Source: Luteibacter jiangsuensis (lineage in GTDB: Bacteria > Pseudomonadota > Gammaproteobacteria > Xanthomonadales > Rhodanobacteraceae). Taken from it: a stretch of DNA of 64,000 bases. The stretch is taken from assembly GCF_030812295.1 (NCBI RefSeq), contig NZ_JAUSSK010000005.1:62001-126000 (forward strand), in the 5' to 3' direction. This document shows positions 1 through 64,000 of this stretch, one piece after another. The translations under genes were made by a program, and so were the position numbers. The notes below the pieces were generated by a model. It was not told the DNA's origin, searched no databases, and saw only the letters and a list, made by a program, of their open reading frames with translations. Position 1 is the stretch's first letter. Each line of letters begins with the position of its first letter.

Positions 1-1
1 C

Positions 2-487
2 ACCGAACGGCCGCCGCGCGAATACGAGCGTGAGCGTCCGCCGCGCGATGGCGGCGACTTCAACGACCGCCGTCCGGTGCGCGAAGGCATGCGCCAGCCC
101 CGTCCGCACGTGACCGAGGCCGGCAAGCGCACCTATCGCATCGAGGTCGGCCACGAGCACGGCGTGAAACCGGGTAACATCGTCGGCGCGATCGCCAACG
201 AAGGCGGTGTCGAAGCGAAGTTCATCGGCCGCGTCAGCATCCGCGACGACTACAGCCTGATCGACCTCCCCGACGGCATGCCGGCTGAGACCTTCAACCA
301 CCTGAAGAAGGTCTGGGTCGCCCAGCAGCAGCTGAAGATCGCCGAGTGGGACGGCAAGGAAGCGCCGCAGAGCGGCGGTGGCGGTGGCGCCTCGCGTCCG
401 CCCCAGCGCAGCGGCTTCCGCCCCTCGGGCGCCCGCCCGGGCGCCAGCGGCGGCGGCAAGCCACCGCGCAAGAAGCGCGATTACTGA
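2..487 (+). CDS. DEAD-box RNA helicase, C-terminal part (5' end outside window)
   Basis: The reading frame is open from base 2 and ends with TGA at 485-487, so only the last ~161 residues are present. They hold a DbpA-type RNA-binding domain (a basic, beta-rich segment containing KPGNIVGAIANEGG and FIGRVSIRDDYSLIDLP) followed by a Gly/Pro/Arg-rich tail ending GGGKPPRKKRDY. This is the usual end of DeaD/CsdA-type helicases, which unwind structured RNA in ribosome assembly and cold adaptation. The RGG-like tail is expected to be a disordered RNA-binding extension. The helicase core cannot be checked because it lies upstream of the window, so DeaD versus DbpA cannot be decided. A strong terminator follows immediately. 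Confidence 0.88.
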   Translation, partial: TERPPREYERERPPRDGGDFNDRRPVREGMRQPRPHVTEAGKRTYRIEVGHEHGVKPGNIVGAIANEGGVEAKFIGRVSIRDDYSLIDLPDGMPAETFNHLKKVWVAQQQLKIAEWDGKEAPQSGGGGGASRPPQRSGFRPSGARPGASGGGKPPRKKRDY

Positions 488-490
488 TCG

Positions 491-521
491 AAAAGGCCTC
501 GGAAACGAGGCCTTTTTTCTT
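491..521 (+). terminator. Rho-independent terminator of the helicase gene
   Basis: Stem AAGGCCTCG / CGAGGCCTT with a GAAA tetraloop, followed by a T run. It begins a few bases after the helicase stop codon. Confidence 0.92.
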
Positions 522-523
522 CT

Positions 524-548
524 GGTGGGAGCCGACCCTGTCGGCGAT
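524..548 (+). repeat. REP-like palindromic element
   Basis: Copy of the dispersed unit starting GGTGGGAGCCGACC and ending TGTCGGCGAT; the inner GCCGAC/GTCGGC arms form a hairpin. It is followed by a second small hairpin (CCCGTGGCAGCGGG), the same arrangement as the copy at 24114. An inverted partner lies at 891-917. Confidence 0.7.
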
Positions 549-890
549 CCCGTGGCAGCGGGCCGGGTTCATGCACGGCTCGGCTTCGCCCTCGCGTTCG
601 TCGTGTGCGTGGCGGGGGAGCTGCCGGGCGCCACCCTTGGCGCGAGGTGTGGAACCGAGGAGCGCCGGGCGACAAGGCCCGTCAGGGGGCCGGCCTGGAC
701 GGCCGGCCGTTTCCGCTGAGCCAGGAGGGCGAATCGGAAACCCCGCCCGGCGCGACGGGCGCGACGGGCGCGACGGGGCGCAGCCATCGAACATGGCCGC
801 GCAGCGGCTTCCCTTCCCGAGCGACGGTGTAACCGGAGCGACGAGGGTGGCGGCCGACGGCTCCGCCCTCACCCCGCCCGCCGCCGCGGG
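549..890. other. Non-coding intergenic stretch with short palindromes
   Basis: No credible gene is seen; open frames here are GC-rich shadows without start signals or recognisable protein sequence. It contains a GGCCGGCC/GGCCGGCC hairpin (688-708, 5-nt loop), three perfect tandem copies of CGCGACGGG (751-777), and the 14-mer GGCTCGGCTTCGCC at 577-590 that recurs at 46839-46852. The stretch is bracketed by inverted REP-like units, so it may be a composite repeat element. Confidence 0.5.
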
Positions 891-917
891 ATCGCCGACA
901 CGGTCGGCTCTCCCACC
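891..917 (-). repeat. REP-like palindromic element, inverted copy
   Basis: Reads ATCGCCGACACGGTCGGCTC then TCCCACC, the reverse complement of the unit at 524-548 with small changes (one extra T in the distal arm). Confidence 0.6.
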
Positions 918-933
918 CCGGACTGGGCGGGCT

Positions 934-1278
934 TCAGCTCGCGAAATCGGCGGGAGTCAGGGGCGGCATGCCGTGGCGGATACGTGCCTTGTCGCATTGG
1001 GGACTAGGCTCGCCGTTTTCCCATGCCGGTTGCAGTTCATGGCATGGCGAGGGCCTTACGGCGTAGACACCGCAGTGCGCAGCGACCCCCACCTCACCCA
1101 CGAGCGATTTGCAGCGCGGCTCGTAGGCGTTCGTGCCATGCATCGCCACGCGATGCGGGTCGAGATGCTCCGTCAGCGTGGCCGGCGTCACGCCGCCGGC
1201 CACGTCGGTTTCCAGCCAGTGGAAGGCGACACGGTACGTCGCGCAGCATGCGCCGCAGCGCAGGCAAGGATGAGTCAT
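934..1278 (-). CDS. YkgJ-family cysteine cluster protein
   Basis: 114 residues. The N-terminus has CLRCGACC and further cysteines follow (CKSLVG, HCGVYAVRPSPCHEL, QCDKAR), the spaced Cys pattern of the YkgJ/CxxCxxCC family thought to bind zinc or an iron-sulfur cluster. No member-specific function can be read from the sequence. It starts 3 nt after the stop of the zinc metallopeptidase gene on the same strand, so the two are probably one transcript. Cytoplasmic: no signal peptide. Confidence 0.85.
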   Translation of the reverse strand: MTHPCLRCGACCATYRVAFHWLETDVAGGVTPATLTEHLDPHRVAMHGTNAYEPRCKSLVGEVGVAAHCGVYAVRPSPCHELQPAWENGEPSPQCDKARIRHGMPPLTPADFAS

Positions 1279-1281
1279 GGG

Positions 1282-2151
1282 TCAGATCGAACCGGAGAAC
1301 GTGTTGCACTTGCCGATGTCGCCACTGTCCAGTCCCGTGCGAAACCAACGCACGCGCTGGGCGGACGTGCCGTGGGTGAACGAATCGGGGACCACCCTGC
1401 CCTGCGACTGTTCCTGCAGGGCATCGTCACCGATCGCCGTGGCCGCGTTGATCGCGGATTCGACGTCGCCGGGCTGAAGCCAGTGCTGGCGCTGCTGCGA
1501 ATGGTTGGCCCATACGCCGGCGAAACAATCCGCCTGCAATTCCTGGCGCACGGACAAACCCGAGGCCCCCTCCAACCGGGCGCCACGACGGCGCGCATCG
1601 CCCACCTTGTCGAACACCCCGACCAGGTTCTGCACGTGGTGGCCGACCTCGTGCGCGATGACATAGGCACGAGCGAAATCCCCCGCCTCGTGGAAGCGTG
1701 TCTGCATGTCCTGGAAAAAGCCGAGGTCGAGATAGACGCGGTGGTCGCCCGGACAATAGAACGGGCCCACCGCGGAGGACGCCGAACCGCACGCGGTACG
1801 CACGCCATTGCGGAACAACACCAGCTTCGGCTGTTCGTACTGCTGGCCATTGGCGGCGAAGATCTCGCCCCAGGTGTCCTCGGTCTCGCCCAGGATGGCG
1901 CGCACGAAGTCCACCTGCGGATCGTCCGCTGCCGCCTGGTGCGGGGCCTGCTGGGCCTGCGGCGTGGGTGCCGCCCCCGGTTCGCCCTGGCCGAGCAGGG
2001 CCGTGGGGTCCTTGAAGAAGACCAGTCCCAGGATGGCGAGGATGATGATGCCGCCTATGCCCAGGCCCCTGCCGCCAAAGGACGGGCCACCACCTCCGCC
2101 TTTGCCAGCGTCTTCAACGTTGTCGCTTCTACGGCCTTTTTGCCAGAGCAT
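1282..2151 (-). CDS. Neutral zinc metallopeptidase (YpfJ-like)
   Basis: 289 residues with the family's N-terminal signature (GRRSDNVED), a Gly-rich linker, one membrane anchor (about residues 31-46) and an extracytoplasmic peptidase domain. The zinc-binding motif HEVGH lies at residues 167-171 (context AYVIAHEVGHHVQNL), and a Glu-containing segment (ELQADCFAGVWA) downstream supplies the likely third ligand. This is the PF04228 type of putative neutral zinc peptidase; substrates are not known. The start is supported by GGGAGG upstream of the ATG. Followed at once by the YkgJ gene. Confidence 0.9.
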   Translation of the reverse strand: MLWQKGRRSDNVEDAGKGGGGGPSFGGRGLGIGGIIILAILGLVFFKDPTALLGQGEPGAAPTPQAQQAPHQAAADDPQVDFVRAILGETEDTWGEIFAANGQQYEQPKLVLFRNGVRTACGSASSAVGPFYCPGDHRVYLDLGFFQDMQTRFHEAGDFARAYVIAHEVGHHVQNLVGVFDKVGDARRRGARLEGASGLSVRQELQADCFAGVWANHSQQRQHWLQPGDVESAINAATAIGDDALQEQSQGRVVPDSFTHGTSAQRVRWFRTGLDSGDIGKCNTFSGSI

Positions 2152-2256
2152 GGCATCACCCTCCCGTGAATGCGTCGCAAGCGAGACGCGGTCGGCATGA
2201 TCGCACGGACCGTTGCCGGTAAACTTCGCGGCTGATGTCGCCCCCCGGACCGTTTC

Positions 2257-2685
2257 ATGACCAGTCAGCTCCCCGCCGTCGTCACCTTGCTCACCTTGCT
2301 CCTGATGTTCGCCACCGTGTGGATGGTAGGCCGCGCGCGTGAACGTTATGGCATCAAGGCTCCGTCGATCTCGGGCGATCCCGCGTTCGAGCGGGCCTGG
2401 CGCGTGCAGATGAATACGCTCGAGAACGCGGTGATGTTCATTCCGGCCCTGTGGCTGGCCGCCCAGTACGTGGACCCGCTCTGGGCCGGGATCGCCGGAC
2501 TGGTCTGGTTGGCGGGTCGGGTGTGGTATGCCCTCGCCTACCTGCGCGATCCGTCGCGCCGCGGCCCCGGGTACATGGTCTCGATGATCGCCTGGGCCGT
2601 GCTCATGCTGATGGCCGCGAGCGGGATCGGCATGGCGATCATGGAAAACAACGCCGCGCCCGTGGAAGATGCGGCGGGGGCCTGA
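2257..2685 (+). CDS. MAPEG-family membrane protein
   Basis: 142 residues with four hydrophobic segments (about 8-28, 60-75, 78-98, 108-128). The MAPEG-type motif around RVQMNTLENAVMFIPALWL and the later AGRVWYALAYLRDP match the family of membrane-associated proteins in eicosanoid and glutathione metabolism. Bacterial members are small inner-membrane proteins, some of them glutathione transferases; the substrate cannot be told. Transcribed alone, convergent with the TerC gene 15 nt downstream. Confidence 0.85.
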   Translation: MTSQLPAVVTLLTLLLMFATVWMVGRARERYGIKAPSISGDPAFERAWRVQMNTLENAVMFIPALWLAAQYVDPLWAGIAGLVWLAGRVWYALAYLRDPSRRGPGYMVSMIAWAVLMLMAASGIGMAIMENNAAPVEDAAGA

Positions 2686-2700
2686 ACCGCCGTAGGGGCG

Positions 2701-4287
2701 CTAGTCCTCGTCGTCCCTCGCCAGTGCCAGCACGCGCACTCGCTGGATGCGCGCGCCCTCCATCGCGGTGACCTCGAACTCTAGTCCGTCGGATTCGAAG
2801 CGGTCGCCCGCCGTCGGCAGGCGACCCAGCCGCTGGAGGACGAAGCCTGCCAGCGTGGAGAAATTGCCGTCACCCGCGCCTGGCAGGCGATGGCCCATCA
2901 GGTGTTCCACGCGACGCACGTCGAGGCTGGCGTCCAGCAGCCAGGCGCCGTCCGGCTCACTCACCGCCGAGGGATCGCCCTCTCGGTTCTCGTCCGGGAA
3001 TTCGCCCGCGATCACCTCAAGCACATCGGCCGGCGTGACCAGGCCCAGGATGCTGCCGTACTCGTCCACCACGAGGGCCACTTGCAGATGGGCCCGGCGG
3101 AACTCGTCGATCAGGCGCAGCACGCTCAGTGATTCCAACACCGTGATCGGCTTGCGCACCACGGTCTCTGTATCGAGCCGGCCGTGGTCGGCAAGGCTCG
3201 CCAGGAGGTCGCGGGACGAGACCACGCCGACCAGTTCGTCGAGGTCGCCGTTGGCTACCAGCATCCAGTGATGTGGCGACTCGCGCGATTCGCGCAGCAG
3301 CGTCGGCAAGTCTTCGCCCGGATCGACCCAGACGATCTCCGTACGCGGCGTCATGATCGAGCGCACCGGCCGCTGGGAAAGGTCCAGCACGCCCTGCACC
3401 ATCTCCAGTTCGTCCTTGCCGAAGACGGCGGTCTCGGCGATTTCCGTGGCACCGTCACCCTTGCCACCCTTGCTGGATTCGCCTTCCTCGTCGGGTGTGC
3501 CGCCCAGCAGGCGCAACACGGCCTTCGCCGTGCGGTCACGCATGATCCGGCCGCCGACCAACAGCGAGCGCCGGCGGTTACGCCGCATCGTCTGGTTGAA
3601 CACCTCGATCATGATCGAGAAGCCGATCGCGGCGTACAGGTAGCCCTTGGGAATGTGGAAACCGAAGCCTTCCGCGATGAGGCTGAAACCGATCATCAGC
3701 AGGAACGACAGGCAAAGGATCACGACCGTCGGACGCGCGTTCACGAAGACCGTGAGCGGCTTGCTCGCGGTGATCATCAAGGCCATGGCGATCACCACGC
3801 CGATCATCATGATCGAGAGGTGATCGACCATGCCCACGGCGGTGATCACCGAATCGAGCGAGAACACGGCGTCGAGGACGACGATCTGCGCCACGACCAG
3901 CCAGAAACTGGCGCGGCGGCCATTGCGGCCCTCGTCGTGTTCCGAGGCCTCCAGGCGTTCGTGCAGTTCGAGCGTGGCCTTGAACAGCAGGAAGGCGCCG
4001 CCGACCAGCAGGATGAGGTCGCGCCACGAAAAGCCGAAGCCGCTCCACTGGAACAGGGGCCGGGTGAGCGTCACCAACCAGGACATGGCGGCGAGCAGGC
4101 ACAGGCGCATCACCAGCGCCAGGCCCAGGCCGAGCAAGCGGGCGTGGTCACGTTGGCGGGCGTGGAGCTTGTCGGCGAGGATCGCGACAAACACCAGGTT
4201 GTCGATACCGAGCACGATCTCCAGCACGATCAACGTGAGGAGTCCCGCCCAGGCCGAAGGGTCGGCTAGCCAGTCGAATGCAAACAT
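2701..4287 (-). CDS. TerC-family membrane protein with CBS and CorC/HlyC domains
   Basis: 528 residues. About residues 1-235 form a TerC-type multi-pass membrane domain with the two acidic membrane motifs EIVLGIDN and DAVFSLDS, which in this superfamily are linked to metal (manganese or tellurite-related) handling. Then come a tandem CBS pair (about 300-425; [37 protein letters not shown]) and a C-terminal transporter-associated CorC/HlyC domain ending near [16 protein letters not shown]. This is the YoaE/YegH architecture. The best Shine-Dalgarno match (AAGGAGG) lies about 27 nt before the ATG, which is too far, yet no in-frame start lies between them; translation initiation here is unclear. 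No yybP-ykoY manganese riboswitch was seen upstream. Confidence 0.88.
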
Positions 4288-4408
4288 GGGTCGGCGCGTC
4301 GGGGCGCCCGTCTTCCTCCTTCAGGGACGGTCAACTATACAGGGGCAAGGTGACGGACTGTGCCGGAAGCGTCGTTGCGGGCCCGCGGGCCGTCGGCTAG
4401 GGTGCCTC

Positions 4409-5179
4409 ATGGCTCACGATTACATACCACCCTTGTCCTCCGCCGCGTCCGTCGAGGCACCGCCACGCACACCCGGCGTCGTCGAGACGATCCTCTGCAT
4501 CGCCGCCTACTTCGGATTGCAGATGGGCTTCGGCGGTCTGTTCGGCGGCATCTCCATGCAATTGGCCCGGTATTTCCCACAGTGGGTGCCCGAGGCGCCC
4601 GACCGCCTGATCGTCGTGGTGATCCTCACCCTGGTCTGCTCGGCCGGGCTGATCTCCTGGTTGCTGCTCCGCCGCTGGGGCGGGTATGCCACGGAGGCGG
4701 GCCCGGCAGGGCTCGGCTTCACGCCGCCCAGCGGTCGCTTCGTCGCCATCGGCACCGCCCTGGGTATCGCCGCGCCGATCCTCGGTGGCCTGCTGACCCA
4801 GTTCCTGGCCGGCGACCGCGAGGTGACCCAGGCGGTCAGCGACATCGCCGACAAGGCCCACGTCGGCATGCGTGTGGCCCTGCTCCCGGTGGCGGTGCTG
4901 GCGGGGCCGGCCGTGGAGGAACTGCTCTTCCGCGGCGCCCTGCTGTCGATCCTGCGTACCCGCCTGGGCGATGGCTGGGCGATCGTCCTTTCGGCCCTGG
5001 TGTTCGGCACGGTGCACCTCCCCGACCTCGACTGGCTCTGGTACGCGGTGCCCAACCTGGTCCTGGTCGGCATTTTCTGCGCCTGGCTCCGCGTGCGCAG
5101 CGGTTCGCTGTGGCCGGCGTTCATCGCGCACGCCGCAAACAACGCCCTGGCGACGATCGCCTGGTTCTCCGCGACCTAG
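4409..5179 (+). CDS. CPBP-family intramembrane metalloprotease
   Basis: 256 residues, several membrane helices. The three CPBP/ABI motifs are present: EELLFR (EExxxR), FGTVH (FxxxH) and HAANNAL near the C-terminus, which together form the glutamate/histidine active site of this family (relatives of CAAX prenyl proteases and PrsW-like enzymes). The natural substrate cannot be predicted. The start at MAHDYIPP was chosen because the upstream part of the longer open frame overlaps the TerC gene antisense and has no family sequence. Its TAG stop overlaps the stop of the convergent methyltransferase in a shared CTAG. Confidence 0.88.
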   Translation: MAHDYIPPLSSAASVEAPPRTPGVVETILCIAAYFGLQMGFGGLFGGISMQLARYFPQWVPEAPDRLIVVVILTLVCSAGLISWLLLRRWGGYATEAGPAGLGFTPPSGRFVAIGTALGIAAPILGGLLTQFLAGDREVTQAVSDIADKAHVGMRVALLPVAVLAGPAVEELLFRGALLSILRTRLGDGWAIVLSALVFGTVHLPDLDWLWYAVPNLVLVGIFCAWLRVRSGSLWPAFIAHAANNALATIAWFSAT

Positions 5180-5772
5180 AGCCGCTCCAACGATGCCACG
5201 TGGCGCTCCAGCCTCGGGCTGGCGTAGCACTGCGAGCCGACGGGAATCAGGCCCACCTCGCGGAAGGCCTCGCGGTACCAGCGCGCCGGCCGGCCGAAGA
5301 ACCCTTCACGATCGCCACCGGGATCGTCCTCACGTGTGTAGACCTCGAGGAAGGCCAGCCCCTCCACCATCTCACCGATGCCGACAAGGCCCGCGCGGAT
5401 TTCCACGGGCTTCAGGTAGTGCAGCACATCGGTGCAGACGACCAGGTCGAAGCGGGTGTCGAAGCGCAACTCGGCCAGTTGGCCGAAGCGCGCGTACCCG
5501 ATCTGGCGCGAGCGTCCATAGCGGGCCACGGCGTACTCGCTGGCTTCGAGGCCGCGGTATTCGATGCCTGGCCGCAACCGGCGCAGCGCGGCGCGCCAGG
5601 GAGCCTCGCCGCAACCGATGTCGAGCACGTTGCGCACAGGGCGGCCCAGGTAGAACTCGGCCTGACCCAGCACCATCGCCACCTTGCGCCGGAGCTCGGC
5701 AGGTGAGCGCACGGCGTGGCCCGCGCTGCGATACCACTTGTCGTAATAGGCCTGGTCGTAGGTCTTGGGCAT
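5176..5772 (-). CDS. SAM-dependent methyltransferase
   Basis: 198 residues. Motif I of class I methyltransferases is clear (VLDIGCGEAPW), then GLEASEYA at the end of strand 2 and FDLVVCTDVLHYL at motif IV. The protein starts MPKTYDQAYYDKWY, a sequence common at the start of this kind of small methyltransferase. The acceptor is unknown. An alternative start 24 nt upstream (MAVLDGRAMPK) is possible; the chosen ATG has a weak GGATGG upstream. Divergent from the 99-residue gene at 5869. Confidence 0.85.
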   Translation of the reverse strand: MPKTYDQAYYDKWYRSAGHAVRSPAELRRKVAMVLGQAEFYLGRPVRNVLDIGCGEAPWRAALRRLRPGIEYRGLEASEYAVARYGRSRQIGYARFGQLAELRFDTRFDLVVCTDVLHYLKPVEIRAGLVGIGEMVEGLAFLEVYTREDDPGGDREGFFGRPARWYREAFREVGLIPVGSQCYASPRLERHVASLERL

Positions 5773-5868
5773 GGCACGGCCATCCAAAACAGCCATGTTA
5801 GCCGGGCGTACACTTCCGGCATACATGCCACCCCGCAGCATCGCCGGGTATCGATCCAGGAGGACCCC

Positions 5869-6168
5869 ATGCCCCGCATCCTGCTCCGCATCACCGGCGA
5901 CCGTGACATCTTCGACGACGTGGCCAATGCGATCCATGGTATCGACCGCGTGGAGCGCGTCGAGGAAATCGACGACTTCATGAGCGATTTCCGCGACGAC
6001 TCCAGTTCGCAGAACCTTTCCGATGACATGAGCTCGCGCACGTACACCCTCGAGGTGGAGGTACCCAACGAGAAGGTGGGTGAACATGTGCGCCAGGTCG
6101 CCGAGGAAGCCGCCGGCTCGCGCGAGGCCGCGATCGAGTTCATCGGGCCGGATGAGAACGAGATCTAG
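5869..6168 (+). CDS. Conserved hypothetical small acidic protein
   Basis: 99 residues, acidic, with no signal peptide or membrane segment. The start is well supported by CCAGGAGG at ideal distance. It begins MPRILLRITGDRDIFDDVAN and ends with a helical segment (EKVGEHVRQVAEEAAGSREA), suggesting a small alpha/beta fold. I do not recognise a named family. The gene stands alone between the divergent methyltransferase and the DUF1800 gene. Confidence 0.8.
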   Translation: MPRILLRITGDRDIFDDVANAIHGIDRVERVEEIDDFMSDFRDDSSSQNLSDDMSSRTYTLEVEVPNEKVGEHVRQVAEEAAGSREAAIEFIGPDENEI

Positions 6169-6257
6169 CGGTTCGCAAGATTCCACGCTCAGGCGGGAGT
6201 AAACCTTCCGCCATCCACTCCGTTTAAGGTGAACCACCCGCCGGACACGGAGATGCC

Positions 6258-7766
6258 ATGCGACTGCTTGCCGCCGCCATCCTGCTCGCCCTCGTCGCGC
6301 TGCCGGCAGCCGCACGTGACGACACCGTGTCGAACGAGGATGTCGCCTGGCTCGACAGGGTCACCTTCGGCGCGGATTCAGCCACGCTGGCACGCTTCCG
6401 CGAACTCGGCAAGCGGCGTTTCCTCGACGAACAGTTGCACCCGAAGCAGGAGGCACTGCCTGCCGACGTGCGCGCGCAGATCGACGGCTTCGATGCGATG
6501 AAGACGCCCTCCGCGACCTTGCTCGCCCAGGTGCGCGAGCAGTACCGCCAGGTCAACGACATGCCCGACGGCGATGCAAAGCAGGAGGCTCGCAAGGCTT
6601 TGCAGAAGCAAGGCAACGGCTACGCGCAGGAAGCGCAGGCCAGCGAGCTGCTGCATGCGATCTACGACGAGAACCAGTTGCGCGAGCAACTCGTATGGTT
6701 CTGGCTTAACCACTTCAGTGTCTTCCAGAACAAGGGGCGGGTGCGCTGGCTGGTGGCCGACTACGCACAGAACACGATCAGGCCCCATGCGCTGGGCAAG
6801 TTCCGCGATCTCGTCCTGGCGACGCTGAAGAGCCCGGCCATGCTGGAGTACCTCGACAATGCGCAGAACGCGCGCGACAAGATCAACGAGAACTATGCGC
6901 GCGAGCTGATGGAACTGCATACGCTCGGCGTCGACGGCGGCTACACACAGGCGGACGTGCAGAACCTCGCCCGCGTGCTCACCGGCGTGGGCGTCGACTT
7001 CGACGGACAACCGCGCAAGATCCGCCCCGCCCTGCAACCGTATTACCTGCATGAAGGCGCCTTCGAGTTCAACCCGAACCGCCATGACTTCGGTGACAAG
7101 CAACTGCTCGGGACGACCCTGCATGGTGGCGGCTTCGACGAGGTGGAAAAGGCCGTCGACCTCATCGTGAACCAGCCCGCCTGCGCCACCTTCGTCTCCA
7201 CCAGGCTTGCGAAGTACTTCGTCGCCGACGATCCCCCGCCGGAACTGATAACGGCGATGGCCAGGACGTTCCGGCGGACGGACGGGGACATCGCCGCCGT
7301 CGTGAAGACGATGCTGGAATCGAAGGCCTTCACCGCATCGCTGGGCAAGCGATACAAGGACCCGACCCAGTTCCTCGTCTCGGCGATGCGGCTGGCCTAC
7401 GACGGCAAGCCGGTGCCGAACCCTCGCCCACTGGTGAACTGGATCGGCCAACTCGGCCAGGCGCCGTTCGGCCGGATCACGCCGGATGGATGGCCCCTCG
7501 CGGATTCGGAATGGTCGAGTTCCGGGCAGGTGGCGAAGCGCTTCGAGATCGCGCGCGCCATCGGCAGTGGGGCGAACCATCTGTTCGACCTGGACGAGGA
7601 AGGCAAGCGTACGCGCGGCGGATTCCCGCAACTGACCACGCCGACATATTACGCGACGATCGAACCCACGCTCGGCCCGAAGACGCGCGATGCGCTGGCG
7701 CAAGCCACGTCGCAGCAGGAATGGAACACCTTCCTGCTCGCGTCCCCCGAATTCAACTACCGCTGA
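6258..7766 (+). CDS. DUF1800-family secreted protein
   Basis: 502 residues with a Sec signal peptide (MRLLAAAILLALVALPAAA, cleavage after about residue 19). DUF1800 features include WLDRVTFGAD at the N-terminus, the central block EQLVWFWLNHFSVFQNKGRV, and ENYARELMELHTLGVDGGYT followed by DVQNLARVLTG. The family is almost always encoded next to a DUF1501 protein, as here (8 nt downstream). The biochemical role is not established. GGAG six bases before the ATG supports the start. Confidence 0.93.
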   Translation: MRLLAAAILLALVALPAAARDDTVSNEDVAWLDRVTFGADSATLARFRELGKRRFLDEQLHPKQEALPADVRAQIDGFDAMKTPSATLLAQVREQYRQVNDMPDGDAKQEARKALQKQGNGYAQEAQASELLHAIYDENQLREQLVWFWLNHFSVFQNKGRVRWLVADYAQNTIRPHALGKFRDLVLATLKSPAMLEYLDNAQNARDKINENYARELMELHTLGVDGGYTQADVQNLARVLTGVGVDFDGQPRKIRPALQPYYLHEGAFEFNPNRHDFGDKQLLGTTLHGGGFDEVEKAVDLIVNQPACATFVSTRLAKYFVADDPPPELITAMARTFRRTDGDIAAVVKTMLESKAFTASLGKRYKDPTQFLVSAMRLAYDGKPVPNPRPLVNWIGQLGQAPFGRITPDGWPLADSEWSSSGQVAKRFEIARAIGSGANHLFDLDEEGKRTRGGFPQLTTPTYYATIEPTLGPKTRDALAQATSQQEWNTFLLASPEFNYR

Positions 7767-7774
7767 GGCCCGCC

Positions 7775-8965
7775 ATGGATCGCCGTCAGTTTCTTCTCGC
7801 CCTCGCCGCCGGCGTCCCCGCGCTCACCTTGGGTGGCAAGGTGTTCGCCACACCACCCTCCTCGCCACGTTTCCTGCTGGTGTTCCTGCGCGGAGGCTAC
7901 GACTCGAACAATCTGCTGGTGCCGTACTCGAGCGACTTCTACCATGAGGCGCGTCCGACCATCGCGCTGGCACGCCCCGCACCGGGCGATCCCCTCGCCG
8001 TGCGCGTCCTCGATGCGGACTGGGGTCTGGCACCGGTACTGAACGACTCGATGGGCTCTTTGTGGGACAGGCGCCAGCTCGCCTTCATTCCCTTCGCCGG
8101 TACGGACGACCTTTCGCGCAGCCATTTCGAGACCCAGGACGATATCGAAGCGGGCGAAGCCTCCGATGCACGCAGCTATGGCTCCGGGTTCATGGGACGC
8201 CTCTCGACCGTACTGCGGGGCATGCCACCGATCGCGTTCACCGATGCGTTGCCGCTGACGTTCCGTGGCGCCGGCGATGTTCCCAACATATCCCTGAAGG
8301 GTGGCGGCAAGGCCGTGTTCGACGAGCGCCAGGCGAAGATCCTGGCGGAGATGTACAAGGGCACGTCCTTGCAATCCGCGGCCACCGAGGGCCTCGAGCT
8401 GCGCCAGCAAGTGGCCCAGGACCTGCAGGCGGAAATGGTCGCCGCCAGCCGGGGCGCGGTGAACGCGCGCGGCTTCGCCCAGCAAGGGCAGCGCATGGCC
8501 ACGCTGATGCGCGATCGCTTCCGCCTGGGTTTCGTCGACGTGGGTGGCTGGGACACGCACGTCAACCAGGGCGGCGCGACCGGCCAGTTGGCTAACAACC
8601 TGGACAACCTCGGCAAGGGCCTGGCCGCCTTTGCCGATGGCCTAGGCGAAGCGGAATGGAACGACACCGTGGTGGTCGTGGTCTCCGAATTCGGACGTAC
8701 CTTCCGCGAGAACGGCAACAAGGGCACCGATCACGGCCATGGCACGGTGTACTGGGTGTTGGGCGGAAAGGTGGCCGGCGGCCGCATCGCCGGACGGCAG
8801 GTGGCGGTGAGCGCGGCAAACCTCCTGCAGAACCGCGACTATCCGGTATTGAACAACTATCGCGATGTGCTCGCGGGGCTGATGCGGCGGATGTATGGCC
8901 TGTCCGATGCCGACCTCGCCAAGGTTTTCCCCCGCGCCAGCGCGCGCGACCTGCAACTGGTCTAG
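7775..8965 (+). CDS. DUF1501-family secreted protein
   Basis: 396 residues. The N-terminus MDRRQFLLALAAGVPALTLGG has a Tat-like/secretory signal with an RR pair. FLLVFLRGGYDSNNLLVPY, VDVGGWDTHVNQGG and VVVSEFGRTFRENG, followed by TDHGHGT, are typical of DUF1501, which belongs to the alkaline phosphatase/sulfatase-like fold; the Asp/His residues in WDTH and TDHGHG could be metal ligands. Pairs with the DUF1800 gene and is very probably co-transcribed with it. Its TAG overlaps the stop of the convergent DUF5916 gene in a shared CTAG. Confidence 0.92.
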   Translation: MDRRQFLLALAAGVPALTLGGKVFATPPSSPRFLLVFLRGGYDSNNLLVPYSSDFYHEARPTIALARPAPGDPLAVRVLDADWGLAPVLNDSMGSLWDRRQLAFIPFAGTDDLSRSHFETQDDIEAGEASDARSYGSGFMGRLSTVLRGMPPIAFTDALPLTFRGAGDVPNISLKGGGKAVFDERQAKILAEMYKGTSLQSAATEGLELRQQVAQDLQAEMVAASRGAVNARGFAQQGQRMATLMRDRFRLGFVDVGGWDTHVNQGGATGQLANNLDNLGKGLAAFADGLGEAEWNDTVVVVVSEFGRTFRENGNKGTDHGHGTVYWVLGGKVAGGRIAGRQVAVSAANLLQNRDYPVLNNYRDVLAGLMRRMYGLSDADLAKVFPRASARDLQLV

Positions 8966-11190
8966 AACTCCAGGCGATAGGCCACTTTCACCAGCCCCTC
9001 GTTCACGTCCTTCAGGCTGAAGCCCCGGCGGAACTGCGCATCGACATCGTCGTTGGTGTCGTCCACGTAGCCGCCCCGGTTGTACACGATGTACAGGTTC
9101 GACAAGGGCGCGATTTCGTAACGGTAACGAACCTGGAAACCGAGGTTGGCGACGCCGAGGTCATCCACCGGCTCGCTGCTGGGCACCGCGCCGCCCGTCG
9201 GGGTGATCTCAAGGCCCCGGCGCAGTTTCGCGCCGACCGCCAGGGTCTGGAGCTTGACGCGCAATTCCTGCTTGTTGCCCAGGTTCCAGTTCACGCCACT
9301 GTCGATACCGACGGTGCGCCCATCGAACGCGCCCACGAGATTGTCGTGCTGCCAGATAAGCCAGTTGGGGTCCCACTCGTAGCTGGCGCCGGCGAACACG
9401 CTGAAGGCGTCGGTGATGAAGTACGTGGGCGTGAACTTGAAGTAATAGCCGAGGCGGTGGTAGCCGGTGAGCTGATTACCGCTGATGAAGCCTTCCGCTT
9501 CCCATGCCCACCGGCCGATCCGCGGCCGCTCGCGTTCATAGGTGAGCTTGGCGGTGGGGGGCGTGTGCAGGGCGTTGCCGCCGCGGGTGAGCAGGTCATC
9601 GTAAGCGGCCGTGAACGCATCCAGCCGCCACACTTCCTCACCGCCGTCGCGGCGCTGGCTGTCACGCAAGATGCGGAAGCGGCGGTGCACGACGCGACCC
9701 TCGGTATTGTCGAGCGCCGATATGCGGTAGTGCCACATGTGCGAGGTGTATGCGGAGTCCTCCGGTAGCCCGGTGACGCGCTGGCGCACTTCCCAGTGAA
9801 GGTATTCCATGTCGTTGCGCGGCAGGTAACCGAAGTCGTCGATATCCAGGCGGCGGCCGAAATACATGCCCAGCCATTGCTGGCTCCAGACATCGTTCAT
9901 TTCCCAGAACGCGATGCTGGTGGCACCGAGCCCGGAGCTGTCGGCGCGCGGCTGGTCGATCTTGCTGCCGACCACGTTGCTGGTGATGGAAAAGGCCGCG
10001 TTCGGTTGCCAGCGATGGTCGAAGCCCAGCACGTTCGCGTCGCGGTCGAGGTAGGGATGGTTCACCCGTGTCGCAAGCATGCCGAAGGTCTGCGTGCCGA
10101 TGTTCTGGCTGAGCCGGAACGCGCCGAACGTACGCCCCGCGTCACCCTTTTCCTGCGCGGTGAGGATACCGTAGCTGGTCGAGCCGACGCTGCCGTTCAC
10201 CTTCACCGCAGCCGAGATGTCCGCCGCGCCACGACCATCGTCGGAAGCGCCACCGACACGCCGCGTGTACACCAGCTGGGAGTAGTCGTCGAGCAGGCTG
10301 AAATCGAAGATGCCCTGGTTCTCGGTGAAGAACGGACGCTTGTCGGTAAAGAAGGTTTCCTCTGGCGAGAAGTTCACGACGAGGTCGTCGCTTTCCACCT
10401 GGCCGAAATCGGGGTTTATCGTCGCTGTCAGCTGTGTCTGGCCATTCGGCTTCCAGATGATGTCGGCACCCTGCTCGAAGGACGTCCCACCGTGCGCACG
10501 GTCCACCTTGCCCACCAGGTAGGGCGTGACGGCGAACAGCGCCTGGGAGTACGCCGGCAGCTCCACGCGCTGGAAGTTGGACAGGAAACGGCCGTTATCG
10601 AAGCTTACCGCCGGCCATGCCATGCGCTCGCCCGTGCTGCCGATCACGCGATCGATGTACAGGCCAATGGTGCGTGTATCGCCGTTGGCCTTGCGCATCG
10701 GCGCTATGTACCAGGGAATCAGTACTTCCACCGAATAGCCTTCGGCGTCTTCGCTGACCGCGTGGTCCCAGCGCCCGTCCCAGTCGTAACTGAAATCGGA
10801 TTCGTTGGTGATCACTTCGTCCGCGACGCCGCCTTGCGACTTCACCTCGAAGTCGTAGCCGACGCGGCCATCGGCATCGAAGTCGACCATCACATTGATG
10901 CGGTCGACCAGGGCGTTCTCGTCGCGCCGTGCCTGCTGGCGCGAGCGGGGGATGTCGGCGGACTGGGTCACGCGGATCGCCACCGCCAGGCCTTTCGGTG
11001 TCGACAGCACCCAGGCCTCCGTGGGTTGGCTGCCGGGCTTGCCTGTCTTGGGCTGGGTGTCGCGGAAATCGACGATGCGTTTCGCGCCCGCCCATTCGGT
11101 GGGATCGATGTGGCCATCGATCGTCACCTCCGCATGCGCGGCGGCGCTGGCGACACAAAGGAAGGTGAACAGCGCAAGGCGACGGAACAT
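8962..11190 (-). CDS. DUF5916 / CBM9-like outer-membrane protein
   Basis: 742 residues with a signal peptide (MFRRLALFTFLCVASAAAHA). The N-terminal half (about 22-230) is a CBM9-like carbohydrate-binding beta-sandwich (VTIDGHIDPTEWAGA, RVGYDFEVKSQGGVADEV). The remainder is DUF5916, rich in alternating aromatic beta strands as in an outer-membrane beta-barrel, and contains the family motif PFFTENQGIFDF. The C-terminal residues VAYRLEF end in Phe, a typical barrel terminus. Function is unknown; carbohydrate binding or surface attachment is an inference. The longer open frame upstream of this start has no signal sequence and was rejected. Confidence 0.88.
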   Translation of the reverse strand: MFRRLALFTFLCVASAAAHAEVTIDGHIDPTEWAGAKRIVDFRDTQPKTGKPGSQPTEAWVLSTPKGLAVAIRVTQSADIPRSRQQARRDENALVDRINVMVDFDADGRVGYDFEVKSQGGVADEVITNESDFSYDWDGRWDHAVSEDAEGYSVEVLIPWYIAPMRKANGDTRTIGLYIDRVIGSTGERMAWPAVSFDNGRFLSNFQRVELPAYSQALFAVTPYLVGKVDRAHGGTSFEQGADIIWKPNGQTQLTATINPDFGQVESDDLVVNFSPEETFFTDKRPFFTENQGIFDFSLLDDYSQLVYTRRVGGASDDGRGAADISAAVKVNGSVGSTSYGILTAQEKGDAGRTFGAFRLSQNIGTQTFGMLATRVNHPYLDRDANVLGFDHRWQPNAAFSITSNVVGSKIDQPRADSSGLGATSIAFWEMNDVWSQQWLGMYFGRRLDIDDFGYLPRNDMEYLHWEVRQRVTGLPEDSAYTSHMWHYRISALDNTEGRVVHRRFRILRDSQRRDGGEEVWRLDAFTAAYDDLLTRGGNALHTPPTAKLTYERERPRIGRWAWEAEGFISGNQLTGYHRLGYYFKFTPTYFITDAFSVFAGASYEWDPNWLIWQHDNLVGAFDGRTVGIDSGVNWNLGNKQELRVKLQTLAVGAKLRRGLEITPTGGAVPSSEPVDDLGVANLGFQVRYRYEIAPLSNLYIVYNRGGYVDDTNDDVDAQFRRGFSLKDVNEGLVKVAYRLEF

Positions 11191-11270
11191 GGACAATCCG
11201 GGTCGTGGAAACTTGCGGAAAGGATGCCTCCGGCATCGCAAAGGTTTGCCATGACCCTTGGCCCATGCGC

Positions 11271-12158
11271 TCAGCCCGTCTCCCTGATGAGGTCGACCAG
11301 GGCGCGCAGGGCGGCTGGCACGTGGCGCCTTCCGGGGTAGTAGAGGCAAAGGCGGTCGAAGGGTGGCGTCCAGTCCTCCAGCACCCGTTCGAGGCGACCC
11401 GTGGCGAGATCTTCCGCCACGTTGAACTCGGTGAGGTAGGTCAGGCCCAGGCCGGCCCGTGCCGCTTCGAGCATGAGTTGCGGCTCGTCGAGTGTCAGCG
11501 TGCCGCCGACGTCCACCGTCGACGCGTCACCGTGCCGTTCGAACTCCCAGTGATAGATGTGGCCGGCGGGCATACGTGCACGGATGCACGCATGCCGGGC
11601 AAGATCCGCCGGGGTCGCCGGTCGGCCATGCCGGGCGAAGTAGTCCGGTGACCCCACGACGGCAAAACGCACCGGGGGGCCCAGCGGCACGGCGATCATG
11701 TCGCCCGGCACCGTGTCCACGGTACGGAATCCGGCATCGAAGCCTTCGCGCACGATGTCGATCAGGCGATCCTCGGTGACGAGATCCAGACGCACTTCCG
11801 GATATCGGCGAAGGTAGGGAATCAGGTACGGGCCCATGACGCGGCGCGCCGCACCGACCGATGTGTTGATGCGCAAGCTGCCCTTCGGAACTTCACCGTG
11901 TTCGCTGATCCGTTCGATCGCGCCACGGATATCGGCAAGGGCCGGACCCACCTCGGCCACGAACCGCTCCCCTGCCTCGGTGAGCCGGACGCTACGCGTG
12001 GTCCGGTGGAAGAGGCGCGTGCCCAGGCGCGATTCCAACGAGGCGACGGATTGGCTGAGCGCGGAAGTGGACATCTCCAGCGACGCGGCGGCGGCGCGGA
12101 AGCTTCCCTGCCTGGCCACGGCGAGCACGGCTTCGAGTTCGGTGAGTCCCGGGCGCAT
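11271..12158 (-). CDS. LysR-family transcriptional regulator
   Basis: 295 residues. The N-terminal winged helix-turn-helix (about 1-60; [20 protein letters not shown], then [20 protein letters not shown]) is standard for LysR. The effector domain spans about 90-290. AGGAGCGGATA precedes the ATG. Divergently transcribed from the aldehyde dehydrogenase at 12273, the classical arrangement for a LysR regulator and its target, so it probably controls that gene in response to an aldehyde or a precursor; this is inferred from position only. Confidence 0.93.
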
Positions 12159-12272
12159 TATCCGCTCCTACTTAACAAGTCGTTCGATTTTATCCGCCTT
12201 ATCAGATTAATGTGATGACCGCACCCTTGGAAGGCGCCGCCCATTCCGGAGCGGCTTCCGAGGACTGGCCCC
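12159..12272. promoter_or_regulatory. Divergent LysR/aldehyde dehydrogenase control region
   Basis: The 114-nt gap is conspicuously AT-rich for this genome (TTATCAGATTAATGTGAT near its centre), as expected for back-to-back promoters and a LysR operator. No exact T-N11-A box is claimed. Confidence 0.4.
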
Positions 12273-13691
12273 ATGCACGCGATCGAACACATCTATATCG
12301 ACGGCGTCTTCGTCACCCCGCACGGCAACGAGCGTTTCGAACTCTTCAACCCCGCCACCGAAGAGGTGATCGGCACGGTCCGGCTGGCCGATGCCGAGGA
12401 CGCCCGCCGCGCGATCGCGGCGGCGAAGCGCGCCTTTTCCACGTTCTCCAGGACCACGATCGACGAACGCATCGCCCTGCTCCAGCGCATGCACGACGCG
12501 GTCGCCGCCCACGAGGACGACCTCTTCACCGCGATTCGCGAGGAGTACGGCGCGCCGGTATCGCGCGGCCGCTGGATGACCGGGCATGCGTCCAGCGTGT
12601 TCCTCGACGCCATCGCCACGCTGCGCGAGTTCGATTTCGAACGTCGCATGGGGTCGTCCACGGTGATGATGCAAGCCGTGGGAGTCGCCGGCCTCATCAC
12701 GCCATGGAACAGCGACGCCGGTTTCATCTGTGGCAAGCTCGCCGCCGCGATTGCCGCGGGATGCACGGCGGTGATCAAGCCGAGCGAGATGAGCGCGCTA
12801 CAGACGCGGATCGTCACCGAGGCCCTGCACGAGGCCGGGGCCCCCGCAGGCGTATTCAACATCGTGACCGGCCGTGGGGACGTCGTGGGCGTCGAGATCG
12901 TTGCCAGTCCCGATGTCTCGAAGATCTCCTTCACCGGATCGACGGCGGTCGGCAAGGGCATTCTTCGCGCGGGCGCCGACACGTTGAAGCGCGTCACACT
13001 CGAACTCGGCGGCAAGTCGCCCAGCGTGGTTCTCGACGACGCCGACTTCGCGCACGTGGTGCCGTTGACGATCATGGCGGGCTTCAACAACAGCGGGCAG
13101 GCCTGCATCGCCGGTTCGCGCATCCTCGTGCCGCGTTCGCGGCTGGCCGAATTCGAAGCCATGGCGAAGGACGCCGTTGAAGCCGTCGTCTCCGGCGACC
13201 CCAACGATCCCGCCACCACCGTGGGCCCGATGGTCAGTGAGAAGCAGTGGCAGCGTGTGCAGGGCTATATCCGCAAGGGCATCGAGGAAGGCGCGCGATT
13301 GCTCGCCGGCGGTGAAGGCCGGCCGGATGGCCATGCGCGAGGCTGGCTCGTTCGTCCCACCCTGTTCACCGGCGTGCGCAACGACATGACCATCGCGCGC
13401 GAGGAAATTTTCGGACCGGTGCTTTCGATCATCGCGTACGACGACGAGGAAGACGCGATCGCGATCGCCAACGACACGCCGTACGGGTTGCAAGCCTACG
13501 TCTTCTCCACCGACACCAGCCGTGCGCGCCGCGTCGCCTCCCGCATCGATGCGGGCCGTGTCATGGTGAACACGCTGGCCCACGACCCGAAGGCTCCGTT
13601 CGGCGGATTCAAGCAATCGGGGCTGGGACGCGAGTACGGCTGCTTCGGCCTCGAGGCCTACCTCGAACCGAAAGCCATCCTCGGCCTCTAG
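12273..13691 (+). CDS. NAD(P)-dependent aldehyde dehydrogenase
   Basis: 472 residues, full-length ALDH. The conserved Asn is in TPWN (N145), Lys169 in AVIKPSE contacts cofactor, FTGSTAVGKGI is the nucleotide-binding turn, the general base is Glu244 (LELGGKSP), and the nucleophile is Cys278 (NNSGQACIAG). The C-terminal EEIFGPVLSI and PFGGFKQSGLGREYG are standard. The substrate cannot be deduced. Likely regulated by the divergent LysR gene. Confidence 0.94.
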   Translation: MHAIEHIYIDGVFVTPHGNERFELFNPATEEVIGTVRLADAEDARRAIAAAKRAFSTFSRTTIDERIALLQRMHDAVAAHEDDLFTAIREEYGAPVSRGRWMTGHASSVFLDAIATLREFDFERRMGSSTVMMQAVGVAGLITPWNSDAGFICGKLAAAIAAGCTAVIKPSEMSALQTRIVTEALHEAGAPAGVFNIVTGRGDVVGVEIVASPDVSKISFTGSTAVGKGILRAGADTLKRVTLELGGKSPSVVLDDADFAHVVPLTIMAGFNNSGQACIAGSRILVPRSRLAEFEAMAKDAVEAVVSGDPNDPATTVGPMVSEKQWQRVQGYIRKGIEEGARLLAGGEGRPDGHARGWLVRPTLFTGVRNDMTIAREEIFGPVLSIIAYDDEEDAIAIANDTPYGLQAYVFSTDTSRARRVASRIDAGRVMVNTLAHDPKAPFGGFKQSGLGREYGCFGLEAYLEPKAILGL

Positions 13692-13752
13692 TCATGGCGG
13701 GAGCGAGCCGGGCTCTGCTAACGTCGCCTGGCCAACCACCCTTGGGGATCCC

Positions 13753-14667
13753 ATGCTCGCTCGTACCTGCCTTGCGCTCGCCCTCGCCCTCGCCCTGCCC
13801 GCCATGGCGGAAGAGGCCAAGAAAACGCCCACGCCCAAGGAGCTGCTGGCGAAATCGACGCCCGCGGAATGGCGCACGCCGGACCCACAGGACCTCGTCT
13901 ACATGGACCTGCCACAAGGCCGGGTGATCATCGAGCTCGCCCAGGACTGGTCGCCGCTGCACGCCGCGAACATCCGCACGCTGATCCGCGAGCATTACTT
14001 CGACGGCACCCAGGTGATCCGTGTCCAGGACAACTTCGTCACCCAATGGGGCGACCCGGATGGCGACGACAAGAAAAAGGCGAAAAGCCTGGGCACGGCG
14101 AAAGAAACCCTGGCGCCGGAGTTCACCCGCAAGGGCGGCAAGGCCTATCCGTTCACGAAGCTTCAGGACGGCGACGTCTATGCGACCGAGGTCGGCTTTT
14201 CCGATGGCTTCCCTGTAGCCCGCGACGGCAAGGGCGAAGCCTGGATCGCCCATTGCTACGGTACGGTAGGCGTCGCGCGCGATACCGGCGCCGAGACAGG
14301 CAACGGCAGCTCGCTCTACGCGATCATCGGCCAGGCTCCGCGCAACCTCGACCGCAACCTCGCAGTCGCAGGCAAGGTCATCAAGGGCATGGAGATCCTC
14401 TCCGCCTATCCGCGCGGCGGCGAGCCCATGGGCTTCTACGACAAGCCGGAGCAACGCGTGACGATCAAGAGCGTGCGCCTCGCGGCGGATGTACCCGAAG
14501 CCGAACGCACGCCGATACAGGTACTGCGTACGGACAGCAAGACCTTCGCCGCCGTGGTCGAAGCCAAGCGCAACCGGCAGGATGCGTTCTATACGCGTCC
14601 AGCCGGGAAGATCGACCTGTGCAACATCAGTGTGCCGGTGCGCGATCCGTCGAAGAAGGCGCCCTGA
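13753..14667 (+). CDS. Periplasmic cyclophilin-type peptidyl-prolyl isomerase
   Basis: 304 residues with a signal peptide (MLARTCLALALALALPAMA). The cyclophilin domain (about 45-240) has FDGTQVIRVQDNFVTQWGDP (the F/R/Q region of the active site) and later GTVGVARDTGAETGNGSSLY. Large insertions and the ~55-residue extension after the domain make it longer than E. coli PpiA, as often seen in Xanthomonadales. The role is folding of exported proteins by proline isomerisation. Followed by an inverted REP pair and a convergent gene. Confidence 0.9.
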   Translation: MLARTCLALALALALPAMAEEAKKTPTPKELLAKSTPAEWRTPDPQDLVYMDLPQGRVIIELAQDWSPLHAANIRTLIREHYFDGTQVIRVQDNFVTQWGDPDGDDKKKAKSLGTAKETLAPEFTRKGGKAYPFTKLQDGDVYATEVGFSDGFPVARDGKGEAWIAHCYGTVGVARDTGAETGNGSSLYAIIGQAPRNLDRNLAVAGKVIKGMEILSAYPRGGEPMGFYDKPEQRVTIKSVRLAADVPEAERTPIQVLRTDSKTFAAVVEAKRNRQDAFYTRPAGKIDLCNISVPVRDPSKKAP

Positions 14668-14673
14668 CGGGCA

Positions 14674-14743
14674 AATCGCCGACAGGGTCGGCTCGCACCG
14701 GCGGGGCTGGGTTGCCCCGGTGGGAGCCGACCTTGTCGGCGAT
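14674..14743. repeat. Inverted pair of REP-like elements
   Basis: Left arm 14674-14699 (AATCGCCGACAGGGTCGGCT, then CGCACC) and right arm 14719-14743 (GGTGGGAGCCGACC...TCGGCGAT) are inverted copies separated by 19 nt that themselves contain GGGG/CCCC. The long hairpin lies between convergent genes and could act as a bidirectional terminator or mRNA stabiliser. Confidence 0.75.
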
Positions 14744-14757
14744 GGTTTCCCGCGGTG

Positions 14758-15612
14758 CTACCGCGGAGTCGACTCCGCGTCACCCGTCGAATCCGACGCC
14801 TCCGGCTGTGCAACCACCGCTTCGCGCAAGGCCCGCAGCTTCGTCTTGAGCTTTCCTTCGTTCTCCGGCCCCACGCGCATCATGAACTTCTGCCCGACCG
14901 ACAGTTGTTCCAGCGCGGGATTCGCATACACATACCCCTCCTTCGCGGGAATCAACTGCTGGTTCCCCTTCGGTTCGGGCGCGGCGAGCAAGTGGTCGAT
15001 GACCTCGACCAGGCGGTCATTGAAATACCCGTTGGTTCCCAGGTCGCGATAGGCCTGCTGGAACAACGCATAGTTACGCTTGTACCAGGCTGCCGCCGCG
15101 TTGGGGTCGATCCGGTCCGCGACGTACATATAGGTGGCGTAGCGTTCGGCATTCTTCTTCGAGGCGACGAAATTGCCGTCATCGGAGACGACCTGAAAGC
15201 GCCCCGTGGGCGTGCGCAGGGGCACGACATTCATGCCGACGCTCTGCTTCGGCAAGGCGTCGATCGTGGCCACCATCCGCGAGACGATGGCATCGGTGCG
15301 CAACACCGACTTCAGCGCACCATCGCTGGCCAGCGCCAGCAGGCCGGCGAGAATCTCGTCGTCGCTCAGGTCCAGCGGCGGTAACGATGCCGTGGAGGTG
15401 CCCGCCGGACCGCCAATGGGATGTCGTGGCAGTGCCGCGTCGTGCACGGCTGTCGACAGTGCCGGCGACGCCGATCCGGCAGCGGCGACTGGCGGCGCGG
15501 AGGCGGCTTCCCGCGCTTGTTTCTCGCGGTAGACGAACACGCCGATCATCACGGCGATCGCCACGACCAGCAACGCCGCGCCCCATTTCGAACCCGATGA
15601 CTGTCTGCTCAA
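14758..15612 (-). CDS. DUF3014 domain membrane protein
   Basis: 284 residues. One N-terminal membrane anchor (about 11-28; GAALLVVAIAVMIGVFVY), an Ala/Pro/Ser-rich linker, then the DUF3014 domain (about 85-260) with LDLSDDEILAGLLALAS, a helical region (AAAWYKRNYALFQQAYRDLG) and QQLIPAKEGYVYANPALEQL. The orientation suggests a periplasmic domain on a single anchor. The function of DUF3014 is not known. The last codons overlap an 18-nt perfect palindrome (14762-14779). Confidence 0.88.
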   Translation of the reverse strand: MSRQSSGSKWGAALLVVAIAVMIGVFVYREKQAREAASAPPVAAAGSASPALSTAVHDAALPRHPIGGPAGTSTASLPPLDLSDDEILAGLLALASDGALKSVLRTDAIVSRMVATIDALPKQSVGMNVVPLRTPTGRFQVVSDDGNFVASKKNAERYATYMYVADRIDPNAAAAWYKRNYALFQQAYRDLGTNGYFNDRLVEVIDHLLAAPEPKGNQQLIPAKEGYVYANPALEQLSVGQKFMMRVGPENEGKLKTKLRALREAVVAQPEASDSTGDAESTPR

Positions 15613-15701
15613 CCTGCTGCTCCCGCAAAAACCAAGCCCCCATGGGACTACGAACCGCTGGTCGAGTTCAAATCCGGCGGTAGTCCGCGTTGCGGCAGCT
15701 C

Positions 15702-15775
15702 GCTGGGATCCGACCCTGTCGGCGATTTAGGTCGCGGCTAGCACCCAATCGCCGACTAGAGTCGGCACCCACCAG
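15702..15775. repeat. Inverted pair of REP-like elements
   Basis: Left 15702-15727 (GCTGGGATCCGACCCTGTCG, then GCGAT) and right 15747-15775 (AATCGCCGACTAGAGTCGGC, then ACCCACCAG) are degenerate inverted copies of the dispersed unit, lying between the DUF3014 and icmF genes. Nothing else was recognised in 15613-15821. Confidence 0.65.
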
Positions 15776-15821
15776 AGGCAACATTGGCTCCCAACGGAGC
15801 GGAGCGGTTCTGGCTTGCGGC

Positions 15822-18800
15822 TTACATGTTGCGGCGATATTCGCCGCCCACGTCGTATAGCGCGTGGCTGATCTGGCCTAGCGAGTTGTTCTTCACCGCT
15901 TCCATCAGCTGTTCGAATACGTTGCGGCGCTCGCGGGCGGTCTTCTGCAAGATCTTGAGGCTCTCCGGCGCAAGCCGGTTGCGGGCCTTGCCATAAAGCA
16001 GCACGTTGTCGATCTGCTGGCTCTTCTCTTCTTCCGTGGAGCGGATCAGTTCGATCTCGGTGGCGATCTCGCCGCCGTGGTCCTTTGGCAGGAAGGTGTT
16101 CACGCCGATGAGCGGGAGCGAGCCGTCGTGTTTCTTGTGCTCGTAGTACATCGACTCTTCCTGGATCTTTCCGCGCTGGTACATCGTGTCCATCGCGCCG
16201 AGCACGCCACCGCGCTCACTGATCGCCTCGAATTCCTTGTATACCGCTTCCTCGACCAGGTCGGTCAGCTCGTCCACGACGTAGCTGCCCTGCCACGGGT
16301 TCTCGTTGAAATTGAGCCCCAGCTCGCGATTGATGATCAGCTGGATCGCCACGGCACGACGCACGCTTTCTTCGGTCGGCGTGGTGATCGCCTCGTCATA
16401 GGCGTTGGTATGCAGGCTGTTGCAGTTGTCGAAGAGCGCGTACAGGGCCTGCAACGTCGTGCGGATGTCGTTGAACTGGATCTCTTGCGCGTGCAGCGAC
16501 CGGCCGGAGGTCTGGATGTGGTACTTCAGCATCTGGCTGCGTGCACTGGCCCCGTAGCGTTCGCGCATGGCACGCGCCCAGATACGCCGCGCGACACGAC
16601 CGATCACGGTGTACTCCGGGTCCATGCCGTTGGAGAAAAAGAACGACAGGTTCGGCGCGAAATCGTCGACCTTCATGCCGCGCGCGAGGTAATACTCGAC
16701 GATGGTGAATCCGTTCGACAGCGTGAAAGCCAGCTGACTGATCGGGTTGGCGCCCGCTTCGGCGATGTGATATCCCGAGATCGACACCGAGTAGAAGTTG
16801 CGTACCTTGTGGTCGACGAAATACTGCTGAATGTCGCCCATCATGCGCAGGGCGAACTCCGTGCTGAAGATGCAGGTGTTCTGCGCCTGGTCTTCCTTCA
16901 GGATGTCGGCCTGGACGGTCCCGCGCACGGTCGCCAGCGTGTACGCCTTGATCCGTGCGTAGGTTTCCGGATCGATCACCTCCTCACCCGACACGCCCAG
17001 CAAGCCGAGTCCGAGGCCGTCGTTGCCCTTCGGCAGGTCACCGTTGTAACGAGGGCGGTTGCCGTCGGGGTACAACTCGGCGATGCGTGCGTTGGCCCTC
17101 TCCCATCGCGAGACGTCCTCGTTGAGGTACTTCTCCACGTTCTGGTCGATCGCCGTGTTCATGAACATCGCGAGGATGATCGGCGCCGGTCCGTTGATCG
17201 TCATCGATACCGACGTCGAGGGCGCCGACAGGTCGAAGCCCGAGTAGAGCTTCTTCATGTCATCGAGCGTAGCGATGGACACGCCTGAATTACCGATCTT
17301 GCCGTAGATATCGGGGCGCGGCGCCGGGTCTTCGCCATACAGCGTGACCGAGTCGAACGCCGTGGACAGGCGCGCGGCAGCGCCTCCCAGCGAAAGGTAG
17401 TGGAAGCGGCGATTGGTGCGTTCCGGCGTACCCTCGCCGGCGAACATACGGGTGGGGTCCTCCCCCGCGCGGCGGTACGGGAATACGCCACCGGTGTACG
17501 GATAATGCCCGGGCAAGTTCTCGCGCATGAGGAAGGACAGGAGGTCGCCCCAGTCCTTCGTCTTGGGTGGCGAGACTTTCGGAATCTTCTGGTGGCTCAG
17601 CGACTCGCGATAATTCTCGACGCGAATGACCTTGTCGCGCACCTGGTATTCGTTGAACTCGGCGGTGACCGATTCGAAACGCGATGGCCACTCACGGAGC
17701 AGGTTGACGGCTTCGCTGGAGAGTTCGCGCACCGCCTCGTTGTAACGCTGGCGCAGCGTGGCCAACGAGCGGTCGCCGTCGACGGCGAGCAGGTCGTGGT
17801 CGTAGAGGTCGAAGGCGCGAGGCAAGGCGTCGTCGCCGATATCCTTGAGCGACTCGTAGTAGTGCTGCACCTTGCTCGCTGCTTCGGCCTGCCTGGCGAT
17901 CGTCGCATTGACGCCGCGGCCCTGCTCGGCGATCTCAGCCAGGTATCGAACGCGGCTGCCCGGGATCAGCACTGTCGCGCGCGGCTCGCGCAGGCGGGTA
18001 TCCACGTCGGGGGTCCACTCACCGGCCGGCAGCGAGAGCTTCTCGCAAAGCAGGCGGCACAGGTTGGCGAACATCCAGGTCACGCCCGGATCGTTGAACT
18101 GGCTGGCGATCGTCGGATACACCGGCACGTTCTCGTCGGCCAGCTGGAACGCGATGCGATTGCGCTTCCACTGCTTGCGCACGTCGCGCAACGCGTCTTC
18201 GGCCCCCCGCTTGTCGAACTTATTGAGCACCACCAATTCGGCGAAGTCGAGCATGTCGATCTTCTCGAGCTGGCTGGCCGCGCCATATTCGCTGGTCATG
18301 ACGTAAACGGGGAAGTCGACGAGATCGACGATTTCCGAATCGCTCTGGCCGATACCGGCGGTCTCGACGATCACCAGGTCGTACGCCTGGGCCTTTAGGA
18401 AGTCGATGCAATCGTGCAGCACGATGGAGGTCGCGGCATGCTGGCGACGCGTGGCCATCGAACGCATGTATACGCGCGGGCTGCGCAGCGAGTTCATGCG
18501 GATGCGATCGCCCAGCAATGCGCCGCCGCTGCGTCGGCGGGTAGGGTCCACGGCAAGCACGGCGATACGCATATGCGGGAAGGCATGGAGGAAGCGCAGC
18601 AGCAATTCGTCCACCACCGAGGACTTGCCCGCACCACCCGTACCCGTAAGGCCGAGCACCGGCGTCTTGCCACCGGCGAGCTTCCACTCCTTGCGCAGGC
18701 GTGCGAGTTCTTCCTCGGCGAACCGGTCTTCCTCGATGGCCGAAAGCATGGCACCGATGGAAATTTCGTCCTCGACGGAAGCGGGCGGCGGTGCCGGCTC

Positions 18801-19274
18801 CACGCGCCGCTTCACCGCGGCGCGCGTTCGCGACATCACGTCCTCGATCATCTCGGTGAGACCGAGCTTCATGCCGTCGTTCGGATGGTAGATCCGCTCC
18901 ACACCATAGGCCTGGAGTTCCTTGATTTCTTCCGGCGTGATCGTGCCGCCGCCACCGCCGAACACCCGGATATGGGCGGCACCGCGCTCGCGCAGCATGT
19001 CGACCATGTACTTGAAGTACTCGACGTGGCCGCCCTGGTACGAGGACAACGCGATCGCATCGGCGTCTTCCTGCAGCGCCGCGCGGACCACGTCTTCCAC
19101 CGAGCGGTTATGGCCCAGGTGGATGACCTCGGCGCCCTGGCTCTGGATGATCCGGCGCATGATGTTGATGGCTGCGTCGTGACCATCGAACAGGCTCGCC
19201 GCCGTGACGAAACGCAGCGGCGTCGCCTCCGCGTCCGTGCTGCTGGCGGGGATGTGCTTGGGCTGCGAACTCAT
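15822..19274 (-). CDS. icmF: Fused isobutyryl-CoA mutase IcmF (B12-dependent, with G-protein chaperone)
   Basis: 1150 residues in the order diagnostic of IcmF. First is a B12-binding domain (about 20-150) with the cobalamin-ligating His in FDGHDAA (His32). Next is a MeaI-type GTPase domain with P-loop GTGGAGKS (211-218), [15 protein letters not shown] and the NKFD base-recognition motif. Last is a mutase TIM-barrel with [11 protein letters not shown] and [10 protein letters not shown]. IcmF interconverts isobutyryl-CoA and n-butyryl-CoA (some also act on isovaleryl/pivalyl-CoA), with the GTPase loading and repairing the cofactor. This start is preferred over one 24 nt upstream because CCGGAG lies at good distance. 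The context of branched-chain CoA genes elsewhere in the window fits. Confidence 0.93.
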
Positions 19275-19375
19275 GGAAACTCCGGGGAAGACCGACAACG
19301 GTGGGGAACCGGCCGATTCTACTGCGGAGGCGCCGATGGCCTTTGGTGCGGTGCAGCGCAGGCGCCGCGATGAAA

Positions 19376-20242
19376 TCAGGCCGACAGGAACGCCAACGAG
19401 GCCGCTACCACCGTTTCATCGTCCACCACGCGGCGATGGCCCAGGCGGGCGGTCTTGAGCAACCTCGCCCCCGGCCAGAGGCTGACATACAGTTCGCCTT
19501 CGCCCACCGGCACGTCGCGGTCCGAAACGTCATGCACGACCAGCAAGGGCTGGGCCCGCTTCGGTGCGTGGTGGCGGATATGCAGGTCGTCGATACGGAC
19601 GCCGGTGCGCTCCGCAAGCACATCGTGCAATGCCGGCCTCAGGTGCTCGCCCAGCCGCACGAAACGCGCGAACCGTCGCGTCGCCGCCTGCGGATCGGCG
19701 GCGGGCGCGATCAATACGACACGCTTCGCGGTCCATCCGTCGTCCAGCGCAAGCGTGACCGCCGCACCACCCAGCGAATGGGCGACCACACCCTCCGCGT
19801 CACCGTAGTGGCGCCCTATCGCGCTTACCGTGCGGGCGAAATCGGGCAGCGTGCACAACGTGCCTCCGCTATGTCCGTGTCCCGGCTGGTCGAAAGCCAC
19901 GGCCGCCCATCCATGGTCGAGAAGGCGGGCCGTCCAGTTCTCCCAGCGCAAACCCATGCTCGACCACCCATGCACCAGCAAGATGTAAGGCTGTGTCGAC
20001 GGGTCGCCCCAGACGTACGTGGCGATCGGGATCCCGTCGACCTCCACGGCCTCCCGGCGGGCCGACATCGTCGTCAGGGCGCCCGCTGCGCGCTCGCGAC
20101 TGCTCGGTAGCGGCGTCTGGAAGAGCCGCGCCGCATGGACGACGGTCCGCTTGGGAAAAAAGTGGCTGCCGAGCCGATACGCGACACGTATACCCAGCAG
20201 GGTCGCGATGGTGCGGGCGCCGAAGCGCCGGGGTGGTTTCAT
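19376..20242 (-). CDS. Alpha/beta hydrolase
   Basis: 288 residues. The alpha/beta hydrolase core shows [16 protein letters not shown] (oxyanion region HGW), [12 protein letters not shown], nucleophile elbow AHSLGG (Ser within a GxSxG-like motif), a likely acid in [14 protein letters not shown], and a C-terminal His in LGHRRVV. The first ~55 residues are basic and may be an amphipathic or membrane-proximal extension. The substrate is unknown. Transcribed in the same direction as icmF but 101 nt upstream, possibly as a separate unit. Confidence 0.85.
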
Positions 20243-20397
20243 GGGAGGACCGGGTCATGTAGGCCCCCGGATTATCCCGCATCCGGGCTTTTCACGAACC
20301 TGAACGCTCGCCTTGGAGGGGAGTCAACCTTGCCCCCGGAGCTCGCGTTCTGGCGCACGAATCCGCATCCGCGGACGTCCCGGAGGAACTGCACACC

Positions 20398-20739
20398 ATG
20401 ACCACCCTGACCCGCACCCTCGCCGCCGTCGCCGCCCTGGGCCTGGCTGTCGGCGCCGCGAGCTACACGCCGCCCGCCACCGCAAGGGAATATGTGTCGG
20501 TCACCGTGAGCAATCGTCCGCCGCCGCCGCGCTTCGAGCGCGTTCCTCCGCCCCGTGCGGGCTACGTCTGGGCACCCGGCTACTGGAACTGGGCGGGTGG
20601 GCGCTACGTCTGGGTAGGCGGCCACTGGTATGCGGGGCGGCCCGGCTACGTCTACCGGCCCCCGGCCTGGCGCCCTTACGGCCGTGGCTGGCGGATCGAA
20701 CGGGAAACCTGGTACCGGGATCCGCACTGGCACCGCTGA
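20398..20739 (+). CDS. YXWGXW-repeat secreted protein
   Basis: 113 residues with a signal peptide (about 1-29). The mature part is Pro/Arg/Trp/Tyr-rich with repeated aromatic-Gly-Trp units (APGYWNWAGGRYVWVGGHWY, then PAWRPYGRGWRIE), the pattern of YXWGXW/BcpO-related repeat proteins. These are small envelope proteins of unknown function. GGAGG lies upstream of the ATG. A terminator-like hairpin follows. Confidence 0.82.
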   Translation: MTTLTRTLAAVAALGLAVGAASYTPPATAREYVSVTVSNRPPPPRFERVPPPRAGYVWAPGYWNWAGGRYVWVGGHWYAGRPGYVYRPPAWRPYGRGWRIERETWYRDPHWHR

Positions 20740-20804
20740 GCCCGTGCTGCGCCGCACCTACACTGAGCGCCACAACGGTTTAAACTAGGCAGCTGACACG
20801 ACAT

Positions 20805-20838
20805 ATCGCCCCCGCCTCGCAGGCCGGGGCGATTTTTT
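20805..20838 (+). terminator. Terminator-like hairpin upstream of leucine dehydrogenase
   Basis: Arms ATCGCCCC...GCCT and AGGC...GGGGCGAT with one C:C mismatch and a CGC loop, followed directly by TTTTTTT. It probably ends the transcript of the YXWGXW gene; because it also lies ~90 nt before the dehydrogenase start, a leader/attenuator role is possible. Confidence 0.75.
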
Positions 20839-20930
20839 TGGACGGTCACAATCATCCACCGGTGGTCCCCACCGCCGGTTTTCACCTAGAGGGCGGTGCT
20901 GCTGCCGCTCGACACTGGAGTTAGCGTTCG

Positions 20931-22034
20931 ATGATTTTCGAAACCATCGCCAACACGGGCCACGAAGAAGTCGTCTTCTGCCATAACAAGGACGCGGGCC
21001 TGAAGGCCATCATCGCGATCCACAACACCGTGCTTGGCCCGTCCCTGGGCGGCCTGCGCATGTGGCCGTACAAGACCGAGCAGGATGCCGTCAACGACGT
21101 GCTCCGTCTGTCGCGTGGCATGACCTACAAGAACGCGGTGGCCGGCCTGAATCTCGGCGGCGGCAAGGCCGTGATCATCGGCGATCCCTCCAAGGACAAG
21201 TCCGAGGCGCTGTTCCGCGCCTTCGGCCGTTTCGTCAACTCGCTCAACGGCCGCTACATCACCGCCGAGGACGTGGGCATCGACGTCAACGACATGGAAT
21301 ACGTTTACCGCGAGACCGAATACGTCACCGGCGTGCACCAGGTGCATGGCGGTTCGGGCGATCCCTCGCCGTTCACCGCGTTCGGCACCCTGCAGGGCCT
21401 GATGGCCGCGCTGCAGAGCAAGCACGGCAATGAAGACGTCGGCAAGTACAGCTATGCCGTGCAGGGCTGCGGCCATGTGGGCAGCGAATTCATCAAGCTG
21501 CTGCGCGAGCAGGGCGCGAAGGTGTTCGTCACCGACATCAACAAGGACGCGGTGCAGCGTTGTGTCGACGAACTCGGTTGCGAGGCCGTGGGCCTGGACG
21601 AGATCTACGACGTCGACGCCGATGTCTACAGCCCGTGCGCCCTTGGCGGCACGATCAACGAGCAGACGATCGACCGCATCAAGGCGAAGATCATCTGCGG
21701 CGCGGCCAACAACCAGCTCGCCACCGACGCCATCGGTGACGAAGTCGCACGTCGCGGCATCGTCTACGCCCCGGACTACGCGGTGAACGCAGGTGGCGTG
21801 ATGAACGTCTCGCTGGAGATCGACGGCTACAACCGCGAGCGCGCCATGCGCATGATGCGCACGATCTACTACAACGTCGGCCGCATCTTCGAGATCTCCG
21901 CCCGCGACAACATCCCGACCTACAAGGCCGCGGACCGCATGGCGGAAGAGCGCATCAGCGCCATCGGCAAGATCCGCCTGCCCCACATGGGCAACGGCGC
22001 ACCGCGCTTCCAGGGCCGCATGCGCGGGCAGTAA
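20931..22034 (+). CDS. Leucine dehydrogenase (Glu/Leu/Phe/Val dehydrogenase family)
   Basis: 367 residues. The N-terminal dimerisation/catalytic domain has GPSLGGLRMWPY and GLNLGGGKAVI, containing the active-site Lys79. The NAD-binding domain has QGCGHVGSEF, and CGAANNQLA lies near the nicotinamide site. The length and the GGLRMWPYKTEQDAVNDVLR block fit leucine/valine dehydrogenase rather than the longer glutamate dehydrogenase. It oxidatively deaminates leucine and other branched-chain amino acids to 2-oxo acids, feeding branched-chain acyl-CoA synthesis or breakdown. GGAG lies about 10 nt upstream of the ATG. A strong terminator follows. Confidence 0.92.
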   Translation: MIFETIANTGHEEVVFCHNKDAGLKAIIAIHNTVLGPSLGGLRMWPYKTEQDAVNDVLRLSRGMTYKNAVAGLNLGGGKAVIIGDPSKDKSEALFRAFGRFVNSLNGRYITAEDVGIDVNDMEYVYRETEYVTGVHQVHGGSGDPSPFTAFGTLQGLMAALQSKHGNEDVGKYSYAVQGCGHVGSEFIKLLREQGAKVFVTDINKDAVQRCVDELGCEAVGLDEIYDVDADVYSPCALGGTINEQTIDRIKAKIICGAANNQLATDAIGDEVARRGIVYAPDYAVNAGGVMNVSLEIDGYNRERAMRMMRTIYYNVGRIFEISARDNIPTYKAADRMAEERISAIGKIRLPHMGNGAPRFQGRMRGQ

Positions 22035-22054
22035 GCGCTACGCATAATGGGCAA

Positions 22055-22095
22055 CGAAGAAGCCGCCGGCGCGATCCGGCGGCTTCTTTCGTTTC
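22055..22095 (+). terminator. Rho-independent terminator of leucine dehydrogenase
   Basis: Long stem GAAGCCGCCGG / CCGGCGGCTTC with loop CGCGAT, ending in TTTCGTTT. Confidence 0.88.
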
Positions 22096-22212
22096 GGGAT
22101 TACGCCATCTGGACGGGTACCCTCGCCTACCGGCGGGGGCGACGCCAGGCATACGCTGGACGCGGCGGTTACATTCGAGCCCGCCATCGACAACCCTGGG
22201 AGCGGATGCATC

Positions 22213-22425
22213 ATGAACAACGGAAGGCAGAATGGCACGGTCAAATGGTTCAACGACGCGAAGGGATTCGGCTTCATCGCGCCGGAAACGGGTGCCGATG
22301 TTTTCGTGCACTACCGATCCATCCAGACGGCGGGTTTCAAGTCACTGAAGGAAGGACAGAGGGTGTCGTTCATCGTGGTACAAGGCCAGAAAGGCTTGCA
22401 GGCCGACGACGTACAGCCCCTTTGA
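22213..22425 (+). CDS. CspA-family cold-shock protein
   Basis: 70 residues, a single cold-shock domain. RNP1 is KGFGFI (within [14 protein letters not shown]) and RNP2 is VFVHYRSI, slightly altered from the usual VFVHFSAI. It starts [12 protein letters not shown] and ends [11 protein letters not shown]. It binds single-stranded RNA/DNA as an RNA chaperone; whether it is cold-induced cannot be told. Followed closely by the delta-60 repeat gene. Confidence 0.93.
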
Positions 22426-22473
22426 AGGTTGGTCGCGGCACATGAATGGAATGGACGGCCAAGGAGAGACACC

Positions 22474-23748
22474 GTGAATGGCAATGCATCGAAAACACAT
22501 TCGAGCCGGGCCGGCGGGCTCGACCCAACGTTCGGCGACAACGGAATGGTCGTCCTTTCCGCCCCGGGATTCGACCAGATGAGAGCATACGGCGTCACCA
22601 GCGATGCGCGTGACGACACGGTCTATGTCTCGGGCAGTTGTATTCGCACGGGCAAGGATGAGAACAGCGCCTTCGTGATGAAACTGCGTGCCGACGGTTC
22701 CGTCGATGCCACCTTCGGCAACGGGGGCCTGAGCCTCGTTACTCCGTCGATCGGAGCGGAAGCCCTACACGTCCACGTGCAACCGAACGGCAATATCCTG
22801 GTGCACCTGACGATGTCCGTGAAAGACTCGATCGTCCACGCACTCGCGATGGTGGAGTCCCATGGCGTCCCCGACGAGACTTTCGGGAACGACGGCTTGG
22901 CTGTGCTGGACATGGAGTTCCATGCCCTCATCCACGCAACGGTGACCCCGCTGGAAGATGGGCGCATCCTGGTCGTGGGTAAACGCCAACACAAGCAGAA
23001 CGCAAAGATCGAAGGCGTCATCCTTCGATTGCTGGCCAATGGGCAATGGGACATGACGTTGAACAGGGGAGGCATACTCCCTTTGAGCAGCTTCCCCGGC
23101 CAGGTGGACGAAGAGAATGTCCAGTGCGGCCATGCCCAGGGCCACGCTTTCGTCGTGGCAGGCCAATACGCCGGCATGTTGCTCGTTCGCCGCTACTTCG
23201 ATGACGGAAGTATCGACGGTGCGTTCGGCCTCGACGGGGACTTCGCGATACCGATCAACGCCGAGTCCGGTCACACCGCGGTGGGCTCCCTCGACGACCT
23301 CATCCCCGCCGACGATGGGGCGTTCATCGTCATCGGCATGAATGCGGTCCCCGAGCAGGGCTATGAACTTCACGGATTCCTTGCCGGCGTGGATTCGACG
23401 GGCAAGCCGGATCGCACGTTCAATGGCGGCGAGATTCTCTACACCACGGCAGCCGTGGGGCCTTCGCGACTGAAGACGGGCGGATTCGACGGCGAGGGGC
23501 GCTTCATCGCGGTCGGTACCCGTGGCGGCCTGCTCTCCGATGGCATCCTGATCGGCCGCTACCTCGCTTCCGGAGCCCTCGATACCTCATTCGGCGAACT
23601 GGACGGCTTCGTGTTCTTCAACGATCCAACCCATACCGAGATCCGCCGCGGTTTCGCGATGCAAGGCGATCGGGGCATCCTGGTTTCGGGCCAGATCTCG
23701 GGACTGGACGGCTCGCGTGCAGTGGTAATGCGATTCGTGAATACCTGA
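22474..23748 (+). CDS. Delta-60 repeat protein
   Basis: 424 residues from a GTG start chosen because AAGGAGAG lies just upstream; TTG and ATG further upstream lack this. The protein is made of about seven ~55-residue delta-60 repeats, recognisable by GGLDPTFGDNGMVVL, DGSVDATFGNGGLSLV, VPDETFGNDGLAVLD, DGSIDGAFGLDGDFAI, KPDRTFNGGEILY and SGALDTSFGELDGF. It is predicted to be an all-beta propeller. No signal peptide is visible, which is unusual because many delta-60 proteins are secreted. Function is unknown. Confidence 0.82.
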   Translation: MNGNASKTHSSRAGGLDPTFGDNGMVVLSAPGFDQMRAYGVTSDARDDTVYVSGSCIRTGKDENSAFVMKLRADGSVDATFGNGGLSLVTPSIGAEALHVHVQPNGNILVHLTMSVKDSIVHALAMVESHGVPDETFGNDGLAVLDMEFHALIHATVTPLEDGRILVVGKRQHKQNAKIEGVILRLLANGQWDMTLNRGGILPLSSFPGQVDEENVQCGHAQGHAFVVAGQYAGMLLVRRYFDDGSIDGAFGLDGDFAIPINAESGHTAVGSLDDLIPADDGAFIVIGMNAVPEQGYELHGFLAGVDSTGKPDRTFNGGEILYTTAAVGPSRLKTGGFDGEGRFIAVGTRGGLLSDGILIGRYLASGALDTSFGELDGFVFFNDPTHTEIRRGFAMQGDRGILVSGQISGLDGSRAVVMRFVNT

Positions 23749-23770
23749 AGCGCCACGGCCGGCATTCCGG

Positions 23771-23905
23771 TCAAGGCGACGCGACGACCAGGTTCGTCGC
23801 GGTCACGGTGGGCACCGGCGCGGTCACCATCGCGCCCAGGGTCAACAGGCAGGTCAGGACGGCGGCGACGAAGAAGGTTTTCAGCATGGCGGTCTCGAAT
23901 TTCAC
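23771..23905 (-). CDS. Putative 44-residue membrane/secreted peptide
   Basis: GTG start with GGAGAA at ideal spacing. The product begins MKFETAMLKTFFVAAVLTC and continues LLTLGAMVTAPVPTVTATN, a short basic N-terminus plus one hydrophobic segment, consistent with a small membrane peptide or a signal peptide with a very short mature part. An internal ATG at 23887 is an alternative start. No family is recognised and no homology support is available, so this is tentative. Confidence 0.45.
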   Translation of the reverse strand: MKFETAMLKTFFVAAVLTCLLTLGAMVTAPVPTVTATNLVVASP

Positions 23906-24436
23906 GGTCGTTCTCCAGGACGATGGATGAAGATGTTTCGAGAGGGGTATCGCAAGGGCCGTGCCAACCGCTGGACCGGGCTGGAAGGCGCTTTCCACGG
24001 GACTTCGTGCGGAGCGTCCGCGATACCGGTACGTGTCCGCGGACGGTACGGCGTCCGGACGGCCGTCGCGTCCGGACGCCCGAGGCTGGCAAGGAGCCCG
24101 TGGAACCGATCCTGGTGGGAGTCGACCTTGTCGGCGATCCCGCGATAGCGGGCCAGGGCATGGCAAGCACTCATCGCCGACAGGGTCGGCTCCCACCCCA
24201 GGCGGTTCGCACCGTCCCCATGTTCCGGGCTTCGATCTGCTACACTTTCCGCACCCGGGCACTCTTGTAAGGCTTTGCCTACACGGCGCTTTTGGGTTCA
24301 GGGGAATGCCGCCGGATGGCGGCGACAACCAGAGCATTCCGATCACCTTCGTCGCCTCGATGGTGGCGCCCGTTTCCGTTTGCCCTCGCGGGCGCGGGCC
24401 TGCGCGACCCCGGGGATGAAATGGACTTACCGAGCT
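23906..24436. other. Non-coding region upstream of the aryl-polyene operon
   Basis: 531 nt without a credible gene. It holds the inverted REP-like pair (24114-24198) and, closer to the first acyl carrier protein gene, a less GC-rich stretch around 24236-24280 (CTGCTACACTTTCCGC; CTCTTGTAAGGC) that is the likely place for the operon promoter. No -35/-10 pair is clear enough to call. Confidence 0.4.
24114..24198. repeat. Inverted pair of REP-like elements
   Basis: Left 24114-24138 (GGTGGGAGTCGACC...TCGGCGAT), then a CCCGCGATAGCGGG hairpin (24139-24152), then the right copy 24173-24198 (ATCGCCGACAGGGTCGGCTC, then CCACCC). The left part repeats the composite at 524-565, including the second small hairpin. 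Confidence 0.75.
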
Positions 24437-24706
24437 ATGAGCGCGATCCCAGCTGAAACCTTTACCTCCGACGACGTCCTCGCTCGTCTCCGCTCGGTCC
24501 TGCACGAGACCTTCGAGATCGATCCGAGCAAGGTGACCCCGGAAGCCAACCTCTTCACCGACCTCGAACTGGACAGCATCGACGCGATCGATCTCGCGAT
24601 CCAGGTCCAGGACATGACCGGCACCCGGATCAAGCCCGAGGACTTCAAGAGCGTGCGTACGGTCGGCGACGTCGTCGCCACCGTGCAGTCACTGCTCACC
24701 CGCTGA
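24437..24706 (+). CDS. Acyl carrier protein (aryl-polyene cluster)
   Basis: 89 residues with the phosphopantetheine attachment Ser in ELDSIDAIDLAI. A four-helix ACP pattern is evident (FEIDPSKVTPEANLFTDLEL, IKPEDFKSVRTVGDVV). First gene of the tightly packed operon. It would carry the growing polyene or its starter as a thioester. The start at MSAIPAET was preferred over one 21 nt upstream, which would add residues unlike an ACP. Confidence 0.92.
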   Translation: MSAIPAETFTSDDVLARLRSVLHETFEIDPSKVTPEANLFTDLELDSIDAIDLAIQVQDMTGTRIKPEDFKSVRTVGDVVATVQSLLTR

Positions 24707-24714
24707 GCGGACCG

Positions 24715-25512
24715 ATGGCGGGCAGGCCAGGACCGCGCGATGCCGCGGCGCGCTCCTTCGCGCCCTGCGCCGTCGTACCGATCTACAACCACGGACGAAC
24801 CATCGCCGCCACGGCAAACGCCCTGGCGGCGCATGGCTTGCCCGTACTGATCGTCGACGACGGTTCGAACGGCGAGACACGCGACATCCTCGACGCCCTG
24901 GTCACTGGCCGCGACGAGCTTCGCCTGATCCGCCTGCCCGGCAACGCAGGCAAGGGCGCCGCCCTCACCGCCGGGTTCCTCGCAGCGCACGCTGCGGGTT
25001 ACAGCCATGTGCTGCAGATCGACGCCGATGGGCAGCACGATACGGCCGATGTGCCGCGCTTCCTCGACGAGGCCCGCACCATGCCGGGGGCGATGATCTG
25101 CGGACGGCCGATCTACGACGATTCGGTGCCGCGCGCACGCCTCTATGGCCGCTACCTCACCCATGCCTGTGTCTGGGTCGAAACGCTCTCGCTCGATATC
25201 CAGGATTCCATGTGCGGCTATCGTCTCTACCCGCTCGCCGATACCTGCGCCGAGATAGCGCGCAAGCCGCTTCCGGCACGCATGGACTTCGACACCGAAA
25301 TCGCGGTACGCCTGTACTGGCGCGGCGTACCGGTACGAAACGTACCGACGCGCGTGATCTACCCCGAAGACGGCCTGTCGCACTTCCGGATGTGGCACGA
25401 CAACGTCCGCATCAGCGCCATGCACACACGTCTGTTGCTCGGCATGCTGCCGCGCATGCCACGCCTGCTCCTTCGCAAGTTCAACCGAAGGAACGCCCGA
25501 TGCGCCGCCTGA
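24715..25512 (+). CDS. Family 2 glycosyltransferase
   Basis: 265 residues, GT-A fold. VVPIYNHGRTIAATANAL at the N-terminus, VLIVDDGSNGET (DDG), and QIDADGQHD (the DxD-like metal/sugar-nucleotide site). FRMWHDNVRI near the C-terminus is seen in GT2 proteins of aryl-polyene clusters. It likely transfers a sugar to the polyene or to its lipid carrier. It overlaps the next gene by 13 nt and lies 8 nt after the ACP stop. Confidence 0.9.
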   Translation: MAGRPGPRDAAARSFAPCAVVPIYNHGRTIAATANALAAHGLPVLIVDDGSNGETRDILDALVTGRDELRLIRLPGNAGKGAALTAGFLAAHAAGYSHVLQIDADGQHDTADVPRFLDEARTMPGAMICGRPIYDDSVPRARLYGRYLTHACVWVETLSLDIQDSMCGYRLYPLADTCAEIARKPLPARMDFDTEIAVRLYWRGVPVRNVPTRVIYPEDGLSHFRMWHDNVRISAMHTRLLLGMLPRMPRLLLRKFNRRNARCAA

Positions 25513-26108
25513 TCGCCCTCGCCGCCCTGCTCTGCGCGTTTGCTTCCCACGCCCAGGCGCCCGCCCTCGTGGACGGCATCCTGACGCAACTCGCCCGGCA
25601 CGCCCAGGTGCGTGCCGCGTTCACCCAGAGCCGCGAGAACCCCGCGCTGGCGCAACCCCAGGTCAGCCATGGCGACCTCCTCTTCGTTGTCGGCCGCGGC
25701 ATGCTCTGGCACACGCGCAATCCCTTCGACGATAACCTCGTGCTCACCACGGACGGCACCTCGCGACTGGATGCGCAGGGCAAGCTCGAACGCGTTCGCG
25801 ACGGCAATCGTGGCGTCAGCCAGGTTTCGGCGATGCTGCAATCGCTGCTCGCCGGACAATCCACCGAAGCCATGCGCCAGTTCAGCGTCACCGCGGAGGG
25901 CTCGCCGGAACGCTGGACTTTGCGTTTCGTACCGCGCCAGGCGCGCATGGCCCGCGTACTGGCCGGCATCACGCTGAAGGGCGACGCCTTCCTGCAGTCG
26001 ATCGAGGTCGACCTGGCCAATGGCGAACGTACCCACATCACCTTCTCCGACACGCGCGACGCGGGGCCACTCACCCTGCTCGAAGCCAAGGTGCTCGGCG
26101 TCCCATGA
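25500..26108 (+). CDS. LolA-like outer-membrane lipoprotein carrier protein
   Basis: 202 residues with a signal peptide (MRRLIALAALLCAFASHA). LolA-like features are AAFTQSRENPALAQPQVSHG, GRGMLWHTRNPFDDNLVLTT and a later segment TLRFVPRQARMARVLAGI. Such LolA homologues are standard in aryl-polyene/xanthomonadin clusters, where with the MMPL protein they are thought to move the product across the periplasm. AAGGA lies 8 nt before the ATG, inside the glycosyltransferase gene. Confidence 0.88.
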   Translation: MRRLIALAALLCAFASHAQAPALVDGILTQLARHAQVRAAFTQSRENPALAQPQVSHGDLLFVVGRGMLWHTRNPFDDNLVLTTDGTSRLDAQGKLERVRDGNRGVSQVSAMLQSLLAGQSTEAMRQFSVTAEGSPERWTLRFVPRQARMARVLAGITLKGDAFLQSIEVDLANGERTHITFSDTRDAGPLTLLEAKVLGVP

Positions 26109-28516
26109 GGCAGGCTCCCACCGCGGTGCGTGCCGGCTTGTTCGCGTTCGCGGCGCTGGCAGCCTGCGTGTTGTGCGCATGGTTGCTGTTCGGCCGCGGT
26201 GTCTCGCCGCTGCAGACCGACCTGCTGACCATGCTGCCGGCCACCGAGCGCCATCCCCTGGCGGAAGACGCGGTGGAACGGCTGGCGAAGTCCAGCGGTG
26301 ACCGCATGGTGCTGCTGGTGGGCAGCGCCGATGACGGCACCGCCAAGGACGCCGCGCGCGAGCTGGGCGCCGCGCTGGGCGGCGATCCCGTCTTCTCCTC
26401 GGTCATCGCCGAACTGCCGCCCTTCGACCTCGAACAGCTCGTCACCCCGTTCCTGCCGTTCCGCTTCCACCTGCTGACGGCGGAAGATCGCGCCGCCATC
26501 GTGGCGCCGGGCTTCGATCCCGTCGCCGCGCTCAGGCGGCGGTTGAATGAACCTTTCGGCGCGAACGTGGGCGCGAAACTCACCGACGATCCGTTCGGCT
26601 GGCTGCAACACTGGCTCGACCGCCAGCCATGGAACCGCGCCACCCTCGTGCCCGAGGACGACCTGCTCGTCGCGCATCGCGGCGATGGGAGTCATGTCCT
26701 GGTGATCGCCACGCTCAACGGCTCGTCATACGACGACACCGTGCAGCGCCAGGCGCTGGCGGCGCTGGCCAAGGCGGAAAAGGCCATGGCGGCGAAGCAC
26801 CCGGATGCACGACTGCTGCGCACCGGAGCGATCTTCTATGCCGCCGCGGCGCGTGCCGGCGCGGAACGGGACACCCATGTGGTCGGCATCGCCTCGTCGC
26901 TCGGCATCGCGGCCTTGTTGCTGTTCGTATTCCGTTCGGTCCGGCCGCTGCTGATCGCCTTCGTTTCCACCGCGATCGGCGTGGTCGGCGCCATCGTCGC
27001 CACGGTGCTGGTGTTTGGCCAGTTGCACCTGCCGACCCTGGTCTTCGGTGCGGCGTTGCTGGGCGAAGCGGTGGATTATTCGATCCAGTACCTTTGCGCG
27101 CGTGCCAACGCAGGCCAGGCGTGGAACGCCGCGCGCGGCGTGCGGCAGGTCCGCCCGGCGCTGCTGCTGGCACTGGCCACGTCCCTGCTCGGTTATGCGC
27201 TGCTCGCGCTCGTCCCCTTTCCCGCGTTGCGGCAAATGGCCTGTTTCGCCATCGCCGGCATGACCGTCGCCTGCGCCAGCGTGTTCTGGCTGCTGCCGGT
27301 GTTGGCGGCGAAGCCGGCACGCGCACCGCTTGCCCCTTCCCTGGTGCGGCTGGCGCTCGGCTGGCAGCGCATCGCCTCGGGTCGCCACGCCCTCGCGGCC
27401 ATCGTCGTGCTGGCGCTGCTCGCCCTTCCCGGCTGGCTGCGCCTCGGACACGACGACGACATCCATCTGCTCATCTCGCCGCCGAAGTCGCTCGAGGCAC
27501 AAACGGCCGCGATCCGCGACATCGCCGGCTTCGGGGGCGGTAGCCAGTTCTGGCTGGTGGAAGGCAAGGACGCCGAGCAGGTGCTGCAACGCGAGGAAGC
27601 ACTCACCGATCGCCTGCGCAGGTGGCGGGATGACGGCAAGCTCAGCGGCTGGACCGGCGTGAGCACGATGCTGCCCTCGATGAAACGGCAACAGGCCAAC
27701 CTCGCCGCGGTCTCCGATGTCTTCTGCGGGACTGCGCCTGCGCGCGAATCGGACGATGCCGGAACCCCGGCGGTCATCGCGGGAAAATGCCGTGGCAAGG
27801 TCCGCTCCGCCATGCTGACGGCGGGCTTCAAGGCCGAGGCGGCCGACGCCTACGAGGCCACCTTCCCGGGCCGGGCGCTCACCCTCGACGACTGGCTCAA
27901 GACACCCGTATACACTCCTTTTCACTACCTATGGATGAGCGGGGAGCATGGCACCGGCAGTATCGTGCTGCCGCAGGGCCAGGACGACGTGAACCTGCTG
28001 CGTACCGCCACCGAAGGCCTGCCCGGCGTCTCGCTGATCGACAAGCCCGCCGGCATCTCCCTGTTGTTCGGCCGCTATCGCGGCTACGCGGATATCTGGC
28101 TGGGTGCGGCACTGGCGCTGGTCGGCCTTGCCTTCGCCTGGCGCTACGGTCCACGCGCCGCCTGGCGCGTGCTCCTGCCGCCGGCCGCCGGCATCGTCTT
28201 CAGCGTCGCCGCGCTCGGCTATCTCGACCAACCGCTCACGTTGTTCCACATCATGGCCTTGATGCTGGTGCTCGGCGTCGGCGCGAACTACGCCGTCTTC
28301 CTTCGCGAAGGCGAGCCCCACGCCGCCCATGTTCCCGGGGCCGCCTACGCGGGCGTACTGCTATCGGCCGTCACGGCCCTGCTCTCCTTCGGGCTGCTCG
28401 CGCTCAGCACGATGCCCGCCCTCCGGCATTTCGGTCTTACCCTGCTCCTTGGGATCGGCTTCACCGCGCTGCTGGCGCCGGTCAGCGTCCCCGCACCAAA
28501 GAAGTCCAACGCATGA
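26105..28516 (+). CDS. MMPL/RND-family exporter (aryl-polyene cluster)
   Basis: 803 residues. One N-terminal membrane helix, a large periplasmic loop (about 35-245), a bundle of about five helices (250-420; LLFVFRSVRPLLIAFVSTAI, LGEAVDYSIQYL), a second loop and a second bundle (about 640-790; HIMALMLVLGVGANYAVFL). This duplicated layout is that of MMPL/RND transporters, which use the proton gradient to export lipids. Overlaps the LolA gene and the next ketosynthase by ATGA, so translation is probably coupled. Confidence 0.9.
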   Translation: MRQAPTAVRAGLFAFAALAACVLCAWLLFGRGVSPLQTDLLTMLPATERHPLAEDAVERLAKSSGDRMVLLVGSADDGTAKDAARELGAALGGDPVFSSVIAELPPFDLEQLVTPFLPFRFHLLTAEDRAAIVAPGFDPVAALRRRLNEPFGANVGAKLTDDPFGWLQHWLDRQPWNRATLVPEDDLLVAHRGDGSHVLVIATLNGSSYDDTVQRQALAALAKAEKAMAAKHPDARLLRTGAIFYAAAARAGAERDTHVVGIASSLGIAALLLFVFRSVRPLLIAFVSTAIGVVGAIVATVLVFGQLHLPTLVFGAALLGEAVDYSIQYLCARANAGQAWNAARGVRQVRPALLLALATSLLGYALLALVPFPALRQMACFAIAGMTVACASVFWLLPVLAAKPARAPLAPSLVRLALGWQRIASGRHALAAIVVLALLALPGWLRLGHDDDIHLLISPPKSLEAQTAAIRDIAGFGGGSQFWLVEGKDAEQVLQREEALTDRLRRWRDDGKLSGWTGVSTMLPSMKRQQANLAAVSDVFCGTAPARESDDAGTPAVIAGKCRGKVRSAMLTAGFKAEAADAYEATFPGRALTLDDWLKTPVYTPFHYLWMSGEHGTGSIVLPQGQDDVNLLRTATEGLPGVSLIDKPAGISLLFGRYRGYADIWLGAALALVGLAFAWRYGPRAAWRVLLPPAAGIVFSVAALGYLDQPLTLFHIMALMLVLGVGANYAVFLREGEPHAAHVPGAAYAGVLLSAVTALLSFGLLALSTMPALRHFGLTLLLGIGFTALLAPVSVPAPKKSNA

Positions 28517-29775
28517 ACACCACCGCATACTCCACGGGGAATCGCACGATGAAACGTGTCGTCGTCACCGGCATCGGCGGCATCACGCCGCTCGGCAACG
28601 ACTGGGCCGGCATCGAGGCGCGCCTGCGCCAGTTCCACAACGCCGTACGCCGGATGGGCGAGTGGGACTATTTCGACAAGCTCAACGGCCGCCTGGGTGC
28701 GCCGGTGGACGATTTCAGCCTGCCCACGCACTGGTCGCGCAAACACGTGCGGTCGATGGGCCGCGTGGCGCAACTGGCCGTCGCCGCCAGCGAACGCGCA
28801 CTCGCGGATGCCGGCCTGCTCCACGACGAGCGCATCGCCGATGGCCGCATGGGCGTGGCCTACGGCTCGTCCGGCGGCAGCATCGAGCCGGCCCGCACCG
28901 TGGGGCACATGCTGGAAACCGGCTCGATGCAGGGCGTGACCGCCACCAGTTACATCCAGATGATGGCGCACACCACGGCAGTGAACGTGGGCGTGTTCTT
29001 CGGCCTCAAGGGCCGGGTCATCACCACCTCGAGCGCCTGTACCTCGGGAAGCCAGGCTATCGGCTACGGTTACGAAGCGATCCAGCAAGGCAAGCAGACG
29101 CTGATGCTGTGTGGCGGCGCAGAGGAACTCTCCGGCCCGGGCGCGGCCGTGTTCGACACCTTGTTCGCCACCAGCACCCGCAACGATACGCCGGAACTCA
29201 CGCCCCGCCCGTTCGACGCCGGGCGCGACGGCCTGGTGGTCGGCGAAGGCGCGACGACGCTGATCCTCGAGGAATACGAACACGCCCTTGCACGCGGTGC
29301 GCGCATCTACGCCGAAGTCGTCGGATTCGGCACCAATTCCGACGGCGCGCACATCACCCAACCCACGCGGGAAACGATGGCGGGCGCCATGCGCCTGGCG
29401 CTGGCGGATGCGGGATTGCCGGCTTCCGCGATCGGCTACGTCAGCGCGCATGGCACCGCCACCGATCGGGGCGATGTGGCCGAGAGCCACGCCACCGCCG
29501 ACGTGCTGGGCGCCGGCGTGCCGATCAGCTCGATGAAGAGCTACGTCGGCCATACGCTCGGCGCCTGCGGCGCACTGGAAGCCTGGTGGGCGATCGAGAT
29601 GATGCGCGGCGGCTGGTTCGCCCCGACGATCAACCTCGATACGCCCGATCCCGAGTGTGCGCCACTGGACTACCTCACCGGCGAAGGAAGGGACATCCAG
29701 ACCGACCATGTGATGAACAACAACTTCGCCTTCGGCGGGATCAACACCTCGCTCATCTTCAAGGCGCATCGCTGA
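28513..29775 (+). CDS. Beta-ketoacyl-ACP synthase (FabF-like) 1
   Basis: 420 residues, complete thiolase-fold ketosynthase: nucleophile Cys176 in SSACTSGSQ, His313 in SAHGTATDRGD and His347 in KSYVGHTLGACG. The C-terminus has NNNFAFGGINTSLIF. It condenses malonyl-ACP with the acyl chain during polyene elongation. The start overlapping the MMPL stop (ATGA) is annotated; an internal ATG at 28549 (MKRVVVTGIGG) is where most homologues begin and is a serious alternative, giving 408 residues. Confidence 0.92.
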   Translation: MNTTAYSTGNRTMKRVVVTGIGGITPLGNDWAGIEARLRQFHNAVRRMGEWDYFDKLNGRLGAPVDDFSLPTHWSRKHVRSMGRVAQLAVAASERALADAGLLHDERIADGRMGVAYGSSGGSIEPARTVGHMLETGSMQGVTATSYIQMMAHTTAVNVGVFFGLKGRVITTSSACTSGSQAIGYGYEAIQQGKQTLMLCGGAEELSGPGAAVFDTLFATSTRNDTPELTPRPFDAGRDGLVVGEGATTLILEEYEHALARGARIYAEVVGFGTNSDGAHITQPTRETMAGAMRLALADAGLPASAIGYVSAHGTATDRGDVAESHATADVLGAGVPISSMKSYVGHTLGACGALEAWWAIEMMRGGWFAPTINLDTPDPECAPLDYLTGEGRDIQTDHVMNNNFAFGGINTSLIFKAHR

Positions 29776-31001
29776 TGCGGCGTGTCGTCGTCACCGGCAT
29801 GGGCGTGGTGTCCTGCATCGGCGCCGGCAGGCATGCGCTGTTCGAGGGACTGCGCGCGGGCCGTGCGGGCTTTCGCCACAGGGACGACTTCGAGGCGCTC
29901 GGCATGCGCTGCCGGGTCGCCGCGCCCGTCGACCTGTCCGCGCTGGAACCGCCACCGCGCAAGCTGCGCCGTTACCTGCCCCAGGCGGCTGAGTTCGCCT
30001 GGCACGCCACGCGCGAAGCACTGGCCGAAGCGAAGCTCGACGAGGCGCGGGTGCGCGAGCGCGATGTCGGCATCGTCATGGGCGGTGCCGCCGCGCTGAG
30101 CGAGTACGAGGCCGGCCTCGATGTCTTCCATGCCAAGGGGATATCCCGGCTGTCGCCGTTCATCGTGCCGCGCAGCATGGGCAGCGCGGTATCGGCCACG
30201 CTCACCCATGCGTTCGGATTCGGCGGCCGCGGATTCACCGTCGGCTCCGCCTGCACGAGCGCCACGCACGCGATCGGCCAGGGCATGGAACTGATCCAGC
30301 TCGGCCGCCAGGAAATCGTGGTGTGTGGCGGAGCCGAGGAACTGCATGACAAGGCCGCCATGTGTTTCGACGTGATGAACGCACTTTCCTCCACCAGCGT
30401 GGCCGGAGAACGCGTGTCCACGCCATACGCCGTCGACCGCGACGGCATCCTGCTCGGTGGCGGCGCCGGCGTGCTGGTGCTGGAGTCGCTGGAACACGCG
30501 TTGGCACGGGGAGCGACCATCCTCGCCGAGATGGCGGGCTACGGCGCCGCTTCCGATCCGGACGGCATGGTCAGCCCCGCCGCGGACGGCATGGCCGAGG
30601 CCATGCACCAGGCCATCGACCTCGCCGGTTCCCTGCCGGACTACGTGAACACGCATGCCTGCGCCACCGTCGCGGGCGATCTCGCCGAATGGGAAGCGCT
30701 GCGCCGCGTTTTCGGCGATCGCGGCCATCCCGTGCCGCCGATGTCGTCGATCAAGGGCCTCATCGGCCACGCGCCCGCCGCCGCGGGTGCGCTCGATGCC
30801 ATCGCCGCGATCACGATGATGGAACACGGGGTCCTGCTTGGCGGTGCGACGCCACGTGAGCGCGATCCCGCCTTCGCCGGCGCTCCGCTCATCGAGGGCG
30901 AACTCGCGGAGCGCATCGATAGCCTGCTTTCGAACACCTTCGGCTTCGGCGGGAGTTGCGCTGCGCTGATGATCCGCCGTTTCGACGGAGACAGCGCATG
31001 A
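29775..31001 (+). CDS. Beta-ketoacyl-ACP synthase (FabF-like) 2, atypical His motif
   Basis: 408 residues; MRRVVVTGMGVVSCIG is a normal ketosynthase N-terminus. The catalytic triad seems intact: Cys160 (GSACTSATHAIG), His294 (VNTHACATVAGD) and His332 (KGLIGHAPAAAG). The motif around His294 is unusual, ACAT instead of the normal GTxT, and the second His is followed by APAAAG rather than TLGAAG. It may prefer a different chain or work mainly as partner of the other ketosynthase. It shares one base with the upstream stop codon (TGATG). Confidence 0.9.
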   Translation: MRRVVVTGMGVVSCIGAGRHALFEGLRAGRAGFRHRDDFEALGMRCRVAAPVDLSALEPPPRKLRRYLPQAAEFAWHATREALAEAKLDEARVRERDVGIVMGGAAALSEYEAGLDVFHAKGISRLSPFIVPRSMGSAVSATLTHAFGFGGRGFTVGSACTSATHAIGQGMELIQLGRQEIVVCGGAEELHDKAAMCFDVMNALSSTSVAGERVSTPYAVDRDGILLGGGAGVLVLESLEHALARGATILAEMAGYGAASDPDGMVSPAADGMAEAMHQAIDLAGSLPDYVNTHACATVAGDLAEWEALRRVFGDRGHPVPPMSSIKGLIGHAPAAAGALDAIAAITMMEHGVLLGGATPRERDPAFAGAPLIEGELAERIDSLLSNTFGFGGSCAALMIRRFDGDSA

Positions 31002-31723
31002 TCGACCTGCACATCGACGCGTGGCGTGCCTGGGCGCCGGGCATCGACGACGCCGCCGACTGGGCGGCATGGGCTGCCGCTCCGCACCCCGTCGTCGATC
31101 GCGGCGAACAGCCCGCCTGCGATTTCGTACCAGCGATGCAGCGCCGCCGTCTCAGCAGGCTGGCGCGCATCGTGATGCACACCGCGTGGCCCTTGTGCGG
31201 CGACGACGAACAAGTGCCTTTCGTGTTCGCCTCTCGCCACGGCGAAACCACCCATACGTTCGCCATGCTCGATGATATCGGCCGCGAAGCCCCGCTGTCG
31301 CCAACGCGGTTCGGGCTGTCCGTGCACAACGCCATCGCCGGGCAATGGTCCATCCTGCGCGGCCAGCGCGGCGAATCGGTGGCCATCGCCGGCGAGGCCG
31401 ACACCTTCGAGCACGCCGTCGTGGAGGCCACGGCCCTTCTGGGCGAGGGCGCTTCCGCCGCCATCGTGGTCGTCGCCGAAGAGCTCCCCGCCAAGGCGTA
31501 CGACGGATGGATCGACGACGTGCCCTTCTCGTATACGCTGGCACTGCGTGTATCGCTGGCGGGCGGCGGCCCGCGCTGGCGCCTGTCGCTCGGCGAAAAT
31601 ACCGGCGCCACGCCGGCGGCCGGGGAGCCGCATGCCTTGCGTTTCATCCGCGCCTTGCACCATGGTGCGACCCTCGACCACCCGTGGAAGACACGACGAT
31701 GGACCTGGCAGCCGATAGCGTGA
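30998..31723 (+). CDS. Ketosynthase-like chain-length factor (N-terminal KS domain only)
   Basis: 241 residues, matching the short 'Ketoacyl-synt_2' proteins of aryl-polyene clusters. Recognisable blocks are MQRRRLSRLARIVMHTAW, FASRHGETTHTFAMLDDI, SPTRFGLSVHNAIAGQWSIL and AIVVVAEELPAKAY. It has no Cys/His/His triad and so is not itself a condensing enzyme; related proteins pair with a true ketosynthase and influence chain length. Start overlaps the previous stop (ATGA). Confidence 0.85.
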   Translation: MIDLHIDAWRAWAPGIDDAADWAAWAAAPHPVVDRGEQPACDFVPAMQRRRLSRLARIVMHTAWPLCGDDEQVPFVFASRHGETTHTFAMLDDIGREAPLSPTRFGLSVHNAIAGQWSILRGQRGESVAIAGEADTFEHAVVEATALLGEGASAAIVVVAEELPAKAYDGWIDDVPFSYTLALRVSLAGGGPRWRLSLGENTGATPAAGEPHALRFIRALHHGATLDHPWKTRRWTWQPIA

Positions 31724-32487
31724 GCCACCGCCGCGACGCGTGGGCGTGGCGCTTCGTCTTCACCGCGCTCAGCTTCGCGCTGTTCGGCGTCGGCGGCGTG
31801 CTGCTGCGGCTGCTCATCCTGCCCGTGGTCCTGCACTGGCCAGGGCCGTCCGCCGTGCGCCGGCGGCGCGCCCGGCGCACGGTCGGCCACGCCTTCTGGC
31901 TGCATGCCCAGTTCATGTACCGAACCGGCGTGGTGAACTATTCCTTCGAAGGCCTGGAGAAGCTGGGCCGCCCCGGCCAGATGATCGTCGCCAACCACCC
32001 TTCGCTGATCGACGTGGTCTACCTCATCGGCCACGTGCCCGATGCCAATTGCATCGTGAAGCACAGCCTCTGGAAAAACCCCTGCATGCGCGGGCCCGTG
32101 AGCGTCGCGCAGTACATCAGCAACGACGGCAGCGCGGAAATGCTGGAGCGTGCGGCCGACGTGCTGCGCGAAGGACAGACGCTGATCGTCTTTCCCGAAG
32201 GCACGCGCACCACGCCGGGAGAGTTCCCGGTGTTCCATCGTGGCGCGGCGGCGATCGCCGTTCGCGGGGCGCGGGTGGTCACGCCGGTGTTCATCAGCGT
32301 CCAGCCCACCACGCTGACCAAGGCCGAGCCGTGGTATCGCGTCCCGCACCGCCGCGTGCGCATGCATCTGCGCGTGGGCGACGACATCCCCGTGGAGGGC
32401 TTCAGCGAAGGCACTCCCGCGCCGATAGCCTCCCGACGTCTCAACGAACACCTGCACGCCCTCTACGCCAGGGAACTCAAGGCATGA
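31699..32487 (+). CDS. Lysophospholipid acyltransferase-family protein (PlsC-like)
   Basis: 262 residues. An N-terminal hydrophobic stretch (about 18-47) precedes the acyltransferase motif ANHPSLID (catalytic His100 and Asp105) and the substrate-binding FPEGTR (165-170). These PlsC-like enzymes in aryl-polyene clusters are thought to attach the polyene chain to a glycerol or other lipid acceptor at the inner membrane. It overlaps the end of the chain-length-factor gene by 25 nt. Confidence 0.9.
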   Translation: MDLAADSVSHRRDAWAWRFVFTALSFALFGVGGVLLRLLILPVVLHWPGPSAVRRRRARRTVGHAFWLHAQFMYRTGVVNYSFEGLEKLGRPGQMIVANHPSLIDVVYLIGHVPDANCIVKHSLWKNPCMRGPVSVAQYISNDGSAEMLERAADVLREGQTLIVFPEGTRTTPGEFPVFHRGAAAIAVRGARVVTPVFISVQPTTLTKAEPWYRVPHRRVRMHLRVGDDIPVEGFSEGTPAPIASRRLNEHLHALYARELKA

Positions 32488-32753
32488 ACGACCTCGAGCG
32501 GGATATCGCCCGCCTCATCATCGAAACGCTCGCCCTGGAGCACCTGGGCGTCGACGACATCGCCCCGGACCAGCCGCTCTTCGGCCAGGGCCTCGGGCTG
32601 GATTCGGTCGATGCGCTGGAACTCGCGCTCGCGCTGCAAAACCGCTATGGCCTGAAGATCGCATCGGATTCGCGCGATGCGCGGCGCCATTTCGAAACCG
32701 TGCGCAGCCTTGCCCTCTACGTCCAGGCGAGTGGATCCGCATGCGCAAGCTGA
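32484..32753 (+). CDS. Second acyl carrier protein (aryl-polyene cluster)
   Basis: 89 residues; phosphopantetheine Ser in GLGLDSVDALELAL. The N-terminus MNDLERDIARLIIETLALE and C-terminal SLALYVQA are typical helices. Two ACPs are normal for aryl-polyene systems, one possibly for starter loading and one for elongation. Overlaps both neighbours (ATGA at the start, 13 nt with the next gene). Confidence 0.92.
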   Translation: MNDLERDIARLIIETLALEHLGVDDIAPDQPLFGQGLGLDSVDALELALALQNRYGLKIASDSRDARRHFETVRSLALYVQASGSACAS

Positions 32754-33913
32754 GCGACCTCATCCTCCTGGTCGTCGGCGTGCTGTACCCGTTCATCGTG
32801 TACTTCGGCATGGACCACGTGTCGACGCCGGTCTTCGGACTGATCCTCGGAAGCCTCTGGCTCGTCCGCGCCCCCGCGCTCCTGCGCCAGCCCGGGGGGC
32901 GCTGGATGCTCGGCATCACCCTGGTCTATTGCGCCGTGCTCGCCTTCGGCGGCGAAGAACACCTGTTGCGTTGGTATCCCAGCCTGATCTGCGCCCTGCT
33001 GCTGGCGGCCTTCGGCCTGAGCCTGAAGTACGGGCCGCCGATGATCGAGCGCATCGCGCGGGTGAGCGAACCGGACCTGCCCCCGGTAGCCGTTCGCTAT
33101 ACGCGCAGGGTGACCTGGGTATGGGTGGCATTCTTCGCGCTCAACGGCACCGCCTCGGGCGTGCTCGCCGAGTGGGGGCCGCTTTCGTGGTGGACGTTCT
33201 ACAACGGCATCCTCGCCTATTCCGTCATGGGCGTGCTGTTCCTGGGCGAGTGGATCCTTCGCCAGCGCCTTCGCCGGCGGATCAACAAGGCGCCGATGGA
33301 CGGTGCCGCGCAACGGCTCGCCTCGCATCCATGGGTCGCCGCGGCGGCGGGTGGGTATGCCGGAAAGCTGGGCCCGGGCATGGTGGTCGCACTGGGCACC
33401 GCCGGACGGTTGGCCTTGCTCCGCCACGGCCGCGCGGGCCTGGTCGCCGAGCTCGGCCAGCATGCAGCCGGTGACGATGCCCTGTCCACGCCACTGGTCT
33501 GGCGGTTCGTCGACACGCTGCCGGAACCGTCCAGGGTGGATGCGCTGCTACGCGCCCCCTTGCCCGAGACGGCCATCGTGCTCGGCGAGCGCCGCGAAGG
33601 CGATACCTGCACGATCGATCTCGAACTGCCGCTCGACCTCGCCTGCTTCGCGGACCACTTCCCCGATGCGCCGGTGCTGCCCGGCGTGTTGCAGGTTGGC
33701 TGGGCGCTCGATCTGGCCGCGCCGCGGCTCGGCACGCCACGTACTTGCCGTGCCATGGACGGCCTGAAGTTCCAGCGGCTGCTGCGCCCCGGCGACCGTG
33801 TCCGGCTCGTCCTGCGTCACGACCCGGATACCGGGCGCCTTCACTTCGCCTATCGCATGGACGACGCACCCGTCTCTTCGGCCCATCTTCGCCTGGACGG
33901 CACCCATGCCTGA
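32741..33913 (+). CDS. Fusion: COG4648-type membrane domain + acyl-ligase C-terminal remnant + ApeI-type dehydratase
   Basis: 390 residues in three parts. (1) Residues 1-180: a multi-pass COG4648-like membrane domain (MRKLSDLILLVVGVLYPFIV; LVRAPALLRQPGGRWMLG) normally encoded as a separate protein. (2) About 187-270: sequence resembling the C-terminal subdomain of AMP-forming acyl ligases (RLASHPWV, then AGRLALLRHGRAGLVAEL, and LVWRFVDTLPEP), but the Gly-Lys of the usual 'LPxxxQGK' catalytic loop is missing and the whole adenylating N-domain is absent. (3) About 285-390: an ApeI/FabA-like hot-dog dehydratase (ADHFPDAPVLPGVLQVGWA, His306). The simplest reading is an in-frame deletion joining two neighbouring genes. 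The dehydratase part may still dehydrate 3-hydroxyacyl-ACP, now anchored in the membrane. The domain assignment of part 2 is from memory of the family, not an alignment. Confidence 0.8.
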   Translation: MRKLSDLILLVVGVLYPFIVYFGMDHVSTPVFGLILGSLWLVRAPALLRQPGGRWMLGITLVYCAVLAFGGEEHLLRWYPSLICALLLAAFGLSLKYGPPMIERIARVSEPDLPPVAVRYTRRVTWVWVAFFALNGTASGVLAEWGPLSWWTFYNGILAYSVMGVLFLGEWILRQRLRRRINKAPMDGAAQRLASHPWVAAAAGGYAGKLGPGMVVALGTAGRLALLRHGRAGLVAELGQHAAGDDALSTPLVWRFVDTLPEPSRVDALLRAPLPETAIVLGERREGDTCTIDLELPLDLACFADHFPDAPVLPGVLQVGWALDLAAPRLGTPRTCRAMDGLKFQRLLRPGDRVRLVLRHDPDTGRLHFAYRMDDAPVSSAHLRLDGTHA

Positions 33914-34859
33914 GACAACGGCAAACGTGCATTGGGCGGCGCAAAAAGAGCGCGGCAGCTTCCTCGGCATCAAGCTCACCGCCATCGCCGTGCGGTTGCT
34001 CGGCCGGCGCGCGGTGACGCCCGTGATCCAGCTGATCGTGCTGTACTTCTTCGTCACCGGGCGCGCGGCGCGACATAACGTGCGCGATTACCAGCGGCGC
34101 CTCGCCGCATGGAGCGGGCGCGGCAACCTCTTCCCACGTTCGCGTGCCGTGTTCGCCCAGTACCTCGCCTTCGGCGAATGCATGCTCGACCGTTTCGATG
34201 TATGGCGCGGCAAGCTGCGTCTTGCCTCGATCGACATGGACGACCCCGATGGCGTGCGTGACGCGCTGCTGGCCGGTGGGCGTGGGCAACTGCTGATCTG
34301 CACCCACCTGGGCAACCTCGACGTATGCCGTGCGATGGCCGAGCTCGGCGAGGGCGTGGCACTGAACGTCCTGATGCACCTGCCCAACGCCGCCCACTTC
34401 AACCGGCTGCTTGGCGAATCGGGTGACAGGCGTCTGCGTCTGATGCACGTGGGCGACCTGGATACCTCCGCGATGCTGGAACTGTCGCAGCGCCTGGAGC
34501 GAGGCGAATGGATCGCCATCGCCGGCGACCGCGTACCGGAACACGGCGGCCGTGTCGTCGACGTGGATTTTCTCGGTGCCTCCGCGGCCTTCCCGCAAGG
34601 CCCGTGGCTGATGGCGGCGATGCTGCGCTGCCCGGTGAACCTCGTTTGCTGCCTGAAACACCGAGGCCGTTATCGCATCCACCTTCGCCGCTTCGCCGAT
34701 GCCGCCGGCTGGGAACGCGGGCGGCGCGAAGCGGCCATCGCCCGGTCGGTAGCGAACTATGCCGCATGGCTCGGTGAGCGTTGCCTCGAGGCACCCTTGC
34801 AATGGTTCAACTTCCACCCGTACTGGCACGGTACGAACGGAGCACTCCATGCGCGCTAG
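33906..34859 (+). CDS. LpxL/HtrB-like acyltransferase
   Basis: 317 residues. A hydrophobic N-terminal segment (about 38-51) and the acyltransferase motif THLGNLD (His134, Asp139) within LLICTHLGNLDVCRAMAEL, followed by IAGDRVPEHGGRVVDVDFLG. The end QWFNFHPYW is typical of LpxL-like acyltransferases in aryl-polyene and flexirubin-type clusters. Likely transfers an acyl/polyenoyl chain to a lipid acceptor; whether it acts before or after the PlsC-like enzyme is unknown. Overlaps the fusion gene by 8 nt. Confidence 0.88.
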   Translation: MPETTANVHWAAQKERGSFLGIKLTAIAVRLLGRRAVTPVIQLIVLYFFVTGRAARHNVRDYQRRLAAWSGRGNLFPRSRAVFAQYLAFGECMLDRFDVWRGKLRLASIDMDDPDGVRDALLAGGRGQLLICTHLGNLDVCRAMAELGEGVALNVLMHLPNAAHFNRLLGESGDRRLRLMHVGDLDTSAMLELSQRLERGEWIAIAGDRVPEHGGRVVDVDFLGASAAFPQGPWLMAAMLRCPVNLVCCLKHRGRYRIHLRRFADAAGWERGRREAAIARSVANYAAWLGERCLEAPLQWFNFHPYWHGTNGALHAR

Positions 34860-35310
34860 TGGCGTCCTCGCCGCCGAGATCGACGTGACCGTTCCCTTCT
34901 TCGACGTCGACTCCATGGATGTCGTCTGGCACGGCCACTATGTGAAGTACCTCGAGATCGCGCGTTGCGCGCTGCTCGACGACCTCGGCCACAACTACAG
35001 GCGGATGAAGGAGACGGGCTATGTCTGGCCCATCATCGACCTGCAACTGCGTTATGCCCGCGCCGCACGCTTCGGGCAGACCCTGCGCGTACGCGCCGAA
35101 CTGGTCGAGTGGCAGAACCGCTTGAAGATCCACTACACGTTGAGCGATGCCTCCAGCGGCGAGCGCCTCACCCGGGCCAGCACCATCCAGGTCGCGGTGA
35201 GCCTCGTCGATGGAGAGATGCAACTGGTCTCGCCCACCGTGTTCACCGACGACGTCGACCGCCGCCTTGCGCACCGTTCGCAAGACCGATCCGCAGGAAG
35301 CACGCCATGA
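34849..35310 (+). CDS. YbgC/4-hydroxybenzoyl-CoA-type thioesterase
   Basis: 153 residues, hot-dog fold. The motif FFDVDSMDVVWHGHYVKYLE carries the catalytic Asp and the HxxY(V)xYxE helix of 4-hydroxybenzoyl-CoA-type thioesterases. In aryl-polyene clusters this enzyme probably releases or edits acyl chains. Start supported by GGAG 6 nt upstream of the ATG; overlaps neighbours at both ends. Confidence 0.9.
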   Translation: MRASGVLAAEIDVTVPFFDVDSMDVVWHGHYVKYLEIARCALLDDLGHNYRRMKETGYVWPIIDLQLRYARAARFGQTLRVRAELVEWQNRLKIHYTLSDASSGERLTRASTIQVAVSLVDGEMQLVSPTVFTDDVDRRLAHRSQDRSAGSTP

Positions 35311-36029
35311 AATACGCCAGCGCCACCTATGTCGAGGAAACCCGGATCGGTTTCGTATTCCTGCGCACGCATACCTGGCAACACCATGTGCTCCGGGTCG
35401 CCATAAACGACCTGAAACGACTGGTCGGCGAGCCGCTGCCACAAGGTGGCACCCTGCTCGATGTCGGCTGCGGCCAGGGCCGCTCGTTCCGGCTGCTGCG
35501 CGACGCCTTCGCACCCGCCCGCATCGTGGGCCTGGACGCCGACCCGCACAGCATCGCGTTGTCGGCCCGGGAAGCGGAACGCGAAGGCATCGAGGCGAAG
35601 CTGATGCTGGGCGACTGCGCCGGCATCGACCTGCCCGATGCCAGCGTGGACGTGCTGTTCTGCCACCAGACCTTCCACCACCTGGTGGAACAGGAACGTG
35701 CCCTCGACGAATTCTGGCGCGTACTGAAGCCGGGCGGACTGCTGCTCTTCGCCGAATCCACGCGCGCCTATATCGATACCTGGGTGATCCGCTGGTTCTT
35801 CCGTCACCCCATGCACGTGCAGAAGAGCGCCGACGAGTACATGGCGATGCTGCGCTCCCGGGGTTTCGTCTTCGCCGAAGGCAACGTTTCCCTGCCCTAC
35901 CTCTGGTGGAGCCGATCGAAGGATTTCGGCCTGCTCGAACGCTGGGGCATCAAGGCGCCGCCCCCGCCCGGCGAGCGCGAGGAAACCCTCGTGAACGTGG
36001 CCGCGCGCAAGCCGCTCTCCCCGGCATGA
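35307..36029 (+). CDS. Class I SAM-dependent methyltransferase (aryl-polyene cluster)
   Basis: 240 residues; motif I LLDVGCGQGRSFRLL, GLDADPHSIALS at strand 2, LPDASVDVLFCHQTFHHL at motif IV and RVLKPGGLLLFAES at motif V. A methyltransferase in this operon would methylate the aryl head group (O- or C-methylation), as reported for aryl polyenes; the position cannot be read from sequence. ATGA overlaps on both sides. Confidence 0.9.
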   Translation: MKYASATYVEETRIGFVFLRTHTWQHHVLRVAINDLKRLVGEPLPQGGTLLDVGCGQGRSFRLLRDAFAPARIVGLDADPHSIALSAREAEREGIEAKLMLGDCAGIDLPDASVDVLFCHQTFHHLVEQERALDEFWRVLKPGGLLLFAESTRAYIDTWVIRWFFRHPMHVQKSADEYMAMLRSRGFVFAEGNVSLPYLWWSRSKDFGLLERWGIKAPPPPGEREETLVNVAARKPLSPA

Positions 36030-37207
36030 GCACGGCGTACCTCAACGCGCTGGGCGTGGCCTGTTCGCTTGGCGCGGGAAAGGCCGCGGTGGCCGATGCA
36101 TTGTTCCGTGCCGCCACACACGGTCTCCGGCCGCTCGATGGCTGGGTACCCGCGCGCGCATTGCCGCTGGGCGAAGTGACGGCCGACCTGCCGCCCGTGC
36201 CCGCCGGCATGGAGCAGCGCGACACGCGCAACAACCGCTTGCTGCTGCTCGCGGCCAGGGAAATCGAAACGGAGGTCCGCGCCGCGATCGCCCGCTTCGG
36301 TGCCGCCCGCGTCGGCGTGGTCGTCGGCACGAGCACCACCGGCATCGAGGAAGCGACCCACGGCATCGCCGCGCGTGGCGTGGACGGCACGTGGCCCGAC
36401 GATTACCGCTACAGCGACCAGGAACTCGGGGCACCGGCCGCCTTCCTTGCCGAGTGGCTGGGTGTCGCCGGTCCCTGCTACGGTATTTCCACCGCGTGCA
36501 CCTCGGGCGCACGCGCACTGCTCAGCGCGCAGCGGCTCCTTCGGCTCGGTCTGTGCGATGCCGTGGTCTGCGGTGGCGCCGATACCCTTTGTCGCCTCGC
36601 CACGAATGGTTTCCATGCACTGGAAGCCATGGCGCCCGAACGCTGCCTGCCGTTCTCCCGTTCGCGTCGTGGCATCAACATCGGCGAAGCCGCGGCGTTG
36701 TTCCTGATGACCAGGGATGCCGCGCCAGTCGTCATGCTCGGCGGCGGTGCCAGCTCGGATGCCTATCACATGTCGTCGCCCGAGCCCGGCGGGCGCGGTG
36801 CCAGCGAGGCGATGCGCCGTGCCTTGTCGACGGCGGGCATCGTTGCGGATACCGTCGACTACGTGAACCTGCACGGCACCGCCACCGAGCACAACGACGC
36901 GATGGAAAGCCACGCCGTGGCCACCACCTTCGCCCGTCCCGTGCGTTGCTCATCGACCAAGGCGCTGACCGGGCATACGCTGGGTGCCGCCGGGGCCCTG
37001 GAAGCCGCGTTTTGCTGGCTCGCACTCACCGATCCGGGGCGGCGCCTGCCCCCGCACGTGTGGGACGGCGAGCCCGATCCGGCGCTGCCATCCCTCGCCT
37101 TCACGCGTATCGGCGACACGCTGCCGGCGGGCCGCCGCCACTTAATGAGCAATTCGTTCGCGTTCGGCGGTAACAACGCGAGCCTGATCCTGGCGGACGC
37201 GACATGA
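36026..37207 (+). CDS. Beta-ketoacyl-ACP synthase 3 (aryl-polyene cluster)
   Basis: 393 residues, complete triad: Cys158 (ISTACTSGARAL), His283 (VNLHGTATEHND) and His317 (KALTGHTLGAAG). The N-terminus MSTAYLNALGVACSLGAGKA and insert AMAPERCLPFSRSRRGINIG are typical of the FabB-like ketosynthase found next to the ApeP-type dehydratase. Together with the two upstream ketosynthases it gives three condensing enzymes for the pathway. Confidence 0.92.
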   Translation: MSTAYLNALGVACSLGAGKAAVADALFRAATHGLRPLDGWVPARALPLGEVTADLPPVPAGMEQRDTRNNRLLLLAAREIETEVRAAIARFGAARVGVVVGTSTTGIEEATHGIAARGVDGTWPDDYRYSDQELGAPAAFLAEWLGVAGPCYGISTACTSGARALLSAQRLLRLGLCDAVVCGGADTLCRLATNGFHALEAMAPERCLPFSRSRRGINIGEAAALFLMTRDAAPVVMLGGGASSDAYHMSSPEPGGRGASEAMRRALSTAGIVADTVDYVNLHGTATEHNDAMESHAVATTFARPVRCSSTKALTGHTLGAAGALEAAFCWLALTDPGRRLPPHVWDGEPDPALPSLAFTRIGDTLPAGRRHLMSNSFAFGGNNASLILADAT

Positions 37208-37677
37208 CCCTTTGGCCCATCGACCAGTTGCTTCCGCATGCCGGGAAGATGATCCTGCTCGACCGCGTCGTGGAATGGGACGCCGAACGCATCCTGTGTG
37301 AACGGGTCGTACGTCCTGGCGGTGCCTTCGTCCAGGCGACGGGCCTTCCCGCCTGGACCGGCGTGGAGCTCATGGCCCAGGCCATCGCGGCGTGGAACGG
37401 GTGCCAGGTATTGGCCGCCGGTGGCGCGGTGAGGCCGGGTTTCCTGCTCGGCACGCGTGCCTATCGTGCGGATGTCGATTTCTTTCCCGCGGGCACCCGG
37501 TTGGTTGTCGAAGCCGTGCGCAACTTCCACGACGACGATGGGATGGGTGCCTTCACCTGTCGCATCGACGCGCCGGGCATGCATGCCGAGGCGCGGCTGA
37601 CCGTATTCAGCCCTCCCGATCCCGCGCCCTTTCTCGATCCACGCAACAGCCTCGATTCCAGGGGAACTCCTCCATGA
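37204..37677 (+). CDS. ApeP-family 3-hydroxyacyl-ACP dehydratase
   Basis: 157 residues, hot-dog fold. LLPHAGKMILLDRVVEWD at the N-terminus carries His12, and AWTGVELMAQAIAAWNG carries Glu55; this His/Glu arrangement is that of ApeP-type dehydratases, which form the conjugated double bonds. FFPAGTRLVVEA and AEARLTVFSP complete the fold. Overlaps the upstream ketosynthase by ATGA and the following reductase by 4 nt. Confidence 0.92.
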   Translation: MTLWPIDQLLPHAGKMILLDRVVEWDAERILCERVVRPGGAFVQATGLPAWTGVELMAQAIAAWNGCQVLAAGGAVRPGFLLGTRAYRADVDFFPAGTRLVVEAVRNFHDDDGMGAFTCRIDAPGMHAEARLTVFSPPDPAPFLDPRNSLDSRGTPP

Positions 37678-38402
37678 CCGATACCATCCTCGTCACCGGC
37701 TCGAGCCGTGGCATCGGCCGCGCCATCGCGATGAACCTCGCCGATGCCGGCTACGACCTCGTCCTGCACTGCCGTTCGCGACGTGAAGAAGCCGAGGCCG
37801 TGCAGGCAGACATCGCAGGGAAAGGCCGTGCCGCGCGGATACTGCAATTCGATATCTCGGACCGCGCCGCATCGGCGGCCGCGCTCGAGGCCGATGTCGC
37901 CGGACACGGTGCCTATTACGGCGTCGTATGCAACGCGGGCCTCACCCGCGACGGCGCCTTCCCAGGGCTTACATCCGAGGACTGGGACCAGGTGCTGCGC
38001 ACCAACCTGGACGGCTTCTACAACGTACTGCATCCGCTGGTGATGCCGATGATCCGTCGGCGCGCCCCTGGGCGCATCGTGTGCATCACCTCGGTGTCGG
38101 GCCTGATCGGCAACCGCGGCCAGGTGAACTACAGTGCTTCCAAGGCGGGCGTGATCGGTGCCGCGAAGGCATTGGCCGTGGAACTGGCCAAACGCAGGAT
38201 CACCGTCAACTGCGTCGCGCCGGGCCTGATCGACACCGATATGCTCGAACCGGAAGTGCCGGTGGAACAAATCCTCAAGGCGATCCCGATGGAGCGGACC
38301 GGCACGCCGGAAGAAGTGGCCGCGGCGGTACGTTTCCTGGTGAGCCCGGAGGCCGGGTACATCACGCGGCAGGTCCTCGCGGTGAATGGTGGGCTTTGTT
38401 GA
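37674..38402 (+). CDS. FabG-like 3-oxoacyl-ACP reductase (aryl-polyene cluster)
   Basis: 242 residues, classical short-chain dehydrogenase: TGSSRGIG (8-15) binds NADPH, CNAGLTRDG follows strand 4, and Ser140, Tyr153, Lys157 form the active site (VNYSASKAG). It reduces the 3-keto intermediate before dehydration. Last gene of the operon; an inverted REP pair follows 30 nt later and may end or protect the transcript. Confidence 0.93.
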   Translation: MTDTILVTGSSRGIGRAIAMNLADAGYDLVLHCRSRREEAEAVQADIAGKGRAARILQFDISDRAASAAALEADVAGHGAYYGVVCNAGLTRDGAFPGLTSEDWDQVLRTNLDGFYNVLHPLVMPMIRRRAPGRIVCITSVSGLIGNRGQVNYSASKAGVIGAAKALAVELAKRRITVNCVAPGLIDTDMLEPEVPVEQILKAIPMERTGTPEEVAAAVRFLVSPEAGYITRQVLAVNGGLC

Positions 38403-38432
38403 AGGCCTTGGCGGGAGGGTGGGAGAGCATCA

Positions 38433-38490
38433 CCGCTGAAGCGGCTCCCACACGAGTCACCGCAAGTCCTTGTGGGAGCCGCTTCAGCGG
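38433..38490. repeat. Perfect inverted pair of REP-like elements after the aryl-polyene operon
   Basis: 20-nt arms CCGCTGAAGCGGCTCCCACA (38433-38452) and its exact reverse complement (38471-38490), 18-nt spacer. The outer TGTGGGAGCC is shared with the other units but the inner palindrome (GCTTCAGC) differs, so this is a second subfamily. It can form a strong hairpin without a T run. Confidence 0.8.
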
Positions 38491-38534
38491 CGATATCGCG
38501 ATAACGTCGATCCCATGCCGCTAAGCTAGGCCCC

Positions 38535-40649
38535 ATGCGCGCCCTCCGCCAGCTCGCCGAATCCGATCGCTTCGCCGATGTCGCGCGCGTCTTCCTCGCG
38601 CTGACCGGCATCGCCGCATGGTGCACCCTCGCCGGCCCTGTCGAGTTGCTCGTGCCCGCCCTGCTCGGTGCCATCGCCTGCGCCCTGGCCGAGACCGACG
38701 ATGCCTGGCGCGGACGACTGCGTGGACTCCTGGTCACCCTCGTCTGCTTCGCCGGCGCCGCCAGCGTGGTAAAGGCGTCGATCGGCCATCCTCCCCTGTT
38801 CGCCTTGTTGCTTGCCGCCGGAACCTTCGTCCTGGTGATGCTGGGCGCAGCCAGCGGACGCTATGCGACGATCGCAACGGCCACGCTGATCCTTTCGGTC
38901 TACACGATGATCGCATCCGACGCCTCGACCGCCGCCCCCGGCGACTGGCGCGGCACCGCCGCCATCCTCGCCGGCGCGGCGTGGTACGGCCTTCTTTCGC
39001 TGCTGTGGAGCGCCATGGCACCGCAGCGTGCGGTACGCCACGCGCTGGCCCGGCTGTTCGAATCCCTGGCCGCGCTGATGGAAGCGAAGGCGGCGTTGTT
39101 CGAGCCGGTGCGAGGGCTCGACCGGGATGCACTGGCCGTGGAATTCTCGCGGCGCAACCTGCAAACCGTCGATGCCCTGGCCACGACCCGCGCGGCCTTG
39201 CTCGATCGCATCGGGCGGCGCCAACCGCGCGGCCGTTCCGCCGCGCGGCTAGCCATGTTCTTCGCCGCCCAGGACATCCACGAACGGGTCAGTTCGTCAC
39301 ACTATCCCTACGACGAACTGGCCGCGGCGCTCTACCACAGCGACCTGATGTTCCGTTTCGGCCGCCTCCTGCGCTTGCAAGCCAGCGCCTGTCGCGAACG
39401 TGCCGATGCCATCCGCCGCGTGGCACCACTGGGACCGATGACCCTACCCCGTGCCGCGCTCGACGACGTGCGCGAGGCCATCGCCTATCGGCGCCGCAGC
39501 GATCCGCCCGGCCAGGCCGTGGACGATGCGCTGTCCGCGCTGCTTACCAACATGGAACATCTGCTGGCCGGCATCGAGGACGAAGGCAGCCTGCGCGAGG
39601 GTACCGACATCGCCTTGCAGGACAGCGAACCCGATACGGTAGCCGATGCCTTCGCGCGCATCCGCGTCCGCCTCGATCGCCGCTCCATGCATTTCCGTCA
39701 CGCCGTACGGCTGGCGACGGGCATGCTCGCCGGTTATGGACTCATGCAGCTCCTGCATCCGACCCATGGATACTGGATCCTCCTCACCACGCTGTTCGTC
39801 TGCCAGCCCAGCTATGGCGCAACCCAGCGCCGCACCATGCAGCGCATCGCCGGTACGATGGCGGGACTGTTCGCGGGATGGGCCATGCTCCGCCTGCTTC
39901 CCGGGGGCGATTGGCGGTTACCGGTGCTGGTCGCCACGGGCGTGGCGTTCTTCGCCTTTCGCCTGCGACGCTACGCGTTGGCGACGGCCGTCATCACGAT
40001 CTTCGTCCTGCTCTGTTTCGACCTGGCGGGCGCGGGCTACGACGCCATCGGCCCCCGCTTGCTCGACACCTTGCTGGGGGCCTTCGTCGCTACCCTCGTG
40101 ATCCGCTTCGTGCTGCCGGACTGGCGGGTGCGCCGCCTTGAAGATATCGCCGCGGACGCCCTGCATGCGTACGCACGCTACCTGGAAGCCATCGCAAGCC
40201 AGTACGCCACCGGCAAGGCGGACGACCTGGCCTACCGCGTCGCCCGCCGCGATGCCCACGCCGCGCAGGCGGCGGTGGCCGGCAACGTGACCGAATTGCT
40301 CGGCGAGCCCGGCCACTCCCCCGAACGGGGTGAGCGCGCGTTACGCCTGCTTGCCGCCCTCCAGGCCGGCCTGTCGCACCTGTCCACTCTCGGCGCCCAT
40401 CGCCAGGCCCTCGCCGCGGATGATGCGAACGCCGTGAAAACACTTGCCCACCGTGTCGCCAACGGCTTCGCCGCGCTTGCCGAACACGTCAGGCGAGGGA
40501 CGGCGGCACCGTTGCTCGGCACGCCGGACCTGGTCGTCGATGCCGCCGCGCAGGCCACCGGGCCGGTCGAGGCAGTGCGCCTGGTGGACCGCCAATGCCT
40601 GATGCTGGTGCGCGTGCACGACCGTATCGCAGGCCTCCCACCCATCTGA
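38535..40649 (+). CDS. FUSC-family inner-membrane protein (YccS/AaeB-like)
   Basis: 704 residues: an N-terminal set of about five or six membrane helices (about 15-165), a soluble middle region (about 170-390), a second set of helices (about 395-530; HPTHGYWILLTTLFVCQPS is the hallmark of the FUSC second half) and a C-terminal helical domain. This duplicated layout is shared with YccS and the aromatic-acid exporter AaeB. It directly follows the aryl-polyene operon, so export of an aromatic acid is possible, but it has its own start after the REP hairpin and the link is only positional. Confidence 0.88.
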   Translation: MRALRQLAESDRFADVARVFLALTGIAAWCTLAGPVELLVPALLGAIACALAETDDAWRGRLRGLLVTLVCFAGAASVVKASIGHPPLFALLLAAGTFVLVMLGAASGRYATIATATLILSVYTMIASDASTAAPGDWRGTAAILAGAAWYGLLSLLWSAMAPQRAVRHALARLFESLAALMEAKAALFEPVRGLDRDALAVEFSRRNLQTVDALATTRAALLDRIGRRQPRGRSAARLAMFFAAQDIHERVSSSHYPYDELAAALYHSDLMFRFGRLLRLQASACRERADAIRRVAPLGPMTLPRAALDDVREAIAYRRRSDPPGQAVDDALSALLTNMEHLLAGIEDEGSLREGTDIALQDSEPDTVADAFARIRVRLDRRSMHFRHAVRLATGMLAGYGLMQLLHPTHGYWILLTTLFVCQPSYGATQRRTMQRIAGTMAGLFAGWAMLRLLPGGDWRLPVLVATGVAFFAFRLRRYALATAVITIFVLLCFDLAGAGYDAIGPRLLDTLLGAFVATLVIRFVLPDWRVRRLEDIAADALHAYARYLEAIASQYATGKADDLAYRVARRDAHAAQAAVAGNVTELLGEPGHSPERGERALRLLAALQAGLSHLSTLGAHRQALAADDANAVKTLAHRVANGFAALAEHVRRGTAAPLLGTPDLVVDAAAQATGPVEAVRLVDRQCLMLVRVHDRIAGLPPI

Positions 40650-40727
40650 TTGCTGCGTCGCGCCGTGGCTTGGACCTGCCCTCGCGCTACGATGGGCTGC
40701 TTTTACCGCTTCCTCCGGAGTTCCACG

Positions 40728-41885
40728 ATGCGCCCGTTTTCCCTCGGTGAAGACCTCGACCTCCTGCGCGAAAGCGTGCACGCCTTCGCCGAAAAGGAGA
40801 TCGCGCCGCGTGCGGACCGCATCGACCGGGAGAACGTGTTCCCCGACGACCTGTGGCGCAAGTTCGGCGACATGGGCCTGCTCGGCGTCACGGTTCCCGA
40901 GGAATACGGTGGCTCGGGTCTCGGCTTCCTCGCCCACATGATCGCGATGGAAGAAATCTCGCGCGCCTCGGCGTCGGTCGGCCTTTCATATGGCGCGCAC
41001 TCCAACCTGTGCGTGCAGAACATCTACCACAACGGTAACGAGGCCCAGCGGCGCAAGTACCTGCCCAAGCTCGCCAACGGTGAATGGGTCGGCGCGTTGG
41101 CCATGAGCGAACCCGGCGCGGGCTCGGACGTGGTGGGCTCGATGAGCTGCCATGCGGAACAGGCCGGCGATGTCTGGATCGCCAACGGTACGAAGATGTG
41201 GATCACCAATGGCCCGGATGCCGACGTGCTGCTCGTGTACATGCGGACGGCGCCGCGCGCCGCCGGCAGCCGATGCATGACCGCCTTCATCGTCGAGAAA
41301 GGCATGAAGGGATTCTCCACGGCGCAGAAGCTCGACAAGCTCGGCATGCGCGGATCGAACACCTGCGAACTGGTGTTCGACAACTGCGAGATCCCCGCGG
41401 AAAACATCGTCGGTGAAGTGAACGAAGGCGTTCGCGTACTGATGGGCGGCCTGGACACCGAACGCCTCGTGTTGTCGGGCGGTCCGATCGGCATCATGCA
41501 GTCGGCCATGGACCTCGTGCTGCCGTACGTGCGCGAGCGCAAGCAATTCAATGCCCCGATCGGCACGTTCGGCATGATGCAGGCCAAGGTCGCCGACATG
41601 TATACGGCGCTGCAATCGTCGCGCGGCTTCGCGTACATGGTGGCCCAGCAGTTCGACAACGGCGTGAAATCGCGCATCGATCCGGCGGCTTGCCTGCTCA
41701 ATGCATCGACCAACGCGGTGAAGGTGGCGCTGGAGGCGATCCAGGCGCTGGGTGGCAACGGCTATATCAACGAGTTCCCCGCCGGCCGCCTGCTCCGCGA
41801 CGCGAAGCTGTACGAGATCGGCGCGGGCACCAACGAGATCCGCCGCATGCTGATCGGCCGCGAATTGTTCCACGGCAAGTCGTAA
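40728..41885 (+). CDS. ivd: Isovaleryl-CoA dehydrogenase
   Basis: 385 residues, acyl-CoA dehydrogenase fold: PEEYGGSGLGFLAHMIAMEE at the N-terminal helical domain, GALAMSEPGAGSDVVG and MWITNGPDADV around FAD, and the C-terminal QALGGNGYINEFPAGRLLRD. The block LDTERLVLSGGPIGIMQ places a Glu where isovaleryl-CoA dehydrogenases have their catalytic base, which separates it from other acyl-CoA dehydrogenases. It oxidises isovaleryl-CoA to 3-methylcrotonyl-CoA in leucine breakdown. CCGGAG 7 nt before the ATG fixes the start. Confidence 0.92.
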   Translation: MRPFSLGEDLDLLRESVHAFAEKEIAPRADRIDRENVFPDDLWRKFGDMGLLGVTVPEEYGGSGLGFLAHMIAMEEISRASASVGLSYGAHSNLCVQNIYHNGNEAQRRKYLPKLANGEWVGALAMSEPGAGSDVVGSMSCHAEQAGDVWIANGTKMWITNGPDADVLLVYMRTAPRAAGSRCMTAFIVEKGMKGFSTAQKLDKLGMRGSNTCELVFDNCEIPAENIVGEVNEGVRVLMGGLDTERLVLSGGPIGIMQSAMDLVLPYVRERKQFNAPIGTFGMMQAKVADMYTALQSSRGFAYMVAQQFDNGVKSRIDPAACLLNASTNAVKVALEAIQALGGNGYINEFPAGRLLRDAKLYEIGAGTNEIRRMLIGRELFHGKS

Positions 41886-41908
41886 TTTTCCCGCTGGCTT
41901 CGCCTCGC

Positions 41909-44770
41909 CTACCAGGCCATGCGGAACGTGGCGCTGGCCGAGCGCGAATGGTCGCGATCGGCGAAGCGCTGGTCGATATCGAAGCCCACCTGCGTGCGCT
42001 CGCTCACGTCCCAACCCAGCGTCATGCCGGCGGTACCGGCGCGGCGCGAGAGACCGATACCGTCGACCGGCGCCCACTGCGCGATGCCCGTATAACGTGC
42101 CGAGAACACCTCGCCCTTCGTCGCGAACGCATTCTGCCAGCCCAGCTTCGCATCAAGGTGCAGCTTGCCCATCGAGGTAAGCCACGACGCCCCCGCTCGC
42201 AGACCGAACCCCGCCTGCCAGCGCGACGTGGTCTGCCCGTTGGCGCTCAGGCCGAAGCCCTCGCCGCCGGACTCCTGGAAGCCGTCGCGGCGAATGCTGG
42301 CGTACTCCACGTTGGCGAACGGCGTGAGCGAGAACGCACCCGCGTCGGTGCGGTAGCCGACCTCGCCATAGGCGACGTTGTAACGGCCGGTATTGTCTCC
42401 ACCGGCAAAGGACGCCTGGTCGCCGAAGCGCAGCAGGCGCTGGGTATTGCCACGGAAGTTGCCGAAGCCGAGGCGCCCCACGCCATACCAGTTCGCGCCA
42501 CGTGACCCGGCATACAGCATGCCCTCGGTGGACCGGCTGCGTTGGCGGTCGAAGCTGTTCGACAGCTGGCCGGTGCTGCGCATCTGCGCCACCGCGACGC
42601 CGGCGAAGCCATTCGCACCCAGGCGAACGTCGTTACCGGCAAGGCCACCGTCCAGGTTGAATCCCACGTTCCCGAAACCGCCGCGGCTGAGGCCGCCCTG
42701 CCCGTTGAACGATTGCATCCACGCGCCACCCGCACCCTGGTGGTCGAGATGGCTCATCAGTGCGTCGTTACCCGCCTCGATACTGGCGAGGGTGACAGCC
42801 GTGCTTGCCGCGTAGAGCTGGCCGGACAGCGATTCCAGCGAAGCCTGCGCGACCTGGGTGTTCGCCGATTGCTGGATGCCGCCCGCCGCGACCAGCGTGC
42901 CCGTCGCGAACGAAGAGCCCCCGGTCGACGCGCTCGTGAGGCTCCGGTCGATCTGCTGGAACGCGCCGTCGAGCCGCTGGGCGGACGACTGTGCGGCGGC
43001 GGACTGGCTCATGCTCGTGCTGGCCACCTGGCTCACGCTGAGCGTCGTGGTATCGATCCAGACTTCCGCGGGCAGGTACTGCAGCGTCGCGTTGAGAAAG
43101 ACCCCATTGGCCTTCGTCGTCGTGGAGAAACCGCCCGAGACCGCGCTGGCCGTGAGCACCTGCTGGTGCGAGGTCGGGACGTAGCCGGAGACCGCACCGG
43201 CGACGTGAAACTCGCCGGCGAGCGAGGCCGTGCCCGAAACGATGAGCGGCGCGCCCAGCAGCTGCGACAGCCGCCCCGTGGACGTCTGCACATAGTTGCC
43301 CGTGACATGCGTGGAGGTATCGGCCGTCTGCAAGCTAGCCGATATATTCACGTCGCCGCCGATGTCGCCGTGCATGATCGCCGTGGCGCCGTCCTGCACC
43401 GTCAATGCACCCGGAATGCCATGCATGGCCTCCAGGGTGACGCTCGTCGCGGCCAGCGTCGTCCCCTCGTAGGTGTTGCTGCCACTCAGGGTCAGGCGCG
43501 AATCGCCGAAGGCGCGGAGGCCACCGGCACCCGATATATCATTGGCGAATTCCGCATCATGGCCGTTGACGCCGATGCTGAAATCGCCCCAATCGAATTT
43601 CGCCGGTCCACGAATCGCGCGGCCCACGTTCAGGCGTCCGTAGCCGTACACGGCATCCGGACCCGGCGCGCCCAGGTCATCCGCGGTACCCAGGAGCACC
43701 TGCCGTACGGCGTCGACGGAAAGTCCGGGCATGGCCGTCATCACCACGGCGGCGGCGCCGGAAACCTGCGGTGCCGCGAACGACGTGCCGGCTCCATAGA
43801 CGTAGGTGGCCTGGCCCGAGGTCGCGTTCGGTGCGACGACCACGACGGCACCGGGCGCGGCAAGGCAATAATTTTGCGCGATACCGCAACGGTTGGAATA
43901 CGAGGCGATCTGGTCGACGTGGTTGCTGTCCAGCGCTACGACGGTCAGCCAGCCTTTCTCCAGGCTGGGAACAAGACTCGGCAAGGCGGCGATGGTCGAC
44001 GGGTTGGCCTCGCCACTGTTGCCTGCCGCGAACACAAAGAGCGCATGGCCCAACGCCGCATGCTGATAGGCGGTCGCGAAGCTCGCCGTGGTGTCCGTGG
44101 CCGCGGCATCCCAGTACAGGCCGCCCCAGGAATTGTTGACGATCCGGGCACCGGACGTGACGACGAGCTTGTCGTTCACGTCGCCCAATGGATCGGCCGA
44201 GGTCACCTTGTTGCCCTGACCCGAGCCGTCGTCGGTAGGCGCCTTGTCCGCGATGATGCGTGCCGAGACGATCGATGCATCCGGCGCCACGCCGCCGACG
44301 AAGGAACCGTAGGGACGTCCGGCGGCGATCTCCGCCACGATGGTGCCGTGCCCGACGACATCGTCCACCGCCACGTTGTTCGTCGCGGGGTCGACGTAGA
44401 TGTATTCCGCGCCCACGCGACCGGCCAGCGCGGGGTTCGAGGCGTTCACACCGGAGTCGGCGACGCCGATGACGATGCCGGCCCCCGTGAATCCCGCATC
44501 GTGTGCCGGCTTGACGTTGGTCGCCGTCAGCTGCACGTCCACCGGCGGCTGGGCGATCGTCGCGCCCGTGGAGGGCGTCTTGGGGATGTTGAAGGACGGT
44601 ACGTCCGACAGGTTGTTCGACGGCACCGAGGGGATGTTATTCGACGGCACGGAAGGGATGTTGGAGCTCCTGACGCCTCCGCTCCCACCACCGCCGCAGG
44701 CCGTCAGGCCTATACCCACACATACGGCCAGCGCGAGTTCGCGCCGACGCGGCAGCTGCATCGTATTCAT
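41909..44770 (-). CDS. Lipoprotein subtilisin-like (S8) autotransporter
   Basis: 953 residues. The N-terminus has a lipobox (GIGLTACGGGG, Cys25), then a low-complexity stalk with repeats of SNNIPSVP (about 36-63). The S8 domain (about 85-395) has Asp105 (VADSGVN), His141 (VGHGTIVAEIAAG), oxyanion Asn251 (FAAGNSGE) and Ser330 (GTSFAAPQVSGA). A passenger beta region follows (about 400-640; GSNTYEGTTLAATSVTLEAM), then an autotransporter beta-barrel (about 690-953) ending FRMAW with terminal Trp. It is probably a surface protease that either stays lipid-anchored or is released after self-cleavage, similar in plan to neisserial NalP. Convergent with ivd. Confidence 0.92.
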   Translation of the reverse strand: MNTMQLPRRRELALAVCVGIGLTACGGGGSGGVRSSNIPSVPSNNIPSVPSNNLSDVPSFNIPKTPSTGATIAQPPVDVQLTATNVKPAHDAGFTGAGIVIGVADSGVNASNPALAGRVGAEYIYVDPATNNVAVDDVVGHGTIVAEIAAGRPYGSFVGGVAPDASIVSARIIADKAPTDDGSGQGNKVTSADPLGDVNDKLVVTSGARIVNNSWGGLYWDAAATDTTASFATAYQHAALGHALFVFAAGNSGEANPSTIAALPSLVPSLEKGWLTVVALDSNHVDQIASYSNRCGIAQNYCLAAPGAVVVVAPNATSGQATYVYGAGTSFAAPQVSGAAAVVMTAMPGLSVDAVRQVLLGTADDLGAPGPDAVYGYGRLNVGRAIRGPAKFDWGDFSIGVNGHDAEFANDISGAGGLRAFGDSRLTLSGSNTYEGTTLAATSVTLEAMHGIPGALTVQDGATAIMHGDIGGDVNISASLQTADTSTHVTGNYVQTSTGRLSQLLGAPLIVSGTASLAGEFHVAGAVSGYVPTSHQQVLTASAVSGGFSTTTKANGVFLNATLQYLPAEVWIDTTTLSVSQVASTSMSQSAAAQSSAQRLDGAFQQIDRSLTSASTGGSSFATGTLVAAGGIQQSANTQVAQASLESLSGQLYAASTAVTLASIEAGNDALMSHLDHQGAGGAWMQSFNGQGGLSRGGFGNVGFNLDGGLAGNDVRLGANGFAGVAVAQMRSTGQLSNSFDRQRSRSTEGMLYAGSRGANWYGVGRLGFGNFRGNTQRLLRFGDQASFAGGDNTGRYNVAYGEVGYRTDAGAFSLTPFANVEYASIRRDGFQESGGEGFGLSANGQTTSRWQAGFGLRAGASWLTSMGKLHLDAKLGWQNAFATKGEVFSARYTGIAQWAPVDGIGLSRRAGTAGMTLGWDVSERTQVGFDIDQRFADRDHSRSASATFRMAW

Positions 44771-45028
44771 GTTGTCCCCTGGTCTGACGTCAATGTCTGC
44801 GCCCGCGGTCCGTGGGCACACCCTGAGCGGATGTTGCCACAAGACCTCGCGGAAAGGCGCGGCGCGGGCGCAGGAAAGCGTGCGCCGGGTCGCAGGCCCG
44901 GAGCCCCTTGTGCCGCCCCGCGTGAAACCGCCTGCCGCGGCGCAGATTGCCCCCGCCCCGGCCCCACTGCGATACTCAGTGGGTTTTCCGCCCGGAAAGG
45001 GCGGCCATCCGAGTACCACGGAGTCCCC

Positions 45029-46204
45029 ATGTCCGACATCGTCATCGCAGGCGCCAAGCGCACCGCCATCGGTTCCTTCCTCGGCCAGTTCACCGGCGTG
45101 CCTACGCCGAAGCTCGGCTCCATCGCCATCAAGGCGGCCCTGGAGCACGCGGGTGTCGCCCCGTCCGACGTCAGCGAAGTCATCATGGGCTGCGTGCTGC
45201 CCGCCAACCTGGGCCAGGCGCCGGCGCGCCAGGCATCCCTCGAGGCCGGACTCCCGACGTCCACCGGCTGCACCACGATCAACAAGGTGTGCGGCTCGGG
45301 CATGAAGGCCCTGATGCTCGGCCACGACCTGATCAAGGCCGGCTCGGCATCGATCGTCGTCGCCGGCGGCATGGAGTCGATGACCAATGCGCCGCACATG
45401 GTCAACGCGCGCACGGGTATCCGTTATGGCGACGGCCAGCTCGTCGACCACATGGCCTGGGACGGGTTGACCAATCCCTATGACGGCAAGGCCATGGGCG
45501 TTTTCGGCGAACAGTGCGCCGACAAGTACCACTTCACGCGCGAGGAACAGGATGCCTACGCGATCGGTTCGGTCGAACGTGCGCAGGCCGCGCAGAAATC
45601 CGGCGCCTTCGCCAACGAGATCGTCCCGGTGACCGTGCAGGGCCGCAAGGGTGCGCAGGATTTCGCCGAGGACGAACAGCCCGGCCGTTCGGACGTGACC
45701 AAGATCCCCACGTTGCGCGCGGCGTTCCGCAAGGAAAACGGCACGATCACCGCCGCCAGTTCATCGAGCATCTCCGATGGCGCCGCCGCGCTCGTCTTGC
45801 TTTCGGCGGACGATGCGAAGGCCCGCGGGGTCACCGCGCTGGCCCGCATCGTGGCCCACGCCACGCATTCGCAGGAACCGGAATGGTTCACCACCGCGCC
45901 GGTGGGTGCCATTTCCAAGGTGCTGGCGAAGGCTGGCTGGACCGCCGACGATGTCGACCTGTTCGAGATCAACGAGGCCTTTGCGGTGGTACCGATGGCG
46001 GTGATGCGCGAACTCGGCGTGTCGCGCGAGAAGATCAACGTCAACGGCGGCGCGTGCGCCCTCGGCCATCCCATCGGTGCCAGCGGCGCACGCATCGTCG
46101 TGACCCTTCTCAATGCGTTGACGGCGCGTGGGGCAAAAAGAGGTGTCGCCGCGCTGTGCATCGGTGGCGGCGAGGCAACGGCGATCGCCATCGAACTGGT
46201 GTGA
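45029..46204 (+). CDS. Acetyl-CoA C-acyltransferase (thiolase)
   Basis: 391 residues: nucleophile Cys88 (NKVCGSGMKAL), C-terminal HPIGASGAR with the active-site His and CIGGGEA with the second Cys. ESMTNAPHM is typical of acetyl-CoA acetyltransferases (PhaA/AtoB type). It condenses or cleaves acetoacetyl-CoA; in this neighbourhood it fits the last step of leucine degradation. Divergent from the autotransporter with a 258-nt gap that should contain both promoters. Confidence 0.93.
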   Translation: MSDIVIAGAKRTAIGSFLGQFTGVPTPKLGSIAIKAALEHAGVAPSDVSEVIMGCVLPANLGQAPARQASLEAGLPTSTGCTTINKVCGSGMKALMLGHDLIKAGSASIVVAGGMESMTNAPHMVNARTGIRYGDGQLVDHMAWDGLTNPYDGKAMGVFGEQCADKYHFTREEQDAYAIGSVERAQAAQKSGAFANEIVPVTVQGRKGAQDFAEDEQPGRSDVTKIPTLRAAFRKENGTITAASSSSISDGAAALVLLSADDAKARGVTALARIVAHATHSQEPEWFTTAPVGAISKVLAKAGWTADDVDLFEINEAFAVVPMAVMRELGVSREKINVNGGACALGHPIGASGARIVVTLLNALTARGAKRGVAALCIGGGEATAIAIELV

Positions 46205-46366
46205 ACCCGACGTCGACGCGTGAGGCTGTCGTTTCGAAACGATCACGCCATATCCATGGGCTTTAATGCGCCCTGAAGCGAAAAGGCGCGATCGGTAGCT
46301 AAGTACCCATAACTGAGCTATTAATACGCCCGCCTAACGGCATTCCACGGTTAAGGAGAAACACTA

Positions 46367-46750
46367 ATGAATGTGACGCGTACCCTTCTCGCCTCTGCGC
46401 TCGTCGCGCTTCTGGCAGCTTGCAGCAACGGCGCGCAGGATTCCGCGCAGGACGCCCAGAAGTCGGCCGCCGATGCGCAGCAGCAGGCGGACAAGGCCCA
46501 GCAGGCCGCCGACCAGTCGCAGAATGCCGCGACCTCCCAGGCCGCCGACCAGGCTCAGCAGTCCGCCGACCAGGCCAAGGATGCCGCCGCGCAGGCCCAG
46601 TCCGCCGCTTCGTCCTCCACGGCCGGTGGCATGTCCGACGCTGCGAAGGACGCCGCCTCCAACGCCGCCGACCAGGCCGACAAGTCGGCTGACCAGGCGA
46701 AGGATGCCGCCGATAACGCCAAGAGCGCGACGGACGACACCAAGAAGTAA
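46367..46750 (+). CDS. Small Ala/Gln/Asp-rich coiled-coil lipoprotein
   Basis: 127 residues. The signal peptide ends in lipobox LLAAC (Cys at about residue 19). The mature part is a long low-complexity helix made of DAAxxA and QADxAQ-type units (QQADKAQQAADQSQNAAT, DQADKSADQAKDAAD), predicted to form a coiled coil, reminiscent of Lpp-like or alanine-rich envelope spacers. Function is unknown. Preceded by an AT-rich stretch (46300-46330) that may hold its promoter; a good terminator follows. Confidence 0.85.
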   Translation: MNVTRTLLASALVALLAACSNGAQDSAQDAQKSAADAQQQADKAQQAADQSQNAATSQAADQAQQSADQAKDAAAQAQSAASSSTAGGMSDAAKDAASNAADQADKSADQAKDAADNAKSATDDTKK

Positions 46751-46780
46751 GCGTTTCGCTTTCTTCGGTAAGACACGAAG

Positions 46781-46806
46781 CGGCCACCTCCGGGTGGCCG
46801 TTTTTT
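46781..46806 (+). terminator. Rho-independent terminator of the coiled-coil lipoprotein gene
   Basis: Stem CGGCCACC / GGTGGCCG with loop TCCG, followed by TTTTTT. Confidence 0.9.
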
Positions 46807-46875
46807 CATCTCGCGTTTCAGGGATAGTTTCGGTGACAGGCTCGGCTTCGCCATCGTGTTTTGCTTGCCTGAGAC

Positions 46876-46971
46876 AGGGGAGCCGTCGGGTGTCGTTCTC
46901 AGAGCGATTCCGCAGGGAGGCGTAGGTCGGACGAGGACTTAGCGAAGAGAATGGCACCCGACGCCTCCCCT
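46876..46971. repeat. Imperfect 25-nt inverted repeat element (96 bp)
   Basis: Arms at 46876-46900 (AGGGGAGCCGTCGGGTG...TTCTC) and 46947-46971 (GAGAA...CACCCGACGCCTCCCCT) match at 22 of 25 positions across a 46-nt spacer. Upstream lies the 14-mer GGCTCGGCTTCGCC also found at 577-590, with further scattered identity after it. No gene is seen in 46751-47058. It may be a small non-autonomous repeat or a structured RNA. Confidence 0.5.
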
Positions 46972-47058
46972 CGCCTCGACAGGTATTGGCGCGATGCAGC
47001 GTTTGCCTTCCGGCCGCCCCGGCTATGATGCTCGTTTCGTCCCCGCGCGAATGCCCTC

Positions 47059-48666
47059 ATGCCCATTCTCGAATCGCAGCTCGATACCCGCTCCCCGGAA
47101 TTCCAGGCGGCCAGCCAGCGCCTGCGTGCGCTGACCGACGACCTGCGCGAGACGCTGAAGCGCACTGCCGAAGGAGGCGGCGCGAAGGCGCGCGAGAAGC
47201 ATGTCGCACGTGGCAAGCTGCTGCCTCGCGAACGTATACGCGCCTTGCTCGATCCCGGCTCACCCTTCCTGGAAATCGCACCGCTCGCCGCGCATGGCAT
47301 GTACGACGACGCCGCTCCGGCCGCGGGCGTGATCGCCGGCATTGGCCGCGTCATGGGCCAGGAAGTGGTGGTGCTCGCGAACGACGCCACGGTCAAGGGT
47401 GGCACGTATTTTCCCATGACCGTGAAGAAACACCTGCGTGCGCAGGAAGTGGCGATGGAAAACCGCCTGCCCTGCATCTATCTCGTGGATTCCGGCGGCG
47501 CGTTCCTGCCGTTGCAGGACGAGGTCTTCCCGGACCGCGAGCACTTCGGTCGTATCTTCTACAACCAGGCGCGGATGAGTGCCCAGGGCATCGCGCAGAT
47601 CGCCGTGGTGATGGGCTCTTGCACCGCCGGTGGCGCCTATGTGCCGGCGATGAGCGACGAGACGATCATCGTCCGCGAACAGGGCACGATCTTCCTCGGC
47701 GGCCCGCCCCTGGTGAAGGCCGCCACGGGCGAAGTCGTGGATGCCGAAGCGCTGGGCGGTGCCGACGTGCATACCTCGATATCCGGCGTGGCCGACCACT
47801 TCGCCGAGAACGACGCGCACGCGCTAGCCATCGCCCGCGACATCGTCGGTTCGCTCAACCGGGTGAAGAAGGTACCCCTGGCGGTTCGTGCTCCCCTGGA
47901 ACCCCGCTTCGCCGCGGAAGAACTCTACGGGGTGATCCCCGAAGACACACGCCGTCCCTTCGACATCCACGAGGTGATAGCCCGCATCGTCGACGACTCC
48001 GAGTTCCACGAGTTCAAGGCGCGCTACGGCAAGACCCTCGTCACCGGCTTCGCGCATATCCACGGCTACCCGGTGGGCATCGTCGCCAACAACGGCATCC
48101 TGTTCGGCGAGTCCGCGCAGAAGGGCGCTCATTTCATCGAGTTGTGCAACCAGCGCAACGTGCCTCTGGTGTTCCTGCAGAACATCACGGGATTCATGGT
48201 CGGCCGCAAGTACGAGAACGGCGGTATCGCGAAAGACGGCGCCAAGATGGTCACCGCGGTGGCCTGCTCCCACGTGCCGAAATTCACCGTGGTGATCGGT
48301 GGCAGCTTCGGTGCGGGTAACTACGCCATGTGCGGTCGCGCCTATGGCGCACGCTTCCTGTGGATGTGGCCGAATGCGCGGATCAGCGTGATGGGTGGCG
48401 AGCAGGCCGCTTCGGTGTTGGCCACCGTGCGTCGCGATGGCATCGAATCGAGTGGCGGGAGCTGGAGCGCGGAGGACGAAGAGGCCTTCAAGGCCCCGGT
48501 CCGCGAGCAGTACGAGCGCCAGGGCCATCCCTACTACGCCAGTGCGCGGCTGTGGGACGACGGCATCATCGATCCGGCGGACACGCGGCGCGTGCTCGGC
48601 CTCGCCATCTCGGCCTCGATGAATGCGCCTGTCGAGCAGGGCCGGTTCGGCGTCTTCCGCATGTAA
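47059..48666 (+). CDS. Methylcrotonyl-CoA carboxylase beta (carboxyltransferase) subunit
   Basis: 535 residues, the usual MCC-beta length. [20 protein letters not shown] starts the N-terminal carboxyltransferase half. [20 protein letters not shown] is the block that marks methylcrotonyl-CoA carboxylases, and the C-terminal half has [18 protein letters not shown] and [20 protein letters not shown]. It transfers CO2 from biotin to 3-methylcrotonyl-CoA, the step after isovaleryl-CoA dehydrogenase. The biotin-carrying alpha subunit is not next to it and not in the window. 73 nt later xseA begins. Confidence 0.92.
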
Positions 48667-48739
48667 GCGCAAGTCGAGGAAGCACGTGTAAACCCTTGCC
48701 CTGTCGACAATACAGGGAGCGTGATAACCTTCCCGATCC

Positions 48740-50083
48740 ATGTCCGACTTCGACAACCGCCCTGCCGCTGAGATCTTCACCCCATCCGGCCTGAACCGGT
48801 TGGTGCGCGATCTGCTGGAAGACGCCCTCCCGATGGGCGTATGGATCGAAGGCGAGCTCTCCAACGTCTCGCGGCCGGCTTCAGGCCATGTCTACTTCAC
48901 GCTGAAAGATGCCAGCGCGCAGGTCCGCTGTGCCATGTTCCGCATGGCCGCGTCGCGCCTGCGTTTCCGCCCCACCGACGGCATGCATGTACTCATGCGC
49001 GCCAAGGTCGGACTTTACGAGGCGCGCGGCGAGTTCCAACTGGTGGCTGACCACATGGAGCCGGCGGGCGAAGGTGCCCTTCAGCGCGAGTTCGAGCAGC
49101 TCAAGGCGAGGCTTGGCGCGGAGGGACTGTTCGCCCCGGAACGAAAGCGCGCGCTGCCCGCGTTTCCACGCCGCATCGGCGTCATCACGTCGCCATCCGG
49201 TGCGGCCATCCGTGACGTGCTGAGCGTGCTTGGACGCCGCCTCGGCCTTGCCGATGTCGAAGTGCTTCCCGTGCCCGTACAGGGGCGCGAGGCACCGCCG
49301 GCCATCACAACCATGCTGCGCAAGGCATCGGCCTGCGGTCGCTACGACGTGATCCTCGTCACGCGTGGCGGCGGCTCATTGGAAGACCTCTGGGCTTTCA
49401 ACGACGAAGCCGTCGCACGGGCGATCCATGCCAGCGCCGTGCCGGTCGTCTCGGCCGTAGGTCACGAGGTGGATTTCACCATCGCCGATTTCGTGGCCGA
49501 CCTGCGCGCGGCGACACCTTCGGCCGCCGCCGAACTCCTTGTGCCCGATGGCGCCGATCTCGCGCGCCGGCTCGACCGCCTCCGCCAGCGAATGACAACG
49601 CTGATGACGCGTCGCCTGCAAGCCGCGGCACAGCGCGCCGATCATTGGCAGGCGCGCCTCAACACCCAGCGCCCGCAGGCGCGCCTTGCGCGCGATGCGC
49701 AGCGCCTCGATGCCCTTCACCGGCGCCTCCGTTTCGCGATCGGCCAGGCGAACGCCCTGCGCCGCGCGCGTCTCGAACGCCTCGATGCCCGCCTGACGGC
49801 GCGGCATCCCCGACTGCGCCTCGAACCAGCTCGCCAGCGTAATGCCGAGCTGCGGCAACGGCTCGACCACGCCATCGCGCGCAAACTCGAACGCGATCGT
49901 GCGCTGGTCCTCCAGCAGGGCCGCACGCTGCATGCGGTAAGTCCACTCGCCACGCTCGAACGTGGCTATGCGATCGTCTTCGACGAACGCGAATCTATCG
50001 TGCGCCGTGCTGCCGATGTCGCTGTCGGCGAGCGCGTGCGCGTGATGTTGGGCGACGGCGAGATGAAGCTGCGGCGCGAATAA
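48740..50083 (+). CDS. xseA: Exodeoxyribonuclease VII large subunit
   Basis: 447 residues, full length. N-terminal OB-fold (VWIEGELSNVSRPASGHVYF), catalytic domain with IGVITSPSGAAIRDVLSVL, VTRGGGSLEDLWAFNDEAVA and SAVGHEVDFTIADFVADLRA, then a long Arg-rich coiled-coil (about 270-390) and C-terminal PLATLERGYAIVFD. With the small XseB subunits, not seen here, it degrades single-stranded DNA into oligonucleotides in repair. Confidence 0.96.
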   Translation: MSDFDNRPAAEIFTPSGLNRLVRDLLEDALPMGVWIEGELSNVSRPASGHVYFTLKDASAQVRCAMFRMAASRLRFRPTDGMHVLMRAKVGLYEARGEFQLVADHMEPAGEGALQREFEQLKARLGAEGLFAPERKRALPAFPRRIGVITSPSGAAIRDVLSVLGRRLGLADVEVLPVPVQGREAPPAITTMLRKASACGRYDVILVTRGGGSLEDLWAFNDEAVARAIHASAVPVVSAVGHEVDFTIADFVADLRAATPSAAAELLVPDGADLARRLDRLRQRMTTLMTRRLQAAAQRADHWQARLNTQRPQARLARDAQRLDALHRRLRFAIGQANALRRARLERLDARLTARHPRLRLEPARQRNAELRQRLDHAIARKLERDRALVLQQGRTLHAVSPLATLERGYAIVFDERESIVRRAADVAVGERVRVMLGDGEMKLRRE

Positions 50084-50247
50084 AAGAGCGCCACGTAAGT
50101 CGAATCGGCAAAGCCATCGAACTCTGGTCTGTCCTCGCGTCAGATACGCGCCGCTTACGACCTTTGGCCTATGGATAGGTGGTTCAGACGCCGCTGTGAT
50201 GGCGTCATCAGGGGGCACGGAGCAACCCGGGAAAAGGAGATTTCCGC

Positions 50248-50790
50248 ATGGACATGCTGCGATACGCGCTTGCGTCCCTTCTGATCGTGACTATCGGTTT
50301 GACCGGCTGCTCTCCCAAATCAGGCCACTTCCAGCGCGACGGCAGCGTAGCGGCCGCGAAAAGGCAGCCCGTCAATGGCACCCAAGCCGTGGCCTTCGTG
50401 AGGTGGTACAGAGGCCTCTGGCTCGGGCAGGACAATTTCTGCACGGTGGACATCCCTTCACGGCCGTTTTACCTCAGGACAGAATTCGTCGACTACGACT
50501 GCAAGAACGACGTGGCGCAATCGGTGGAACTGCAGAACCTTCCGCCCGGCACCGTCCTCTATGTCTACGATTCACCGAACTGCGGTGAGTCCGACGACTG
50601 GGGGAAAGCCACGGTGCTCAAGCAGGCGGCCAGCCTCCAGGTAGGTGACTTCAACCACACCTTCACCGAACCAGCGGGGCTTCAGTATGACGGCCACTAC
50701 CACAACGGCATCAATGGGAAGCTCTCCTGCTTCATCATAGACGTGCCGGACATTAATGGCAGACGCGCAGGGCCGGTGCACGACAAATGA
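50248..50790 (+). CDS. Lipoprotein of unknown function
   Basis: 180 residues. Signal peptide MDMLRYALASLLIVTIGLTGC with lipobox LTGC (Cys about 21). The mature part is beta-rich with several cysteines (FCTVDIPS, YDCKNDVAQSVEL, SPNCGESDDWGKA, GKLSCFIIDV), perhaps forming disulfides in the periplasm; QNLPPGTVLYVYDSPNCG resembles a small jelly-roll edge. I do not recognise the family. A very short lipoprotein with a similar signal peptide follows directly. Confidence 0.78.
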   Translation: MDMLRYALASLLIVTIGLTGCSPKSGHFQRDGSVAAAKRQPVNGTQAVAFVRWYRGLWLGQDNFCTVDIPSRPFYLRTEFVDYDCKNDVAQSVELQNLPPGTVLYVYDSPNCGESDDWGKATVLKQAASLQVGDFNHTFTEPAGLQYDGHYHNGINGKLSCFIIDVPDINGRRAGPVHDK

Positions 50791-50846
50791 ACGCTCCACA
50801 ATCGTCGGATAGCGCATCCGGCCACTGGTGGCCTGGATATCCATGC

Positions 50847-50930
50847 ATGGACACGCGGCGCTACATGCTCGCCTCACTCATGCTCATGATGGCCATCCTG
50901 CTGTCATCATGCAGCACATCGCAAAAGTAG
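50847..50930 (+). CDS. Putative very small lipoprotein (27 residues)
   Basis: Encodes MDTRRYMLASLMLMMAILLS followed by SCSTSQK: a signal peptide with lipobox LLSSC and a six-residue mature part, of the size of entericidin-like peptides. The signal peptide closely resembles that of the preceding lipoprotein (MDMLRYALASLL). The frame is also open from an ATG at 50787 that overlaps the upstream stop (ATGA), giving 47 residues; the later ATG is preferred because it starts at the conserved MD. It may be a truncated duplicate or a real mini-lipoprotein. Confidence 0.5.
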   Translation: MDTRRYMLASLMLMMAILLSSCSTSQK

Positions 50931-51013
50931 CTTTTCGTCGCAGAGGTGCCTCACGGCTCGTGAACACCTCGGGTCGGATGATTCGTGGCTTCGTCACCCA
51001 CGAGGCCACGTAC

Positions 51014-52444
51014 ATGCTTCGGAAGAGCTATCCCTATTACCTCGCCAACCTCGCCGTGAAGGGCAAGGCGAAGCTCGACGTCATCGACAAGTACACCGGC
51101 GAGGTCGCCACACGCGTCGCCCTGCCCGACGCGGCGGCCCTGGACCAGGCCATCGAAGCGGCGCACGACGCGGCCGGCGCCATGAGGCGTTTCAAGCCGT
51201 ACCAGCGGCAGGCTGTGCTGGAACACTGCGTCGCGCGTTTCCGTGAGCGTCGGGACGAGCTGGCCTACACGCTGTGCGTCGAGGCCGGCAAACCGATCGG
51301 CGATTCGGCAGGCGAGGTCACCCGGCTCATCGAGACCTTCAAGATCGCCGCCGAAGAGGCGGTGCGAATCAATGGCGAAACACTCAACCTCGAGATCTCC
51401 GAGCGCAGCGCTGGCTACCACGGCTATACGCGTCGCGTTCCGCTCGGCCCCGTGGCTTTCATCACGCCGTTCAACTTTCCACTCAACCTCGTGGCGCATA
51501 AGGTGGCTCCGGCCATCGCCGCGGGCTGTCCCTTCGTGCTCAAGCCCGCCGAGCGGACGCCCTTGGGTGCGCTGATCATGGGCGAGGTTCTCGCCGAAAC
51601 CGATCTCCCCCGTGGAGCATTCTCCATCCTGCCCATGCTTGGCCGCGATGCGGAGCCACTGGTGACCGATCCACGCCTGAAGATGCTTTCGTTCACCGGT
51701 GGCCTCGTCGGCTGGGACCTCAAGGCCAAAGCCGGGCACAAGAAGGTCACCCTTGAACTCGGCGGCAATGCCGCCTGCATCGTCGACGGCGACCAGGGCC
51801 ATCGGCTCGACGCCGTCGTGGACCGGCTGGTGTTCGGCGCATTCTACCAGTCGGGGCAGAGTTGCATCAGCGTGCAGAAGATCCTTGCGCACGACGACAT
51901 CCATGGCGAACTGCGTCGTCGACTCGTAGCGAAAATCAGGACGCTCAAGGCCGGCGATCCGAAGAAGAAAAGTACTTTCCTCGGCCCGATGATCGATGAG
52001 AACGCCGCCATGCGGCTGGAAGGCTGGATCGCCGAGGCGAAGAAGGCGGGCGCGAAGGTCCTCTGCGGTGGCGGGCGCAAGGGCGCCATGCTCGAGGCGA
52101 CCCTGCTTGAGGACGTGGCCCCCGGCGAAAAGCTGCAACGCATGGAGGCCTTCGGCCCCGTTGCCCTCCTTCAGCGGTTCAGCCGCTTCGACGAAGCCCT
52201 CGGCATGGTCAACGACTCGGACTTCGGCCTGCAGGCTGGCGTGTTCACGGACAACCTGCGCCATGCCATGCGTGCATGGGATGAGCTGGAACAGGGTGGC
52301 GTGATCGTCAACGACGTACCCAGCTTCCGCGTCGACAACATGCCCTACGGCGGCGTGAAATCGTCCGGGCTGGGACGCGAAGGCGTGCGCTACGCCATCG
52401 AGGACATGACGGACGTGCGCCTGATGGTCATTCGGAACAACTGA
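51014..52444 (+). CDS. Aldehyde dehydrogenase
   Basis: 476 residues. Asn in ITPFNFPLNL, Lys in PFVLKPAERTPLGA, general base Glu248 (LELGGNAAC), nucleophile Cys284 (YQSGQSCISVQ), and C-terminal EAFGPVALLQ and YGGVKSSGLGREG. The start MLRKSYPYYLAN has GAGG about 8 nt upstream and matches the usual N-terminus of this ALDH subgroup; the longer open frame upstream overlaps the small lipoprotein. It is related to phosphorylating/glyceraldehyde-type and lactaldehyde-type dehydrogenases, but the substrate is not predictable. Confidence 0.92.
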   Translation: MLRKSYPYYLANLAVKGKAKLDVIDKYTGEVATRVALPDAAALDQAIEAAHDAAGAMRRFKPYQRQAVLEHCVARFRERRDELAYTLCVEAGKPIGDSAGEVTRLIETFKIAAEEAVRINGETLNLEISERSAGYHGYTRRVPLGPVAFITPFNFPLNLVAHKVAPAIAAGCPFVLKPAERTPLGALIMGEVLAETDLPRGAFSILPMLGRDAEPLVTDPRLKMLSFTGGLVGWDLKAKAGHKKVTLELGGNAACIVDGDQGHRLDAVVDRLVFGAFYQSGQSCISVQKILAHDDIHGELRRRLVAKIRTLKAGDPKKKSTFLGPMIDENAAMRLEGWIAEAKKAGAKVLCGGGRKGAMLEATLLEDVAPGEKLQRMEAFGPVALLQRFSRFDEALGMVNDSDFGLQAGVFTDNLRHAMRAWDELEQGGVIVNDVPSFRVDNMPYGGVKSSGLGREGVRYAIEDMTDVRLMVIRNN

Positions 52445-52642
52445 AGGGAGCTGTCGATCCGAGCCAAGGCGCCATGGGGGAATTTCCCTTGCGATGAAGC
52501 GGTTAGTTCCCACGTGACCGCGTTCGCACGATGCCTACCGGATACGCGCAGCGAGAATGCGCGACATCCGTCGTGGAAGCGACGTAAGGTCATCGCATGC
52601 CGGTAGGAACCGGTATCCACGAACGCGACATGGACGGTCCTC

Positions 52643-53776
52643 ATGAATACCCACTCCCGTTCCACCGCATCACTTGCCGACGTCAAGCAACTCACCTACT
52701 TCCAGATCTACAAGACTCATCCCAGCGAGGAGCATGGGACGATCAAGCTCTTCAGCAACGGCAACCAGCAGTGCCCGATCAAGGTCGGGCTGGTCGCCGC
52801 CGATGCCAACGAGAATCCCATCACTCTTACGGCAGAAGAACTCAAGACAGCCCTCAAGCTCATCTTCTACGATGACGGTAGCGCGCTGGGCGACGGCTAT
52901 GCGTCCTCATTCGACCAGAACAGATTCACGTGGACCGAGTCCGCCATCCCGGCGAGTCATCCCGATGCGGAACCGTCTCGAGCCCCCCGTGATGATCTCC
53001 CAGCGGCCATCCAGGTCGTCACGTTCTATGTCTCTGCCGCTAGCGGGTCTTCAGGGCGAGCGCTGGCGGCACGCTTCGAGGTAACCCCCGAGCTGTTCTT
53101 CACCACCAGCCCGTCCGTGCATGATTCCGAAGGCCAGGAACGGGATGGCGAATTCGACTCTTCAGTCGAAGTGCTGCTGGCGGAGCCTCCCTTCCTGTCG
53201 GCCACGGATTTCGGCGCGGCCTCCAACGGTATCGTCACGGGGAGAAAGGTGGGCGACTCGACCACTTATTTTTATTGGGCAACCGAGTACTACCTCAATC
53301 CGAAATTGAACGGAATCGCACTACCCCTGGATTCCGTCGGATCGAAGGCATCCGTCGGTGGCAACCCACCGGCAGGTGCATTCGGCTTCTACACGCATGG
53401 CGACTTCTTCGCTCATGTGCAGTGGGGCGTCAGTTACTACAGCAAACCTGGCGACACCGTGGCCGAATCGGGCGGCCTTCCGATGCCACCGCTCCACTCT
53501 CTCGTCGCGGTCTCGGCGCCTCACGATGCATCGCCGAACGCGGACTATCCCTATGCGATGTACGAGACTTGCGTCGGCCACATCGTAGGACCGGACAAGC
53601 ACCGCATCGTCATAGGAATCCTGAAAGGAAATCTCGCCAGGCAGTTCAGGAACGTGTCAGGCGGCACCGTCGCGGAAGTGAGCGGCACGACCATGCATAT
53701 CCTGGACGCTTACGGTAACGACCATACGTTGTCCCTGTCGTACAACGCCAGCAAAGATGAATTTACGATCGGGTGA
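52643..53776 (+). CDS. RHS-locus hypothetical protein A
   Basis: 377 residues, no signal peptide or membrane segment. The N-terminal ~50-residue beta-rich module (IKLFSNGNQQCPIKVGLVAA, then LTAEELKTALKLIFYDDG) is recognisably related to the start of the next protein (53806), so the two look like paralogues sharing a domain. The rest is beta-rich and Gly/Ser/Pro-rich. I recognise no named family. It lies 198 nt after the aldehyde dehydrogenase and just upstream of the RHS genes on the same strand, suggesting it is part of that system, for example as an assembly or adaptor protein. Confidence 0.75.
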   Translation: MNTHSRSTASLADVKQLTYFQIYKTHPSEEHGTIKLFSNGNQQCPIKVGLVAADANENPITLTAEELKTALKLIFYDDGSALGDGYASSFDQNRFTWTESAIPASHPDAEPSRAPRDDLPAAIQVVTFYVSAASGSSGRALAARFEVTPELFFTTSPSVHDSEGQERDGEFDSSVEVLLAEPPFLSATDFGAASNGIVTGRKVGDSTTYFYWATEYYLNPKLNGIALPLDSVGSKASVGGNPPAGAFGFYTHGDFFAHVQWGVSYYSKPGDTVAESGGLPMPPLHSLVAVSAPHDASPNADYPYAMYETCVGHIVGPDKHRIVIGILKGNLARQFRNVSGGTVAEVSGTTMHILDAYGNDHTLSLSYNASKDEFTIG

Positions 53777-53805
53777 GGTCGTTCCCCCCATTCAAGGACA
53801 ACGTG

Positions 53806-54798
53806 ATGGCAAGGAAAGCTTTCCCGCACGCCCCTTCGCTCGATCTGACCGACGTCGAGGTCATCCTCGAACAGACGAAGGTGTACCGCAACGGACTTCA
53901 GCAAGCCAGGATCAGGCTCGACCTGATATCCAAACACGGTGGTCAACCGTCGGACCTGAGCGTCCGTGAAATTGAAAGCATTCGACTCTTCGATTACCAC
54001 AACCAGGCCTCCGGAACGATACCGCTCTCGGACGACGGCTCCATCACCTACAAGGGCTGGTCGGCCCAACGCGATTATCGCGGCTATGTATCCCAGACCA
54101 CCAGGTCAGGCGAGCCACGGGCCATCCAGTCCTACTTCCTGTACCTATCCGCCAATGCCGACGCCACGGAGACCCTGGACGTCGCCTTCGAGATTCATGG
54201 CGACGATCTATCGATCTGGCGCACCAACGGAAGGTGCTTCATCAACGGCATCGAGCAACCCAAACCCGCGATGGACAAGAAAGTGGGTATCACGGTGACG
54301 CCTGTTCCTCCCGAGAGATACCCCGCCAGCTCCTTCATGCTCGACCGGCGATCGCTCGATCCGGCCAGATTTCTGGATACCGAGAACGCGGACGGCATTT
54401 TCGACGACATCGTAACGGTGTCGATCCTATTGGTGGACCAGACCACCCTCGGCATCCGCAGCATGACCTGCGAGCCCGCCGGCCTGATCCACTGGAAGGA
54501 CAAGGTGTCGAACATCAGGCAACCCTGCTTCACGGGGTATGTCGAGCCGGGCGAAGTGACGATTCACTGGAATGGCGCGCTGGACGGTCACTGGGGCTCG
54601 ACGGCACCGCCGGAGCAGCTCGTGAGCCCCGAAGAGGAGCTAGGCGTCATCGTGCTCTGCGGAAGGGTCGACATTCCGTCTTGGGCCGGCGCACCGGAAG
54701 CGCCGGTGAAGGTGACCATGATGGACGCCCACGGCAGCGTGCAAAGCTGTCACATCGGCTTCGTCAAGGGTGAGCGGGACGAACTGATCGTGACATGA
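53806..54798 (+). CDS. RHS-locus hypothetical protein B (related to A)
   Basis: 330 residues. ATG chosen because AAGGA lies 7 nt upstream. The N-terminal module (TKVYRNGLQQARIRLDLISK, then LSVREIESIRLFDYHN) parallels protein A: an N-G-x-Q-Q turn, alternating hydrophobics, and an LTxxE-like helix. The following ~270 residues contain TLDVAFEIHGDDLSIW and a C-terminal VKVTMMDAHGSVQSCHIGFV. No signal peptide and no known family. It lies 29 nt after protein A and 28 nt before the RHS gene, so co-transcription with the RHS genes is likely. Confidence 0.75.
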   Translation: MARKAFPHAPSLDLTDVEVILEQTKVYRNGLQQARIRLDLISKHGGQPSDLSVREIESIRLFDYHNQASGTIPLSDDGSITYKGWSAQRDYRGYVSQTTRSGEPRAIQSYFLYLSANADATETLDVAFEIHGDDLSIWRTNGRCFINGIEQPKPAMDKKVGITVTPVPPERYPASSFMLDRRSLDPARFLDTENADGIFDDIVTVSILLVDQTTLGIRSMTCEPAGLIHWKDKVSNIRQPCFTGYVEPGEVTIHWNGALDGHWGSTAPPEQLVSPEEELGVIVLCGRVDIPSWAGAPEAPVKVTMMDAHGSVQSCHIGFVKGERDELIVT

Positions 54799-54826
54799 CC
54801 GACACTGGACCAAGGATGGCAACGCC

Positions 54827-57800
54827 ATGACGACCGATGAAACCCCTGCTCCGGGCCTCCTGGCATCGGGGGAACTGTACTCCACCGCGTTTCAGTTCTA
54901 CAGCCACATCAATGCGGACGTGGATGCTCGCACGGGCATGTACTCGGCGAGCGTCGACCTGGCTACGGGCGAAGGCAATCGCCTGCGTGGCCCTCACCTT
55001 CCCTTCCGCCTGAGCTACAGCGCGGCTGACACGATCGACGATGGATTCGGCACGGGTTGGCGCCTCGGCCTCACCGAACTCGACCTCGACGCCAGCCTCC
55101 TGACCCTGTCCAGCGGCGATAGCCACAAGGTCGAGAGACTCCTGTATCTCGAGCCGGCGCATTTCCCGGATCGCAAGCTCGACAGCTGTTCATTGGTCAT
55201 GATGGACCCGGAACATCGGACTGCCGTGGTCGAACATGTCACTGGCGTCATCGAGCATCTCGAGGCGATGTCGTATCCCACCAACCTGCTTCGCCCCGTT
55301 CGCATCGTCAACCCCAGCGGCGACGCGCTCCAACTCGCATGGGAGCCGGATTCACTCGGCATTTCACGTTTGACACGCGTCGTGGATAACGATGGCGAAG
55401 CATTGCTGCAGATCGACTACGCCGACTTGAACAACGTCAAGCTTACCCTCCACCTGGCTGCCGCCGCCCGTCGCGAGGCGACTGTTCCGCTGGAGATGCA
55501 CTTCAATATCCAGGCAGGACAGCTTCAACGCATTGCCATCCCCCTCATCACCGAACTCAATCACAGCGCTACGGCCGATGGCGAAGAAGCGGTCTGGGCA
55601 TTCGAATATCGCACCGTCGATATCATGATGCTTCTCGCGTCGGTCACCTCCCCCGATGGGCTACGGGATTCGGTGGAATACGATACAGAGGCACTTACGC
55701 TTCCCTCCGGAGGCCCTCTTTCGCACATGCCGGCCGTGGCGACGCGTGTAAGGTCGCTCGTGACCGATGCGACAAACGTGGTTCGGGAAAGCCGATACAC
55801 CTATAGAAACGGCGATCTCGATCATAACTTCTATGGCTACCCGGCGGTGCAGTCCTGGGTAGACCGGAATGACCAGCTCCTCCATATGCCCGGCGCGGAC
55901 GCCTATACCTATGGATCGACGGAGTATCAGTATCAAGACGGATCCCTGCTGTGCACGATCGAGCGCAACTACAACCACTTCCATCTCATCACCAACGAGA
56001 AGACCACTCGCGGCAATGTCGTGCAGGACGTCATCACCCGGTACGGCATCGAAGAAAGCACCTCCTTCGAAGACCAGAAGGCGAGCTTCCAGCTCCCCCA
56101 CAAGGTAACGACCACCTGCTATGACCTGCGATTTGCCGACATCAAGCAGGTCACAATCACCGACAGTTCGTATGACGACTACGGAAATGTCCTGTCACGT
56201 TACGACAGCGCCACCGATACGACTGAAACATCTACTTATTACCCACCGGAAGGCGAGGCGGGACTATGCCCGCCCGATCCACTCGGAAAAGTGCGGCGCC
56301 TCAGGAGCCGCGCCACGTCACCCGGAAAGAACGGCGGCCCGATTCGGTCGACGCAGTACCGCTACGTCGAAGTGCCTGTAAGGGATGCCGCAAGGAATTG
56401 GCTGCAGGACCGCACGTACTACATCCAGGCGTCGGGGGAGACGTCGACGGAGTCCATCGCCGGCATTGAAACGACCCTCGCCCACAGCGAGCAATCGTTC
56501 GTCACGGACCAGGGCAACCAGCACGGCAGCCTGCGGCAGGAGACGCGCGAACAGGATGGCCTGACGGAAACCCGCGCGTTCACCTACGAAACCGACGACG
56601 TCGCAGGCACGGTCACCACGCACACCACGCACACCACGCACGATGGCGTGGTGAACACGACAAGCGAGACCCTCCACCTCATCAGTGGCCTGGTGCATTC
56701 AACGGTGGACGCGCTGGGCAACAAGGCCGAGTTCACCTACGACCCCCTCGGTCGCCGCACCAGCGAGGTGCTGTCACCCGATCACGCCGACTACCGCGTC
56801 GAAATGCGCTGGAACTACCAACTGTCGATGAGCGAACGCTGGGTCGATCGCATTGGCATTACAGGCTTGCCGCATCGCGTGTGGATGGACGAGCAAGGCC
56901 GCACCATCCGTCGCGAAGAACCCCTGCCCGATGGGGCGCTGATGGTCGTGCATGAGCTGGAATACGACGGCTTCGGGCAGCTCGTTCGCGAGGTGCAGAT
57001 CGACAGCATGCGCGACGGCAAGACGCTTCGGCTGGAGACGACCTACGCGTACGACGACTGGGGCCGCTGCTCGCGGATGACCTCACCGGACGGGAGCACG
57101 ACCCTGAGCGAGACGGCCCTTGTCCAGGAACCGCCTTCGTTCGGCGACGAAGTGATCACGCGGACGATGCAATGGCAGAGCTACGGAACCGATGAAAAAA
57201 CCGGCTGGCGATCGACCTACCTCGACGCGGCGGACCGACAACGGCGCGCGCAAGCCGGCACATGGTCCGAAACGGGTGCACCCACGGTCGTGTCGACCAC
57301 CACATGGGAATACGACGGGCTCGGCAGGTGCGTAAGAATGGAAGATCCTCTCGGCAAGGCGACCCGGCAGGCGTGGGACGGTTACGACCGCTTGATTCGC
57401 AGCGACCTTCCCGACGGAACCACCGTGCTGCGGGACTACGCACCCGGTCACGAGGATGAACTTGTTGCCAGGCTCGCCATTGTCCCGCCCGAACGCGATA
57501 AAGCACTCCGTGACCTCGCGGGGAAAGCCGGCGAACTGGAACTGGGAACCCGCACCTGGGATGGGCTTGGAAGACTGAAGGAGGAACAGGCGGGCAGCCT
57601 GACAACCAGCCATGCCTATATACCGAACCAGATGAGTTCCGACACGAAGACCATGCCGAGCGGCAACACGCTCCAGATGGTTTACGACCTTCGCCTGCGG
57701 GAGGTGCTGCTCGGATCGACGCTGCTGAATCCTGACGGCGCGGTGGAGGCCGTATTGACCCAGGCGACCTACGACCATGTCCTGGGCCTGCCTACCGGGA

Positions 57801-58882
57801 TCGTCGCCGAAGGTGGATCGATGACGATCACTCCCGACTACCTCGGCCGGATGACCGACCAGGAAATCGCTCTCACCGGTGACCTGCCGCGCGGATGCCA
57901 TGTAACCATCACCCCCGGTGGTCTCGTACTGAAGAAGACGGGTACCGATGGAATAACGCAGACCTACGACTACGATGAAAAGGGACGCCTGAAGAGCGCG
58001 ACCGATGAGGACGTGACGATCGAGCTGTTCTACGACGATCTGTCGCGCCTGGATCATCGCACCGCGCGCTCCGCCGATGGCCGTTCCGCCACGCAGCGAA
58101 CGGCTTACGACCCGCTGGGACGCGTAAACGAGCAGACCTGGGAACACACCGAGGGATCGACCACGCAAACGCGCCGCCTGGCTTTCGTCTGGCGAGCCGA
58201 CGACAAGGTGTCGGAACGCCGCTGGTACGATGACGACACGCTCCTGCGCACGGAGACGATGGACTACGACGACCGCGGCCGGCTGATCCTTCATGGCATC
58301 GACGCGGTCGCTGGCGAACATCCACTCGACGAAACCGGGCAGCCCTACGTAAAACAGGAGTTCGAGCACGACTGCCTCGACAACCTGCGAACCGTGACGA
58401 CGGCGCTGCTCGACGGGCGGGTCAACGTCACCCGCTACGGTTATGACACGGTGGACTTCGACCGGCTGGCCAGCGTAAGCAACAGCCTGGATGGCTATCC
58501 CGGCTACGGCACGCCGCTGGAGCTTGTTTACGACGCGAACGGCAACCTCGTCGACGATGGCCAGGGCCGGACATTGCAGTGGGACGGCGCAGGCCGATTG
58601 GCGAACGTGACGCTGGCCGACAACAGGCGGATCACCTATGTCCACGGCCCGGATGGGCGCGTGAGCAGCGTCACGATCGACGACGTGCCCAGGTACCGCT
58701 ACCGCGAAGACGGCGCCATCGCCTTCGAGGTCGATGCGCTCGAGGGACGACGCTTCATCCGGGCGGAGGGGGGCATCGTCGCCGAGACCCGGCTCGCCGG
58801 GGCGATCCGGGAGACCTTCCTGCTTGGTACCGATCCACAGGGGTCCGTGGTGACGGAGTCCGTGCCGGATGGAATGGCATGA
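54827..58882 (+). CDS. RHS/YD-repeat shell protein lacking the C-terminal core
   Basis: 1351 residues. The N-terminus resembles RHS proteins of the Pseudomonas type (DVDARTGMYSASVDLATGEG, then FRLSYSAADTIDDGFGTGW). Residues ~600-1330 contain many YD repeats (EFTYDPLGRRTSEVL, WEYDGLGRCVRMEDPLGKAT, QTYDYDEKGRLKSAT, YDANGNLVDDGQGRTLQWDG), which in RHS/TcC proteins build a hollow cage. It ends at FLLGTDPQGSVVTESVPDG, exactly where the RHS-associated core (YxAYG...DPxG) normally begins. That core is encoded by the next gene, overlapping by ATGA in another frame. No signal peptide, VgrG, PAAR or immunity gene is visible. A one-base frameshift of an originally fused protein is the main alternative explanation. 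Confidence 0.9.
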   Translation: MTTDETPAPGLLASGELYSTAFQFYSHINADVDARTGMYSASVDLATGEGNRLRGPHLPFRLSYSAADTIDDGFGTGWRLGLTELDLDASLLTLSSGDSHKVERLLYLEPAHFPDRKLDSCSLVMMDPEHRTAVVEHVTGVIEHLEAMSYPTNLLRPVRIVNPSGDALQLAWEPDSLGISRLTRVVDNDGEALLQIDYADLNNVKLTLHLAAAARREATVPLEMHFNIQAGQLQRIAIPLITELNHSATADGEEAVWAFEYRTVDIMMLLASVTSPDGLRDSVEYDTEALTLPSGGPLSHMPAVATRVRSLVTDATNVVRESRYTYRNGDLDHNFYGYPAVQSWVDRNDQLLHMPGADAYTYGSTEYQYQDGSLLCTIERNYNHFHLITNEKTTRGNVVQDVITRYGIEESTSFEDQKASFQLPHKVTTTCYDLRFADIKQVTITDSSYDDYGNVLSRYDSATDTTETSTYYPPEGEAGLCPPDPLGKVRRLRSRATSPGKNGGPIRSTQYRYVEVPVRDAARNWLQDRTYYIQASGETSTESIAGIETTLAHSEQSFVTDQGNQHGSLRQETREQDGLTETRAFTYETDDVAGTVTTHTTHTTHDGVVNTTSETLHLISGLVHSTVDALGNKAEFTYDPLGRRTSEVLSPDHADYRVEMRWNYQLSMSERWVDRIGITGLPHRVWMDEQGRTIRREEPLPDGALMVVHELEYDGFGQLVREVQIDSMRDGKTLRLETTYAYDDWGRCSRMTSPDGSTTLSETALVQEPPSFGDEVITRTMQWQSYGTDEKTGWRSTYLDAADRQRRAQAGTWSETGAPTVVSTTTWEYDGLGRCVRMEDPLGKATRQAWDGYDRLIRSDLPDGTTVLRDYAPGHEDELVARLAIVPPERDKALRDLAGKAGELELGTRTWDGLGRLKEEQAGSLTTSHAYIPNQMSSDTKTMPSGNTLQMVYDLRLREVLLGSTLLNPDGAVEAVLTQATYDHVLGLPTGIVAEGGSMTITPDYLGRMTDQEIALTGDLPRGCHVTITPGGLVLKKTGTDGITQTYDYDEKGRLKSATDEDVTIELFYDDLSRLDHRTARSADGRSATQRTAYDPLGRVNEQTWEHTEGSTTQTRRLAFVWRADDKVSERRWYDDDTLLRTETMDYDDRGRLILHGIDAVAGEHPLDETGQPYVKQEFEHDCLDNLRTVTTALLDGRVNVTRYGYDTVDFDRLASVSNSLDGYPGYGTPLELVYDANGNLVDDGQGRTLQWDGAGRLANVTLADNRRITYVHGPDGRVSSVTIDDVPRYRYREDGAIAFEVDALEGRRFIRAEGGIVAETRLAGAIRETFLLGTDPQGSVVTESVPDGMA

Positions 58883-60054
58883 GTGTCGCGGCCCGCACCT
58901 ATACCGCCTACGGCGCAGACGCCGGCTCGGCAGACGCCGCACGGCTGGCCTACACCGGCGAGATCGTGGAAAGACTGACCGGGTGGTACCTGCTCGGCGG
59001 TCGTCCATACAACCCGGTACTGCGACGCTTCCTCGTGCCCGACCCGGAAAGCCCTTTCCACGAGGGAGGATTCAACCGCTACGCCTATTGCAGCGGCGAC
59101 CCTGTGAACCGGATCGACCCGAGCGGCAACGCGTGGACGGACTGGTTGGCGGCCGGATTGATGGTGGCCCTCTCCGTCGTGGGCACGGTCATCAGCGCCG
59201 GGACTCTGGCCGCCCCCCTCGCGGCCGCTTCGACCGCTGTAGCGACCGCCGCCGTGACCGGCGCCGGAGTGGCGGGAGCGGCATCCGCCGCGATGGCCGT
59301 CGCAGCCGCGACACCGGGCATCGTGGCCACCGCCACGGCGGTTACGATGGATGTGATATCGACGGCGGCGGCTATCGGTTCGATCGCCTCGATGGCGGCA
59401 CACAACCAGAAAGCCAACGCCATCCTGGGCTGGGTGGCCATGGGCGCGGGGGTCGCCTCGGGTGCATCGACGCTCGTGGCCTCCAAACAGATATCCAAGG
59501 CGTCCACCAGGGCGTCGTTTGCCACGCGTGGCACGCCGACCGGTAGTCGTGCGAGCAGGACGACCACGACACACGCAACGGTAAGTGCCGTGAAGACAGC
59601 CATGCCCACCCTGACATCGAGCGCATCCGGCCGAAGCGATAGACGAGGATCGACTCGCAGCCTGGTGACAAGCGATGCCAGCGGCAATCTTCCGCAAGTG
59701 AGGCGGGCATCCGCGGACCTCAGCACGAATGGCGACGAGCCATCCACCTTCTACGTCGGAACGCTGAGCATGCGGCGGGCATTCCGAAAGCGCCAGGGAG
59801 AAAAGCGAAACGCCAACAAACCGTTCCGGCAGGATATCGAAGGCGTCAAGCGGGCCAGCGCCTCGGTGGGATTGAACGTCGAAGCCATAGACATGACGAG
59901 AGAAACAACAGAACAGATTCGACGACGCCTGTCGGAGGATGGCATCCACGTCGTCGTCTCCGGGCACGGTCTCCTCGACGAGCCCGTCATGAGATCGCTG
60001 AATATGCCATCTGCGGTATCCGATCATTTGATCGCTGTGCGGGCAAGTCGATGA
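58879..60054 (+). CDS. RHS core tip protein 1
   Basis: 391 residues. Residues 7-83 are a free-standing RHS-associated core (RTYTAYGADAG, GWYLLGGRPYNPVLRRFLVP, NRYAYCSGDPVNRIDPSG), including two aspartates (Asp55, Asp80) of the kind used in RHS self-cleavage. Residues ~88-200 are a long hydrophobic Ala/Val-rich stretch that could insert in membranes. After a Ser/Thr-rich linker, the last ~100 residues (TFYVGTLSMRR ... GIHVVVSGHGLLDEPVM) align by eye with the ends of tips 2 and 3 but lack their conserved His and Cys. Overlaps the shell gene by ATGA and the next tip by 4 nt. Confidence 0.85.
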   Translation: MSVAARTYTAYGADAGSADAARLAYTGEIVERLTGWYLLGGRPYNPVLRRFLVPDPESPFHEGGFNRYAYCSGDPVNRIDPSGNAWTDWLAAGLMVALSVVGTVISAGTLAAPLAAASTAVATAAVTGAGVAGAASAAMAVAAATPGIVATATAVTMDVISTAAAIGSIASMAAHNQKANAILGWVAMGAGVASGASTLVASKQISKASTRASFATRGTPTGSRASRTTTTHATVSAVKTAMPTLTSSASGRSDRRGSTRSLVTSDASGNLPQVRRASADLSTNGDEPSTFYVGTLSMRRAFRKRQGEKRNANKPFRQDIEGVKRASASVGLNVEAIDMTRETTEQIRRRLSEDGIHVVVSGHGLLDEPVMRSLNMPSAVSDHLIAVRASR

Positions 60055-61184
60055 TGCACACGCTGACGTCAACCTACGGCGCTTACGGCGGGCGCGCCTC
60101 ATCGGCGGCGGCGCGTACCGCTTTCGCTGGCGAGGTGAGCGAGGCGGACACCGGCTTCTACCTGCTGGGTGCGCGTTTCTACAGCACCACGCTGCGCCGA
60201 TTCCTCGCTCCGGACCGGGCCAGCCCGTTCGGACGTGGCGGGATCAATCGTTATACCTATTGCAGCGGCGATCCCGTCAACCGGATCGATCCGAACGGTC
60301 GCACATGGCTGAGGTGGCTGGCGGCTTCGTCCGGACTGGCCGGAAAGAGCACCGGAGCGGCGAGTTCCGTGTCGCCGGTTTCCCGGGACACGAACGACGC
60401 CGCCACGACACCTGCCATGATGACCTCGACCGCCGCGCCCGTGGCCGATACGGTCACCATCACGGCGGCCGTCGACTCGGTCGCCCTGATGGCCTCGAAT
60501 GAGCCGAAGGCCGGCGGCCTCTTTGGATGGATCGGCCACATGGCAAACGCTGCCCTGGGCGGGTCCCATCTCCCGACAGCGAGAAATGGATCGCCAACGC
60601 GGCGCTTCGTAGGTGGAAACAGTCTCATCGAACAGGATGCAGGCACGGAAATAAAACCGGTGCGGAACATTGCGGTATTCATCGATGGCGACATCCCTGC
60701 GCACCGATCGACGCTCAATCGTAATGGAAACAAGGATGTGACGAGAAACTGGATATATGGCACGCACGTCAGGAATCCGAAAAGCCGGATCTGGGCAGCG
60801 GATACAGCGATCAACTACAAGGACCTTTCGAACCTGTTCCCCCACATGACGGGCCGCGGGATCACCAATGCGACTTTTTATTCGGGTGCTCACGGCAAAG
60901 CTGATGGCGACAACTGGGCAGCGGATCGGTTTCATAAATCACCGGACCGGGCCGCGTACGAAGACGACCTCGACGTCACGATAGCAGCGGCCGCGGCGGC
61001 GGGCCTCAACATCGACGTCGAGAATATGGGGGACATGCTGATAACAACCATGCGAGATCTATTGGCACGGGACGGCGACCATGTCATCGCTACTTGTTAC
61101 GGGATAGCGGATCCGGTCGTCATGGAGGCGCTGAACCAGGCGAACGTGAGCTTGTATTACCTGCGACCACCGCCCGCGCCTTGA
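60051..61184 (+). CDS. RHS core tip protein 2
   Basis: 377 residues. RHS core at about 8-83 (YGAYGGRASS, GFYLLGARFYSTTLRRFLAP, NRYTYCSGDPVNRIDPNG), a shorter spacer with LFGWIGHMA, and a C-terminal domain from about 205 (VRNIAVFIDGDIPAHRSTLN). That domain has ATFYSGAHGKADGDNW (His281-Gly282) and DGDHVIATCYGIADPVVMEA (Cys349). A His-Gly after one strand and a Cys after another is the spacing style of clan CD (caspase-like) cysteine peptidases; this is an inference from two motifs. The C-terminal part is visibly less GC-rich than its neighbours. It starts by overlapping tip 1 (ATGA). Confidence 0.83.
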   Translation: MMHTLTSTYGAYGGRASSAAARTAFAGEVSEADTGFYLLGARFYSTTLRRFLAPDRASPFGRGGINRYTYCSGDPVNRIDPNGRTWLRWLAASSGLAGKSTGAASSVSPVSRDTNDAATTPAMMTSTAAPVADTVTITAAVDSVALMASNEPKAGGLFGWIGHMANAALGGSHLPTARNGSPTRRFVGGNSLIEQDAGTEIKPVRNIAVFIDGDIPAHRSTLNRNGNKDVTRNWIYGTHVRNPKSRIWAADTAINYKDLSNLFPHMTGRGITNATFYSGAHGKADGDNWAADRFHKSPDRAAYEDDLDVTIAAAAAAGLNIDVENMGDMLITTMRDLLARDGDHVIATCYGIADPVVMEALNQANVSLYYLRPPPAP

Positions 61185-61229
61185 TCTCCATGACGAGTGA
61201 CCCCTACGACCTGACCCGAGGCACGTCGA

Positions 61230-62360
61230 ATGACCGTGACAATCACAACCACCACGACACCGGTCTACGGCGCCTATGGCGAGCGAAGCGGCTCATCGGG
61301 CCGGTCCCAGAGCGCGTTTGCCGGCGAGGTGCTCGAAGCCGACGCGGGCTGGTACATGCTGGGCGAACGTGCCTACAGCCCTGCACTGCGCCGATTCATC
61401 GCACCCGACGGAGCGAGCCCGTTCGACGGGGGCGGCGTCAATCGGTATGCATACTGCGGCGGTGACCCCGTCAACCGGATCGACCCGAGCGGCCACACCT
61501 GGCTGGGTTGGGTGGGCGCATCCCTGGGGCTCACGGCCCCGGCAGGCGCCGCTCGCGGCGTGTCACCCGCTTCCCGGATGCAGGAGACCGTCTCTACACC
61601 CGTCACCGTGACAACGACGGCAGCCGCAGTGACGGATGCCGTCTCCATCACATCGGCCATCGACTCCGTCGCCCTGATGACGTCGGATCGTCCGAACAGC
61701 GGGGGCCTCTTCGGATGGGTCGCGGTAGCGGCAAGTGCGGGTTCGAGCGGTACCTCCCTTCCGCCGGCCAGAAACGGGGCGTCGACCGAACGTTTTCTTG
61801 GGCTGCGGCAGGACACCCCGCAACGCGGCCGCGGGAAATGGAAGCCGAAAAGGGACATTCATGTCGTGAGCGATCCGCAGATCCCAGCAGAACGACTATC
61901 GATCAATCGTTTCGGAAAGCTGGATCTGGCGACGGAGTGGGCATTTGGCGCCCATGACAGAAATCCGAACAGCGTCATCTGGGCGCCAGACAGCTCGGTC
62001 AACGGACAGGCCTTCACCAAGGTCTTCCAGTTATTGAGCAGACACGGCGTGAAAGAGGTAAACGTCTATACCGGTGCTCATGGCGAGCCTTATGGCAGGA
62101 ACTGGCACCTTCGCACGGGAGAAAGACTGGATGTGGAACCGAAGTTCTTCCTCGAAGACCTCGTGCACACAAAAAGAGCGGCCAGGGCCACGGGAGTGAC
62201 GATCAACCCCATCAACATGGCCTTGTTGAACAGGCAGCAGATGCAACACCACTTACTGAAGGACGGTGTTCACCTCATCGGCAGTTGCTTCGGATTGTCC
62301 GACGAAGTCGTCATGGAGGCGCTGAACATCCAGCAGGCAACGGTGTACCTGCTGACGTGA
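61230..62360 (+). CDS. RHS core tip protein 3
   Basis: 376 residues. RHS core at about 12-88 (PVYGAYGERSGS, GWYMLGERAYSPALRRFIAP, NRYAYCGGDPVNRIDPSG), spacer with LFGWVAVAA, and a C-terminal domain clearly homologous to that of tip 2: KRDIHVVSDPQIPAERLSIN, VNVYTGAHGEPYGRNW (His284-Gly285) and GVHLIGSCFGLSDEVVMEAL (Cys353). The His-to-Cys distance is 69 residues (68 in tip 2). It starts 45 nt after tip 2 with only a weak ribosome-binding site. No open frame of immunity-gene type follows; the next gene is convergent and metabolic. Confidence 0.83.
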   Translation: MTVTITTTTTPVYGAYGERSGSSGRSQSAFAGEVLEADAGWYMLGERAYSPALRRFIAPDGASPFDGGGVNRYAYCGGDPVNRIDPSGHTWLGWVGASLGLTAPAGAARGVSPASRMQETVSTPVTVTTTAAAVTDAVSITSAIDSVALMTSDRPNSGGLFGWVAVAASAGSSGTSLPPARNGASTERFLGLRQDTPQRGRGKWKPKRDIHVVSDPQIPAERLSINRFGKLDLATEWAFGAHDRNPNSVIWAPDSSVNGQAFTKVFQLLSRHGVKEVNVYTGAHGEPYGRNWHLRTGERLDVEPKFFLEDLVHTKRAARATGVTINPINMALLNRQQMQHHLLKDGVHLIGSCFGLSDEVVMEALNIQQATVYLLT

Positions 62361-62382
62361 AAGTCCACGAGGGAAGCAGGAA

Positions 62383-63759
62383 TCAGCGGGCTGGCGTCAG
62401 ATTCCCGACGAGGGTCGGAATGAGTTCCGACACCGTCGGATGAATCGGTACCGCCCATTGCAGGGTACCGATCGGCGCATCCGCGTTCATCATGTCCAGG
62501 ATGCCGTGGATCGCTTCATCGCCGCCCGTGCCAAGGATGGCGGCGCCGAGGATCTTCTTCGTTTCCGCATCGGCCACCATCTTCATGAAGCCCCACGTCT
62601 CCGCCTTCTCCACCGCGCGCCCGACACGTGTCATCGGACGCTTCGATATCAGCAACGGCCGACCGGACTGGCGCGCCTGCGACTCGGTCATACCGACGCG
62701 TCCCAGTGGCGGGTCCACGTAAAGCGCATAGCCCAGGATGCGATCGCTGACCTTGCGCTCCTCCCCATCGAGCAGGTTGGCGGCGACGATTTCGTAATCG
62801 TTCCACGCCGTGTGCGTGAACGCACCCCTGCCGTTGCAGTCACCCATTGCCCATACGCCTTCGGCACTGGTCCTGAGGTAATCGTCGACTTTGATGTATC
62901 CCTTGTCGTCCGTCTCGATGCCTGCCTTGTCCAGGCCGAGGTCGTCCGTGTTGGGACGACGGCCCACGGCTAGCAGCACATGCGTACCGACGACCTCGGG
63001 AGATCCCTCGGTGCAGTCCACGCCGATCTTCACGCCGCGCTCGTGCTTCCCCAACGTGATGCAGCAGGCGTCCGTGCGAACGGCGATGCCTTCGGCTTCG
63101 AGGAACGCACGGATCTCGGCCGAGACGTCCTCGTCTTCGTGGCCGATCAACCGGGCGCTCTTTTCCACGATGGTGACCTCGGCGCCGAAGCGCCGGAACA
63201 TCTGGGCGAACTCGAGACCGATATAGCTGCCGCCGACCACCACCAGATGTCCGGGCACGGTTTGCAGTGGAATGATGGTGCTGTTGGTGAGGTAATCGAC
63301 CTCGTCGACACCCGGGAAATCCGGCACGTTGGCGCGGCCGCCGACGTTGAGGAAGATCTGGGGCGCCTCGAGCGTTTCGCCATTCACCTCGATCCGTCGC
63401 GAACCGGTGAATCGCGCATGCCCACGAATGAGCGTAAGCCCCGGCATCGATGCCAGCCAGTCCTCGTTGCCCTTGCGCGAGTCGAGGATCACCTTGCGGG
63501 CCCGAGCGGCAATGGTCGGCATATCGATGGACAGCGGACCGGTGCGGACGCCGTATTCCGCACCTCGCTGTGCAAGACGGGCCGCATAGGCGCTGGCGAC
63601 GAGGGTCTTGGTCGGCTTGCAGCCGGTGTTGACGCAGGTGCCGCCCACCAGATGCCGCTCGATGATGGCGACGGTCTTGCCCGCCCCGGTGAGGCGGTTG
63701 GCCAGCGCCGGCCCGGCCTGCCCGGCCCCTACGATGATGGCGTCGAAGGTATGGGTCAT
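62383..63759 (-). CDS. FAD-dependent pyridine nucleotide-disulfide oxidoreductase
   Basis: 458 residues. FAD-binding GAGQAGPALA (11-20), redox-active disulfide Cys42/Cys47 (GGTCVNTGCKPTK), NAD(P)-binding VVVGGSYIGLEFAQMF, second FAD motif VWAMGDCNGRGAFTHTA, and C-terminal HPTVSELIPT that supplies the interface His/Glu. This is the mercuric-reductase-like/RclA-like subgroup without the N-terminal heavy-metal domain. The substrate is unknown; a role in redox stress or as a general disulfide reductase is plausible. Convergent with the RHS tips. Confidence 0.9.
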   Translation of the reverse strand: MTHTFDAIIVGAGQAGPALANRLTGAGKTVAIIERHLVGGTCVNTGCKPTKTLVASAYAARLAQRGAEYGVRTGPLSIDMPTIAARARKVILDSRKGNEDWLASMPGLTLIRGHARFTGSRRIEVNGETLEAPQIFLNVGGRANVPDFPGVDEVDYLTNSTIIPLQTVPGHLVVVGGSYIGLEFAQMFRRFGAEVTIVEKSARLIGHEDEDVSAEIRAFLEAEGIAVRTDACCITLGKHERGVKIGVDCTEGSPEVVGTHVLLAVGRRPNTDDLGLDKAGIETDDKGYIKVDDYLRTSAEGVWAMGDCNGRGAFTHTAWNDYEIVAANLLDGEERKVSDRILGYALYVDPPLGRVGMTESQARQSGRPLLISKRPMTRVGRAVEKAETWGFMKMVADAETKKILGAAILGTGGDEAIHGILDMMNADAPIGTLQWAVPIHPTVSELIPTLVGNLTPAR

Positions 63760-63778
63760 GGGGAGCTCCGGCTCTGAA

Positions 63779-63855
63779 TGGTGACCCCGGCCCGATTCGA
63801 ACGGGCGACCTTCCCCTTAGGAGGGGGACGCTCTATCCAGCTGAGCTACGGGGCC
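63779..63855 (-). tRNA. tRNA-Arg (anticodon CCT)
   Basis: 77 nt including encoded CCA (63779-63781). On the minus strand the acceptor GGCCCCG pairs with CGGGGTC, the D arm is GCTC...GAGC, the anticodon stem TCCCC/GGGGA has loop CTCCTAA (anticodon CCT at 63821-63819, reading AGG), and the T arm is GCCCG-TTCGAAT-CGGGC. In this GC-rich genome AGG codons are rare. Nothing is recognised in 63856-64000. Confidence 0.96.
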
Positions 63856-64000
63856 AAGGATGCGAGGATACCGGAGGCGGTCGGGAGACAAAAGACAAGT
63901 CCGGGGAAATTCCGGCGCCCTGACGCCTAAGCTCATGACGGATCGCCGGAAACCGCAGGTGCGCCTACACCGTTATCGCTATAGGCGCGGACGCCATCCT

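What the first reader, a model, noticed from the sequence alone, without database searches (positions are those of the whole stretch)
54827..62360. Split RHS system: one shell protein with three separately encoded, tandem core/tip proteins
Seen directly: the 1351-residue YD-repeat protein ends at ...TDPQGSVVTESVPDG, and the RHS-associated core that normally continues the chain (YxAYG ... GDPVNRIDPxG) starts as a new gene overlapping by ATGA. Two more genes start at the same point of the core. Known: RHS/TcC proteins normally carry shell, core and variable tail in one chain, with self-cleavage after the core; short free-standing RHS-core proteins also occur, as I recall, in Pseudomonas. Inference: the three tips may be alternative plugs/cargoes that complete one shell in trans, giving several loads from one cage, or tips 2 and 3 may be a silent reservoir for recombination into the first position.
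Basis: partly seen in the sequence, partly recalled or inferred. Interest (0 to 1): 0.82.

Follow-up and report, generated by a model that had tools for sequence, protein, structure and literature searches.

The report
Split toxin cage with interchangeable plugs
A soil bacterium encodes a hollow toxin cage separately from its closing end pieces, with one shell gene and a row of end-piece genes that mostly carry toxin-like domains, so one cage could plausibly be loaded with several cargoes; relatives show the same layout, so it is real rather than a sequencing error.

Summary
A 1351-aa RHS shell (54827-58882) stops where the RHS core would begin and overlaps a 391-aa core+tail gene by ATGA; two more core+tail genes follow, and two lie just past the window. 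The genus is Luteibacter. Of 11 Luteibacter genomes with this shell (23 searched), 8 are split, at three break points; 3 have single-chain versions. A Stenotrophomonas MAG and a Pseudomonas strain show the same layout at other break points. This excludes a simple frameshift and disfavours a silent reservoir: cores are diverged (65-76% DNA identity) while tails are homologous, opposite to published displaced-tip arrays. Two unforeseen results: the tip beside the shell lacks an intact His/Cys pair of the Tox-HDC tail in 6 of 7 scored split loci (both residues in 5, the Cys in one), while 21 of 21 other tips keep it; and an uncharacterised gene upstream (up2) occurs in exactly the 11 shell genomes. 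Two complete split-locus genomes match neither the T6SS VipB nor the TcA model, so delivery is open. Best reading: a TcB/TcC-like trans-assembled cage cut at its seal, with a blank default plug and enzyme-bearing alternatives. Assembly in trans is inferred.

The parts
52643..53776 (+). up1, 377 aa, uncharacterised partner, related to up2
   Evidence: No Pfam or NCBIfam family at the thresholds used; one weak PHROG (E 0.089). Homologues upstream of most Luteibacter shells; fused to up2 in G009, G014, G001, G012.
53773..54798 (+). up2, 341 aa, uncharacterised partner with an NGxQQ motif, 28 nt before the shell
   Evidence: Profile A2 matches 11 of 23 Luteibacter genomes, exactly those with the shell. 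Pfam over 13 members: only two weak hits, E 0.15 and 0.21; no PDB match up to E 1.
54827..58882 (+). RHS/YD-repeat shell, 1351 aa, stops just before the RHS core
   Evidence: PF05593, TIGR01643; the profile of A1 matches solved Rhs cages, e.g. 8cp6, 7q97, 8h8a, 8qjd, at E 1.6e-11 to 2.8e-11.
58879..60054 (+). Tip 1, 391 aa: RHS core + long hydrophobic stretch + pseudo-Tox-HDC tail without the His/Cys pair
   Evidence: TIGR03696; His and Cys columns hold L and G, hydrophobic windows counted; orthologous tail in G009 and G004.
58900..59127 (+). RHS-associated core of tip 1
   Evidence: TIGR03696 at C5:120900-121127, aa 8-83.
60051..61184 (+). Tip 2, 377 aa: RHS core + Tox-HDC tail with His (GAHG) and Cys (TCYG)
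   Evidence: PF15656 E 5.9e-5; TIGR03696; motif positions.
60075..60299 (+). RHS-associated core of tip 2
   Evidence: C5:122075-122299.
61230..62360 (+). Tip 3, 376 aa: RHS core + Tox-HDC tail with His (GAHG) and Cys (SCFG)
   Evidence: PF15656 E 8.5e-11; TIGR03696; motif positions.
61266..61496 (+). RHS-associated core of tip 3
   Evidence: C5:123266-123496.

Best explanation
This is a trans-assembled RHS cage. The 1351-aa shell makes the barrel. The ~85-residue RHS core, which in solved Rhs proteins spirals inward and seals one end, is supplied by a separate small protein that carries the cargo behind it. Five such seal+cargo proteins are encoded (three in the window). The first, overlapping the shell gene, has a decayed, non-catalytic tail and would act as the default or structural closure. 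The others carry Tox-HDC tails and would replace it, so one shell type yields a mixed population of cages. Shown: the split, its conservation at several break points, tandem tips that start near the local break point, loss of an intact His/Cys pair in most first tips, and co-occurrence with up2. Inferred: that tips bind the shell in trans, that tip 1 is a blank plug, and that the tails are toxins. Delivery is unknown; up1/up2 are candidate partners.
For: Split in 8 of 11 Luteibacter genomes that hold the shell, at three break points: before YxAYG (G000, G009, G004, G007), after YxAFG (G001, G014), near shell residue 966 (G012, G013). In G001, G012 and G013 the homologous part of the further tips also begins near that genome's own break point. 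A Stenotrophomonas MAG (L068) and Pseudomonas sp. TNT3 (L092) have other break points, each with two tips starting at the local point. Single-chain relatives are collinear across the junction. The tip core aligns to the C-terminal end of solved cages (8h8a 1091-1151 of 1152; 7q97 1231-1290). Ribosome-binding sites better than the 5% background value (-7.3 kcal/mol) precede the first tips of G004, G007 and G012 (-8.3, -12.0, -8.7). The first tip lacks an intact His/Cys pair in 6 of 7 scored split loci against 0 of 21 other tips. up2 is in 11 of 11 shell genomes and 0 of 12 others. Precedent: YenB packages three TcC cargoes from separate genes (PMC11067744).
Against: Short free-standing RHS-core ORFs are common in the 14 genomes, also away from a shell, so tips may work alone. 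Cores within a locus are barely more alike than between loci (0.606 against 0.583), so no clear co-adaptation to the local shell. G001 tip 1 keeps His and Cys, and in G013 an H falls in the His column of the first tip (its Cys is missing). First tips of G000, G009 and G004 are one orthologous group and G012/G013 another, so the 6 of 7 hold perhaps three independent events. Both single-chain copies of G006 also have no Cys. Tips 4 and 5 are separated from the shell by an opposite-strand gene. First tips of G000 and G009 have no ribosome-binding site beyond the 5% background (-5.7, -5.1).
Confidence: 0.5

Rival explanations
1. Tips are independent secreted proteins. The core is only a processing or folding domain, and the shell is completed by tip 1 alone or works empty.
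For: Free-standing short core ORFs are common in the genomes searched; six non-Luteibacter shells stop before the core with no core ORF within 3 kb (L075, L080, L083, L086, L102, L106); later type A tips scored have little of the hydrophobic stretch of single-chain versions and tip 1.
Against: Tips cluster directly behind the shell, start near its own break point in several lineages, and keep the whole core with both protease Asp invariant.
Confidence: 0.25
2. Programmed frameshift, reinitiation or stop readthrough makes a shell-tip 1 fusion, so this is an ordinary single-chain RHS protein with extra orphan tips.
For: ATGA overlaps in G000, G001 and G014; shell and tip 1 share a frame across a stop in G004 and G007.
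Against: The relation of the two genes differs between relatives (overlap; 23-nt gap in G009; in-frame stop; 67-nt gap in G012), and ribosome-binding sites beyond background precede the tip starts of G004, G007 and G012.
Confidence: 0.12
3. Tips 2-5 are a silent reservoir of displaced tips, as in Escherichia coli rhs loci, used by recombination into position 1.
For: Tandem array; degraded members in G001 (a 185-aa fragment) and G013 (one copy cut by a stop codon, one fragment).
Against: Published displaced arrays have identical cores and distinct tips (PMC2935791, passages); here cores are 65-76% identical in DNA, exact matches at most 22 nt, tails are homologous, and active-site pairs are kept in 21 of 21 non-first tips scored.
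Confidence: 0.1
4. Sequencing error or pseudogene.
For: None found for the window; one Pseudomonas locus (L074) does look frameshifted in this region.
Against: Eight genomes are split, in different frames, two of them by an in-frame stop that no indel error gives; the coding signature changes at the ATG.
Confidence: 0.03

Closest known systems
TcB/TcC subunits of Tc (ABC) toxins, e.g. YenB with YenC1-3
   Same: An RHS cage made from two chains, one of which carries seal and cargo; one B can package several C cargoes from separate genes (PMC11067744: abstract, section 2.2 and passages).
   Different: TcC also brings RHS repeats (97.2% of 2,528 TcCs are 851-1,050 aa; PMC7861908, passages); here a tip brings only the core (369-391 aa in this genome). 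No SpvB match in this genome; TcA matched in only two of the eight split-locus genomes, G000 and G013.
T6SS Rhs effectors (RhsA, Tse5, Tse15)
   Same: RHS barrel with a C-terminal aspartyl-protease-type seal (PMC8765631, passages); the shell profile matches solved cages of Tse5 and other Rhs proteins.
   Different: RhsA is one chain with an N-terminal PAAR domain and plug. The shell here shows no such domain, and G009 and G001 (one contig, 100% complete) have no VipB match.
Displaced rhs tip arrays of Enterobacteriaceae
   Same: Several core-tip units in a row behind one long rhs gene.
   Different: Those have identical cores and distinct tips (PMC2935791, passages); the reverse here.
Free-standing RHS-core ORFs of Pseudomonas genomes
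   Same: Short open frames with an RHS core (many of about 180-460 aa among the listed matches).
   Different: Those were not placed relative to a shell one by one; here they follow the shell and begin near its break point.

Membership tests
Tc toxin TcB/TcC | RHS cage built from two chains with cargo on the C-terminal one | tested here: inconclusive
   Gene layout fits; assembly not tested.
Tc toxin TcB/TcC | TcB SpvB/propeller part that docks on TcA | tested here: not met
   No SpvB match in the genome; no such Pfam domain on the shell. The TcB middle domains were not searched genome-wide.
Tc toxin TcB/TcC | TcA partner | tested here: not met
   G000 has one TcA-like gene without a gene of this RHS family nearby, but no TcA match in G009, G004, G007, G001, G012, G014.
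T6SS Rhs effector | PAAR or prePAAR domain, VgrG neighbour | tested here: not met
   No PAAR-type Pfam or NCBIfam hit at E 0.001 on shell, tips, up1 or up2; vgrG itself was not searched.
T6SS Rhs effector | T6SS in the genome | tested here: not met
   VipB in 15 of 23 genomes, G000 included; no match in split-locus genomes G009, G001, G014.
Rhs_assc_core (TIGR03696) | Core domain over the curated cut-off | tested here: met
   68.0, 69.0 and 71.3 bits against 32.5.
Self-cleaving RHS core | Two catalytic Asp | tested here: met
   D60 and D85 invariant in 24 of 24 rows of A3; that these are the catalytic pair is recalled, not tested.
Self-cleaving RHS core | PxxxxDPxGL cleavage motif | tested here: not met
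   Leu absent in the 26 motifs printed; 5 of 31 rows did not match the search pattern. Cleavage itself not tested.
Tox-HDC (PF15656) | Family score and His/Cys signature | tested here: met
   Tips 2 and 3 over cut-off; tips 2-5 keep both residues. Tip 1 has no Pfam hit and lacks both.
Displaced rhs tip array | Identical cores, distinct tips | tested here: not met
Polymorphic toxin with cognate immunity | Immunity gene after each toxin | tested here: inconclusive
   17 gaps between adjacent tips measured in six Luteibacter genomes, L068 and L092 are -4 to 340 nt, too short in most for an immunity gene; longer gaps with other genes (G000 tips 3-4, G004 tips 1-2, G009 tips 4-5 and 6-7, G012 copies 4-5) and the G013 copies were left out, and immunity function was not tested.

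The most novel reading that the evidence does not exclude
A cage with exchangeable seals: the shell is made with a dedicated blank plug (an inactive tip kept in first position), and enzyme-bearing seals compete for the same socket, so the cell sets the cargo mix by tip expression and not by recombination. It works with a dedicated up1/up2 partner and a delivery route that is neither T6SS nor Tc.
Probability: 0.3. Interest if true: 0.78.

Novelty: new variant of a known kind. Interest (0 to 1): 0.63.

Why it matters
If tips seal the shell in trans, the RHS core is a detachable, standard closure. That would suggest a function for the many free-standing RHS-core ORFs of Pseudomonas and relatives, and show a non-recombinational way to vary cargo. 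The blank first plug makes a testable prediction. The tight link of up2 to the shell points to an RHS delivery or assembly partner that no library searched here names, in genomes some of which match neither the T6SS nor the TcA model.

Tried and rejected
Frameshift or sequencing error: rejected. Silent reservoir by shared DNA: disfavoured. Tc delivery: TcA is matched in only two of the eight split-locus genomes, G000 and G013. T6SS delivery: no VipB in three split-locus genomes. A contractile sheath (PF04984) as a common route: no match in split-locus genomes G009, G001, G007, G012, G013; below cut-off in G000 and G004; a match in G014. Co-adaptation of cores to their shell: weak, inconclusive. 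L074 was first taken as a split and dropped as frameshift-like; L101 is broken and was not counted. Identity of up1/up2: no family found (for up2 only, 42 for up2 only, 64, 70). Tails of the Stenotrophomonas and Pseudomonas tips: no Pfam toxin; one sub-cut-off F-box hit on an L107 tip, so the blank-first-tip rule could not be tested there. Structure prediction: not available. Literature searches (listings) showed nothing that describes a split RHS shell with core-only partners; the library is open-access only.

The tip alignment scored 31 rows. Not scored: G007 tip 2 (cut by the contig end), the G014 tip (contig end), G013 fragment 3. The 21 non-first tips are 18, one of them a 185-aa core-less fragment of G001 and one a G013 copy interrupted upstream by a stop, plus three G009 tips read by eye. 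The start of G009 tip 1 was placed by eye.
Full report
What is there. The window lies in contig C5 of a genome whose genus is Luteibacter, named through relatives of the same genus. The shell ORF 54827-58882 codes 1351 aa and ends ...GTDPQGSVVTESVPDGMA. Tip 1 (58879-60054) overlaps it by ATGA, tip 2 (60051-61184) overlaps tip 1 by four bases, tip 3 (61230-62360) follows after 45 nt. Each tip starts with an RHS-associated core. The genome holds nine such cores; two lie just beyond the window, in 369- and 379-aa genes (C5:126040-127149, 127189-128328) behind an opposite-strand oxidoreductase gene. So this locus has one shell and five tips.

Is the split real? Yes. Codon-position composition shows that the tip-1 frame becomes coding only at its ATG. 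Among 61 genomes searched with the shell, 16 gave a match. Eleven of these, all Luteibacter (23 genomes of the genus were in the search), hold this shell; the other five (G016, G018, G021, G031, G040) are partial hits to other RHS genes. Eight of the 11 are split: G000, G009, G004 and G007 before the YxAYG of the core; G001 and G014 just after it; G012 and G013 near shell residue 966, where the last repeats travel with the tip. G005, G006 and G019 each carry two single-chain copies. One copy each of G019 and G005, printed, reads collinearly across the junction. In G004 and G007 shell and tip 1 are in one frame with a stop between, which no indel error gives. In a tree of 28 selected shells, 12 Luteibacter rows form one clade (100/100); the two G006 copies lie outside it, with a fused Pseudomonas shell (L064) nearer. 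Within the clade the split-B pair branches first, then the split-C pair, and the fused G005/G019 copies sit beside split A, so several splits or break-point shifts occurred.

Other genera. Of the 77 loci (a pattern-based scan, best 80 kept), L068 (Stenotrophomonas MAG) and L092 (Pseudomonas sp. TNT3) have a shell that stops and two core-bearing ORFs beginning at the same place, each at its own break point. L087 (Photorhabdus) has a shell and one core ORF. In one search, among non-Luteibacter shells whose profile match starts near the N-terminus and which do not run off the contig, I counted 18 fused, three clear splits (L068, L087, L092), two doubtful ones dropped (L074, L101), and six that stop before the core with no core ORF within 3 kb. 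So the single chain is the commoner form outside Luteibacter.

Tips. Tails of tips 2 and 3 are Tox-HDC over cut-off. Fourteen of 24 aligned tips match Tox-HDC at E 0.01. The published table lists Tox-HDC as alpha+beta with H, D, C and no immunity partner (PMC3482391, passages). In the alignment (31 rows) an intact His/Cys pair is missing from the first tip in six of seven scored split loci: G000, G009, G004, G007 and G012 lack both residues; in G013 an H falls in the His column of an otherwise dissimilar tail and the Cys is missing; G001 keeps both. All 21 other tips scored in those loci keep both (18, three more of G009). An unweighted count gives 1.9e-5, but the rows are related: G000, G009 and G004 first tips are one orthologous pseudo-HDC group (last 150 aa: 34.6% and 27.4% to G000), the G012/G013 pair is another (22.7%, E 1e-8), and G007 has a third kind of tail. 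Among single-chain copies, four (G005, G019) keep the pair and two (G006) do not. In break-type A, first tips keep a long hydrophobic stretch (44-64 windows over threshold), and later tips have 0-14 (G000 tips 2-5, G009 tips 2-4, G004 tips 2-3). The single-chain copies of G005 and G019 have both stretch and pair.

Not a reservoir. Cores of the five tips are 65-76% identical in DNA with exact matches of at most 22 nt. In Enterobacteriaceae displaced tips differ while cores are identical (PMC2935791, passages). Here it is the other way round.

Partners and delivery. up1 and up2 are related to each other and lie upstream; up2 occurs in 11 of 23 genomes, the same 11 that hold the shell. No Pfam or NCBIfam family names them; up2 has no PDB match (up1 was not searched there). 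TcA is matched in 7 of 23 genomes but not in G009, G004, G007, G001, G012, G014. VipB is matched in 15 of 23 but not in G009, G001, G014. G009 and G001 are listed as single-contig genomes at 100% completeness. Thus neither T6SS nor Tc can be the common route, unless partners are missed by these models.

Mechanism. In solved Rhs proteins the C-terminal conserved region spirals in and seals the cage, and acts as aspartyl autoprotease in RhsA and Tc (PMC8765631, passages). The tip core aligns to that end in 8h8a and 7q97; the best-scoring chain is a mosquito salivary gland surface protein (8fjp) ('mosquito' is recalled). A separate seal with its cargo is therefore structurally sensible, and YenB with three TcC cargoes is a tested precedent for one shell half with several loads (PMC11067744, abstract, section 2.2, passages). 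The Luteibacter type A cut is extreme: the cargo chain brings only the seal. Cleavage is uncertain, since both Asp are invariant but the Leu of PxxxxDPxGL is not present in any of the 26 motifs printed. Enzyme or target of the tails is unknown; the HG and C motifs resemble clan CD cysteine peptidases from memory only, untested.

Verdict. Real, conserved and repeatedly evolved; a new variant of the trans-assembled RHS cage, with a blank first plug as the new and testable element. Trans assembly itself remains inferred.

Noticed in passing
window 50248-50790 (+): Small lipoprotein-like gene (LTGC near the N-terminus) of a Cys-patterned family with no Pfam name; relatives lie in the RHS loci of G004, G005, G009 and G019 (32-34% identity), in G009 as two multi-domain copies between tips 6 and 7. 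Possible accessory or protective protein.
   Followed up: partly
G000 C5:456848-466528 (L136:6848-16528): A 3226-aa TcA-like protein with no gene of this RHS family in the 35 kb read around it, and no SpvB match in the genome.
   Followed up: partly
L011:8754-15264 (-): A second long protein (1802 aa, weak match to the shell) overlapping a 370-aa core-bearing ORF, so possibly another split RHS pair in the same genome.
   Followed up: no
L014:9855-10862; L013:10064-11086: Core-bearing genes of 335 and 340 aa with hydrophobic-looking N-terminal regions and no other match to this shell in their 20-kb stretches.
   Followed up: no
L145:2051-7465 (G009): Three further tips some kilobases downstream, among other genes, giving G009 seven tips for one shell.
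   Followed up: partly
L054:10280-12595 and 14104-14616 (G013): Decayed tip copies: one interrupted by a stop codon, one fragment; with the 185-aa fragment in G001 this shows turnover of the array.
   Followed up: no
window 62383-63759 (-): FAD-dependent disulfide-oxidoreductase-like gene (named from its sequence, recalled) between tips 3 and 4; a like gene lies beside the loci of G005, G012 and G013, so the RHS island seems to sit at a conserved chromosomal site.
   Followed up: no
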